From NCBI GenBank assembly GCA_009192285.1, contig CM018608.1, positions 886,201 to 950,200 on the forward strand: a DNA stretch of 64,000 nucleotides, in the 5' to 3' direction. Shown here piece after piece: positions 1 to 64,000 of the stretch (positions within the stretch are counted from its first letter, which is position 1; every line of letters begins with the position of its first letter). The notes under the pieces were generated by a model. It saw only the letters and a list, made by a program, of their open reading frames with translations, made no database searches and was not told where the DNA came from. The stretch comes from Morchella semilibera. Taxonomy: Eukaryota > Ascomycota > Pezizomycetes > Pezizales > Morchellaceae. The position numbers and the translations under genes were made by a program.

Positions 1-1631
1 AGCAGTTGAGGTTGGGATTACTTATCGAGATCATCCTTATCTGATCTGATCAGATCATCACCAGCAAAAACAACAACACCACCACCAACAGCACCCAACA
101 TCACCATCATCATCATCGTATTATAGCCCTGCATATGTATATATCTGATGTGCTGCACAATACTCGGAAATATAAACTCCATCATGTAGTGTAGGTAGGT
201 CCTTCCAATGCCACCCTATCGGAGTTCCTACTGGGGCATCTCGCGCGGCATCTGAGTGGTTGAAACCCGATTGGTTCTCCCACCACCTCCATCCATCCCC
301 GTTTCGTCCGTGCCCCCATTCGCGCGCGCCCAACCCCATGGAAGCCGGCAGGGGAAGCAGAAGAAGGAGAAGAAGAAGCTCTCCTTCGGTGGTGGAGTGA
401 GTTTGATCGTCTATCGCAATTATCGCGGCGAGAGAGAGAGGCCTGAAGCGCAAAAAAAATAAAGATACTACCCCCCCCCCCCTTTCCGAAGTCTGTGTCT
501 ATGTTTATTGGGCCAGTATTGTAGCAGTAGTAGCAGTATTGTAGTATCTCTTGGGCCCTTCCCCCTTCTTTGCCTCGTTCTCCTCCACACACACACTACA
601 GACACACGGATACACATACACATACACATACAGCATACCCACTCACTTCCTTACTGCTTCAGTGATCTCACGTCTCGTCTCGTACCTGCAGCGTGACCCC
701 TTGAGCAACCGACCGACCGACCGACCGACCGACCGAATCGGATCAGCGGTTCCTGCCTGCCTCCTTGTGCGACGAGCTTGTTTTGTTTGGGGCAAGATAA
801 ACCTGGCCTGCCTGCTGGGACTGATTTTTTAGATTGGGGGCTTCAGGGGGGTTTTTTACTTTCCCTCCCTTTCCCTTTCAAAGGCCAAACAAACCCTCCC
901 TTTCGCTCCTCCCTCACTCGTTTTCCATCACTCGACTTGAATAACGCTATATACGAGGTCGGGGGGGTCCAGGGCGCGGCGGATAGAGACCAATTACACA
1001 CATACACGCAGAGAGAGGGGGACCAAGAGGAAGAGGAAGAAGAAGAGTGAGAGAGAGGTGGGGACGTTTATAAGAAACGAGGGATCCGGGATCTCCCCCC
1101 CATTAATTACAGTAGTTTATTTCTGGGAGTCGGTACCTCTCTTTTCTTTTCTTTTCTTTTCTTTCTTTTCTTTTTTCTTCTCTTTTTTAATTATATATAT
1201 CAATCGGGGTTTCGGAGCAGCCCTTTTTTTATTTTTTTTATTTTTTTGCAAAAGAGTCGTCAGGGATTAACGATTACGAACCAGCCAGCCCAGCCACACT
1301 CGCTCACTCGCTCGCTCGCTCGCGCACAAACATTATTATTATTGCTGGCTATTATTGTATGGAACGGTGACCCTACAAACCCAAAGACTTCCTCCTCCCC
1401 CCCCTCCTCCTCCCCCCTTCCATTGTCTTGCATTGCCTTGTTCTTTTTTGCTCTTTTCCCTCTCACATCCCCTTACATCTATCTCTCTCAGGGATACACA
1501 GCCAGGGATTGAGAGATAGAGGAGAGAGAGAGAAAGAGAAGACAGAAGAGAGACAATCAGAAAAAAGAAGTGAGCGGAGAAAAAAAGGAAAAGGAAAAAG
1601 AAAAACAAAAAACAACTCCCCCGGATTCATC
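1..1631. other. 5' intergenic region and probable long leader of the hydrolase gene
   Basis: I see no supportable gene here. The stretch is dominated by low-complexity DNA: a poly(C) run near 471-482, a CA-rich tract around 590-635, a GACC tandem repeat at 706-736, a TTTTC-type pyrimidine tract at 1140-1185, a CTCG tract near 1297-1322 and a purine-rich GA tract at 1510-1560. Several open frames exist on both strands, but they translate into leucine, proline or serine runs set by these repeats. The CT-rich and GA-rich tracts just before 1632 look like a fungal promoter and leader for the downstream gene. Confidence 0.5.
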
Positions 1632-4048
1632 ATGGCATCCTCACTCCCTCCACCGCCGCCCCCACGGGAGCCCGCAACAGCTCCACAACACCGACACTCA
1701 CACCAACCCACCAGCACGACCCCTCGCCACACCCGCGAAAAGCCCAGACGGAAATCCGTCCACTCCCGCCACCGCTCCATATCGTCCGCCAGCTCGCCGG
1801 AGGTGATCACGAATCTCGTCGACTCGCTCAGCAAGCTTTCGCCCGGGCCCCTCGAGAATCCCGCCCTGTACGGGGCCTTGGCTCCTCCCCGAGCAGCCAG
1901 ATCCCCCTGCACAGGAGGGAGCACCCCGGGTACGACTATACGGTAGGTGCTGGGCGCGAACACGCATTCCTCCATCCGGATGACGCCGCTTTGGCGCCTG
2001 TGGTGAGGACGGCTAAGCCGCCCAGCGGGCTCTCGGTGCACACGAACGGTTCGATCGACTTGGGGAGAAGTTCTTATTCGGGAATATCGGTTGGGAAAGG
2101 AGGCGTCGACATCCCGAATTATGTCAGGAATTACATGAACGGTGGTGCGGTTGGGCCAGGGAGATCTCTGCATGAGAGGAAGAGCTCGCGGGAGAGCGGA
2201 AAGAGCTCAAAGAAGGACTGCGCGAGGCTGGGTTACGTCTCCTCCAAGGAAAAGATCAAGATGGAGGCCATGGAGAGGGACCGTGAGAGTGAGGGCGAAT
2301 TGAGGATGAGTGCGGCCGGGATCTTGAGCCCTACGGGAGGAATTGACACGGCAGGGAAGGGGAAGAATATGGTAGAGGATATTTCAAGGCATATACCCCA
2401 ACGATCAAGCAGCTATGGGAAAGGATCTCCTCACACTTCTCGCAGTTATCCGCCGTCATTGATTGCAGGCCTTGCTCCCATGCATGCCCCATCTCCTCTT
2501 GGATCTCCCTTGTTTGAAACTGGCTGCTTACCGTACGAGGATGATGAGAACGATGAAGCCGCACCAGCCCCCGAGCTCCCAAAGGCCCGGCCCGAGAAGG
2601 CCAAACGGAACTCGAAGCAGAACCTCTACCCCCTGCGGTCTGACAGCCTCCGCACCCCGACACCAAATCGGTCTCCCAGCAAAAACAAACGCAAATCCGA
2701 CCCGGCCCCACGCGGTGCGCACCTGGCGGCCTCCCCCCCACGTGCATCGTTCCACAGCACCCCCGAACAGCGCCCATCCTCTGCGGACTCGGTCGACGAT
2801 GCCGTGGACGCATACCTGTGTTCCGAGCGTCTGTCCCAAAAGATCCGCATGCCAAACACCGGTCGTATCATCTCCTTCTCTGAGGTTGGCGATCCCGCTG
2901 GGTTTGCGGTCTTTGTATGCGTTGGGATGGGCCTAACCCGTTATGTGACGGCCTTCTACGACGAGCTTGCACTAACACTTGGTCTTCGCCTCATCACGCC
3001 TGACAGGCCCGGCGTCGGCGAATCAGAGCCCATAGATGAGGCGGAGCGGACGGTCCTGAACTGGCCCGACGATGTCTTGTACATCTGTCAGCACCTGAAA
3101 ATCTCGAAATTTTCCATCCTTGCGCACTCGGCGGGGGCCATCTATGCACTCGCGACAGCTCTAAGGATGCCCAGCCATATCCGCGGGAGGATTCACCTTC
3201 TTGCACCATGGATTCCGCCTTCCCAGATGGAAGGCGTTGTATATTCAGGCATGGAGAAGGGTGAGAAAGTGGGCTCAGTACCAACCTCACAACGGATTCT
3301 GCGCGCGCTCCCCACACCGATATTAAAAGCCGCCAACTCATCCTTCATGTCAGCAACCTCCTCATCCCTCACAACCTCACTCCCACGGACAGGGGGAGGC
3401 AAGGGCCGCAAGAAGTCCTCTCGCTCCTCATCGCAGGAAGCCAAAGAGAAGGCCGCCGCCATTGTAGCAACGGCGGCAGCAGCAAAGGGTGAGAACGGTT
3501 CACCGTCCGGGAGCTCATCCTCCTCAGCCGATGCAACCAAGGACAGCAGCAGTAGCAGCGGTGGGGGCGGCAGCGGCGGCGAACCCGCGGGCGACGCCGC
3601 AGAGAAAGCCCCGGAAATGGACGCCTTTGCTGCCGCACTTGCGTCCGTTGCGGAGAAGGAGCGGCAGATGTCGTACGACGAGCGCCTGACACATGCCATC
3701 TGGACGCTCTCCACGCGCAATGCCAACCCGGCCGTAGATCTCCTGGTGTGTCTTGAGCGCAACAGGCCCGTGGGTTTCAGATATGTGGACATTACACGCG
3801 ATGTCGTGATCCACCATGGCACGAAAGACACGAGGGTCCCCGTCGAGAACGTGAGGTGGCTGGGCAAGACAATGAAGGTGTGCGAGGTGCGAGTACTGCC
3901 AAACGAAGGGCATGGCCTGATGGCCAGCGCGATGGTGATGGGCGGTGTGCTGGACGAGATTGCGACCGAGTGGAGGGAGTGGAAGAAGTCCCTTGCGGGG
4001 AGAGAGGAGGGCGGTGGGACGGAGAGGAGTCGATATGGACCGGAGTGA
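1632..4048 (+). CDS. Fungal alpha/beta-hydrolase-fold protein, about 789 aa (two-exon model)
   Basis: Predicted hydrolase of unknown substrate. Proposed exons are 1632-1867 and 1915-4048; the 47-nt GTACGG...CACAG intron restores one frame. Roughly residues 1-390 are Ser/Pro/Arg-rich and probably disordered, but carry a segment (L-H-P-D-D-A, then P-V-V-R-T) that I recall from orthologous fungal proteins. The hydrolase core starts near residue 395: strand and loop G-L-R-L-I-T-P-D-R-P-G-V-G, a nucleophile elbow A-H-S-A-G with Ser484, an acid candidate Asp717 in G-T-K-D, and His745 in N-E-G-H-G. The first elbow Gly is replaced by Ala. Residues about 555-650 are a Ser/Gly/Ala/Lys low-complexity insertion where a lid would sit. 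A possible AATAAA polyadenylation signal lies at 4161. The family call is firm; the substrate, the N-terminal splice and the exact start are not. A frameshift instead of an intron is possible. Confidence 0.8.
1868..1914 (+). other. Candidate 47-nt intron (or frameshift) in the hydrolase gene
   Basis: Frame 3 runs from the ATG at 1632 and stops at 1944-1946. The conserved continuation lies in frame 2 with no ATG of its own near the join. Removing GT at 1868 through AG at 1914 joins the frames (236 nt upstream, then one base to complete the codon). The donor GTACGG is weak, no clear branch site is visible and 47 nt is short, so a sequencing indel is the main alternative. Confidence 0.4.
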
Positions 4049-5463
4049 ATTTCTTTTTTTTTTGTTGTTGTTGTTTTTTGTGGTTGTTTTTTGTGGTTGT
4101 TTTAATTTGTTTGAATCGTAATTAGCCCGTATGGGAAGGGAAAGGGACTGGAGGTTTTTGAATAAACGGATTTTCTTTTTTTGTTCTTGATGTTTTATAT
4201 ATAGTTCTGTGCTTTTATCTGTTTGTGTGTTTTTTTTTGCGGGGGAAAGCGGGATAGTACTTTTTTTTTTTTTTTTTTTTGCGTGTGTGTGTGGGGAGGG
4301 GGGGTCTTGATTTCTTTATTTTACTTTTTATTTTTTACTTTTTTTATTTTACCTTGTATTTTTTCGTTTATACTTGTTACTTCCCCTTCGAGAAAGAGAA
4401 AGAGAACGAGAAAGAGAAAAGGGAGAACCCCCAATAAATTTTTTTTTTCTTCTTTATTGTATTCCTTTAATAGCCCCCCCCCCTTTTTACTTTATATAAC
4501 GAATGTATACTACCTACCTAGGTACCTGCCATCATCACCACCCAGCGGGAAATTGAACGGCCAGATCCAAGTTTGAAGATTAGACTAGACATTTATATCC
4601 CCCCCCCCAGGGAGGGAGGGGACGCAGATGTACTTATGAGGATGTACATGTGTTAGCATGGTGGTAGTGTCTAGTTTCTTTAGAAGTGATAGTCTTGATA
4701 TGGGGGGGGGGGTGATATAATCACGGGGGGCTACATAGGAGGAGGATCGAGAGCGTGAGAGTACCCTATACATACTTAGAGCACGCACTGCGTGTGCACC
4801 CCCTCAATCAATCAACTGACCGCATACCCCCCCTTTCCTCAACCCAATCTACATGTATGCATCCGTCCATCACCGGGTGCAACTCGAGTGACACCCCATG
4901 ACCCACAACCACATCACCACTTGCTGTCAATGCAGCGGAAAGTATATGTATTTGTTGGGTATCGAACCCCCGGGCCGGGGGACCTGATGGCATCGGGTTA
5001 GCAGTGCAGGAGTGGTACAAGTCATCGGACATGTCTCACTACATGTAGGTACTTCTTATGTACATGTAGTAGGGGGGGGAGGGCGGCGAGCTAAGCCGTG
5101 TTGGGATGCTTGGTGGTGCGAGTGATGGGGTGTGATTGGTAAAGTGTGTTGTTGTTGTTGTTGTTGTGTGCGTGGGTGATCATTGACCTGGAAGGGAGAC
5201 GGTTCCTTTTATGCCGTGATGGCTGGCTATCGTTGTTGTTACTAAATATACATGCGTGATATCAGATTTGGAGGGTTTCTATTCCTAGTCGGTTAACCTT
5301 TTAGAAGAGATATGGAATCGCGGTATGGTGTCTGTTTCATTTGCGACCAAAACGCACTTTTGTAATAATACAAATCCTACAAGATGATAAAAAAAATGAA
5401 TTTGAAAACTACATGTAAAGCTATGAAAAAGTCTAGTCACCCGTGAACCCTGGATATCAAAAA
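4049..5463. other. Intergenic region: T-rich 3' flank, homopolymers, tRNA-like relic
   Basis: No coding region is supported. The 3' flank of the hydrolase is T-rich, with a run of more than 20 T at 4261-4280, followed by poly(C) and poly(G) tracts near 4477, 4601 and 4703 and a TTG repeat near 5148-5166. The two flanking genes converge here, so both probably terminate in this interval. A tRNA-Ser-like sequence sits at about 4950-5036 and is listed separately. Confidence 0.5.
4951..5036 (-). pseudogene. Degenerate tRNA-Ser(GCT)-like sequence (relic or SINE head)
   Basis: Read on the minus strand, the stretch contains a perfect internal B-box type motif GGTTCGATACC (4958-4968). It also contains an anticodon-arm stretch, ACTGCTAACCCGATG (4991-5005), that differs from the usual eukaryotic tRNA-Ser(GCT) arm at one or two bases. 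The presumed 5' and 3' acceptor arms (ACAAATA at the 3' side) do not pair, and the anticodon and T stems are incomplete. This is therefore not a functional tRNA as read. It may be a tRNA pseudogene or a tRNA-derived SINE remnant, or chance. Confidence 0.3.
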
Positions 5464-7055
5464 CTACTGACTTTTCTTCCCCTTCTTGACCTCTGTTGTA
5501 GGCGCACTCCACAGCCACAACGCACAGAACGCGACCCAACCAACGACAGTAACCGCGATACCCGCCATCCACACCCATGCGCCGGAGATATCCCAACTGC
5601 GCGTGTACTCATCGTGCGCAAAGTGTCTCACGGTGACAGTGTACTTCTCATCGACGTTGGTGACAAAGGGACGCTTGTAGTTGACACGGAAGGCGAATAC
5701 ACCGTGCTGATCGGGGACCCTGAAGTCGGTGGAGTATGTGGTTGAGTTGGCCGAGACGGCGGTGGGGGTAAGTGAGATACGGTGGTAGGGGTCTAGCATG
5801 GTGAACTCTAGTTGGAGGGCGTCATCTGCGGGGACAGTGAAGGGCGCCCAGTGGTCAGACTTGTATTCGGAAAGTTCAATCTCGAAAGTCTGCTGCAGAT
5901 TAGTATATTGCGTTTTATTATCGGATCAAATGAGGGGGGTACATACAACATCATTCTTGATCCTGTAGAGGCTGGGATTGATCTGCGTGTCGGTTTCGTT
6001 GGTAAGATAGTGCTTGACGCCTACAACCTTGACGACACCAGTCTCCTTGAACGTCCATGCAGTGACATCCCTTCCGAACGCACGGTTCGCAACTTTGACC
6101 TTCTTGGCGCTGCCAGGTGGTTTGACGTTGAGACCATAGAAGGCATTCGAGAAGATCTCGGCACTCCCAGAAATCGTAATGCGGGCATTGTTCCTCGCCT
6201 GCAGAGCCGATACGAGTTGCAATTGGCTACCGGCACTCCATGGCTCCTCAGCATAGACAGCATCATCAATAGTGTCATACGCATAGCTTGTCCTCCCCGC
6301 CGTCAGAATAGGGTTGAGCAACGGCCCATTTCCAATTGTGTGTCCAACCCCGCGGTAGGCAATTATGTCTTCTTCTGCGGATGAAGGGGAGGAAAAGTAA
6401 TTTTGTGTAGAGGTGGACACCCGCGGGCGCGGCACGATTACCATGTCATGTTTCTCTGTTGAGAGTGTGTCATGTGAGAAGTGGTCCACAACGAGGTACT
6501 CTTTCGGGGGAAGGTTTATGTCGAGCTCTCGCGCGAATTCACGGGTTTGCTCTGGTGTGCCTTTAGGCGATGTGAGGACCAAGATGTTTCCTTCCTGGTT
6601 TACGAATTGCATGAGCAGCTGCGGTGTAAGCGCTGGTCCATAACCTGCAGAATTTTCTTTTATTAGACATTTGCGATAAACGCTAGGGGTAGCTATGAAT
6701 CTTCATACCTTTTGATTTCGGGGGGAAGAGTATGAGATTGTCGTATTCCCGCTCTCCGTGTTTGAACAAAGACAAGCCTTCAGTCTTTGGCGACTCAAAC
6801 TCCAGTTCATAACCTCTCGCTATCAAAGGGTCAGCCCACCACAATCAATTGCATCTCCAGCATCTTTCAAATAAACAAACCAGAGAGATCCCCAAAGAAC
6901 TGCGAATAGTCCTCTTTCAGTTGCGTGTCCTCCAAGACCACCAACAGTCGTGACCCCGTCAATGAGGCCGCAAAAGCTACCGACGAGAACAGACTAAAAG
7001 CGCCGTAGATCGAATAAAGACGTGAGGCCATAGTGGCACCAGGTGTGAAACGCAT
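5464..7055 (-). CDS. WBP1: Oligosaccharyltransferase beta subunit Wbp1 (OST48 family), 469 aa
   Basis: Subunit of the ER oligosaccharyltransferase complex that transfers the dolichol-linked glycan to asparagine. Exons (minus): 7055-6881, 6819-6709, 6644-5947, 5889-5464, separated by introns of 61, 64 and 57 nt; phases agree and give 469 aa. An N-terminal hydrophobic signal precedes the family hallmark R-L-L-V-V-L-E-D. Next come F-E-S-P-K, L-I-L-F-P-P-K-S-K-G-Y-G-P and G-N-I-L-V-L-T-S, as in fungal Wbp1. One membrane segment lies near residues 430-453, and the chain ends K-K-S-Q, a KKXX ER-retrieval signal like that of yeast Wbp1. A second in-frame ATG at 7031 would also leave a good signal peptide. 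The last intron ends CAGCAG, so one residue may vary; I chose the downstream AG because it gives N-D-V-T. The gene is head to head with DBP6. Confidence 0.95.
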
Positions 7056-7981
7056 CTTATGAGGTCTACCGGGGGTGAGGGTGAGGGGGGGTCCGAATTG
7101 TTGAGTGAGTTGGTTGAGTATTATTTTCTTTTAGAAATTAAAAACAAGGTGCGTTGGGGTCGTTTACACTTCGAAATGTAGCAAGCTGGCTCGAGCAAGA
7201 GCTTACGCTGCACGTGTATAATTGAGACTGCGCTAAGGACATCTGGGAATGACACCTTCGCATTCTCTTTCCTCGTTATAGAATTTGTTGAGAACCCTAA
7301 CCCTGGCGGTAATACAGATTTGGTATGAGTAAAGCGAGTAAAGCGGTGGAATGACAGCTCTTTAGATCACACGCACGCTCCCCCTGAACTAGATGATAAC
7401 TCCATGTACATGTGGGGGGGGAGGTGTCTTTTTAAAGAGCTCTAGAAGACGTTGGGGAAGCTTCAATTCCATTCACTGTTCTCTTCTCAAGCTCTCTTTC
7501 ATTCATTCGATATACTCACACACTCACGGTACCCCGTTCACTTCGAATACTCAATTGCAAATCTATAATCCCTAATAAGATACATAATAACCCCCAAGCT
7601 ACATACATACAAAATGCTCATCTTCCGTTCCCTCCGAATTCTTGCCTCTCTCCCCTCTGGAACTCTTTTCTACCTTCTCATGTCCAGCATTACCTTTTCT
7701 CGCCCCTTATCGATACTGCCTGCCCGCGCTGTCTCGTACTCGTCCTACTCGTCGTCCAACCAGAAACGTGGGATCATATACCGTGTCGCCCAAAAGCTTG
7801 GCATGGCCCGCTAGGAGCCGCAATTGCTTGGCATTTACGATTCGTTGACTTTTCTTCACTTTCCTCGATATGAGATACGCTCTTTAATATTTACTACCAA
7901 TTTCTTTTTTACCACACTACCAACTATCGACGGCGACAATATACAGACATATATATATATTACACGGAATACAAATAAGCA
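7056..7981. promoter_or_regulatory. Shared divergent promoter region of WBP1 and DBP6
   Basis: About 0.9 kb separates the two divergent start codons. The DBP6-proximal half contains a CT-rich stretch (about 7470-7540) and a TATATATATAT tract at about 7951-7961. The WBP1-proximal part is featureless apart from a poly(G) run near 7413. A 66-codon open frame at 7614-7814 lies inside this interval and is listed separately. No specific transcription-factor site could be assigned with confidence. Confidence 0.5.
7614..7814 (+). CDS. Possible 66-aa small protein or upstream ORF of DBP6
   Basis: I do not recognise this product. The ATG has a favourable A at -3 (ACAAAATGC) and is preceded by a CT-rich stretch typical of fungal promoters. 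The peptide is Ser/Arg-rich and basic, with a hydrophobic stretch near residues 14-28 and an almost acid-free composition, compatible with a mitochondrial targeting peptide or a small membrane protein. It ends 167 nt before the DBP6 start and in the same orientation, so it could be an upstream ORF in the DBP6 leader, a separate small gene, or chance. No family motif is visible. Confidence 0.35.
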   Translation: MLIFRSLRILASLPSGTLFYLLMSSITFSRPLSILPARAVSYSSYSSSNQKRGIIYRVAQKLGMAR

Positions 7982-10103
7982 ATGGCGAATTCGAATGATG
8001 CTGCAGTGGCAAGCATAATTTCGAAGCTAAAAAAGCGAAAAAGAGATTACGAGGATGTCGACATGAAGGATGCTGGGGCAGAGCTCACCGCCGAAGAAGA
8101 GAAGAGGAAGAGAAAGGAGGAGAAGAGAGAGAAACGAAAACAGCGGAGATCAGACGTCAGCATAGAAACCGAAGGGAAGAGAGATCTAGAGCAGACTCCT
8201 CTTAAAGAGAAGGACGAGAAGTCAAAGAAATCAAAGAAATCAAAGACGAGTACGACTACAAAGGACACTGATAATGATGATAATGATAATGATAATACAA
8301 CTACAACTACAACCACCGCCACTATAATTACGGAGGAGGCACCACCACCGGCTGCCAACGCGGACGAACCGGAACCAGAGAAGGACAAGAAGCGATCGAA
8401 AAAAGAGAAAAGGTCCAAATTAGTGTCCGGTGAAGAAGACTCCTCCGGGGTATCAAGACACAAATCAATCCTTCAAAAGCTTGTGAAAGTCAAAGCAAAA
8501 GCTTCACTTACCCCTACCGCCCCCAAGACCGTAGAAGAGCCGATAGAAGCAAAGGGCCTTGAACCTCTCCCTCAGCCCGAGCCAGTTAAGGACCCCAAAC
8601 GCTTGGCCGTCTTCGCCTCTTCACTTCCACCATGGCTCGCTGCCCCAATAGTCGTCACACCGGCAACTACTGTCCCCTTCAATGGCATGACTGGTATATC
8701 GCCAAAGTTCCTTACACGCCTTGAGACCTTGGGTCTACCCAACGCATTCGCAGTGCAGACCGCTGTAGTTCCGCTACTCTTGAACCCAGACGCTGGCGAT
8801 GTTTGCATCTCCGCCGCGACAGGATCTGGAAAAACCCTCTCTTATATCCTCCCAATCGTACAGTCACTATCTACCCGGGTCGTCACCCGCCTCCGCGCAG
8901 TGGTAGTAGTACCAACCCGAGAACTCGTCTCCCAAGTCTTTTCCACCGCCGTCTCCCTAACCTCCGGCACCGGCCTTAAGGTTGGCACCGGAATTGGGTC
9001 GAAGGCACTAGCGGCGGAACAAGCCCTCTTGATTGATCTTGAGATCGGCAGTAAGGTTGACATCCTCATCACAACCCCCGGGCGCCTGGTAGAGCATATT
9101 AAAAATACTCCCGGGTTTTGTCTGAAGTGGGTCAAGTGGCTTGTCATTGATGAAGCGGATCGCCTACTTGCACAGAGTTTTCAGGAATGGGTTGACGTAG
9201 TTGTTGGCTCTATTGAGACTGAGGCGAAAGATCAGGACTGGGAGGATGGGATGGAGGATGTGCTGGAGAACCTGGGTATTAATGTGAGGATGGGGCATGC
9301 CAATGTAAGGAAGGTCGTGTTGAGTGCGACGATGACGAAGGATGCGGGAAAACTTGCCGGACTGAAGCTCAGGAGGCCGACAATGGTCGTTGTAGAGAGG
9401 CCTGCTGGCGCAGATGTCACAGATGAGAACGATAATGATGAAGATATGCCCGAAGAGGTATTCTCGGTTCCTTTGGAGCTGAGGGAATACGCCATCCCCA
9501 TAGTGAACAAGGAGTACAAGCCCCTCTGTCTGATGTATCTCCTCCGAAACCGCGGCATCAAGAAGGGTACCCTTGTGTTCGTAAAGAGCAACGAGGGTGC
9601 TGCACGTTTAGCGAAGCTAGTCGATATGGTAGTCGAGAAGATTGGGATTGTAAAAGAGGCTGGATGGACCACTGGCCTAGTCACTGGAGAGATGGAGAAG
9701 AAGCGACGTGAGAAAGTTCTTCGCTCCTTCAAGAAAGACCAAGTTCATATGTAAGTCTATCGGCCTTCTCCCTATCTACTAAGAATTAACTAACAACTAC
9801 ATTAGTCTTATCTGCTCTGACCTAATTTCTCGCGGTTTGGATCTTCCCCATGTAGACAATGTTGTGAACTACGACATCCCTCCCAGTACCCGCGCGTACG
9901 TCCACCGAGTCGGCCGTACTGCGAGAGCCGGAAAAGAGGGTAATGCATTCACGCTTGTTGAGGACAAGGAGGCAAGGTGGTTCTGGCGCAATCTGGCGAA
10001 GGAAATCAGGAGGCGAGATGAGGGCGTTGAGCGGATGAACGTGGCCCTGGAAGATGAGGGTATGGGGTGGAGAGGTGCCTATGAGGAGTGTTTGTATGGA
10101 TAG
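7982..10103 (+). CDS. DBP6: DEAD-box ATP-dependent RNA helicase Dbp6, 688 aa
   Basis: Nucleolar DEAD-box helicase of the Dbp6 type, needed for early 60S ribosomal subunit assembly. Exons 7982-9750 and 9806-10103 flank a 55-nt intron (GTAAGT...ATTAG with a CTAAC branch site) that interrupts the codon just before [10 protein letters not shown]. Helicase motifs in order: motif I A-A-T-G-S-G-K-T (residues 278-285), P-T-R-E-L, T-P-G-R-L, D-E-A-D (390-393), S-A-T (448-450) and motif [12 protein letters not shown] (623-632). The first 200 or so residues are a charged Lys/Glu-rich tail with Asp/Asn and Thr runs encoded by trinucleotide repeats, as expected for Dbp6. The inserted acidic stretch after the SAT motif also fits this subfamily. 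Assignment to Dbp6 rather than another DEAD-box protein rests on overall layout and recalled similarity. Confidence 0.9.
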
Positions 10104-12743
10104 TCACGAGTGTATTGATACTAGGAAATGGGCTGTATGTGTTAGCATTTGTATCATCATGTACTTTGTATTCCCTTCCTCTTTTTTCTTTACTATGCAC
10201 TCATTCTTGTTCATGGCGTGTCACTCGACTGGTGTTTTTTTTGCTTCCTCTTTTTTTTTAAAAAAAACTAGTTATTTTATTTTACAAATAAGAGCCCTAA
10301 AGGATGCCCTTAACTATTGCTGACCTAGAACTCAGTTCTATGGTGAAAATTGTCTGCGCACTATATATGATCAACCCTAGGTGGTGTCTGATGAGTGCGC
10401 TGTAGGTACATACATCTAGTATCCCTTCGTCTGTCGATGCTGCCCACCCTATGATAGAAATGTTAAATTTGTATGAGAGATCTGTTATTTGATAAGGGAG
10501 ATAACGAGATCTGTTAGTAAAGCCACACCAGAATCTTTTTTTTTTGGGTGGGCAGCATCTTCCGACAGACGAAAGGGATAGGGTACATGTACCTACAATC
10601 CCGAGTGACAAAACATGATTATAATCTCCCCCCTCATGCACCCTCCCAACGTACCCTCTTAGGGAAATTAAACTACTTCTGACCGCAAACCCGTTCATAA
10701 ACTACAGTACCATATTTCCTCCACTATTTAGAGGGACCAGGATCCTAGGAAGCTCCAAGGGAACTAAATTCAGTTCCGCCACGTACCCGGATATCGACTG
10801 CTGCCGAGCCGAGGTATAAGCGAGTGATGGTCTGTGACCCCACGTGGCCATCCCCCTAGCTGGAGACCGTACCAAGCACCCGTTAAACACCCGTCTAGAG
10901 CAAAGGCGGGCTCCTGCCCTACCGATCTAGATTAGGTTAGATACACTACCTCGACTGTCTCCGATCTCCAACGTCCATCCTTTCTCCCTCATACTGCGTC
11001 ACAGATACAAATCACAAAATCTAGCCCCAAGACTGCAGAAGCCAGCCTTTCTTTGATAAGCCCACTGTAAGAAAGCCCCGCCCACACCCTTGAGACCACA
11101 AGACTAACTACCCGTAACAGCAGAATGATTTAGCTACACCATTACCTGGTAGAGGTACGAATATGTAGTTAACAGCTCCTTCTCCGGCCTCTGACAATAG
11201 CCAGTCATACCTCGTTGTGCCGTAGGCGCGTTCTTTCCTAGGAACCCTCCACAGCTCATTAAAGGCTTCCTGAGGGGTTTATGGCTGGTGCCGGTGAACC
11301 AAACCGGAGATAACAAATGAGGGCAATACACAGCTCTTATAGGCGATTGTCGAAATACAGACAACGGCTACCCCCCACTACTGGGTAGCGAACCTTTCCC
11401 AAATCCACCTTTAGTACTAGCCTTCCTGATCTACGGCTGGTGCCAAGACCTGCGGAGTTGGAATGCAGGTACTAGCAATAATGGGGGGGGGGGGCAATGG
11501 GGTAGCTTGTAGAGCTTAGAATAATAATTTAATGTTCAATATGGGTAAGGTGTAGCGAGGTGCAACACTGAACTTTTTTGGTGGCGGTGGCTGTGGGTTC
11601 CGATCGCGTTAGTGATCAATGATTCTTGCGACATGTCAACACGCCGCCCGTTTATGTCACTTGATCGTGAGAAACATGCATACACTTGCACTGTATACAT
11701 ACCTGCTTCACTCCAGCATCATCGTCACAACTGTGAGCTGGCCGACCTCAACCTCCAGTAACAACAACAACCATGAGCTGGAATGATCGCATATCAGCCA
11801 GAGTGGGAAATGTAGTAAACCGAAGTTCCATGATAAAATCAAATTACAACGTCAACTGCCATCCTTACATATTTCAGAATCCGGTGGCGTGGTTAGGTAA
11901 ATAATTTGTGGGGGGAGGGGGATCATACAGTACGCTTGAGGCAGCTCTACAGTCCTGGTTAATCACAGTCACCATCTCAGTTATGATTTAATCTAGCCTC
12001 GCGAGCTCGTTCCCCTCTCGAACTACCTAACGATTTTCTTTCTATGCAATGGACAGCTTATCTTACTTGAAGATACTCGACTTGAGAAGGCCAGATAACT
12101 AGTCCGCAGGCGCGAATACAGGAATTCTGGGATATTCAACACTCGAGCGGTGTTTATCAACTGCTAATTTTCGGCAACGTCCATACAATCCCACCGTCGG
12201 ATGGACGGATCACTAGTCCAGTTTAGCACATGCATGTGTATGATCCCGGGTATGAGGGGGCGTAGAGGCTCGCTTGGTTCTATAAATCATTGCTCACCTG
12301 CTGTCTGCGTAATGTCGAAGCTATCAAGCGTTTCCGGGAATATCAAGCCAACCGTTTTGGAGTGAACAGCGTTACCATAATGTTTTAACTCACGGTAATC
12401 GAATGACATCGACCCTTAAAACAAACCATTCCCTTCAAAATATTTACAACCATACAATTACAATAGGGCAGGTATGTACAGGTGTGGCAGTTACACTATT
12501 ACCCACCGGCCCAGATCTTTTTTAAAGAAATGGATAATGTGAGAGAAAGAATCAAAAGTACTGATAATGCGCCACAGTCGAACTTTTCTACAAAGGTTTA
12601 GTTGTAGCCGAAAATCGAAACTTGAAAAAAAATAGATGCCTTACAAAAAAAAAAGCGCAGGGAGGAAAGGACGGTGACACCAACAGATCGTATGAATAAA
12701 GTACCTCTTTGATAGGTACACTTAAAGAGATTTGACTGTAAGA
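10104..12743. other. Intergenic region with one TIR element
   Basis: No gene is supported. Short open frames here lack splice context or family motifs. The only structured object is the TA-flanked inverted-repeat element at 10420-10580, listed separately. A poly(G) run occurs near 11485. An AT-rich stretch at 12400-12700 lies immediately 3' of the transcription-factor gene and is probably its 3' flank. Confidence 0.5.
10420..10580. mobile_element. TA-flanked TIR mini-element, family A copy 1
   Basis: Nonautonomous inverted-repeat element of about 157 bp between TA dinucleotides (10420-10421 and 10579-10580). The ends read TCCCTTCGTCTGTC and, on the other strand, TCCCTTTCGTCTGTC, continuing into GATGCTGCCCACCC versus GATGCTGCCCACCC after a small gap. 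The outer flanks also share TGTAGGTACAT in inverted orientation (10401 and 10597). The interior, around TTTGATAAGGGAGATAACG, recurs in inverse orientation at 61.7 kb, proving a dispersed family. It has no coding capacity. The TA target and TIR style suggest mobilisation by a Tc1/mariner-type transposase not present in the window. Confidence 0.8.
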
Positions 12744-15700
12744 CTATTCCCCTCTATCGTATAAGAAATGCCTCTGACTGGGACCTCCCATATACACCTC
12801 AAAATTCGGATCAAACGTCAACATCTGCTGATACACATCCCAATCAATTTGATGTGACATCGGCCCTTGATGTTCTGAAATGGGTCCTTGTGAATTCCCT
12901 TCAACAGTAGCTGATAAACCCGCACTTCCCATACCCGGGTCCACGAATATCATCTGGTGATGTTCCTGTGGTTGTGACTGTGGATGTGATAGGGGGGGCT
13001 GACTTACAGCTTGATTCGAATGCAGGAGCTGTTGGTATGTCGGAACGAGGGATATATTGGTGGTTGGTATCCAACGGGGTGTGTTACCTGAGAGTCCATG
13101 ATATTCGCCGTATACCGTATTGTTATATGGTGATGCCGCTATGGCGTTATTGGTTTCAGTATTATCCCAGGGACCTTTTGGCTGCACCTCATGGATGTCT
13201 TCAGTCTTTTCATCAATCGTATTATCCTCAGTTGCTTCTGGAATTGGGTGAAGGAGCTCCCCTGTAATTCCAGTCTGATAGCCAAACATTTTTGCGAAAT
13301 TCTGGAACAACTCCAATAATTTCTGACCTAGAGAGTGACTCCTGGCACAACTCCTTAGTGCTCTTGCACAGACGCTTACTTCCTCATTGCTAACACTAAG
13401 TAGAGCTTCATCGTGGCAGTAATGACCAAGAAGGAGAACCGTTGCTGCACGGAATGTATGAATAAATACGAGCTCATCGGTGCGAAGACCAAAAATGCGG
13501 TCAAACTCAGGATTTTTGACTACTCGAGAGAGGAGATGAGATGTAATTTTGGCGACTTGAATCGACTGAGCGAGACAGAAGGTTCGGAAGCTACGAAGAA
13601 GAGAGGGGGTGCCTGTGAAGTCGGTAAAATAGCGGTAAAGAATGATTCGTGAGTGTTGAAGATGGAATAATGCTGCTAAAATTTAGCCAATGACTTCAAC
13701 AAGACTGAGACGTCATGATGGGGTTTATACGTCTTACTGCAGGGAGGTCGAGAACGTCTGACCTTGTCAAGTCCGTCATTTCTGATGGAAAAACTTCCCA
13801 CGCCCGCTTCAACATCTCGTCTATGGTTTGTAAATATTTGACATCCTCCTCACCGCCATTTTGCTTCAATTCAATATTCAGCAAAGTTTCACTAGCCTTA
13901 GCGATATAGATTGTTGCTTTAAACACTTCCAAGGATGTTCCCATTTCTTCTTCGTCAAAATCATCCTGACGATCTATCATATCGTCTACTCCAGGGGATC
14001 TTGATCGACCTTGATTGTCTCGGCTACTTTCATTATCTTGGTTTTGGCCTTCGTCCCCATCGCCATGTTTCCGTTTACCAGGAAATCCAGGGAGACCAAC
14101 ATCAATATGCTGATCGAGAAATATTATGGGCCGGCCAAGTTTCATGGAAATCTTCCTGTCTTGAATATATGCAACCCAAAAAAGACGAGTTCGACATTCG
14201 ATTTCCACCGGATTATAGAGCCCAGCTGGAGTACGGCGGTAGATGCCAATATCCTGGCAAACACGAGCCATGGCGCCTGTTATCATCCAGCAAGGGGATG
14301 GTAGAAAGGCTTTATCGAGGTAGAAAGCCATAAGCAAGAGGTCTATGATTTAGATGCCTGTTAGGAGGTTTCGGGAATGGCTGTTAAAATAAGGATGGAT
14401 AAGGTAAATACATATGGCATCGTCGATGGTATAATCGGGATTGTTCAGATTTGAATACTTCCGTCCAAGTTCGAAAAACATCCACCCGTTCCTACCATCC
14501 GCCGTTAGATGGCGTTATAGACAACACATTATTGTCACAAAGCCTACGTACCTCTCCTGCACATGTGCCCAATCACCGCCCTCTGGTTCATCTAGCTCCC
14601 CGGGCTCAATAAATTGGCTTGCCACCGCCAGCAACATCATAATCACACAAAAAACACCCCTCACTGCCTCATTATCTGAATCCCATATAGGTATTTTCCA
14701 TGCTCTCTCAATCTTCTTTTCCAAAGCTGGCCAATAAAATATCGGCGTGTAATTCTGCACCGTCTTCTGGAACACCTCAATCATTTGATTTGCTAATTTA
14801 ATTGGTGGAAGTAGGGCCCGCAAATCGAAGGGAAGAAATTTGTTCGGTACCGATGGGTTTGGTATCCGTGTGTTTGGACTTGGGGATGGTGGCCCCTCTG
14901 TATTCATTGTGGGATTCGACGCCGGGGGTGGTCTGTAACCAAGGCGAGAGAGATAGTCATTATAAGAGTGCAAAAAGCTCGGGCATGAGCTCGGACCGAA
15001 GATATGGTGATCCCATGAAGTTCCGTCATTTTGAAACAACTCATGTCTGCCTCCTGGATCCTTGCGTTGCGCACCATAGCTTCCTGTTCCGCTAAATGCA
15101 CCGTTTTTTGGAGAGGTATGGGATATCTGGCGCTCGTGGTTTGATGAAGAGCCACTAAAATGAGGACTTGTAATACTGAAATCAGAGTTTATGGGCGAAT
15201 GTGGAGGCCTCTCTGTGAGAGATCCGGCCTCACTTCCAGAGAGAGCAATATGTTGGAGCTTATTCTCAGCCTCAGCGAGTTTACGGGTTAGCTCCTGAAC
15301 TGTGCTTTCGAGAGCTCTTACGCGCCTGAAAATTGGTTTGGCAAGATCGTCAACAACTATTAATACCAAATTCTGCGGACAAAATGTACTGACCTCGCAG
15401 GACCAGCCCGCCTTCGATCCTCGCCCCCAGAGAATTTACAGACTAAACTGGCAGACACGCACGCTGAACAAGGGCCATGATCAGGAGTGTCGCACTAAAA
15501 TAATTATATATCCACATTAGGATCCTGTTCAGCGCAGTTCTCCAAACAGATAGAGGATTCTCTTACCTTCGTTTTCCGAGCTCGACAAGCGTCACAAGCT
15601 CTACTCCTCCTTCTTCTCTGAAATGGCCTTCTTGACCCAGCTGGCCTTCCGGTTGCTTGGACCTCTGGTAATAATGTGAGGGAATCGTCTCCTTCGAGCG

Positions 15701-15809
15701 GCAATAAGCCTGTGATAACAGGGTTAGTTACCAGTGGTGATGCACCGGTGCTGTGTCCTGAGTGATCCGATCCAGGGGGTTCCTGTTTGAGTCCCGGGTC
15801 AATCTCCAT
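12744..15809 (-). CDS. Zn2Cys6 fungal transcription factor, 913 aa, six exons
   Basis: DNA-binding regulator; target genes unknown. Exons (minus): 15809-15567, 15494-15394, 15325-14552, 14491-14412, 14342-13731, 13675-12744; introns are 55-72 nt and phases sum to 914 codons. The Zn2Cys6 cluster uses Cys72, 75, 82, 90, 93 and 100 (CX2CX6CX7CX2CX6C). Intron 1 falls exactly between the second and third cysteines' loop and Cys82. A short coiled coil follows (about 115-140), then a Ser/Pro linker. The fungal-specific middle domain runs from about 240 to 650, with the landmarks L-L-L-M-A-F-Y-L, G-I-Y-R-R and K-L-G-R-P-I. An acidic insertion at about 485-530 interrupts it. The C-terminal 250 residues are Gln/Pro/Ser-rich, suggesting activation. 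The last intron uses an unusual GTATAA donor and ends TAGCAG, giving two possible acceptors. The family is sure; I cannot name an orthologue. Confidence 0.88.
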
Positions 15810-17879
15810 GACACCTTAAGGCTGGTCCCGTAATATTACTCAGTGGGGTAGCGTTATTCACTGGCAAATCTAAATAGAGCGTATGAAAATCCGAATAAGC
15901 AGAAGAAAAGGAAGAAAAAATGCTAGAGGAGGCCGAGAGCTAGGATTATGAACGGCAGACGGAGGGCAGGAGGGGTCTATCGATCTGTACAACTATATAA
16001 CGGTATAATACCACCGCCCTATGATTGTTGGGGTTGTTAAGATTAGGTTCCTGGATACCTATGTTTTTGCGGGGTTATTTTGTCCACCTTCCACGTGTCG
16101 AGAAAAGAAAGTAGCTGGTTATCGTGGTTTTTGGAGGTGCTTTGCTAAGAGCCACAGTGAAGCATGCTCGACGTCATCGTGGTGTGGCGGGAACATCATG
16201 ACGACGCAAATCATTGCCTAGTTGGACCCACTATAAGCTGAAACACGAGTTCTCGACCTCAAACTTTGGGGAAAGCTTATGTGCATACCGCCGAAATCTT
16301 ATATACAATATTTCGGTCTATTCACTAAACCTCAAGAAAACGTCATGTAAACACAAGTTCACAAATGCTCTAAAGAATAATCCCTAGCACCCAAGCATCC
16401 TGCACGCTTGCCAAGCGTAGATAGAAGAGCGACGTCAATCCAATAATCCTTGTTGAATCTGTTCAAAAGTTGTTATATGATATCATAGCTGTGGCGTAAC
16501 GTCTAAGATGGAGCCATGTCATGACCAAGAATCGATCAAAGAGTCGTAAATTGCGGTAATTGGAGAAGTGTCCGGTATTTAACTCAGCCCTGTGCATGTG
16601 GATTTTTGACGTGTTTTGTTTTGTTGAGGGCTTAAGTAAACATCCGAGTGGAAAATAAGGTAGGAGATCGAGAGGAGAAGAGCTAGAGGAGGAGGAGGCA
16701 AATGAGGGGAAAGCCGGTCGCAACGCTGGCACCTTTCTCTCCGGAGGGCGTATGCAATTATCAAATTATTAAATACCCGGAGCCAAGATGCGCTTAGAAA
16801 AAATTCCCTAGAAACTAGGCCTCATTTGAGTATATATAATTACATGTATGTAGTTAGAGCAAGGGTTTATTACTTTATTTATACGCATTCAACTAAGTAC
16901 AGTACCTCTAGCTTGAATTCATAGTAGATCTGTTATATAATATTACCATTATTACCAGTATACAGGATATCCGATAGGCTTCCGGTTGGTTATTGGCAAT
17001 GCCAATATTATCATTTGTTGATATTTATATCATGCACCTTATGAACATATGTAGGATACATAGCGCAATGTGAATCTTAACGAATGATTGAGTCTCAAGA
17101 CGAATCTACCGGCATTATACCGGGCAGTGGGTTATCATTACTACAGATAGCGCCCAAAGCTCTTGATATAGACGGTTTCCCTGGCCACCCGGACACCCCC
17201 TCACTCGGACAGTTAACGTAAAAAAGGGAGGATCAACAATTTAAGTAGCTTCTCTATCTCTTCTCTACCAATCATCATTGACTGTCCGAGTGGGGGGGTG
17301 TCCGAGTGGCCAGGGAAGTTGTCTATATCCAAAAACCTACATAATTATAAACAGCGCAACTCCATTTCAATATTAGAGACTTTGCGCAAATGGAGCCAGC
17401 TCTATATTTCGATTATCTGATTGGCAGGCTATGGGATCGGCACAAAAATAACAACTCAGTTTTGCCGAAAATCTTCATAATGCTTGCCATAATCTGTTAT
17501 TCAAGTACCAGGCCTATACAATTCTCTAATATTTAGGCCTATATTATAGATCTAGCTATAGGGAGCTAATGTAATGAAATAATACCGCAGCAAGCTCTCG
17601 TTCTTGATAACAAAAGATAATTGAGCCCTGAGTCTTAGAGATCTGGGGGGCAATAATCATACGATCAATCAATAACTAAACTGTTAGTACATGACTACTA
17701 ACTACACTTTGATGCATGCCCAAGTTCCTAGAAGCGTTAATAGTCAGTCTCCTAATTTGAAAGGTTCCTGAACATATAACACTAAAGGCTCAGCGCAACA
17801 TTAAGCCCTTAGTATGCCCACATACATATTTAATTAGTATTTTTACCCTTGATACACGATAAGGAGGGGGCCCAATAGA
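15810..17879. other. Intergenic region upstream of the Zn2Cys6 gene
   Basis: No coding region is supported. The first few hundred bases are the presumed promoter of the transcription-factor gene; no clear TATA box was found. A small inverted repeat, CGAAAT...ATTTCG, lies near 16292-16315. The main object is the TIR element at 17165-17329. The remainder is AT-rich with no recognisable structure. Confidence 0.45.
17165..17329. mobile_element. TIR mini-element with about 50-bp termini
   Basis: A 165-bp inverted-repeat element. The left end, GATATAGAC then CCCTGGCCACCCGGACACC, is matched on the opposite strand of the right end by GATATAGAC then CCCTGGCCACTCGGACACC, continuing through ACTCGGACAGT. 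About 50 bp pair at each end with few mismatches, leaving a core of about 60 bp. TATA at both outer ends allows a TA target duplication. There is no open reading frame. No second copy was found in the window. Confidence 0.7.
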
Positions 17880-18176
17880 TTACCCGTATGGAGTAGCTTC
17901 AGCTCTATCCATACTTACTTCTATCATTTTAATAAACTCTCTTTGTTGTTGTGCATCTAACCATTCTTGGCGCATCATCAACTCCTCTTCATTGACAATA
18001 TTGTGACTTGCGACTGCACTTCCCAAGCGGATGAAAAGCCAATAAATTAACTGTAAGGGCAAAGTAATGATAAGTAATGATGCTAGGCCAGCTATAGTGA
18101 ATCTCCGGTTTATTCCAACGGCTAGAGTAATGGTTTGGAGAATCATAAGTGATTGTATGAGTGGTGAGGTCTCCAT
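17880..18176 (-). CDS. Small predicted membrane protein, 98 aa, unrecognised
   Basis: I do not recognise a family. The product has two hydrophobic stretches separated by a short basic loop (residues about 6-20 and 30-52, including L-A-S-L-L-I-I-T-L-P-L). A charged, Glu/Gln-rich C-terminal tail of about 40 residues follows, probably helical (E-E-E-L-M-M-R-Q-E-W-L-D). The layout resembles a small two-pass membrane protein with a soluble tail. The ATG has A at -3 and is preceded by a CA-rich leader and an AATAAATAG tract about 90 nt upstream. The frame is intronless and ends in TAA. Composition looks protein-like, unlike the repeat-driven frames nearby, but without a homologue it remains a candidate. 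Confidence 0.45.
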   Translation of the reverse strand: METSPLIQSLMILQTITLAVGINRRFTIAGLASLLIITLPLQLIYWLFIRLGSAVASHNIVNEEELMMRQEWLDAQQQREFIKMIEVSMDRAEATPYG

Positions 18177-19102
18177 TATAGTCGTATGGTGTATGTGGTG
18201 TAAATGCCGGGTATTGCTCCTTTTCAGTGCTTGTGTTTGGGACCTATGTGATACGATCTAAGACTATTTATTGTTATAAGCATGGTCGATTTCCTTTTCA
18301 AGTTCGCGCGATCTCTTTCAAGCACCTGGGCATAGATAGGCTAAAAGTAAATAAAGTACTTTGAATTCAAGCGCAGATCATGAAAAAAGGGGAAGATGTG
18401 ATCCTGTTGAATGACGTTAAAAAGGGACACCTTGTTAGCTTAGGAATAGACGCGATGTGAGGATCTTCATACATGTAATTAAGGTTTACTCTACACTAGC
18501 GCTCCAGGGTCGCAGGGTGATCTACAGATTTGCAAGATATAAACTTCCCATCCACAACCACCTTAATCAGCCCAAGTATAAGTAAATTTAGACAGACATA
18601 TCTCCACCCACCTCTATGCAATACGCAAACCATGGCAACCAGAATCGGGGCTCAAGTGCTCTCAGTCCATCTTGCCTTGGATGTACAGCGACAGGTAATA
18701 AGTGATGGAACGCCCTGAGGTACAAACACCAAATGTTGGTGGCGTTTTACCAAAACAGGCATCACTGTGTTCCATCACTTATTACCTACCGCTGTACAGT
18801 GGGCAGATGCTTTTGAGCAGAGGGGTATCGGTCAATGAGACAATTGGTTTCATCTTCTTTTGAAGAGGCTTGATCAATCTCCAACTAATTTCAACTCAAA
18901 AGACACAGATGATTCTCATCGAACAATAGTAACGGGACTATATGATACCAATATATTGTGTAGATACATGTACAACGAATACATGTATTGAATCATATGG
19001 GAAGTGTCAATGGACAAAGAAAGGCCAATCCCCTCAGTAAATCTCGATTCAATCCAATCAACACCAAGCCTCTAGATACTATGCGCTTGTCGGAGTTGCA
19101 GC
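18177..19102. other. Spacer between two small genes
   Basis: No gene is supported here. The interval contains the TIR element at 18682-18798 and otherwise unremarkable AT-rich sequence. Confidence 0.45.
18682..18798. mobile_element. Short TIR mini-element, about 116 bp
   Basis: TGTACAGCGACAGGTAATAA then GTGATGGAAC at the left is matched in inverse orientation by the right end ending at 18798, with only the GA/GT difference after CAGCG. The near-perfect arms of about 30 bp surround a core of about 55 bp, so the whole unit could fold into one hairpin. TA lies at both ends (18684-18685 and 18795-18796). There is no coding capacity. Confidence 0.7.
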
Positions 19103-19540
19103 TTAGATGGCGTCAGGGCACATATATCTTGTGTCTACATCACACCCAACTCATCAATATATCTCTCGAGTCTCAAACATAATAGGGGACATATTTTTAC
19201 TTACCACATTCCATTGTACAGATACAGCTTGTTCCGTAAGGGCAATTTCTAACACAATCGTTTGTACATCCACACTGGCACTCGTATTTTGGATCTAAAA
19301 GGTTTCTCAGTACCTACACCTCGTTATCTACGGATGGGAATACCTACCACAGTTCTTAGGGCAATTACAGCTTCCTCCATAATAACAACCAACAAGGCAG
19401 TCGTTAAAACACCCACATGAAGGAAGATAAATGCCATCCCGTGCAACGAGCTCAGTGGCACCAGTAGTATCCACGGGGGTTCCGACACAGAGGCCGATGA
19501 ACATGGCGACGAGAAATAGTGCTAAAGTCTTGAAATTCAT
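19103..19540 (-). CDS. Small secreted cysteine-rich protein with duplicated 23-residue module
   Basis: Candidate secreted protein of unknown function, 96 aa in the two-exon reading. Exon 1 (19540-19348) encodes a signal peptide (hydrophobic L-A-L-F-L-V-A-M-F) and a first Cys module. After a 53-nt intron, exon 2 (19294-19197) encodes a second module and then stops in G-K-stop. Both modules follow one pattern, C-G-C-x-N-D-C-x3-C-x-Y-G-x-S-C-x-C-x3-C, with identical spacing. Each exon ends in TGT-G followed by GT, in the same phase, so the second exon looks like a duplicate of the first. The second donor is a perfect GTAAGT. If used, a 32-nt third exon (19134-19103) adds ten residues before a stop. 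Mature chain: 15 Cys or more. A TATATAAA box lies at 19641-19648. The CXC pairs could mean metal binding or a disulfide knot; no family recognised. Confidence 0.7.
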
Positions 19541-19640
19541 TGTATGGGAGAGTTTAAAGTCTGCAAGAAAGATGAGCTCTTGATGAGAGGAACGGTTACC
19601 TGGAGAATGAAGTCTGAACTGCTCGCGATTTTCTACACGC

Positions 19641-19648
19641 TTTATATA
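19641..19648 (-). promoter_or_regulatory. TATA box of the cysteine-rich secreted protein gene
   Basis: On the minus strand the sequence reads TATATAAA, about 100 nt upstream of the ATG at 19540. The spacing fits a transcription start 30 to 40 nt downstream and a leader of about 60 nt with a CT-rich stretch. A strong TATA box is typical of inducible small-protein genes in fungi. Confidence 0.55.
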
Positions 19649-19830
19649 GCAAGAATCTCACTGCAAGTTAATTGTTGGATCCCTTCGGCCACACACAGCA
19701 GCCTGGGTCGAACACATCTGGCTAAAATGAATACGAACTCTTCGTATCGCAAAAGGTTCTTGGGATGTCTTAGAATTCCTTGGGGCCGGGAAAAATGCTT
19801 ACTACACCGGCATATTTGAGCCTATGTTCA

Positions 19831-19916
19831 TTGTCCCAAGAAATATTTTATCCCGCCTTATTTGTCCTAAGAGATATTTTATATACCGATTCAGCTAAAA
19901 CTTTAATTTTAGCTGA
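19831..19916. repeat. 21-bp direct repeat pair plus a TCAGCTAAAA palindrome
   Basis: TTGTCC(C/T)AAGA(A/G)ATATTTTAT occurs at 19831-19850 and 19862-19881. Ten bases after the second copy, TCAGCTAAAA is mirrored by TTTTAGCTGA (19891-19916, six-base spacer, perfect ten-base arms). The arm AGCTAAAA also appears in the termini of the element at 20081. Confidence 0.5.
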
Positions 19917-20080
19917 TTAATTACTAGCTTTATTCTATCACCCGAGAATGTCGCACATGTACTACAGCTTGGCCAGCTGATTGAACACGCCGGCAGTTAC
20001 TCTGTCCAATTACAGAAAACAGGAGAAAGAGATACCAAGAGCCCAGTCTTAGATAGCTCATTATGACCACGTTCCGTTCG

Positions 20081-20224
20081 TATTTGAGAGTTTTAGCTCC
20101 GCCAACTGAACAGAAAGTCAGCTGTTTTAGGCAAAGACTTACAAAGATTTAGCCAATAAGAGGTATAGGACTTCCTGTCCAAGTGCTCGACTTACTGTCC
20201 AACTCGTGTAGCTAAAACTCTCTA
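20081..20224. mobile_element. Imperfect TIR mini-element with GAGAGTTTTAGCT ends
   Basis: The left end, GAGAGTTTTAGCT then an AACTG-ACAG segment, is matched on the other strand of the right end by GAGAGTTTTAGCT then TTGG-ACAG. Perfect terminal arms of 13 bp continue imperfectly for about 34 bp. TA dinucleotides flank the unit (20081-20082 and 20223-20224). It is about 140 bp, with no open frame. Confidence 0.55.
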
Positions 20225-20244
20225 TCTAGCTAAACACTTATAAT

Positions 20245-20402
20245 TAGGGCCCGTTTGGCGGTTTTTGTGTTATAAAACCGTTATGCAATGGCTCCGCTAG
20301 GCAAGTTCATGAAAAAGTCAAACTACAGTACCTTGTACTTTTCAAAAAACCCCGTTTGAGGGCCTTAACGGAGTCTCAAACTTAGTTGTCCGAACGCTCC
20401 TA
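20245..20402. mobile_element. Possible TIR mini-element adjacent to the previous one
   Basis: The left end GGGCCCGTTTGGCGG resembles the inverse of the right end (GGAGCGTTCGGACAA), with TA at 20245-20246 and 20401-20402. The match is about 70 percent over 15 bases, so this is weak. The interior contains further GTTTG and CCGTT inverted stretches. It could be a diverged hAT-like or TA-flanked element or chance. Confidence 0.3.
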
Positions 20403-23400
20403 TATAGAGTTATAAAAAGAAAAGGAGAAGGAGAAGCAGATCAGTTATCCCGTTGCCATACAAGTTTCCCGTTTTGCTTAAACAACCAGTGAACATCAAC
20501 GACCGAGCTGCACGTGTTCTATCCCATACCCTCGCACCCCTGAGATGTGACATCAATGCTGCAAAGGTATTTTTGGCATCAACTGCTGAGACATGGCTGA
20601 CATGATAAAACCACATTAACATACTGATAAGTGAGGAATGCAGTTTTATTAATTAAGGGCATTACAGCCTAGAGTAGCGTACATACATGTATGTACTATG
20701 TACATTGGTCCATGTAACCAACCCGTACACCAGGGCCCCCACCTATACGAGGCCTATTACTTCACTTTCTAGGTCACAAAGTCCACTTTGTGGGGAATTA
20801 AATTATGTTCCCGAGGCAAAGTCGGGTGCGGGTACCCTAAATACCTATTCTACCCCATGTAATGTACCTACATGTACAGATAGGTACTATATGGTACTCA
20901 AACCTGGTCGCACGATTCCTAGCTCGCATAACAGTTTTTCGTCCCCGCACCGTAAAGTACGTGACATCAACGCTAGCGCACGTTTTTGTCACGCGTGTAC
21001 ATATGGTCCCAACCATCAATTTAGAGTTTTGAGGGATATTTTGGGTTTGCTGGGAGGGCTGTTGTGGGGCGACAAGAGGGAACGCACGGGGGAGGGGGTA
21101 AAAGGGTGGAGTTGTGCAACCGCGGATGTGGATGAAGAGAGTATTCTGCAAGGGGGAGATAAGGCTGCAATAAACAACGGAAGTCGGAGATCCGCTGCAA
21201 CAACTCGAGTTCAACGTTGTTGTTGTTGTGTTGTTTTTGTCGCCAATACCAGTTGGTCCCACCAGAAACTGAATTAAACTCGATTACCTACATGTACTTT
21301 ATGTGGGTTATATTGTAGGTACTCTACATACATGTATTTACCCCTGGGCCGCGGTGTGCACTGGCACTGATTATCAGTTTGTCGTCGTTTAATATATGAA
21401 AAAGTTCCCATAAGGCTTTATGCAAGTGCAGTCCCCATTGACAGTGCAGCTCGGGGAGCACGTATTTTGACTCTTGATCTGCACACACTAGTTACTCCAC
21501 ATTACTCTTTCTATAAAATTTAAATTGGTAGCAATATATTTCTGATCTCGTGAGAGACGTGAAAACGAGGTGATCTCCATGGTTCAATTGCAATCAACAA
21601 GGGGGCTATCTACATGTACCTGTACAATATGTATGTAGCTGGTCGATGAGGAATTAATAAATTAATTGCGACATAGCCTACCGCAGGTCACCATAACCCC
21701 ACACGCGGGGAACAGTGTGGAGAAATAGACTTGGGTCACGGATTGGGGTTTGGGAGCTTAGACCCGGCCAGTTTAATTTATTCGTGAAACGATGGGGCGG
21801 GGCGAGTGATTTTCCGTGATTACTTGGAAGGAATTACACCCCCTCTACCCAAGTCCGACTAATATTAATCCAGAAATTAAACTAGAGTAACTGCTCGTTC
21901 CTTCACCTATACTAGGGTTGTAGTACGTGCGTTGATAGTATACACAGTTGTGTTTTATATGCTCACAATAAATCAATCTACAGCGAGAGTACGTATACAG
22001 CGTGGCAGTGTAATACAGAATTGCAAGGAAGTGCATACTATCTATTATATTGCTAGGGCTTAAAACCTAATGCTTGGCTCCAAGTCTTTAATATTTGAGG
22101 GATTCGGGGTTCGGGGGAACGGATTAAATGATTCGGAGACCGTGTTGCCCGGAACACTAATATCAAATGAATTACAAATTATGGGTTGAGACAGTTTCAA
22201 GTTGCCGTTTACCGAGCCTGTAGTACCGGTTGAACTGATGATCTACTAGTGAAGGATACACAACCACAACACACATACCTAGCCCCCCGCTTGTTCAGTC
22301 TTAACTAAGATCCTACAACCTTGAAAAGACATACGAGATGATATATATATTCTTACATGAGACCGTAGAAGACCGAGATATAATTTCTTAGATATGCATG
22401 TAATTAGAAACTCTCACCTGATTCCCTACATGTACGTAGGCATATAACACCGCAATATTGAATTCAGGAGATATGTTATAGTACAAGAAAGGGAAAAAAA
22501 ACAGGTTAAAATTCAGGGATGGTGAGGATGTTTCTCCGGGCCGAGCCCCTGATATTCTACAACGCGTATTAATTGTAAACCTGGATAAAGCACCTGTAGT
22601 ACTGGCATCTAGATCTACGCGAATAGGTACGCATGTGCTCCAGCTCTAAGCTTTACTTGACATATAATACTGATAATAATATCACATGTATATATGCACG
22701 CGCGTGTACGTACAGTATATAATATTGCTCCGTTCAGATTCGGGGCCATTCAGGGGTTTGTGCATGCATGCGCACATAAAAATCAGTCTGACTCAGCTAA
22801 TATAGTCAATCCACCTGCTGGATGGTTAGATTTACTAATTACGTCCAAGCCTGGCTCGTCTACTCTACTTTTTGTACTGTGCGCTCGATCAAAGTTATAA
22901 GACAGTTAATTCAATGATGAGAGATACGGGAAATCCTGGTCAAGAAGTATACTACATATGAAGTAATTGTCCAAGCACGGAAATTTTTTCCCCTCAAATC
23001 TTCAAAGCAAAGACCTGGGAGCCGTAATACGTACATACATACAACTTACTTACTTATATTTTCAATGCACATGCAGACTTTAGCGATCGACCTCGGGCAA
23101 CATGTACATTGTACGTTATACAAGTTATACACATGTGCACGTAGATTGAGTCCCCGGGTACATGTAGACATGTACATGTAGTTTATGTACATACATGTAG
23201 ATGTACTAGAAACGTCAAGTATGTAATTTACATGTATGTATATACAAGACTACATGTAGAGTATAAGATTGTTTACACGCATATGTCCACTGATATATAC
23301 ATTTGATCAAGTAAGATTTAGATACACACACTGAAGAATACATGGCAGTGCAGTTTACAGAGTAGAAGTTACGTAAATCAACAGATACCACGCAGCACGT

Positions 23401-25900
23401 GTAGCCGCAGAACGGCGTCCATAGTAAACTACCAACATGAGACATGTCGATAGTCAACAGGGTTGAACCATCCATCCATCCGATTGTCCATCAATGATGT
23501 GAACCATCCCCCCTTTCTAATCATCTTGAGGGTTATAATGCCCGATCGTCTTCAATATCATGAAATTAGATGTAAGTTAACCACTTTCCAGTGAACAAGC
23601 TCATCCTTTGTCTCTAATCATACAATCGGGAAGACATACTCTAAGGAAGCCACTGTCCTCAGGATGCAAAACATCTTTACTGGATACATACAAAAAGAAC
23701 TCAGATCTGGAGAGGAGAAAGATCAGTTCTACCCCTTCAGAGTGATCACTGGTGATCCACCCACACACCTACCAAAGTACCGGTATGTGCAGCCACATGC
23801 AGCTCCACAAAACGCCATGTTCCGAACCATTGTTTCAACACGAATCCCAGCAACACTATCATCTTAGCAACTGTCTCGCGTCCAGTATTCGACCCTACCT
23901 GGTTTCGAATGTTCCTGTCCTGAAAAAAATAACCGCGTGTCATTCCGTTACTGATTCAGACCTCCACCGCTACCTCCACCACTACTACCTAGTACCCACT
24001 AGAGTTAAGCGAACCTTAATAATAATAGCATCTATTATACCTACATGTATAAAAATACATACATACGCACGCGTAGGCGAATAAGGGGCCCTGACCCGGG
24101 GTCCTCCCCGGGACCACACTGTGCCCGATCCTTAATGTTGGTTGTCACATCGCCACTGCGGAACTGTGGACGAGTGATAGCCTATGACAAGTTGCATCAT
24201 GCCGGGATTCTTCGGTTTCGGTGAGTCAGCTCCGGTAGTCCGAACAGCGAAGAAGAAAAATACACTTCCGCGCGGTCATCTTTCCGCTTCCCTTCTTGCC
24301 CCTCCCACCTCCCCCTCTCCCCCCCCCCCCCCCTTCTCTCACCCCTCCCGCTTCGGCACACCCAGCCTACCAATTGCGTGTGGTACCGGTGGCGGTAATA
24401 CGGAAAGCCCTATGATGTGCCGCTACTGCTGTAAAGTGCCACCCTTTTGGAACCGAATTTTCACATGCCGCCTACACACACACGGACTTCAGACCGCCTG
24501 CGGCCGGCCGTGGGCGTGCATACATAGAGAGAGCCTACATAATCGTCGCGTGTTCACTATTGGTATGGTTCTCTATCACTGCATTTTATTTTACGGATAG
24601 ATACCAGTTTATAGACACCTCAAACACCCACTAGAGAAAAAGGAAAGACAATCGAGATGTATGTACTATCTATCAGCTACCCAGTCATAACCCCCCCCCC
24701 CCCCCGGGGTCCATACCACAACATTAAATATACCCTTTATAAATTCTACTACTACGGTTGAGTGATCATCATCTTTACTGCAGGGACATGAGCTTGTCCG
24801 GCGGGTATAGTTGTCTTCCATATACAGAAGGTGATTCCATCAAGTAGTTCGGCGGAGAACTAGTTTTTAGGTACAGTCGCACTGAGGCACCCAGGATATC
24901 ACCCCATCATTACCTAGACTGTATAATCAATCCCCGGTGCCCTATCTAGTCAGAAGTGGGCATCCAATGTTTCTTTTCTTATTGATATAATATAGCTATA
25001 GGTGGCGGATGTTGCATATGGTTGATAAATAAGTTAGAAATCGGAGATTCTTAATGAAGCTCCGTATACTCCTGAGTCTCACGCCACCCACAAAGTCGTA
25101 ATTGGGCCTCCATTAAAACAGATTACATATCCGAGCGCACTAGCAAAGTAAGGTTCTCATAGCAGGAAATGTTCGATGTAAAAAAGATTTCTTTTTCTGA
25201 AACTCGCAACAGCCCATTCCACCCAGAGATCAGCACACTATAGCTCGCATGGCATGTCCTCATTATCAAGGCCGGTTAGATTGGGGTTGCAGTACGATGT
25301 AAATTGTAGTGAAGTAAGGATTGGCGTTATTACATATAGAGGACAATGATAGTTTAGCTAGAAACCGGAGATGAAGCTTAACTACATGTGCTTAGTACTA
25401 GAAGAATAAGCTATTACATGTAATTAGCGTTGCCGGTGCTGCTAATCCCTTTAATCATCGATAATTGGTTTCTGATGTTTACGAGTTCTCTTGTAAACCC
25501 TGACCCTGGAGATAAATTCTACTCAGATCAGTGTGAGTCAATTTCGGTCGGCTCGGTCGGAAGGGAAAAAGACCTAGGGTACACAAGCTTTTTATCTCCG
25601 CCTTTCTTGGCGCTTGTGTGTGACATCCCCCTAAAAAAGAGTAGCCAAGCTCATGCTCTCATTGGCCCAGGCAGGCCCTGGGGTTCATCAGTAGTAGATT
25701 TTACCATATTCAGCACCTGTGGCGCCCTGTGGCGGAAGCCTATTGATTTATCTTACGTCTTCTACAAATTTGTGACCTGATATCAGCACTCAGTTTAATA
25801 ATAAGTATTCACTTTTTTCCAGTTAAAACCGTCATCATGGGAATCCCGGAATAGATAAAAAATGCAACCCTTGCCTGTTCGACTTCCCGGGAGACACCGA

Positions 25901-25931
<31 letters not shown>

Positions 25932-28900
25932 GTGAAACCTCTTGTCTGTCGACGCTGAAACCACAGCCCCTCGTTCCTGGCTAGATCGTAGATCTGTCAA
26001 TTTCTCGTATGTAGGTAGGTACACTTTACTAAGTAGGTACGTAGATGCATAAGGGGCAAGGGAACCATCAATCTTTCCCCCCCCCCCTCTTCAGGCCGAG
26101 ACGTGCGCAATTGCAATTCCCGGGTTAGATTATGTACCAAGAATTACCTACGTATGATCGTGAGTATCATCAATTGGGCGTCTAAGGCGGAACTTTTTTT
26201 TCCTTTTCTTTCTGTTCTTTCGTCAGTTTAGTGATGTCATATACGCGACAGGTACGTGTTGTGTTTTCTTGGGTGGATCCACGCGAGAAGTGCCCCCATA
26301 ACTTACCCGTAACTGCAGTACCAAGCCTGTTTGCATGGGGGCCATAAATGACTTAGTCCCAGTGCCAACGGGGCGGGCGGGGTCCATGACCCTTTTTAGT
26401 TCTTTTCTCGTGGCCGAGACAAAAAAATATTTAGGTCAAAGGTGGGTGTGGGGGGGGGGGGGTGGGGGGGGTAGAGGCCAACCAAGATGTACTCAGCGCT
26501 GTATGTAGTATACGAATTCGAGAAATCAAGACGAGTTGCGTCTCTAAATGAGACTCGAGAGATCTAGTTAGAAGTCGTGCAGCTCTTTGCTCGATTCTCT
26601 CCCATGCCCCTTAACACCTGCGCCGACAACCAGAGTCTTTGCTTTTTTTCTATCTGCCCCTGGGCATTCATTCTTTCAATCGCCATCATAGAGTATCCAT
26701 ATGCATATGTACTGACCACCACATCAATTGGGATGGAATCATCGCCAAAATGCTCCCCCGGTAGGGGATACCAGATATTACTTCAGGACCAGAATTTTAA
26801 CCCTCGGTTACACCGCTCACGATATCAGTCAGACTCCTGGGGGTTTACAAATGCCAGTGGCATTGTTTCTCCTTGATGTTCTAGGTCCCCTGCTATTGTG
26901 GCCGCTTATGCAATTTTCTGTCAGAACACCTAGCCCGGTGTTATAAGAAGCTGACTTATTAATGGGTGGTAGTTATGATTGAGTTGCGTACTCAGTTCTT
27001 ACTTAGGTAACGAGTTATAGACCACCGTACAACACTGGGTGTTTTCTTTTTCTGGTGAAACCAGTCCCCTGGCTGACAGGCAGGTTCCTTGTGCTGCGAG
27101 TCTCCCCGGGAATCGGCAGTCGAGTGATCATACGTGACTGACTATTGTGACAGGTTAACCAATACTCCTCTAAATCTGGATGAGACACCCCGGGTCTTCT
27201 CTATGGGAGTTGCTCTAGTCGTAGATCATGAAAAACCAAACCAAACCCGACGCGCGGCCAACCAGAACGCACGTGCGCTATGTCAAGGAACATGCAATGA
27301 AGTTACATGTAGTTTAGGAGAGACTGGGGGGAAACAAGACTAACAAGACTCACATATCGTTAGGGGGAAATGGGCTCTGAATCTCTCAATTCCATCGTGA
27401 CATCCGTTTCAGCCCGAGGATTCACGCGATAAGTACGTTGATATCATTTCCTGCCTTTTACGGGTGTGCTCTATCTGCCGTGGTGAAGGTGATGCTGATG
27501 ATGCCAGGTCGATTGACAAATGCGCCATTGGCGACGATATCTCCCTCTAGCGCAGCACAGATACTTCCCCTGACGCACCACAGACCAGGTTCCTACCCTA
27601 CTCCTCAGGCACGATATAGTAAAAGAAAAGAAAGCCAATACTCGGGGTTGAGAAGGGTTACTGCTGTCTCGGTACATCCAACCCAATTTAAAGAAGCTTT
27701 TTCCTTAGTTGCCATTTTAAATTCATCATACGCGGTATCTTCAAATGCTTGGTCAGAAATCCCGGCTGGGATAGGCCCTTGTCTTTATGAACCCACCATC
27801 CCTCATGCAGATGCCCTCCCTTTGATTGGGAAGGGAGGCGAAAGCCACAGACAGAACAGACAAGTGGCGTTTTCGGTGCCCTGAAGGTTCTGGAGTAGGC
27901 GTTTACCCGGTCACCTTCTTGACGACCTCCGACGAGATCGAATCTAAGGTTCCGGGGCTTGTGAGACTAGCAAGATTGCTCTTGAGCTTTCTCTCTCATG
28001 GTATTTCTGCTGCATATATAGAAACTGCATATGGTTCTTAATCTCAATGTGGAATGTCATGTCAGTCATGTTACTGACTACGTACATGGAGTAAGCACTT
28101 GTCGATGGGTTCAGAGGGTACCTATCTTTCCCTCAAAGTTAGCTAGATGGTGTGAGCAAAATTCTGACACCTAATCTTACTCTAAATGCAACTAGAGACA
28201 TCACTAGGCAATCTCTGAAAGGAGCCCAGGTGTCGTACTTCGGGTCAGGAGGGGTACTCGGGAAATGATACAGGTCTCATGCCGATTCGGTTCCGTATGG
28301 CAGAATCAAGTGGATTTCCCCCGCCTTTCCCAGCGTACCTAATCTTGACCCGACTAGTTATTCCGAGAGAGTGCTTTATGTAGAGTATGTGGTACCTAAG
28401 CTACCCACCTATGCTCATCGCTCAGCCCACGAGAAGGTTAGGCCGGTTCTTAACCGCCACAGCCGTTTTTAATCCGCGAGAAACCAGCTTTCCAAAGCAA
28501 TAGAGTTTCTCGGTGGGGGGGGGGGGGGGGAGAGAGAGGGGGGTATTTACAAAAAAAAACAAAGTGACCCGATTGGCTCACCGCACGAGATTTACCGTTT
28601 CACATCTCATCGAAAATTGGAACCTAGACCCCATTCACCCCCAATCTGCGAAAGGGAGAGTAGAGAGAAGGGAAGCTTAGGGCGGGCGGGCACAACGTCA
28701 TGCGTCAATGCCGTCAACTCAAGAAAATCTTTTAGTGTCCGTTCCTCTCGGTTGCGGCAACCGTTTTGATCAGGGATTCCAGATGAAGACTAACGTTTCG
28801 AGGGCCCTGGGGAAGAACACTAGGGGGAGGGAAAGCTAGGGAAAAGGGTAAAGGGAAAAAAAAAAAAAAGAAAGAAAAAAAGCCTTCTCACCCGCGCTAC

Positions 28901-31900
28901 GAACACCTCACTGAAAGAGAGAGAGAGAGAGGAAAAAACGGCGGGTGCTGGTGCTGGAATGCATATCATTATACCCACATATCACTAAATAACTGAGTTT
29001 CAATGGTTATCTTTGCCGTCATATGTGTAAGATCTTTGATCTATCGTCACGGCATAGAGTAACTTCACATACATATAGCCGATCTAATCGCAACCCCCCT
29101 CCGGCCCCCTGGAACCCCTCATTATTTTTAGTTACTGTTTTCCATTCGTACGGTAGAACCGGTACTATCAAAGAAAGAGGGGGTGTCCTCATGATCACAT
29201 CTACATATTCTACTATACCCACATAGTGCAGAGGGAGGGATTGCTTGCTGCTTGCCTGCGCTGCTTGCCTGCGCTGCTATCATCACCACAGGGAGGAGGG
29301 GTGGTACATGATGCCTCTAGAGAGGAAAAAGAAAGAGTCAATAGCCGACTAACTTGATGGTCAGAATAGGTAAGAGTACCCTATTGCTGTTATCGCATTT
29401 AGAGAGCTAGCCTCGGCTTCTGAGATGACTGGCCCATAGGCGTGTATGGAACTTTCATTGCTGTTCGTCCGCGCAGCACGTCTCCAGACATCATTCTCAA
29501 ACAACTTCCCCCCAATATTTCTAGGTTTTGGATTCTCTATATAACTACCTACAAAACATACCAGTGAGGAAATAACCCACAGACAGCGAAAAACATGTTA
29601 GGCATAGCCAGCAAGACCTAGAGTAAAGCAATAAACTAATGTGTTTGAAACATAAATTCATATTTACGTCTATATCTTGTTGCTTGGGCAAGGGTGGACG
29701 GGGGGGTTTGAATCGCGGGCCGGTACTATAATATCAGACCATCATGAATCTTTATTCAAGATACGGTACTACTCTATATAATAATTATGCGGTGTAGAGT
29801 TAACCCGAGCTGGTCCATACCAGACCAAGGATCGTTTACGCACATGCGCAGAAGTACTCTAGCAGTACCACTCTACAGCAACAGCGGATAACAAAACCTT
29901 AAAGGAAGGAAAGGCCTTCAAAGTGCCGACAAAGGGAAGGAAAGGATATTGGTACTGAGATCTAACAGCACGTTTTGACCTAACTGAAATATGCTGCCGC
30001 TGCTGTAACCCGTTCTAATATATCAGCTCGGGAGACATCTCCAATTCAGACTGTGCATCTCTTCCTATGTATCTCATGCTCAGTGCCATGGCTATGCAAC
30101 CTAACAGATCGCTGGAAATGCAACAGATCTTGATTTAAAAAACGTTTCTCACCCCTCCCAACGCCTGGTAACTGCTGCACAGACTGGGCCGTGGGATGGT
30201 GTGGCCAGGCTTTTTTGAAACTAACGGCTCACGCACGTGCTTTGAGAACCTCAAAGGCTTAATAATCTTTGAAGTTTATGTTTAGGCTACGGCCAAGACA
30301 TTGTAAGTTCCACAACTTGCCAATGTTTGCGGAATCCCCTTTCCATGATCGATGTATTACCAATATCTTTTTCCTTGGATACTAGTCAAGTTTTTATCAA
30401 TAGGACTTCGGTTGCTACGGCCATTACCTACCCCCGTCCTACTGATAACCATATTAGCTGAAATATACGAGTTCCTTGGTCGGCCGAATGGAATTCACAC
30501 TGGCCATGGGTAGTACAATTTGTAAAGTTGTACTTACTCGAGAGTAGGCCATCTGCAGGCGGAAAGCTAGGCATCCTAGCTATGTATCTTCCCAGAGGCA
30601 TTGGTGTACCGAGAAGCAAAGATCGAGGTAGAGCACCTACATATGGGGTATCACTACTACACCTACCTAGCTAGGCCGATAATTTATCCGCACCATCATC
30701 ACCATCTCTAACTGATAGAGGAGCCCAGGGCAGGCGGGGACCGACTTCTTATGCCATGTAATCATAGCTCGCTTTGTACAGCCTCGCTCAATTCCGTATA
30801 TATAAATTTCAACTTCAAACAACCCGGCTAGCTAAACTAATCACTATATTTAGGAAGAACAGCTACCTAGCTATACATGTACATAGTAGGTTTACCTTAT
30901 GAGTAGAGATTTTCAACGTTCAAGGGGGGGCTTTTTTTTCTTTCTTTCTCCTTCCTTATAATTTCGATTTTTTTTATTTTTGGGTATTGTTTTGGAAATA
31001 GATGTCAAACAAGAAGTCGCAAACATCGTTCCACCCCCTTGCAATCAGTGCTCGCGATCTTGCACCACTCGCCGATTTTATTGCCTAATACTCGTTTTGT
31101 TGCAAGGGTCTGTCTACTTGAGACTTTTGAGGCTCCCGAGGAAAAGTAAGCAGGCAGGCAGGCAGGCAGGCAGGCAAGGCAAGTCAAAGCAGGCATATGT
31201 ATGTCACATACAACGCCCGGGTATAATCTATGGGGTTCGGTGAAGCTTTGCATCATGTATACCAGGTACATGGCTGAAACCCTAACCCTCCAGCGAGACT
31301 CCTCACAGCAAAGGAATTCAAGCATACATGTGGAAGAGTTATTCCGTTTTATCAACCCACAGGCGCGCGCACAGGCGCGCGCACCGGCAATCGCAAACTC
31401 CCTCAATCCGAGCGAGACATTTTTCTATGCAATGAACACCGAACAGGGATTCGCAGGCAGGGCTTGTATGTATGTAGATGGAAGTAAGTCATCGTGCTTT
31501 CTTTGCTCAGAGGAGCGCTGCTAATCCACACAAGATCTCTCAGGAGGAACGCGCAAAAAAAAAAAAAAAAAAAGGTAAAAGAGAGAAAGAAAAGAAATGA
31601 AAGAAAAAAACCAAAACTAAACCCCGGTACCCTCGGATCCTCCAGTACGAAACTTCGCATCCCAAAGCGTCGTATATACAACGAATTGTTACTATAGATA
31701 ACTCTTCCAATCCCAAAATGTCTTGAATCCAGTAATAAAAATCCCAGCAACTCCGATATGCAAATCAAAAAAGACAGAAAAAAAGGAAGAAATAGTAGGC
31801 AAAAGAAACCGGTCTCCCCAGCGCAGCGTAGGCCACCACCGCCGCCACCTTCCGTCACCGCAAAACAAAATAAGCAAATATTTGCGTGACCATCATTACT

Positions 31901-32014
31901 AGCTGCTAGCTCCCAAGTAGATCATACACCCCTTTCCGCTGCTGCGCACTGCTATGATGTAGTTCTCTAAGGAGGAGAGAGCAGAGAAACTTCCAATTGC
32001 GGCACCACTACCAC
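20403..32014. other. Gene-poor spacer of about 11.6 kb
   Basis: I found no supportable gene. Open frames up to 196 codons exist (for example 20687-21277), but they lack family motifs, splice context and protein-like composition. The DNA is marked by repeated TACATGTA palindromes (20684-20691, 23173-23180, 23192-23199 and others), poly(C) and poly(G) tracts (about 24319-24333, 24691-24705, 26447-26470, 28514-28530), a poly(A) run at 25905-25925, a tandem CTGCTTGCCTGCG repeat near 29245-29277 and a GGCA tandem repeat at 31149-31176. No retrotransposon protein fragment was recognised. Confidence 0.45.
31149..31176 (+). repeat. GGCA tetranucleotide microsatellite
   Basis: Six to seven tandem AGGC/GGCA units in otherwise non-coding sequence. 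Confidence 0.85.
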
Positions 32015-32167
32015 CTATAATCGGCGGCGAAATATGGAGGGCCATCGGAGTTGATACCGTGGCCTTGGGGGTTTCCGGGAGTAGACACAGCCTAAACAAT
32101 AGTTATGGCCGCAGTCGCATACCATGCAGTGGCTATTTCGACCACATTGGCAGCAAGTCCAATGCAT
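32015..32167 (-). CDS. 50-aa Cys/His-rich small zinc-finger-like protein
   Basis: Too short for most gene finders. It begins M-H-W-T-C-C-Q-C-G, a start that I recall from small fungal zinc-finger proteins (W-T-C-C-x-C-G). The ligand pattern continues C-x2-C-D-C-G-H-N-x-C-x2-C, so about 30 residues carry nine Cys and two His, enough for one or two zinc sites. The last 20 residues are basic (R-R-R-L at the end), suggesting nucleic-acid contact or nuclear entry. The ATG has A at -3, and an ACTATAAG box lies about 40 nt upstream (32206-32213), a typical TATA distance with a short leader. The function of this class is unknown to me. A downstream intron could extend the protein; the plain stop is TAG at 32015. 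Confidence 0.55.
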   Translation of the reverse strand: MHWTCCQCGRNSHCMVCDCGHNYCLGCVYSRKPPRPRYQLRWPSIFRRRL

Positions 32168-32205
32168 TATAGTTGTTGTTTAATTTCTGTCCGTTTAAAG
32201 GGCGG

Positions 32206-32213
32206 CTTATAGT
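32206..32213 (-). promoter_or_regulatory. Candidate TATA box for the small Cys/His gene
   Basis: Minus-strand ACTATAAG, about 40 nt upstream of the ATG at 32167. This is one base from the TATAAA consensus, so support is moderate. Confidence 0.35.
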
Positions 32214-32930
32214 AGGAAAGGCTTGTATTTAGATCTGCGGTACGTCGTTGTAGATAGTGCAGTAGTGTAGTATTCTATCGGGAATGGTTAGTTTGATGCT
32301 TGCGATAAAGTGCTCCCCCGCGAGGTATGGAAACATACTGTAGATGGGTAAACGCGACAAGATCTGGTATAGAACTTCAATTGCGGTATTGCACTCTTGC
32401 AAACAAAATTCTACTCCGGTGAGCACACAAACTCTGGTGCTCGAAGCTTCCTTTATAAAAAAAGACGGCGGTGGATGCTTGAAGTAAGGGAAGAGGAAAA
32501 CGATGAGGTTTTAAGATTCGAAAAGGCGGGGGACTATATTGCCACTTTGCCACAAGAGGACTTGCTTGAATTGGAGCTGACTTGTTCAGGTGTTTGGGGG
32601 AAGTGTTCAGTTTGGTTTTCAGTTCAGTAGGTTGAGTAGTAGTATCGATCTGAGGTTTTGAATATCCTTTAAATGGATGATAGGATGGTCAATACTAAGC
32701 TGAGGCCTTTTCTCTTGAAGGCACCGCGCCGGGTGCTTATATAGTTACTTCATCGACATTCTTCATTGTAGAGTGAGTAGCTCCGGATTTTTTTGGGGGG
32801 GTGTCCATTGGGGGGGGGGGGTTAGTGGAGCAGGGAATCCCTTGCCATCACGCTTCAATAACTGCTTTTCCGTCGCGATGTTCGAGAAAGGAGGGGGGAA
32901 GTGACAGGCCTTTCCAGTGCGTTTTTTGGC

Positions 32931-32978
32931 GCTTGTGGGCTTGTGGGCTTGTGGGCTTGTGGGCTTGTAGGCTTGTGG
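32931..32978 (+). repeat. 8-bp minisatellite GCTTGTGG x6 next to poly(G)
   Basis: Six tandem copies of GCTTGTGG (one with a G-to-A change), directly followed by a poly(G) run of about 16 bases. Confidence 0.85.
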
Positions 32979-33541
32979 GGGGGGGGGGGGGGGTGGTGGT
33001 GCAGGTTACAGGGACCTCCGCCGGAGAAAAGTATACATAAGTGATCCTACCAATCCTGGACCCTCCCCTCATGCTTTGTTACGAATGAAATCCGCATTTT
33101 TTTTTCCACAAGTCGGACGTCGCTAGCCGTCAAACCACACCATGAGTAGACTATTCCCCTTTGAAATCTTTTTTGTGGTATGTAGGGAACGGATTGACCA
33201 TGTGTTAGGTCACAAAATTTAATATTGTGGACTCGAGGTATTGACATCGGTGTAACTTTGGTAGCGGGGTATCCTTGGATATACATACTCTAGAGTAGAG
33301 TGGTTTAGATTCTTGTAACTAGAAGACCGAATTATTAGTGCCTGAGTGACAGACGTGGCAGTGGATGTCAAGTCACAGCAAGTAACGCCTCTCAATCAAG
33401 TCAATCAAGCAGCAAGAGGAAGGAGAATAGCGACTCGTGATTTCAATCACATCACATCACGACACAACACAACACAACAACAACAACGTCGTTAACCACA
33501 ACTACTAGTAGTCAAGTTTTTATTCGGTTGCTACAGTACAA

Positions 33542-33732
33542 TAGAGCGTTTTAGTCCTCCCATTTTTTCGTCCATAGTTCGAACTCGCAGCGCCGAGACA
33601 TGCGCCGAGTCCTATAAGAGTGCTTAAATCGGAAACGACCTATAGTGATTAAAGCTCGCTATTGGTCTATTTTACTGCGAGTCTGAATTTTGGACGAAAT
33701 ATGGCCGAAATATGGGGGACTAAAACGCTCTA
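33542..33732. mobile_element. TA-flanked TIR mini-element, GAGCGTTTTAGTCC ends
   Basis: The left end GAGCGTTTTAGTCCTCCCAT and the inverted right end GAGCGTTTTAGTCCCCCATA are identical over 14 bases. The match continues through TTTCGTCCA and ACTCGCAG with small gaps, giving arms of about 50 bp. Perfect TA dinucleotides border it (33542-33543 and 33731-33732). The unit is 187 bp, with no open frame. The TA duplication points to a Tc1/mariner-type transposase in trans. Confidence 0.75.
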
Positions 33733-33810
33733 ATCACAACCACAACACCACCACCACTCCAATATCTATTCCCCACCCCAGATCTCAGCGATCCATGCAG
33801 GTCCAACTGC

Positions 33811-33910
33811 CCTCTTAGCTGAAGTGGTAGAAAGTAACAAAGTAGACCAGGCATCATGTACGGTCTACTAACCACCTACTTAGGTCGATAAACCCTGGAG
33901 TCGAAGCCTG
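33811..33910 (+). pseudogene. tRNA-like relic with A-box and B-box resemblance
   Basis: TTAGCTGAAGTGGTAGAAAG (33815-33834) strongly resembles a tRNA D-arm (TAGCTCAGTGGTAGAGCG type). About 80 bases later, GGAGTCGAAGCC resembles a B box (GGTTCGANNCC) with two changes. A perfect eight-base hairpin, AGTAGACC/GGTCTACT (33841-33869), lies between them. No acceptor stem pairs, so it is not a functional tRNA. It may be the head of a tRNA-derived SINE or a decayed tRNA. Confidence 0.25.
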
Positions 33911-36900
33911 GGAGGGTTCCCTTTACATTGGGTTACTCTGCATAAGTATATTCATACATCATTTGGGGATGTAGATGCTCTACTCCACATCTATTAAAAA
34001 CCAATATATCTGTCAATCAATACCACATATCTTGTCACGACTGTCAAATCATCCGATGAAGGTTGACGTTACTTGAATTATTGTACTCCGATTGGGTAAG
34101 TGCACATGTTGTCCGACTGCATACATAAGTACATGTATGTTGTCCAATACCGCAATATTGGCACATCCAACGCTTAGACGATATATTACCAGGGATGCGC
34201 CGAGTATAGTCTCGGCGGTATGACTGCCCCCGGCGGGATTAAAAATTCGACGAAAGGGTAGGATGTATTGTATGTATTTAGGTATGTACTACATGTATGT
34301 ACTACGGTATCACTACATGTATTTCCCCCCCCCCCCCTTTGTGCTCCACCATGGCTCCACTTAATTTTTATTTTTTTTTCTTGCTCTTTGAGGTCGGTGT
34401 AGGCGGTGTTGATACCGAGTGGCAACAAAACCAAGCAGTTCTTGAAAGAAACTGAGTTACAAGGATATTTTTTTTCTTTGGTTGCTTATTACGTCGGTTT
34501 GCAGGAGGCCCATCGATTTATTGCTGGCCCCTAATATCTACTTGAGATAATGCGACTTCCACTTCGCACGTGCCCACCCCGCATTGGAGAACACAATAGG
34601 CCCTTTGCGCAAAAGACTCCGGAGTCTTTTTCTGCTTGTATGATTGGTTGATGGGAGGATAGGCACCAATAAGGTTACTGGCGCAGTTCTAGAAACCTTC
34701 CCTTGTGGTTGTTACACAAAGGGGATGTTTGCCTAGCTGCTTTGGCCGCCCACCCACTCTTGAGTCGGGGTTCTAGAAGCCTGTTTTCGCCCCCCAAATG
34801 TCTTACGCCGGCCGGCTATGGAGATTCACCATTAGGACCAACCGGCCTAGCCCTAAGCGTGCTGGAAAAGAGGGAGATGTTTTATTGCAAGCCAGCTGCT
34901 TTTTACATACTTAGAAAGGGCCAAAAAGAGGCAATAGTCCAATTATGGCAAACAGAATTGGTATAGATACACATGTCCATTCGATGCTACTGGCTACCTA
35001 GCTTTACCAGAAACGTGAAGCCTACATACATATCTGGAAGGACCCTTATCAACCGTCATATCTGCCTACCTACCGCCTACTGGATGTAGGAGAAAATGCG
35101 AATCACTTAATAGTGCCATTTATCTGGGCCCGGCCAAGCTGTCAGGATGGTCTATGTAGCCAAAGACAGGATAGCTCGTCTTTACGTCCTTCCCCTTAGA
35201 GACATTATCATAGGGCGATACTTGGGTCTCTTTCGCCGATTAGAAATCGCCCTAACCCGTTTTCCAGAAACCTGACTTTCAAGTAGGACGTGCTGCTGAG
35301 GCAACGAATAGAGTAGGATAAAAAACTACGATATATATAGCCATATACCCAAATAATAGGGCGTCTTAGGAAGCCGTTATATACATGACGACAGATAATG
35401 TGCTAGGCATATGTTGTGACGATATCGTATCGGGACATACATACATATCATCGCCCAGCTATCACAAATACCAGGTTCATGAGGTCTCTGAATAGTGAAC
35501 GTGCATACACAATGACTGCTTCCCAAGAAATTACATGTCTTGCCACGGTGTCGCAACTGACCATGGCACCAAGGGCCGGTCCTATCACAGGTCAGAGGGC
35601 CAACATGTTGTGAACAAAAAATACCTCTTTTTCTACCTGCAGTTGTTAGTAGGTACATGAGGAGAGAAAGCCTATCGGTTGCGACCAGAGACCAAATTTT
35701 GATGGTACGCGTACAGTCCAAAACTGGCTAGAAAAGGGTTCTTTTAACTAAAACAAATAAAGACTCCATGCAGTGATCACATCTCATTGATGATCCTATT
35801 TAGGACCATGTTACCCATATATACACACATATATAATACAGGCATCTCCCACATTCTGTTGGTGATGAGAATTCAAAAAATCGGTTTAGTCTATCTGATC
35901 ACGCGTCATGACGAATTTAGGATAAACCTGTCGGAGATTTAGACGCCTTGAGAGCGTCCCTGTAGTACTCACGGGCATATATTTTGCGTCTTTGCCATAT
36001 AACAAAAGAATGCTTGCTTCGACTGTCCCTGAAGTGTGCAGGAAATCTTCGGCTAGTACCGTCAATTCATACCTGCATATTACTTCTATAGTCTAGGTCA
36101 AAGGGGGTATCGTTGAAAGCCTTGCTGACCTGTGTGGCATTTGTATAAGCCGACTGGTTGGGTTAGTCTAGCTCGTGTTGAATTAAGAGGCTGGATCCAA
36201 TTGGTGGCATTGCACATTATCACCAGTGAAGGCGAGTGAGGTTTCATGATCCGCGTCCGAACTCTGAGTTACTAATCAAAAAAAAATACAAAGAAAAATA
36301 ACAACAAACACAAAATCACGGCCACTAAGACGATCGCTATTGAAGAATGGATATGATATAGCTATATAGGTAGGGTCTATCCAGGTGGCATGTTGGTAGT
36401 ACAATTCGTTTAATAATTGGAGGGAAACAACTATCCTGGGACTGCATCTTGAGACTGGAAACAAGACAGCTCACAATCAGCATTGAACATTTTTGGGATA
36501 GGTCTCAAGATCCATATCATACTAACAGTTATCCTCTTTTTAGACTGTTCAACAGAGTAATAGGGGTGTCTTGACTGGTTTTATTCACATTAAATTAGCC
36601 CCCCCCACCCCTTATCGCCTGTTGAAATGCCACAAGGGCCAGTGTAACCAAAAAGCCTTGACAATTGTATCAAGTTTTTAATTCCGGGTTGCGGATTTAA
36701 CTATTAAGACACGACGGGACCTGGACAAGTCTTGTCTACATGTAGTTATTTCGTTTTCCGTGTTCATCCCTAGATTATGGATATGTTATCCATCAAAACG
36801 CGACGTTTGCAGATCACAACATGCAGAGGATGGTCCCCGTGCTCGGGAATAAGATTGAAAAAAGATTCGAAGCTGATATTAACTGTACTATATTGGTACT

Positions 36901-39900
36901 AGCGGTGAATAATTCAGCTCGACGAGCCCTCTTCCAAACGTGTAGTACAGGAACCCCCCCCTTCCCCCCCCCCCCCCCCCAGCTAAACTCTCGTCTCATT
37001 TCTAATTGAACCATCTATCTACACACGACTGGCTAAAGAAGCTTCAAAAACAGGAAAACCCTTAGGATCACCATAACAAGGCCCGTGGATGCATATGCAC
37101 CCCAGACGCAATTTTTTTATGGTGGACCGGGTCGGCATACTTTCAAATTCTAGCGCTTTGTGCGGTCTTTTTTTTTTTTTTTTTTTCACCCAGCCCGTTC
37201 TCAAAGCGTCAGGATTCCACGAGGATCATCTCGATAGAATCCGAACCGCTCGTGCTACTACTACCACCCACCGCACAAAATGCCGACTTTCGATACCGTT
37301 CCACGCCTAGAGCGGAACCCCCTCAACGCCGAACCACTCCCGATACATTTTCTAGGCACATTACTAATGCACCATGCCATGCCATAGACTTATGGAATTG
37401 TGTGGTAGCTCACGTACACTATGTAGGCTGTATATTGCTCTGTGTACAGCTTGCAATGCCTGTGTAGATTGGTTGACATGTGTAACGAGCAAAAGCATTT
37501 ACCGGTCCCCCCTCTTATCGGCCCATTTACTCCTGATCCCCCCCCCCCTCCCCACTATACCCGAGCTTTCCGCTTTATATTCCGGCGCGGATCCATGCAG
37601 AGATGAACTTATTGTCGTCTGTAGCTTCTTATCCGAGTGCTCAAACTTCTCCTAGCTTCCCCACATATCTACTTTACGTTTAATTGGGGTACAGCAGGGG
37701 GAGAGAAGGCTGTTGGTATGGGTAGCTACCCTGAGATGTCACTCAGTGCTAGCATATAAAGTAAGTCAAGACCCTAAAGTCCTATGGAAAGCATAAGATT
37801 TATAAACTGTGCTTCTGGCCTTAAATTTGAGCAGCGTGATAACCCTGTAGATTGGGCCCCAATGATTACCCGCCATGTTGAGCTACTATAGAGCCCTAAC
37901 CCGTTCGGTCTAATTGCGCCTGTACATGTGTGGCCGGAGGTTTTGCGTGTAGCCATCCGGGTACTTGATGTGTCCGGGCACCAACTCCGAAGTACTCTCC
38001 TACGCACTTCGGCGCTTCCACTAGGGTAACCCTACGGTCCCTGTTAACCCTAATCTATAATACTGTCGTTAACTGTGGGTGCTTACAATTCTCCGGCGCC
38101 CCGTCAAAGCGGGCCGTGACGGTATGGCTAGGGTAGGAGCAGGTGACTCAAGTGAGGCACCAATCTAAGTAACCGACATCATCCCCCCCCCCCCCTTTCA
38201 ACTGAGGGAGTACAAGAGGAGAGGAGGATTCCGGGAGTTCGACTGTATGGAGACTTTACCCCAAAGTCTGACAAGGCTCAGCACATCTCTCGCCACTGCA
38301 GACAGGCCATCGACTGAAGCGCCAGTTGGCACAGCTTTAATGATTTATAGTGGAGAGACTTTAGAGAACTGCCCGGCCAAAGCCATAGCTAGAGTCTACG
38401 GCCTGTCATTCCACATGGACAAAATAGGGATAGGACGTGCACTCTCCATGACACGCTTTGGAGCTCGGATGATGGACACTTCATGGTGTGGATGAGCTAT
38501 ATATGAAACCATTCTAGAATGCTGCTGGCCTTGTTCCAGCCTAAGCCTAGTTGCTGTGTGATGTTGGCTAGATCACGTGAAAGCGTAGGAAAGTGGTTGA
38601 AAGTATCACGTGTGGGGGCGGAGGGGGCCTGAGAATGAAGACTACAATTACATACGATATCATGGACCCATGGTATACAGCATTAGGGATTTGAGGCCCT
38701 TGAACGGACATCATATCATGTATAGCCTCAATGGTTTGGAAACGCACTTGAGCCACGAGTAGTTTGGACTTTGCTGTCTTTTTTAGGGTTCAAATCCATG
38801 AAACAACTCCTGCAACATGCCTGGTTCGCATGAAAGAGAACCCCCGCAAAAGGCTCCAACTGAGAATAATAATAATGCAGAGCAAGCCCCCCCCGGGTAA
38901 GCTACATACTCCTCCCACCACCGAGCTAGATTCCCCCCCCAAAAAAATCAATGACAAGTGTCTCTATTAACTAGGGCAGGTCGAAAAAAAAAGGGGGTCC
39001 ACATATAGCATGAACTGAGTGTTAATTGACCATGATATATATATATATGTATGTTTGGTTTCAAACAAACCGTTTTCTGTCAAACTCTACGAGAGCCCAT
39101 GACAGGTGACCGGGTCGGGAGCTATTACGTAAATGAAATGCGAGTGATGTTTTATGACCGAGAACTTGTGAGACAGGCCTGCTGGTTCCGGGCACCACGA
39201 GCCAAGAGGCTCCGTAAAGCCATTTTGCTCCTTCTCAGGAACCAGCTACTCGTCCGATAGAGGGACGGGGAGGCGCTTCTGCATTGCATGTCTTTATAAG
39301 GCCCCCCCCCCCCCGGGCTTCAGAGCGGGTGTTTGTGGTGCACAGCCCTAAGCAAAAGAATTTATAGACTCGACCGAGTGTTGTTGTTGTCTTAATTGAG
39401 TTTGGGTGTCCCCCCCCCCCCATATAATATCTTACTATATAGCTTTTGAGATGGCCCCACGATTGGCAGGGTCTCTCCACCATCGGACGGACCTGCCCTA
39501 GCCACGCGCGGCCGGGCATGACAGAGAATATCTGGGGCCCATTATATACATACCTAGCTATAATATCGCCATCTCATTGAAGGGGGCGCAAATAAGCCTC
39601 AACCAGCCAGCCCCCCCCCCTCCCCCCATGCGGGTACAACTTTGCGGGGTACATGCATAGGGGTAGATGGAAGATGGATAGATGGAAAAGTGCGGAGGGA
39701 GGAGGGAAGGAGGGGAAGTTGTGGAAGGCCCCGGCCGACAACATGAAAGGGCAGGCCCGGAACCTCAAAGATCCGGGGAATTGCAGTTTCAACCCCCCAT
39801 CATGAGGTCTCCGTACGCGCGCGCGGGCAGTGGTGCATACAACCAACCAACCACTAGTCCACTCCCCACTTCTTCAACAACAAATAACAACAACAACAAC

Positions 39901-41156
39901 CTCCCCAACACCCGACCGCCACCTACCTACCCTACCTACCCTCCCGATCCCCTCCAAGGATCCGCAAGAAGAGTTAGGGTTGGCACGGAAAAATGGAGGA
40001 AAAAAAGAAAGGAAAAAAAAAAGGAAAAGAAAAAAAAAAAAAAGACTTACGCCATGGTTCGACATCCTTCCTACGAGGGATACCTTCCCCCGGGAGCCCC
40101 CGAGACCTCTGGAGGGTGCCGCAATATGTATGCAGCTAAACTTGCATCCGCAGAAGATCGAGCCGGCGGTAGGGCGTGCCTGGCTTGAATATACAATGTA
40201 TAGTATGTGTGTAGTACACGGGGCGGGCGGGCGGGACTGGAGAGCGCCGGCCCACACGGCCACTATATACATCTGCAGTATAGCACAGCGAGCGGCCACT
40301 ATATGCATCTAGCACAATACATACATTCCCCGCAGTCCATCTAGCTACACACATAGTCCCCAAACTGTATAACTAAAGTGAACCCAGTCAAGAGGGAGTA
40401 AAAAGAAAAAAGGGGGAGAGAAAAGGCCGAGTGACAATCCATGAGCCACCCCGTCACACGAAATCACTCGACCCGTAAACTGAAAAAAAAAAAAAAAAAA
40501 GGGGGAGGGGATACGTTACCCACTATACTATACCGACTTACTTACCGCCATCCCACGTCCTTACGATCTTTCTATGGCCCCGCGCAATCAAAACCACGCA
40601 ACCCTAAAATGAAAAAAAAAAAAGAAAATTAAGCTTTACCCCCCCGGCCCCCCGGCCCCCACCACCACCGTACATCCGCGCTCCGGATAAGGAGAGCTCC
40701 TACATATTCTGCACCCAACAATACCTGGGGCGGACGGTACTCGAGCTGGATTGTATACACCCAAGTGCTAGGCGGCGGGATGGGATAGTACTCCCACCTT
40801 CTAGCAGATACGATATGGATAGCGGGATATTTCTCTGTGCGACTCTTCCAGCCGTTCGCGAAATGAGTGGGGATAAAATTTATAGCCCGGTCGGACAAGC
40901 ATTATGAAATACCCAATACGCCCCGCCGCACTCTAGTAGCTCACCCGCGCAACAGCCCATGAGAAATGCGCCGAAACTCCGTATTTTAACTTTTATCATT
41001 CACACTATTTAGAAGATCTCACCACCGCCGACTCCCATCATCGAGTAAAAAAAAAGGATCCTTTTACATACTGGCTTATAGCCACTCTATCTACACTTTT
41101 AAATAAATACAAAGAAGAGAGAGGGAAAAAACGCTATATACATACCACACAATCCC

Positions 41157-42743
41157 CTACCCCCTCCCTGTTATAACCTGCAAGCCACCCATAAATGGCC
41201 ACAGCACCTCTGGCACCCTCACTCCCACGCCCTCCACATACCCATACTCCAACAATGCAATCAGCATCCTGGGTACCGCCACCGCCGTCCCATTCAGCGT
41301 CCATGGGTACCCCCGACCGCCCGACTGCATCTTCACCCTCGTATCCAGACGCCGCGACTGGTAGTCCGTGCAGTTGCTGAGACTCGACACCTCCCCCCAC
41401 GGGTCCTTGCCCGCACGCGAGGGCATGTACACCTCGATGTCGATCTTCCTGCACGCGCTTGCGCCCAAGTCTTGGGTCGGCATCTCTAGCACCCGCCCAT
41501 AGAGCCCCAGGCTCTCTATGAGGCCCTGCTGAAACGTCAGCATCTCCTGGAACACCTGCTCCGCCACCGAGTCGGGGGACGGCATGATATCACCGCCCTG
41601 GTCGCCGGCGGCGTCAACTTCGTCGGCGGGAGTCCAGGCGAAGAGCTCGACTTTTGTGAACTCGTGCACGCGGTAGAGGCCCTTGCTCTCAACGCCACGC
41701 GCACCTGCCTCGGCACGATATGCGCGTCCGGCGCCAACGAGCTTGAGTGGAAGCTCCGCCGACTCAAAGACACGGTTTGCGCCCAGGCCCGCCAATGGGA
41801 TCTCTGCGGTGCCGGCGAGGGAATGGGGGATTTTCCCGTCGGCAGAGGACTCAAGTGCGTAGACCTGCTGCTCGCCGTTGGTATCGCGCGGGCGGAAGCC
41901 TGCGGCGGAGGCAATGTGCGAGTAGACGATGCTAGGCGGGGAGACGGGGCGGAAGCCGGCGGCGCGCGCGCGAGTCAAGGCGTAGTTGACGAGCGCCTGC
42001 TCGAGGAGGACAAGATCGTCGAGGAGGTAATACCAGCCCCAGCCGCTGACGGTGCCGGCGGAGGTGAAGTCGAGGAGATTGAGCTCTGCGCCGATGTCGG
42101 TGTGGGACTTCTTAGAGGCCCAGTCGGTGCTAGTAGCTAGGCCCTCGTTGATATAGCCGAGGAGGCGGGGTTCGGCGCCGACGGGGCTTTGCACGTGCGT
42201 GCGGTTCGGGAGGGTGAGTGCCAGGTTATGTAGCTCCTCATCGAGCGCCGACTCGGACTCGGTTATGGCGGCGATCTGGTCCTTGAGCTGCTTTGCGGAG
42301 GCGTGGAGTTCCGGCGGGGGTGGGGCATGGTGCTCATGCGCATATGACCTGATGCTGGAGACGACGGCATTCTTCTGCTCACGGGCGGAGCGGGCGGCAT
42401 TTTCGAGGGCAGTGAGCTCTGAGTGGAGGGAGACGATGCGGGCGGGGTAGGAGGAGAGGCCGGGGTAGTTGCGGTTGACGCAATTTTGGGTATGGTAGTC
42501 CGCGGCATCACGAATGAGACGGAGGGGGGGCCTCTGCTTGGGCGCTGTTGGAGGGGGCGATGCCTTGGGCGCCGCCGCTGCTGCTGCTGGTGGGTGTGTG
42601 TCTGAGGTGGTAGTATTCTCGGTAGAGAAGAAACGACGACTACCAATTCCACCGGTGATAGAAGAGGAAAGAGATGAGCAGGAGACCCTTAGGGGCTTCC
42701 CCAAATGCCGGGAGAGTCTCAAGATCATCATGATGGCGATCAA
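41157..42743 (-). CDS. Mitochondrial seryl-tRNA synthetase, 528 aa
   Basis: Class II aminoacyl-tRNA synthetase charging mitochondrial tRNA-Ser; fungal counterpart of yeast Dia4. Single uninterrupted frame. The N-terminus is rich in Arg, Ser and Leu with few acids, as in a mitochondrial presequence, followed by a Pro/Ala linker. A helical-arm region of heptad character (about residues 100-180, around L-H-S-E-L-T-A-L-E-N) matches the tRNA-binding arm. Then come the class II core features: T-A-E-I-P-L-A-G, motif 2 around G-A-G-R-A-Y-R-A-E-A-G and Y-R-V-H-E-F-T-K-V-E (about 335-365), S-N-C-T-D-Y-Q-S-R-R, and motif 3 N-G-T-A-V-A-V-P-R-M-L-I-A-L-L-E (about 478-495). The length fits a mitochondrial SerRS. 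A second Met at residue 5 or 6 is an alternative start. The ATG lies beside a GAC trinucleotide repeat on the plus strand. It has no gene neighbour within 9 kb on either side. Confidence 0.93.
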   Translation of the reverse strand: MIAIMMILRLSRHLGKPLRVSCSSLSSSITGGIGSRRFFSTENTTTSDTHPPAAAAAAPKASPPPTAPKQRPPLRLIRDAADYHTQNCVNRNYPGLSSYPARIVSLHSELTALENAARSAREQKNAVVSSIRSYAHEHHAPPPPELHASAKQLKDQIAAITESESALDEELHNLALTLPNRTHVQSPVGAEPRLLGYINEGLATSTDWASKKSHTDIGAELNLLDFTSAGTVSGWGWYYLLDDLVLLEQALVNYALTRARAAGFRPVSPPSIVYSHIASAAGFRPRDTNGEQQVYALESSADGKIPHSLAGTAEIPLAGLGANRVFESAELPLKLVGAGRAYRAEAGARGVESKGLYRVHEFTKVELFAWTPADEVDAAGDQGGDIMPSPDSVAEQVFQEMLTFQQGLIESLGLYGRVLEMPTQDLGASACRKIDIEVYMPSRAGKDPWGEVSSLSNCTDYQSRRLDTRVKMQSGGRGYPWTLNGTAVAVPRMLIALLEYGYVEGVGVRVPEVLWPFMGGLQVITGRG

Positions 42744-43441
42744 TTGTGGACGACGACGACGACGGCGACGTCAAGGTTCTGCTTCTGCGTTTTGGCGGGG
42801 GGGATCCCTGAATCGATAATGGTTGTGATGATGGAGCCTCAATCACCAGATATCATTCGCTGAATAATACTGGCAGGGCCGGCAACAACACCGCAAAGGG
42901 GTTCCAGGTATAGCATCAAAAAGAAAAAAAAAAAAGAAAAACCAAGCCTATATTCTTGAATCAATGAGAGCTAATAAAAAATAACGGAAGGTGTATGTAT
43001 TCAAATTAATCAGGTTATGCATATGTTTTAAAAATTCTGCATGAACACCGGCGGCATTGGCAATCCAAGTCATTGGACGTATTTCTCGGCCGAGGAGTCA
43101 AAAGTCCGGTTACAACTTCCGTCAGGTCGATCAAGCAACTCATTCGGATAATTCTGTATAATTATCTATAGATAAATAAATAAATAAATAATAAATAAAT
43201 CTCTCCTATCCCCACCGAGGAGATGAACATATAAAAAAAGAAATGACCAACAACTGTGGCTTTGATTCCCAATCCCAATGTGAAGGAAGGTATTGCCTCG
43301 TCTCATGAGTGCCGGAGGGGTTGATCAATTCATGCAATTCATGGTGGTTGTTGTGTTACTCAGTGAAGCCGTGAAAAGCCGGTGGAGTTAGAAAGTTGAT
43401 CCGAACTCGATCCTTGATTGAGCCGGAGATAAGTTATGTAG

Positions 43442-43858
43442 TTAGGAGGAAGAAGAAGGTGATGGTGATGGTGATGATGATGAAGATGATGATGATGAAG
43501 AAGAGGTAGATGTGTAAGTAGTTTTGGAGTGCGGTCTCTTAACCACCCTGATCGGCCACTTGTCCTTATAAGACGCGCGTACATATGTTTTTAACTCTTG
43601 AGGTTGATAAAAATATACAATTTTCACCGGAAGTTCCAAGTATAGTACAGACGTTTCGTCATGGCAGGTGCATGCTCTTGCAGGGCATGATAGCTTTTTT
43701 GTTTTTCTTTTCGTGGAATTTCTTATGGACGGAGTTGGGATGTATCGATCGTGGTGAAAGTGAGACAGTGCCGAGGATATATGAATCGAGTGATATTTTA
43801 TGAACTTGTCTGGTCGTTGCCGAAGTAGCCACTCTTTGATGGTGGGAGGTGAGACCAT
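43442..43858 (-). CDS. Possible 138-aa protein with C-terminal serine tract, unrecognised
   Basis: I do not recognise the product and the call is weak. The first 110 residues have a mixed, basic, protein-like composition, including a short stretch L-E-L-P-V-K-I-V-Y-F-Y and a C-x-C-H group. The last 30 are almost all Ser/Pro, encoded by a TCA/TCT trinucleotide repeat. No intron, TATA box or strong start context was found (the base at -3 is G). It could be a real small gene, an exon, or a chance frame across a microsatellite. Confidence 0.22.
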   Translation of the reverse strand: MVSPPTIKEWLLRQRPDKFIKYHSIHISSALSHFHHDRYIPTPSIRNSTKRKTKKLSCPARACTCHDETSVLYLELPVKIVYFYQPQELKTYVRASYKDKWPIRVVKRPHSKTTYTSTSSSSSSSSSSSPSPSPSSSS

Positions 43859-46800
43859 CTCTCTAGAGATTTTTGGGGAAAAACAAGGTAAGGTTTTTAG
43901 ACTGGGTTTTAGACACCCGTACTTTGGGGATAGGAATTAATTGTTTGGAAGACCTGGTACATGTAATTAGTAGATGAAGATATACTACAACTTTCGCTCA
44001 AAGAAACTATATGAAAAGCTGTAGAATACCCAAATACAGTACATACACGCAGCTCATCTCAGGGTAATACCCCGCGAAAGATTAGAGTTCTCATCGCACA
44101 AGTATCCGGAACCGCCAAGCTTCATTTACATAGAATTAACCCCCCATTGAAACCCTATCCCCAAAGGGCACGACCACCTATCCCCCCCTCTCAATCTCCC
44201 GTCCCCATTTCCGCCCTCATCTCTCCTCCAAACCCTTATCCCGGCCCTATGAATACCATCACAACTATCACCGACGAAGCCATCGCCAACGGCGTAATCA
44301 TCGCCAGTCAATTGCGGATTGATAATGATAGGGTAATACAACGAGTGCATGTATAGCACCGCTACTTAAGTACACACCGCGTGTGTTTTCCGCCCCTTGC
44401 CGGACTGCCCTAACCGTTCCACCCATTTCCGTGCCCCCCCCCCCCCCCCGCTGTCCCTCTCCTCAACCACATACCAGCATATCATGCTAGCTAACCAATA
44501 ACCATAAAAAGATATCCCTCAATTCTTTTCTCAGGATGTTATTCTATACGTTACTCCGGTTCTCTAGAATCCGCAAATCACCACGGCATTAGCCGTCCAC
44601 CAACCACTAATCCGTAGGAAAAGGCCTTTACTAAACGGCTCAATGCAACTGGCCCTTTCTACTAACTACATACATGCAACTACCAAAAAACTCCCAACTG
44701 AGCAGAGACAACTCCTGTCTCGGCTTCATCCACCTCCGTCTTTGCCCGCACCCCAGGACCACTAAACTGGTCAACTGGTGATAATAGTAGGCTGGTTCTA
44801 TTAACTGGCTAGGTAATCGCTCGCAGACAATAGTAAAGTTAGAGTAGACAGATCCTTGAGACGTACGTCGAACTAAGTACTTTGAGCGCATTCGATACTG
44901 GACAGGTATAAAATTAAAGGGCCATTGCCGATCAATATCAAAGTCACTATCATCCAATAAACCCAACTACCGGTCCAGACGCCAAAAAATTAACCACTGA
45001 AGTCTTCCATCAAAAGTAAAAAAGAAAGGGAAAGAAAGAGAGGGAAAAAAAAAAAAAAATCCCACAAACCAGAACTAACTACCGACCTTACCTGCCGGTT
45101 CTGCGATACCAATATCTCCACGAGCGCCAAATCCCAGGCCCTAGACCTACCCACCCACATGTACACTTGATCATGAGCCCTCAACCACTTTTTTTTTTTT
45201 TTTTCCTTCCCTCTCCTTTCAGCTCACCGGCGATATTGCCGTTTCCAATTACTAAATCTTGAAGGCATTCTCTCTCTCTAGGCCGGGATGGGCGATCTCG
45301 AAACAAAAACGACTATTCCGGCTAGTTGCTTCTAGGGGGGGGGTTCAAGTATGTTCAGCTGGCAACAGACAGGCCTCTATGGACCTAACCACCGACATAA
45401 TTGCAGGAGCGTAATTAAACGAAAAGTGGGGGCCTGCACGCCGAAACGTATGATGTCTGTTCGGCGAGGACCACGATCCGGTGGATGAAGGAGGAAGCAA
45501 GATCAGATTCGGGAGTCCGAGTCGGCGACTGGAGATTGGAGATTCCGCAGCAGTATGTACTTACATGTAGCAGTAGTGCCCGGTGGTGGGTGGGTGTGCG
45601 CGTGTAGTGGGTAGCTGGTGGACTGATATCAGTATCGGGTTACATAACCTACCTGCATGGCGGTGGTTAGATTTCGCATTCTAGACTATAGCAGGCGCGA
45701 TTAGGTTAGGTTGGATAAAATGTCCCTTTTTTTTTTCTGCTTTGCTTCTGCCAGCCCACCAGCTGGTTAGCTAGCTAGTGAGAGTTGCAGATGTTCCATT
45801 TCCTGTTCTAGTTTCGATCGTTCATGCCTGGAGAGCGAGCGGCTGAGTAGGGGCTGAAAACATTAATGGGGCGTCATATCATCATTTCTATCACTATATC
45901 AATCATCATATCAATCATCATATCAACCACGGCCCCATGGGCTTAGTTTGTGGATGATGAAGTTTATTACCACGGGGATCTTGGTTGTATGAGATGAGCC
46001 TTTCTTGATTGGACTCGAGGTTAGAGAATTGGGGGAGAGGGGTGGGAAGTATGCAGTTTAATTCTCGATAGCATAGATATAGCATCGTGAGATTAATTAT
46101 TATTATCATTACTGAGACACTTTGACCACCATCGTAGAAGCACATTGGCAACGACCAATGTTACCGACAAACCCACATGTAGTTTGGTGTAAATCCCCAC
46201 AAAACCAGCATGGTCATTGCACACATATTCCACGAGATATCGATAACCCAGTCCGGTACTAGCGCACCAAGATCTAAGCATGTTCAATTATCCAGATCCC
46301 CCCCCCCTCCTCCCTCTCCTCCTCCTTGGCCTCCCCTCCCCGCCTCATTACTCTCTACTGGCATACCAGCAGCGTCCTATGTAAAGTACATGTAGGTCTG
46401 CACAGTGATATCACCAATCAAATCGGCCGCAAGGCAGCATCCATTCCAGCCTCTTTCACAATTGGCCCAGACAGGTCCTCTCCTACATAGCTAACCGAAG
46501 CGAGCGAAAATCCTCTTCAGCCCTATGACGCTCAGCTGAGTTTCCCTATCTGTCTAAGACTCAGACTACCCTAGTGTGTGTCCGAGTGCCATGTCCTTGT
46601 CAATCCTGTGGACCATCATCGACATACCTAGCACATACCTTCTTGATCTCGAGATTCTAGGTACTACCACTACCACTACCGCTACTATCTATACCCATAC
46701 ACTGATTCATACAGAATGGATTCCGGTGGGGGCGGTTGATTGATTGAATGAATGATAATGATTGATTGAAGGTGATGTTTGATTGAAATATTGATTTTCC

Positions 46801-47270
46801 CCCTTCACACCACTCAAATCATCACCCCCGGAGTGTTCCACGGGCTGAAGTTTCCATTAAAAGTCGACACCTCCCAAAGGGGGTTAGTCCCGTGGTTTAA
46901 CTACTGTGCTATATGTACGCACTGTAGTTCAGCCCTACCACACTACTATACACTAGTAACGAAGAGGGGGGGGAGGGATTCTAACGAGGATCATAGGTTC
47001 ATGCAGGTAGCAACAAAGTAACATTTGAAATTAAACAGGGTGGGCCAAGGCATTCTAGCTACATGGTGTTTATCTGCGAGCTCGCAGATTCATCGCAACA
47101 ACGAAACAAACAGGAAGGTAGGTAGGTAGGCAAGGCGCACATACCTACCCTACCTACCTAACTATACCTACCGGTATTGCTGTGCGATATGTACGTGTGT
47201 GTGTGTGTGAGGTATGAGCTTAAACTGCCTGTCCTCTCGGAAGTAGCGAGTACTGGTGGGGCAGTAGCTA

Positions 47271-47453
47271 ACGGGAGCTTGGACAGTGAAAAGTGTCACT
47301 CTCTGTAGCCTGGATAGGGCCGGATAGAGGACCATACAGACAAGCAGACAGACAAATTGGTAGCGGAAGCTTAGACAGTGCCGTGCCAGTGCATGCGTGG
47401 CTGGGATAGGGCCGGGTAGAGAACCATACAGACAGACAGAGAGAGTCGGTAGA
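47271..47453 (+). repeat. Diverged tandem duplication of about 92 bp
   Basis: Unit 1 begins CGGGAGCTTGGACAGTG and unit 2 begins CGGAAGCTTAGACAGTG. Both continue to a shared GGATAGGGCCGG(A/G)TAGAG and ACCATACAGACA block and end in a GGTAG. The middle of each unit is diverged. There is no coding potential. Confidence 0.6.
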
Positions 47454-50400
47454 GTAGAGTTCTCGAGTCCGATCGCGGATATCGTATCTTACCCATCGCC
47501 AACGGCTCTGGCGTCGATGTCATGTCATCAAAAATCCGAATTAAGCCCCGCCCACAATACACATATCTACACCGACAGGGCCCAACGACCAATAATGCGG
47601 GGAGAGATCTATCTACCTGGTGAGACCCAAGTCTTACATACCTTACCTTACAGCGGGAGGGTTCGACCGGGCTGGCATCGTGATCCGCAATCAAGATTTA
47701 CTCTTCGCTACCTGGACGGATCAGGTGGTTGAGGGGTGACGTTACCAGTAAAGGTTCTTTCATTCTTTTTTTTTGTGCGTGGCTCTTTGGGGGCGCCATC
47801 GTTGGCGAGAATCAGATGAATGTGCGGAGAGGACATGCAGAGAGATCTGGAGAGAGGTGGTGGGGGTGGGGGTGCTAAGCTAAGCCCCGACCTGCTCTGC
47901 CAGATGAGGATGCTCGTGGGAGTGAGGCTTAACGTCTCTCTCTGTGGATCACTCTCAAGCCCCCGAAATGTAAGATCTGGCCAGGTGGGTCTTTTCCTTT
48001 CTTTTCTTTTTTGCAGGCCAAGCACGAGATCTAGTTTAGGCGGATACTACACCCATGATCAAGATAATTGCGGACCCTGTAATCTGATAATGAAGATGGT
48101 GATTTATTTTGACTCTAGGTGACTTTTTTTATTATTTTTTTTACTTTTCTTTCTTCCAGCAATTGCACTTTTAGCGTTTTTTTTTTTTTTTCTTCTGTTG
48201 TGGAGTCATTCAGTGTCTCAATTTTGAAATTATTCAAGGAATTAGGGCTCATGTGGGAATACGTAGCATCAAAGGCAGTAGCCTAATTTGCGTGAATTAT
48301 ATGTATGGTCCAATGCAAAGCAAGTTTCTTTAGGGGTTGAGAAACTGCATTCTCGTATTTTTCTGTTTCGCTGCGGAGCCCAAGAGACATCTCGAGGCAG
48401 AGTAGAAACATGACAGCTGCTAATAGAGCAGAGCGTAGTAGGGTGGATGTGTGAGTGAGGGGAATGAGTTAGTGTATACGCATCAGACGTCGTTGGATCA
48501 CAGTTACATGATCACGATGATACTGGTGCAATATCCCTTCAATCATTCCCACGACCCAATCATGGCCCGCCATTCCCACTGCCGACTTCTCCAGTGCCAC
48601 AAGCAGCCCCTACTTACTAGCCATCCATCTCTGCTGCTGCCGCACAACAACAAAAGGGATCTGCCAAGGGGAGCAAACCCAGCCTCAGTAAGAGCCAATT
48701 TACGGTAGGACCATTGTTAGGGGGGCCACACGACGACAACGATAGAGAATTTATTCGAGTACAGACGGTACATACATGTAAGTATGTAATAGTCAGCCAG
48801 CTTGCAGATACATACATGTACATGTACATGTAGATTTATTATAAGATCGGGTAAGGGAGAGCGAGTGGTGGTGATGATAAGGATGAACCAACAGCCCTAC
48901 AATATACATTTACCGTACCTACATGCAAGAACCTGGCTTCCGGAACATTCCTTCCCCCCCCCCTTCCCCCTAATCCACCACACCCCGTTGTAAGTTGATC
49001 GTACCATGACAGGAAAACTGCCTTCAGCCCTACGGGGCCAAGGAATTTCCCTACATACATACCTGCCGGCCTCGGGTGAGTCTGGGCGTAACCTTATTGT
49101 CTGTATGGCGGAATAATGGTGTACATGTAACAGGGGGGGGAGGAGGTGTAGGTACATACAGATACACATACAAGTGCCTACATGTAGTCCTTACGTTCCT
49201 TCTTCCTTGCATGGTCGATGCTGGCAGCTGGTAGCCTAAATTTCGCGGGTCCGAGGTGTTTCAAACAATAATCGGCGAACCTCTATCCGTTATCTGCTGT
49301 GCTAGCAGTTGAAATGGACACTTGAGGCCGTAAAGTGAATTAAAGGGGGGCCACGAGCTCACAGTGGATACAGATCACAATACCGTACATGTATGTTATG
49401 TGCAGTAATTATATACAAGTGCTACAATGATTAACTGATCATGAATAATCTCCTTAATTCTGCAGTATAGGGTACGTTATACATTGTAGATACAAACACA
49501 AATATTTCGTTATATACTCTAGGACTACAAACAAACTCATTTCGAATATTGTGTCATCGATCCTCTCCCATAGCCGGAGATTTGAAATCCTCAAACAAAA
49601 AAATAATAATAAAAGGTGCTACACTATCTGTTTCTGTTTTTGTTTCTGATATCCTTATCCCCCCCCCCCTCCCTCCTATCGCGACCGACGCCCCAGCAAT
49701 CTGTCCCACTTCCGGCACTGATTGGCGAACCACCTCCTCCCCTCTTGAGTATTCACCTACCGACCTCTACCATCGCCCGCCATTCACCGGCCCCCTCACA
49801 ATGCAGCCCTATCCGAATCCTGCATCATCTTGGTCATAAGGCTGGCTCGCACCCCCCCCCCCTCCCTGGATCCAACTCCTGCGCAGTACGCAGCGCAGAG
49901 TCATCAAAAATAAAACAAAAATCCCTCCGTTTAAATATCCTGCAGCATTTCGTCACAGCGGCGCGCTAGGTCGCATGTGGCGAGCTTCTAGAACAGAACA
50001 ATTGTGCAGGTGACCCCCCCACCCTGCAAGGGTATGGAGAGAACCCGGGAGTTCTGCATGTTCCTGCAGTTTCAACGCATCTGAGCGGTTTTTGCATTTT
50101 ACTCTACTTCTGGGTCAAGATAGGACAGAGTGTGCTCTTCTTCGTATGGATGGAGAGATTCACAGTGCGATGTGGCTACCCAGGCCTGCCTGTCATTGAA
50201 CATTACGTTCTGTCCTATTCCAGGAGTCACTCTAGCAAGCTGTAACCGTTGTTCCGTGGGTTACAGCTCAGCCGTCAAGTCACCTTCTCGTTCTGCCCAG
50301 TTTTACCCAGAGTACTTGAGTACCTACATGTAGGCCATGTAGTTAGGCAACACAAGGTCTGTACCGCCGGTTTACCACCTACCCTATGGTGACGGAGGAG

Positions 50401-52950
50401 GAGGAGGACGGCCCCAAACCGACTACATACATTCATGTATGTAGATACATGGAGTATTGAGGGTTTATTAGAGTTAGGGCTGAAGGAATGTATCGTGGGT
50501 TTTGGCATAGCCACGATCCCCCCCCCCCTCTCGAATTGATTCCCTGGGCCCAAAGGTAAAGCTCCGGAGGTAAACCCTAAAGCAGCTATCAACCTAACCC
50601 TGGCTAAATTTACCTGCATTTATGTAAACTACCCTGGGTACTAAAATTAGTCAACACTTCTGTGTGTGTGACATCGACTGTCTCGCAGACAGATTCAACC
50701 CTCCCCACCAATATATGCATTTAGGGTTATTGAGCCTCGTAGGGGCCGACAGAGCCTCATGGGGAAACCAGAGCCTCAAATTAAAGTAACACCTAGTAAA
50801 CCTTTTCAAAACAACTAAATCTTGTGCAGTTGGTCGATGATCAATTGAGCCAGAGGGTAATCGGCCAATAAAAACTACCGTAATTAACCCATGCAGAGTA
50901 TTTGCTCCTCCAATGCATGAAATTTGAAGTCGGAGAGTTTATGTGAATATTTTCGGAGTATCGTATCCTTAGCGAACGGGACGAGTCCGGTAGTGCCGAC
51001 AAAAGTGCAAAAAATAGCACTCGTATCTTGAATCTTGATATCCTGAGGGAAAGAGCCAAAACAAGTCTCTACCCTCTTTTTGTCTTCGTGGTTGGTGCAC
51101 AGACTGTATGTAGGCTCATGTAACGTCTATCGGTCAAACGCCTAAACCCTCGTGATGTCCAAGGGAACGCCAACCCCGAAAGGGAAGAGTAGAGATATTT
51201 CGGGGAAGTGCTATGCCCAAAACGTTAACAAATATAAAGGTACAGCCCCTCTTTGTCATCACACAACTGCCTTACGATGTCTTAACACTAGCTATTCTGG
51301 GGTTGAAATATACATGTCTTGGAACCTCAGGGTGTATATAGAGTAGGACACATGGACTCGCAGAGATGCGGCGCGACAAGCGACAAGGGTTTTTGAAAGC
51401 CTTCCGCATTGAAATAACTACGGAGCCTCCTCCGTAGCGGCTCTTTTGGGGCCTGGTCACACATCCACCGTACTGCACGCACGTTGTCGCATTCCTCCAT
51501 GAAACACACGATGCTATGGTGCCTCATAGGCTGTGCCAGATCGGTCCGCAATAATCATCGGATGGAGAGTATGGTTTAGTGCCAGATATATCGCACCGTA
51601 CCGGTTCGGTGTAGCGCAAAAGAATGAAGTTAGAGTAGCAACAAGGCAATCCCAATATCAACAGATTAGGGGCAAGTAAACTGCCGTCAAGAGTCTTTTC
51701 GGGCGATAGCAAATGCTGGCATGACTTGTTTGGTAGGAGTTTAATTTATGTAACATTCCATTCAAGTACATCGCAACTACCAATTGTCGACTATCGTGGG
51801 AATGTTTCCCCTCCACTCTATTTACGAGTCTATGCACGCATAGATTCATTGCAGCGCAATAGATGCGGGGGTAGGGTTGCTGTATAGGTTAGCTTGCTCT
51901 CTTGTGAGCTTCCCTTTGGGTTCCGTGTACCAAATTGAAATGTAGTTATGCGGGTATTGGGGGGTGCGATCAATTCCATTGAGATCTACGCACACAGGGT
52001 ACCCTAACTCGCTTCACTTATGCAGTTAGACTATGTAAATGAATCTCAATCTCGGGGGTTCCGGGAGGAGCAGAAACACTTCACTTCTTGTTTTTTCCCC
52101 GCCCTTTCGGCAAAGGCCACCATGGATCGATGCGCTTACACTTCCGATTTGGGGGAGGGTGATATCTTTATTTTGACAGGGGATGTTTCCCGCTACATAA
52201 GGCTGATAGCCCGAGTGTGGTGGTGGTGGTAGTGGTGATTCAGCAGTTGGTTGGTCAATTTGGTTACATGCTGCTGTGCCCTATGCAGCACTACCACTGC
52301 TGTTGTTGCTGGATAAATCGAAGAACAGTCATTCATCAAGACCAGCAGGGATGATGCTCGCCGTGATAATGGGCTCTCTAGTGCCACTGTCGGTTCGCAT
52401 TAACTAGATTGTTTGCGCCGCAATCGAGATCGCTTGCAATGACGTCTGACCTCTGGCGTACTATGGATAGTAGGTTAGTAGATGGATATTATAGAGATCA
52501 ATCAATTAAATTTGGGGAGTAGTACACGGGAGGGAATATATACGGAATGTTCAAACAAAGGGAGAAAATGAGGAAACTACATGTACATGTATGTACTGTG
52601 GCTACAGCGTGTCAGAGCTTAAAGTTGAGTTGAGTTGACAGCCAGCAGACAGGAGTTGGGCATCACAAATTAACAACAGAGCTGCAAAATACGAGGAGAT
52701 TGAATATAGACACGGTACACAATGAACAAGTTGCCCAAATATCGCTTCCGTTCCATATTGTGCCACATTCACTGCTTTTTTGCGTTGCGTTTCCCTGATG
52801 CTTGCGATGAACTGTTTTTTCTCTGGCCGGTCCTTCTTGTGCCACATAACTTGAGCCGCCGTGGATCTTTTAACGAGCCCCTCCCCATCCCCCCCCTCCT
52901 CTAGACCGTACCTACATGTACATCTATAACTAAATTACTTAATTGCAAGG

Positions 52951-52986
52951 CATTTTAGGGTCCCCCGTTCGACATTCCCTAAAATG
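52951..52986. repeat. Perfect 10-bp inverted repeat, CATTTTAGGG stem
   Basis: CATTTTAGGG at 52951-52960 is perfectly mirrored by CCCTAAAATG at 52977-52986 with a 16-base loop. It is an isolated hairpin in non-coding DNA. Its role is unknown and it may be a remnant of an inverted-repeat element. Confidence 0.5.
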
Positions 52987-54601
52987 ATAGGGCATACAAT
53001 GCAAATGCAACCGGCAACCCTCGTACGAGTAACATATGTAGGTTATGGGTTCGGGTCGCGGTCGTGGGTTGTTGGTTGTGTGTGCCCAGGCGATGCATGA
53101 TTTTTGACATGGGGGAGAGGCGCACTCTCTCTCTCGCTCAAAGTTGCCTGCCGACTGTTGCTATTCTTATCACTAGGCAGTTAGCAACACAAGACATCGC
53201 TTGATCGGATCCCGATGCTTAACCCAAACCGAACTCGGGGTCTAAGTTAAGTAAAGAGTAAAGAAAGGGCACTACGTATTATACAGTTATGTACTTGTAA
53301 CCTAGTTCCTGTACGGCGTCCTAAAAATTATCTACGGAAGGCGCTCGGGGAAGATTCGTTTTTTTTTTCCCTTAACCCGCATCTTCACAGTGCAACTCTA
53401 TTTGGATTTGCCCTTTTGGGGAATTAAAATAGCTAAAACTAATTTGTTTATTTCGGGCGATTTCAATCATGAGTGTGATCGGGATTAAGAAAGAAAAAAA
53501 ATAGGTAGCAAAGGGGAAGGGAATTTTGCGCGCAAATGGCTTTTTTCAGCTCCTGATAATAGCTGAAGCCCATACTCCCTAAATTGAAATCATGATGCAT
53601 AGTAGCGCCAGCAGCCACCTGCTATGTATATGAGAGGAATATCATCGGAATTAGGGCTGGGGGGGTGTAAACTAAGTACGAAGGTAAATAGATAATCCGA
53701 TCACCCTCGGCCTCGCAATGAATAATCAAGGTCCCATCGTCATCAAAGCGCGACTCGTGCTTTCGAGTGATGTAGTAGGTAAGTCGGTCCTCGAGTTATG
53801 TAACGCTCGTGCACGGGCATTATAGTACTGACTATCAGTGACGAGGAGAGAGAGAGAGAGAGTATGTAGGGTCTGTCATGTACATAGGATACCCCTCTAC
53901 CAACTATACCCTCTAGCAGCCCTACGTACATGTGGCTGTAAAAGCCTCCTACGTTTGCTATTTTTCCCACTCCCTCAAACAACCTACATTAACATGGCAG
54001 CCGTTAACTCCGCCAGGCTCCAGAAATGGATGGCACCCTGGCCTTAGTTCCAGTGGTCTGCGGTGAAATAAACACAAAAGCCTCTCAACCAATGGGAGGC
54101 GCCCCAGTACCCTAACAGAGGTCTAAAAATGAATTTCGAAAAGAAAAAAAAAGAAAACAGGGGATGTAAGGTGCTTGGTCAGGAGAAAGAACATGGGTTG
54201 CCAGTCGATGCCCAAATGTGGCGACGTGCATCCCTCTCTCCACACACCCCCTTCTGCAGGACTTGCAGTTCCAGCCTTACTCCCGAAAGAACAAGCACAG
54301 AACATTCTTTGCGCTCAATTTTGCCAAAGCACCGGGTGACACAGGAGGATTAGATGGGTGGTGCTTGGTGTGGGTGTGGTGGAGTGGAGGGGTGTGCTGC
54401 GTTGCTTGCTAAACCAGTTAGGTGTTGTAGCTAAATCGTGAGTACTTATAGTTGTGGTCTTTCTCACATTCTGGTCTGGATATCTCATTATTCCTTCCGT
54501 CCAAGCTTTACTACTACTACCACTACTACTACTTCAACTAGCAGTATAGCATCTACTCATCCCTCAACACCATCTCAAATCGCTCAGAACTGCTCCTGAG
54601 A

Positions 54602-54610
54602 GATATATAA
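54602..54610 (+). promoter_or_regulatory. Candidate TATA box of the bZIP gene
   Basis: GATATATAAG lies about 135 nt upstream of the ATG at 54741, preceded by a CT-rich and CTA-repeat stretch (about 54500-54545). The distance would leave a leader of about 100 nt. Confidence 0.4.
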
Positions 54611-54740
54611 GTCAAGAGAATTAGAATATATATAACTCCAATCTCACATAAGTTTCTTCGGGAATCAACTTTCACAGATCTTAGTATCACACCTTCCTAC
54701 ACGACACCTATCAGAATCTCATACGTTCCAAAAAACCAAT

Positions 54741-55701
54741 ATGAACCATCAAGCCCACCGATATAACTTTTCCGCTCCCATAATGTCCTCGATGGCCCCC
54801 ATCGAAAACACAAATCAATATACCACCAGACAGACACCCAGGGTATCAAGCTCAACAACCGAGTTCAGAGGCAGCACAAACCCGGATGAGGACTGGACAA
54901 AGATCTCAGATCTCGCTGAGCGCAGAAGGATACAGAACCGCATTGCCCAGCGCAACTACCGCAAGAAGTTGAAGCGCCGTCTCGAAGACCTTGAGCGCAG
55001 AGCTGCTTCCCGCTCCATCTCGCCCAACGGTGAAGATACAGATGGCCGCTCCACTCGCGAGTCCTCAGCTGAGCATGCGCTGGCTTCCCCCCCACCACCT
55101 ACAGGTCTTATGGACAACAGAGAGCACGACCACAGGGGCGCCTACCTCCCGCCTTTGACCTACACTACCCCCTCCTCACCATACTCAACGCAGTACAGGA
55201 GCGCCGCTAGCAGCAACAACTCAAATTCATACTCATCGTCGTCGCCGACACCTTACTACCCTTCTGCAGCCGGTATCTCGAGTGAGCCTTCACTAGACTA
55301 CCACTCATCAAATAACCAGTACATTTACTCATCGTACTCATCGGCGCCTACGATGGGCTCAGTCGTGGATACAACTTGCAGTGTGGATCAGTCATATCTC
55401 CCACTACCATCAACAAAGATCTCATCTACCTACCTCAACGACTACATGACCCCAAAATCAAGCTCAATGTGCTTCGATGAAACAACCATGAGCCAGTTCT
55501 CGCTCAGTTACGCGGGTCTTGCTGGTAAGAATAATCCCCCAGGTCTTGGATTGACTCTTGAAAAATGACTAACAAGCATTTCTAGAATCTCCAGATCCAT
55601 CATTCTTCTCTACCCAGTACTACTACGATGACCACTCAAGTCCTGCGCATTCACATGCCTCCAATTCGCCCCCACTCATGATCAAGCAAGAGCATTTGTA
55701 A
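54741..55701 (+). CDS. bZIP transcription factor (Yap-like basic region, short zipper), 299 aa
   Basis: Nuclear DNA-binding protein; targets unknown. Exons 54741-55524 and 55586-55701, with a 61-nt intron (GTAAGA...TTCTAG, branch GACTAAC). The exon phases give 300 codons. The basic region lies at residues 60-80 and contains N-R-I-A-Q-R-N-Y-R (66-74), the Yap/AP-1-like fungal signature with Tyr in place of the usual Phe. The adjoining zipper is short: only L77, L81 and L84 appear before the chain breaks into Ser/Pro/Tyr-rich sequence. The rest of the protein is low-complexity Ser/Tyr/Asn/Pro and ends M-I-K-Q-E-H-L. The tail has none of the Cys-rich domains of redox-sensing Yap1. An alternative start at Met15 or Met18 is possible. 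The bZIP call is sure; the orthologue is not. Confidence 0.88.
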
Positions 55702-55737
55702 CCATATCATTAGCATCGCCATTCCTTTATCTTGTCT

Positions 55738-55793
55738 TACTACTACTACTACTACTACTCCTACTACTACTACTACTACTACTCTACTTTATA
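55738..55793 (+). repeat. TAC trinucleotide microsatellite
   Basis: About 18 tandem TAC units with one interruption, lying just downstream of the bZIP stop codon, probably in its 3' untranslated region. Confidence 0.85.
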
Positions 55794-56363
55794 GAAACTT
55801 TTCCTTGCCAAGGGGTGGTGACGGTGTTATTTCCTTAATTTTTATTGTTTTATGGTGTTTTTCTTGCTTGATGGTTACGCAGCGCTATACAGGACGGGGA
55901 GTACGAATTCATTTTGTGGGTTGATTGGGTTTCTTTTTTGGCACTGGGGGGAGGGGTTAACATTTAGAGATGGGACATTGTACACCAGCTCGAACGAAGG
56001 ATGATTGATTTTATGCATGAACGGCGGTAGACTACGATTTGCAGCGATGGGAGTTTTTACTGGAGTATTATGGGATTTTTTTTTTATATTATCATTCTCT
56101 ACTTTTTCTCCCCTATCAAGATAACCTCTTGTTTTTTCAATACTCCTTTTCAGGGTTTTCCGTTTTTTGTTCGATCGCGCGCGCGGGGGGGTGGTGGAGG
56201 GACGCTGAGGCTGGAAAAGAGCTACATTGTAGCTATCTGGTAGCTAGGCCAGGCGAGCATGTACGGTAGAAGCAGATCGGATCAGTTACCCACAATATTT
56301 TCGTGGTGAAATGCGAAAAAAACACCTTTTCAGAAAGGGAAATCTAAAAACTATATTTGGAAA

Positions 56364-56397
<34 letters not shown>

Positions 56398-58890
56398 CGT
56401 TGCCTTGGGCCCTATTGTGGGGAGGGGGTATTTACAAGAAGTGCTGTGTGATATGTTCTTCTCGATGACCCCAGTCCTGGTGTAACTCCTATGTACTTTT
56501 TAGGTGCTCATGTAGTATGTAGTACCCACCTAGTTTAGTGGTACAGAGAGCTAGTTACATGAAAAGTAGTTGGTGGGAACGGCCGGTCCCGATGCGATAC
56601 GATACGATGGATGGGAGAGCTAAGTAGGTTTTTTTAGTTTCATCCCTTTTATTTTTATTATTCTCTTTTTTAAAAGAGGGGAACATTTTGATTTAGGATC
56701 TGTATATTGCTTCTTTTCTTTTTAATTGGGATTTTCTTTTTTGTCCATTCTGGATATCCGGATGTCGTCGGATCACGCATCGGCCAGCCAGCTGGGATAT
56801 CGATACCATCCCATATGCTCTTTCCTGCTTGTTCGCTGTGCTAGTTGGGCATTTGATATAATATCGATATAACCTGCATGTACGTTTCTGATCTTTTGAT
56901 CATATAGGTGGTGCTAATTATTTAACCCCAGATTCATGGACCGCCGTATATAGCGGAAACCTTTCCCTATTCTAGAATCAATATATATATATATACCACC
57001 CACCCAACCAGGCTAAATGCCCCCAAGAGTATGTGATGTGATGTGATGTATGTATGTATGCAGAGCCTCCTCATCTTTTCCTCCACGTTGATCCATATAG
57101 TAGAGTTAAGTAACCTTTTTCCGGATCACCCGCCATAAGCATCGATATGTGGAGAGGGAGCGAGATCTGGGATATCGAGTAGAGTAAAAAGTAATCGGGC
57201 GGAGAAACAATGATGCAGACATGGGGGGATGGGGCTCCCGGCCGCCCCAGTATGGTTTGTTGTATTCCCCCGTCCCGCGTAGATATACGAAAGAGCCGCG
57301 CCGCGTGCTGGGATCATATTAGTTATCCTTGACTGACTGATTCATGATGTTTGTGAGAGGGAGGGGGGGAGGGGTTACTGTTGTCGAGCGAGCATGAATG
57401 AGCTCATGGGAATAGGGTCATCAGTCGAGCCTTTCAAACACACATACGAAGGGTACACACGGGTTCGGACAGATGTATAAGTTACCGTATATTTGGAATT
57501 GATAGAGAGGGAGCCGACAGGGAGGGGGGGGGGGGGAGGACGGAGGGGGCTGCTTGCTTCGGTTCCACGAATTTGCCTTGAAGTTGCGCTTCGGGAACTA
57601 GCAGATGGCAATGGGCCTGCCTGCACCCTTTTTTTTTTTTTTTTTTCCTTTCTCACTCGAGAGAGGAGAAGTGTGTAGTTTTTCTTTTCTTTTCTTTTCT
57701 GTTTAACAGATCTGCAAGCAGAGTTCAGTGTGCGCATGGCGATGTTAGTTAGCCCTAGGCAACATGTATCATAAAGCATCAATACCCACCATCCTCCCCC
57801 CCTCCCCCTCCGCTCTCCGTCCGATCCCTGAACAAACAATCCATCTGCCTGACCTTCATCCCTTGGATTCCCCCATACACTAGAGCAGGTATTGGGGAGG
57901 GGAAAAGAAAAGAAAAGATCAAGGAAGAGAGATCATATCACTCCCATCATCATCACTCAATTTCTCAGCCCTATCGGGGAGCCGCAACGTACCCAAGTAT
58001 GTACCCTACGTAAATGTAGGCACTCCCCCATGTTGGAGTAGATTAGGGTAGAGAGTTGATTGAGGCTTAGACAACCCTTCCCCCCTCGATATATGCTACA
58101 TACATGTAAGTATACATACGTAACCACCAAATTCGTCGTGGGCTGCAGAACGCAATGCAGGTAGGGTTCGTTTTCGTTACTCAAATCAGAGAGTCGCGTG
58201 TTGGGTTTACACCAATCGCCGGACACCACCTAAAAATTCGTTGCGGCTGGAGAGGTGAGTGAGTGGTAATGACTCACGGGTTCACGAGGGGGAAAGCTTG
58301 CAAATGGGGTGTGCATGTAGGTCCCTTCGTATATACCGTATTCACTGGGCCATGCCCCCCCCCCCATGCTATGTCTAACATCTAACAGAAACTGACTGAC
58401 ATACATACATCCGAGAATACCGGACCCCTTCGAGTCTACTCTAGCTCCTAGAGTACGCACGCACACATACTCACAACCGATACGGGCCCATAATACGGCC
58501 GGACTCGTGAAGAGCATGTACCAGGTAGAGTATTTGCACCACTTACCGTACGTACCGAGACGTTTACAAGCTTCCCAAGAAGGGGAACCTTTTCCACCCG
58601 AGAGACCCGGCATCAATAATTTGTCAAACGGTATTGCCGGAGCGATCCGCCAGACAGGATAGACAGGCCCGACTGGATGGATTTATAAGCCCTCTGGGAA
58701 TTAAGGGGATTAGATATTGGTACTGGTCTACTTTACCCCTGGCCTGTCTAGAATATACGGTCTGTTTGTGTACATCCTTCCTCCTCCTACTTCCTCCTTC
58801 TGATTCTATAGAAAACATTTGAAATATGTAGCTGAGAGCTAGTGCAGAAGCAATCGAAGTGTCCAGAATTTACTTCTATTGCCAGCCCAT

Positions 58891-58917
58891 ACACACGCAC
58901 ACACACACACACACACA
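58891..58917 (+). repeat. CA dinucleotide microsatellite
   Basis: About 13 AC units with one G interruption, in non-coding DNA. Confidence 0.85.
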
Positions 58918-60721
58918 TGCCCTATCCAGATATTGTGATGTATGCAATTACCTATCTGTGATGTTGCTGCCGAAAGAGTAATTAAGGCTACAAGAACTGG
59001 TTGAAATGGCCGCCTAACATAAATCATAACCTCAAGAGCGAGTTTGTTTCGAGCTTTCGAACTGCGCACATCCAGAGAAAGAAGAAGGAAAAAAAGGGAG
59101 GAGGAAAAAAAAAGAAAAAGGAAAAAAAAAAGGGTGCTATCCGAGTTCCTGGCACATGCTCGGATCTACAGCTGATGTTTTATCTATGGCGCACGAAATG
59201 TGGGGATGGGATGCGTGTTGTCGCAGATACCGTGCGTTGTTAATTGGTCGACGGCCGATATGGTGCAATGACAATTTCAAGTCACGGGAATTGTCTCCCA
59301 AGGCCTGTGCTTGGGTTGGGTATCAATTATCAACTCCCATATATCCCACCATAAACGGCTATCGCCATGACCTATCCATTCCCAGTGCAATGTCTGTTGC
59401 ACATGCCCCATGTTACTGATTACTCCACTGGGTCTCCCGGCGAGTAATCATCCCGACCAAATCCCAAATAATTGGTTTACAGAGAAAGCGATTTTCGCTG
59501 GGAAATTTCGATTCCCCAGACCCGGACATCGGATCCGATTTCTGATCTACGCGCGGTTTAATAAATTGCGAGAAATTAAATATCTCTATAGTTGAGTAGT
59601 ATATACATGTTAGTATAAAGTAGTTCATCCGTATACTTTAAAGCGCTGAATAACTTGCATGTGCTTAGAGTAGATACCTAGAGGTCCTATTACGTACGGA
59701 TGCTGATAAGGGCCCGGCGATGGATGGATCGACAGGGTCGGCATAGATATTTGGTAAGTTTCGATTTTGGTTTGACACATAAAACCGAGTGACTTGAAAT
59801 GATTCAGAAGATCGTATTCTCCATTAAAGATAATTAATGCTCAAGCGTGTATTAAAAGAGGGCTAATCATTGAGTGGTATTGAGAACCAATTCGCCCATA
59901 ATATTGTGCGTGTGCGGGTTTCGGGAGTTTCTAAGGTTTAACAATTCTATAACGTCGTATGTCCAACCAGTCGTAAATGTTTGACGGAAACGCACTGCCT
60001 CTGTTGCGTTTGACCCTATTGAATACACTAGTACTCAATATTACAGGCTTTTCATACCATATCGTGGCGTTGAAACTCAGCTCCGGATCAGGCCTGGAGC
60101 CCAGGGGCCTGGTATCCCCCCCCATAGCCCAGGCCTGAATCGCCATAAATACCATAGATACTAGATATGCCGAATATCACCTAGTATATGCCAACCTCTT
60201 TTCGCTAATTGAAACCTGTTGGTCCGACCCCGCAATTTTCCCCTTAGCTGCAGGTTCAGTGGTCTGATAAGGCAAAATCTAACGCCAGTCGAGAGAGGCG
60301 CAGCGCAAAGATTAACAGGAGACGTTACCAACACGTTACGTGATCAAGTGGCAAATATATATAAGGTTCCACCACTCCCTACTAGGAACCCATGCATGAA
60401 TACCCGGTAAATGATATGTAGGTATATTATAAATAGCGTAACTAGGGTAGATATTTGTGGGTGCTCCGAGTGATAATGAATGACCAAACACAGCAAAGAT
60501 TAGTTTGTGTCATATAGAAAGTCGTCTCTAAAAAGATTGTGGAAATTAGTAATGTCTAGATGTTACAACCGCTTTATCTTGGTAAAATGTACTCTCCGCG
60601 AGGAGGTATGGTCTAACGATAATTCCGAGTGATATTATGTGATCTAATTTATCGCCTTGTTGTTTATGTTTTTTTTTCTTTTTTTTTTGTTTATTTCATT
60701 AATTACATCCAGCCCTTGGGC

Positions 60722-60881
60722 TACCGCAAAAACTGGCCTCAGTGGCCGGTCACACAAGACGTCGAAGTTACCTTTTTAAGCCTGTATGAGCGAAAATTAG
60801 GGGGCGTATTCAAGACAAATAGCTGAACAGGGGAATTCCAACGTCTTGTATCACCGGCCACTGAGGCCAGTTTTTGCAGTA
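60722..60881. mobile_element. TA-flanked TIR mini-element, about 156 bp
   Basis: Left CCGCAAAAACTGGCCTCAG then TGGCCGGT and CACAAGACGT is mirrored at the right end, with a few substitutions over about 45 bp. TA borders it at 60722-60723 and 60880-60881. The core of about 65 bp has no open frame. No second copy was seen in the window. Confidence 0.75.
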
Positions 60882-61690
60882 TGGGACCTGTTGTTTATGT
60901 AATAGTATTTGAAATTTTGATAACCTATCCTAAGGATACCCTTTGTAAGAAAATTGTTAATATTATTGCATGTGTCATCGTAGGCTAATTGATACCAAAG
61001 ATCGACCACAATGTTCGGGAAATGGTGCCTTTAGACATACTTCGTATGCATGTTCATACCCAGTTCAACAATTGATACACGTATAGAGGTGGAAATAATC
61101 TAATAGAACTTGAACCCGTCGTTGGGGGCGCAGAACTGAATTGGCCGGTAGATTGGCATCCAAACTCTATAATCCTTGTATGCATGAAAAACATTAGGCA
61201 CGAGGCATGAGCTCCTGGGAAATTTCAACGGCCGGTAATGCGCCACAAATGGCTATATAATTCCGGCAGTAGGTATTTGTATCAGGAATTCTGTTAGGCA
61301 CTGACAGTATCTTAGCAACAAATTCTTCAGGCCCCCTTTGATAAGGTACAGTTTGGTTGGTTCCCCCGACGTCCGGGTTTCGCGCAGAACGCATCCCTTT
61401 CGAACATATGAGCCCAAAACATGAGTATATGGCACTTCGAAGCATCTAGGTAACGCGTTGGACCGGGAACTCGTCAAACGCAGAAACCTGTCGCATCGCA
61501 ACTAGTAGAACTCCATACAAAATCCATTGAACTGAATAATCGAACAACCATCACAGGAGAAAGGTGGGGTTGAGATCGTTATGAAGATTTATTCTTTTAT
61601 GTGAGAACCATCTCAAAGGAATTCTGACTCAAATATCTTAAAAGCTGGTGGAGATATGTTATAGTGCTGATCTCTCCATACAAGTGTTTG

Positions 61691-61854
61691 TATCCCTTAG
61701 TCTGTCAGTAAAATGCTGACCCCCCAAGAAGAAGAAGCAAATCTAGTGTGGCTTTACTTAAAGATCCCGTTATCTCCCTTATCAAATAATAGATCTTCCA
61801 TACAAATTCAATTCCTCTATTATAGAGGGGTCAGCATTGACAGACTAACGGATA
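61691..61854. mobile_element. TA-flanked TIR mini-element, family A copy 2 (inverse orientation)
   Basis: The termini TCCCTTAGTCTGTC and, inverted, TCCGTTAGTCTGTC are followed by ATGCTGACCCC arms. TA lies at 61691-61692 and 61853-61854, giving a unit of about 160 bp. Reverse-complemented, its core aligns with the element at 10420, sharing TTATTTGATAAGGGAGATAA, then AGTAAAGCCACAC and AATTTGTATG, roughly 80 percent identical overall by eye. It has no coding capacity. Confidence 0.8.
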
Positions 61855-63030
61855 GATATGAGTTTCTAATTTGACTGTTTCTTCGCGAGTTTTTAAGCAA
61901 ATTTTCCCCTTAAACATGGAGGAGTATCCTTTTTAATAGGCGATTCTGCCTATGTAGATGGTATCTAGATTCATATGGTTTTTGGGTTTTACCACAAGTG
62001 CTGGTTCTTCAGATTTTGGCGACAGGTTGCTTCGTCTGACAGGGTTATGTACCCAAGTCCTCCGGGGTAATGCACTAGCTACATCCATACATACCATACC
62101 GTTATACAGGCTATCAACTTGGGTCAGTGCATAAGTCTAAGACACATATCGTTTGAGAAGGGGCTCGCCGATAAGTAACCGAGAAACCCTACACATTTGG
62201 CCGGTCGGTCGGAAGTCTCGCTCCTGCCACAACCCTAGGATGAGATCCCCAGACAACTCTTTTAATTTGCGTATCTACATACTCTAATTGCAGCCAAGGC
62301 ATATTAGGCACGTATACATTGTGATAGCGGCAAAGGGTCGGGGAAAGAGAGTTCCTAACTGCTTGAATACCCGTTTTGAACCGGTGAGATACTTTTGTGG
62401 TGGCAGTCATGCCGGTGCAGATGGCCCAGGATTATATTAACACCGGAGCTTTCATAACCGCCCGCCGATAAACACCGTCGTGAACCCATGGATCAAACCG
62501 CCTCCCAACTGAGTGACGTAAATATCTTTTCACTTTCGCTGTATCTTCATAATTTAGGATATTCTTACCTATACAATATCTTCAACTGTTAGCTAGATAG
62601 AGCGGTGGCTATGGCTTCGACAAGGGGATTCGTGATTATATACCTAGGCAACATTGTACAAACAGTAAATATGCAATACCCTCATGAGTTGATTTCTCAA
62701 GTACGGTGTGCATGTGACTGAAGCGAGCAAATACAGGTAGTCCGGTGAGGGGCACCCTGGTTGAACTTTCCCTGGTTGAGATATGTATCGAAAATGCTAA
62801 GATGTAGTGTTCAACTACTTGGAGGTCAGAAAGGCAAGGATGCACGGGGAAGATCAACAACCTGCCGTCCATGGTAGTCAAAGGGGATGTTTGCCTTGTG
62901 ACCACAGTTGTTTCAAGGCCGACCCTTGTGGATGAGTAATTAAGTGGTGGCAGTACTACTGTGTACCTCTTGTCCTGAGAAATGCACCGTCAATCATGAG
63001 CAAACCGTTTTGATTTAGAAACTCTGGAGA

Positions 63031-63283
63031 TATTGTTGGTTGTCAAAAATAACCGGAAATCTTCGTTGCAACCAAAATTTGTATGGGGATGCAACTTCAA
63101 CATTGCCTTCCACCACAACCATAAGAGAAATAAGACAAGGGATTTCAATTCTATGATCCTCAATAGTTATATGGTCTAGGGTTTTAATACGGGCTCAAGC
63201 ATTGTATGTTCAAAATTTGGTTGTTGTAGGCTATTTGCTTGGTTGTAAGGCTGTTTTCCGGTTATTTTTGACACCCCACAATA
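63031..63283. mobile_element. TA-flanked TIR mini-element, about 249 bp
   Basis: TTGTTGGTTGTCAAAAATAA then CCGGAAA is mirrored at the right end (TTGTGGGGTGTCAAAAATAA then CCGGAAA in inverse orientation), and a CAACCAA segment continues the arms. TA lies at 63031-63032 and 63282-63283. The interior is AT-rich with no open frame. It sits about 250 bp downstream of the gene at the right edge. Confidence 0.7.
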
Positions 63284-63531
63284 CCAACTTCGTTACAAGG
63301 AGTATGAGAGTAATGTTTGTAATAATCCTTTTTGTACAAAGCTATATTAATATTTTAAACATACCTTATTATACATGTTTAATTCAGTGTAAAGAAAGAA
63401 ATATATGTAATGATCGACAGGCAGATATCCAACAAACTTTAAAAGAAAATATTTGTGATGTGTAGAACTTTAAGAGGGAATAATCATAATGATAATACAC
63501 CAAGAATATTTGCAAACGAAACGCCCCGCGT

Positions 63532-64000
63532 TCAAATTTGTGTAGTTGAAAGAAAACGACTCCCCCGATATGTCCTTGAAATATCGAAAATAGAATTTCC
63601 AGTAACATCTGTGTTTAAAATATTAGATATTAATCAAAAAAAAAACTATTGTAAAAAAGTCACTTACCATCTCTCAAGCCGCTCGTAAAGTCATTTGGAC
63701 TATCCCACTCTGGGTTATCAAGCCATTCGCCGCTCGGCCTTGGAACTCGTGGCCAGAACTGAAGATTCGACGCCGGGGCAAGTTCAGGACGCTGCCTCAA
63801 CCGCTCGGATATCCGGTCGCCCCAGGCTATGTTGGAATCATATCTATACCATGATTTTGATTGGCTAGCCCAAGTAACGATGCCCAAGTCTAATGTCCCT
63901 GAGCCCTTTGCTACCTTTGAAACTGCATCTGAAAGTTCAAATTGCCATGTTTTTTGCGAATTCAAGCAGAGGAGCTTGAGCTGCGGCGTGAAAGATATTA
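63532..64000 (-). CDS. 3' part of an unrecognised spliced gene (runs off the window)
   Basis: Partial gene; I do not recognise the product. The visible exon runs from the window edge to 63668 and ends in a perfect GTAAGT donor. A 59-nt AT-rich intron ends in ACACAG, and a last exon (63608-63532) ends in TGA in the matching phase. The visible 135 or so residues are hydrophilic and rich in Trp, Ser, Pro and Arg, with W-Q-F-E-L-S-D-A, S-W-Y-R-Y-D-S-N and W-P-R-V-P-R-P-S-G-E-W near one another. No signal peptide or membrane segment is visible, but the N-terminus is missing. The splice phase and uninterrupted frame support a real gene. Confidence 0.55.

Follow-up and report, generated by a model that had tools for sequence, protein, structure and literature searches.

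The minus strand between positions 19540 and 19103 of a 64,000-nt window of Morchella semilibera DNA (the whole stretch that was analysed) reads as a three-exon gene, matching the span given in the first-pass annotation exactly, and we give a probability of roughly 55% to the interpretation that it encodes an orphan small secreted cysteine-rich protein that grew by an old duplication of a 30-residue phase-1 exon unit. The protein predicted from the three-exon form comprises 104 residues and 17 cysteines, of which one lies inside the signal-peptide-like region and 16 follow it. The features of the gene model are as follows:

19641..19648, minus strand: TATA-box-like TATATAAA, 108 nt upstream of the ATG, called on a consensus match only
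19348..19540, minus strand: exon 1, 193 nt, with the ATG at 19540, a signal-peptide-like start, then a short stretch that ends in LVAR, then module 1
19349..19438, minus strand: module 1, 30 residues, DGIYLPSCGCFNDCLVGCYYGGSCNCPKNC, with its 23-residue core at 19349-19417
19295..19347, minus strand: intron 1, 53 nt, GTAGGT...TTTTAG, phase 1
19205..19294, minus strand: exon 2, 90 nt, which is module 2, DPKYECQCGCTNDCVRNCPYGTSCICTMEC, phase 1 at both ends, with its core at 19206-19274
19135..19204, minus strand: predicted intron 2, 70 nt, GTAAGT...GTAG, phase 1
19103..19134, minus strand: predicted exon 3, 32 nt including the stop, DTRYMCPDAI-stop, interpreted as a third module cut off after its start

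The TATA box had been proposed from the sequence earlier, and the consensus match at 19648-19641 agrees with that proposal. Predicted intron 2 carries a YTRAY branch site (TTGAT) 19 nt before its end. The YTRAY consensus is absent from intron 1, where only CTGAG is found, and this weakens the three-exon explanation.

At its core, the locus contains a duplicated cysteine module, under coding constraint, within a frame that has intact splice-like sites. Two copies of the seven-cysteine spacing C-x-C-x3-C-x3-C-x5-C-x-C-x3-C, and no others, are present in the window (19417-19349 and 19274-19206), whereas 40 first-order Markov shuffles of it yielded none, which argues for the three-exon explanation. 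The two 23-residue cores are identical at 13 of 23 residues, and the six identities among the 16 non-cysteine positions exceed expectation when the cysteines are held fixed (permutation p = 0.0004), such that the earlier claim of consecutive exons sharing one spacing pattern is well founded. Along with the cysteines, an Asn-Asp, a Tyr-Gly and a Ser are kept between the modules. As had also been described, both modules end in the same manner and in the same phase: module 1 closes with TGTG followed by the donor GTAGGT, and module 2 with TGTG followed by GTAAGT, each in phase 1. The 23-residue length proposed for the module holds for the core pattern only, as the repeat unit, measured from the phase-1 boundary, extends to 30 residues (90 nt) with 15 of 30 identical. 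This register is gap-free, whereas the MAFFT alignments inserted a gap, and the extension is weaker than the core because D and Y alone are shared among the seven residues it adds N-terminal to it. That both units are 90 nt long, in phase 1 and aligned without a gap supports the three-exon explanation, and, with a third exon whose start resembles that of exon 2, upholds the proposed exon duplication.

The duplication of the module looks old and under constraint rather than recent. Comparison of the two 23-codon cores gives a pS of 0.747 and a pN of 0.295, values drawn from a small sample of 12.5 synonymous sites, and 6 of the 13 shared residues use different synonymous codons. Since pS is near saturation and pN is not, the modules are constrained coding sequence, and the same comparison lends support to the three-exon explanation. 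The recent birth suggested in the first-pass annotation is not supported by these values, and we rejected a recent duplication given the near saturation of synonymous sites.

The third exon bears on where the gene ends. Among 16 CAG or TAG acceptors lying 40-900 nt downstream of GTAAGT, none opens a full cysteine module, and the acceptor at 19135 yields DTRYMCPDAI-stop. The start of this exon, D-T-R-Y-M-C (D-x-R-Y-x-C), resembles that of exon 2, D-P-K-Y-E-C-Q (D-x-K-Y-x-C), which favours use of the GTAAGT donor (19204-19199), adds support to the three-exon explanation, and suggests that exon 3 is a vestigial, truncated third module. Over seven residues, a score as high as that of this likeness arose in 0.0002, 0.0022 and 0.0076 of 5000 shuffles with acceptors allowed within 140, 300 and 900 nt, fractions that flatter the likeness because it was seen before it was tested. 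The three-exon explanation is accordingly weakened by a likeness that is short (six or seven residues) and was tested post hoc. It is further weakened because modules 1 and 2 reach a score of just 2 across these seven initial residues, and module 1 against exon 3 just 6, and because the DNA from exon 3 onwards resembles exon 2 and module 1 no better than chance (0.14 and 0.85 of 500 shuffles scored as high, respectively). In its favour, the cysteines that follow the signal peptide are even in number (16) in the three-exon form, compared with 15 in the two-exon form.

In that two-exon form, exon 2 continues past 19205 into Gly-Lys-stop (19205-19197), giving a protein of 96 residues and 16 cysteines, 15 of them mature, that ends Cys-Gly-Lys-stop; GTAAGT at 19204 would remain unspliced, the likeness of exon 3 would be chance, and the product would otherwise be the same kind of secreted protein. 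This form reads the frame in the simplest way, without a second intron, and a distant exon-2 fragment, described below, keeps the in-frame stop while its donor has changed (GGCGAG for GGTAAG). However, it leaves an odd cysteine over, leaves unused a full GTAAGT donor that is homologous in place to the module 1 donor, and puts down to chance a likeness matched by only 0.0002-0.0076 of shuffles. We therefore place the three-exon form first and regard the two-exon form as a possible, clearly less probable, second.

The N-terminus of the predicted protein has a hydrophobic core, with a 9-residue mean that exceeds 2.0 in the windows beginning at residues 5-13, and this hydrophobicity also counts towards the three-exon explanation. 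This core is compatible with the signal peptide proposed earlier, and entry of the gene product into the secretory pathway is predicted from it. According to the three-exon explanation, exon 1 would encode the signal peptide and module 1, with a short stretch between them that ends in LVAR; exon 2, a symmetric phase-1 exon of 90 nt, would supply module 2; and exon 3 would begin a third module that is cut short. The gene would have grown by duplicating its 30-residue phase-1 exon unit long enough ago for synonymous sites to near saturation. The signal peptide would direct the chain to the secretory pathway, where the leader before module 1 may be removed between R and D, with D opening module 1. 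The 16 cysteines that are left would pair as disulfides to give two linked compact modules, and the resulting stable protein might act outside the cell on a host or competitor.

The C-x-C pairs, present in both modules of a protein in which about one quarter of the mature residues are cysteine, could instead bind metal ions and form no disulfides, making the product a secreted chelator of the metallothionein type. A precedent comes from rust haustoria, where small secreted metallothioneins are expressed according to the discussion section of one paper (PMC2441471). Against such a role, no metallothionein model in Pfam matched at E 10, and a Tyr occupies the same place in both modules, with further Tyr and Phe residues elsewhere, whereas classical metallothioneins are not known to contain aromatic residues. 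The secretory pathway is moreover oxidising. We consider a chelator very unlikely.

Pfam, NCBIfam, PDB, viral and prokaryote searches used the two-exon protein form and/or its exons and modules as queries. At E 10, Pfam returned no family for the protein or for either exon; NCBIfam gave no match; PDB, searched by sequence and by a two-row profile, gave chance-level matches only; and none of 6 pattern matches in viral contigs and 52 in prokaryote contigs was confirmed. The protein is thus an orphan, by which we mean that it is without a relative in Pfam, NCBIfam, PDB, and the viral and prokaryote contigs, in agreement with the first-pass annotation, which recognised no family. The exon-2 fragment alone gave one Pfam match, to a scorpion toxin model, at a chance-level E of 9.4 that is below the cut-off. 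Structure prediction of the two modules, which the first-pass annotation had called for, was carried out with AlphaFold2 on each module singly; mean pLDDT was 57.0 and 50.8, too weak to be informative or used, and the models contained one short helix at C-x3-C. In the literature, the motif strings of the module were not found in any paper, no paper was found that joins a fungal secreted protein, a cysteine-rich repeat and an exon, and papers on exon duplication together with fungal, cysteine-rich and secreted concerned animals only, as judged by title.

We then compared the protein with known classes. Both its size and cysteine content (104 residues with 17 cysteines, or 96 with 16) and its lack of a known domain (no Pfam family at E 10) fit the fungal small secreted cysteine-rich class. 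In the CS-alpha-beta defensin-like fold, a C-x3-C helix is tied to a C-x-C strand; the module has both C-x3-C and C-x-C, but the spacer of five residues between them looks short for this fold, and Pfam gave no defensin match at E 10. Granulin modules have adjacent Cys-Cys pairs, none of which occurs in the 104 residues. Kex2-processed repeat proteins have dibasic cleavage sites between their repeats, and KR, RR, KK and RK are likewise absent from the 104 residues.

The SSCRP/SCP class of fungi, of which Verticillium dahliae has over 100 members, the VdSCPs (PMC7170778), resembles the Morchella protein in being short and cysteine-rich, with a signal-peptide-like start and no recognised domain. 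Membership of that class follows from size and composition and implies no common descent, and the Morchella protein differs from it in being built of exon-sized modules. The nearest working parallel, and only a parallel, may be the nasonins of the wasp Nasonia vitripennis, which have tandem cysteine-rich domains with no protease sites between them, and of which nasonin-6 has one domain per exon and phase-1 introns, all as here (PMC2853521). Their domains are insect defensin-like, however, and the likeness is an analogy from which we claim no relationship. Progranulin is likewise secreted and consists of a series of cysteine-rich modules, gained or lost through exon duplication or loss, as may have happened here, and no granulin gene was detected in fungi (PMC4527844). 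A review of repeat-containing effectors mentions cysteine once, and in general terms (PMC4617103).

To the extent covered by our search of the 56.8-Mb genome (23 contigs, with the gene on contig C6), in which the whole protein in its two-exon form and each module served as queries, the best candidates scored comprised the two modules themselves and at least one fragment, at C6:1067751-1067829. A multi-copy family was rejected, as these whole-protein and single-module searches brought up only the two modules and one fragment among the best candidates. The fragment lies 162 kb from the gene, is about 78-79 bp long, and matches it at 71 of 79 columns with one gap, extending from inside exon 2 to 14 nt beyond the donor. 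Because it runs into intron 2, it is a piece of genomic DNA and does not decide how the gene is spliced. Relative to exon 2 it has 6 replacement changes and 1 synonymous change over 23 codons (dN 0.115, dS 0.082), and so looks to have changed at a near-neutral rate, as unconstrained DNA would. Its 4-kb surroundings contain nothing else that matches the gene significantly. A mobile element carrying the fragment was also rejected: the 43 matches to its 1.5-kb surroundings consisted of itself, exon 2, and 41 matches to a telomere-like tract that fell elsewhere in the query than the fragment. A short interstitial tract of the telomere-like repeat lies at C6:1068619-1068659, approximately 0.8 kb from the fragment.

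A genome with one intact locus and one fragment among its best candidates, a truncated third module, and neutral-looking changes in the fragment would also be expected if the locus were a relic, decayed or not expressed, of a gene formerly under constraint. The window copy nevertheless has its frame, splice-like sites, signal-like start and TATA-like box all intact, and we find a relic quite unlikely. The better-supported three-exon gene is real-looking and is an orphan of a common kind, set apart by being laid out exon by exon with a third unit cut short. Fungi commonly have small secreted cysteine-rich proteins that are orphans, and tracing how they arose is in most cases difficult. This gene seems to record one route of origin, in which a symmetric exon was duplicated and a third copy is truncated, and if relatives with other module numbers exist, module gain and loss would be directly traceable.

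A more speculative extension, which we think improbable, is that the modules represent a new disulfide family whose genes grow exon by exon, with each 90-nt phase-1 exon encoding one complete module and the letters at the last position reading as either Cys-Gly-Lys-stop or a GTAAGT donor. If so, a copied terminal exon would turn internal at once. Since retention of intron 1 gives a one-module product of 70 residues, splicing or intron retention could then choose among secreted forms of 70 (one-module), 96 (two-module) or 104 residues (two-module-plus-tail) from one gene.

The first-pass annotation had placed the gene by itself within a gene-poor zone. The interval from 15.4 to 41 kb contains 78 stop-to-stop ORFs with a length of 70 aa or more, and of the 24 compared with Pfam none matched above the curated cut-off and 4 had weak matches below it, in keeping with the gene-poor part of that description. 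The gene is not strictly alone, as the nearest candidate gene, a 98-codon ORF that is single copy in the genome, lies approximately 1 kb downstream (18176-17883, minus strand), with a 117-bp repeat in between. By eye, this ORF has two hydrophobic stretches, and a longer frame over it has a Pfam DUF412 match below cut-off. An ORF for a Fungal_trans regulator also lies near the gene and, together with the short introns, fits a filamentous fungus; a search for 5.8S rRNA gave a single match, below cut-off. A scan for bacterial-type promoters and terminators downstream of the gene returned nothing, a result that is uninformative here.

The intervening repeat is a MITE-like element of 117 bp with inverted ends (window 18682-18798). 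It occupies at least 40 places in the genome, including the window copy, at 89-100% identity, and is flanked by GTAC on both sides at all 10 loci read. A second short repeat, at window 20107-20225, recurs at 20 further places in the genome with 69-92% identity. The composite RIP index peaks in the 2-kb bin 20001-22000 (0.25, with every other bin at or below 0.01), perhaps reflecting mild repeat-induced point mutation in that bin.

In place of TTAGGG, contig ends carry telomere-like arrays of a 10-nt unit, TTAGTTAGGG. Among 44 of the 46 contig ends, at least 5 copies were counted in the last 300 bases at 26, 2 copies at 1, and none at 17, and TTAGGGTTAGGG occurred 0-3 times per contig end. Among the papers listed for this repeat, none concerned a fungal telomere, as judged by title. 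Finally, the contig pairs C9/C10, C12/C13 and C21/C22 have paired repeat matches at nearly equal offsets and identical outermost letters at their left ends, with C9/C10 and C12/C13 also near-equal in length, which suggests that the three pairs are allelic or duplicated contigs in the assembly.
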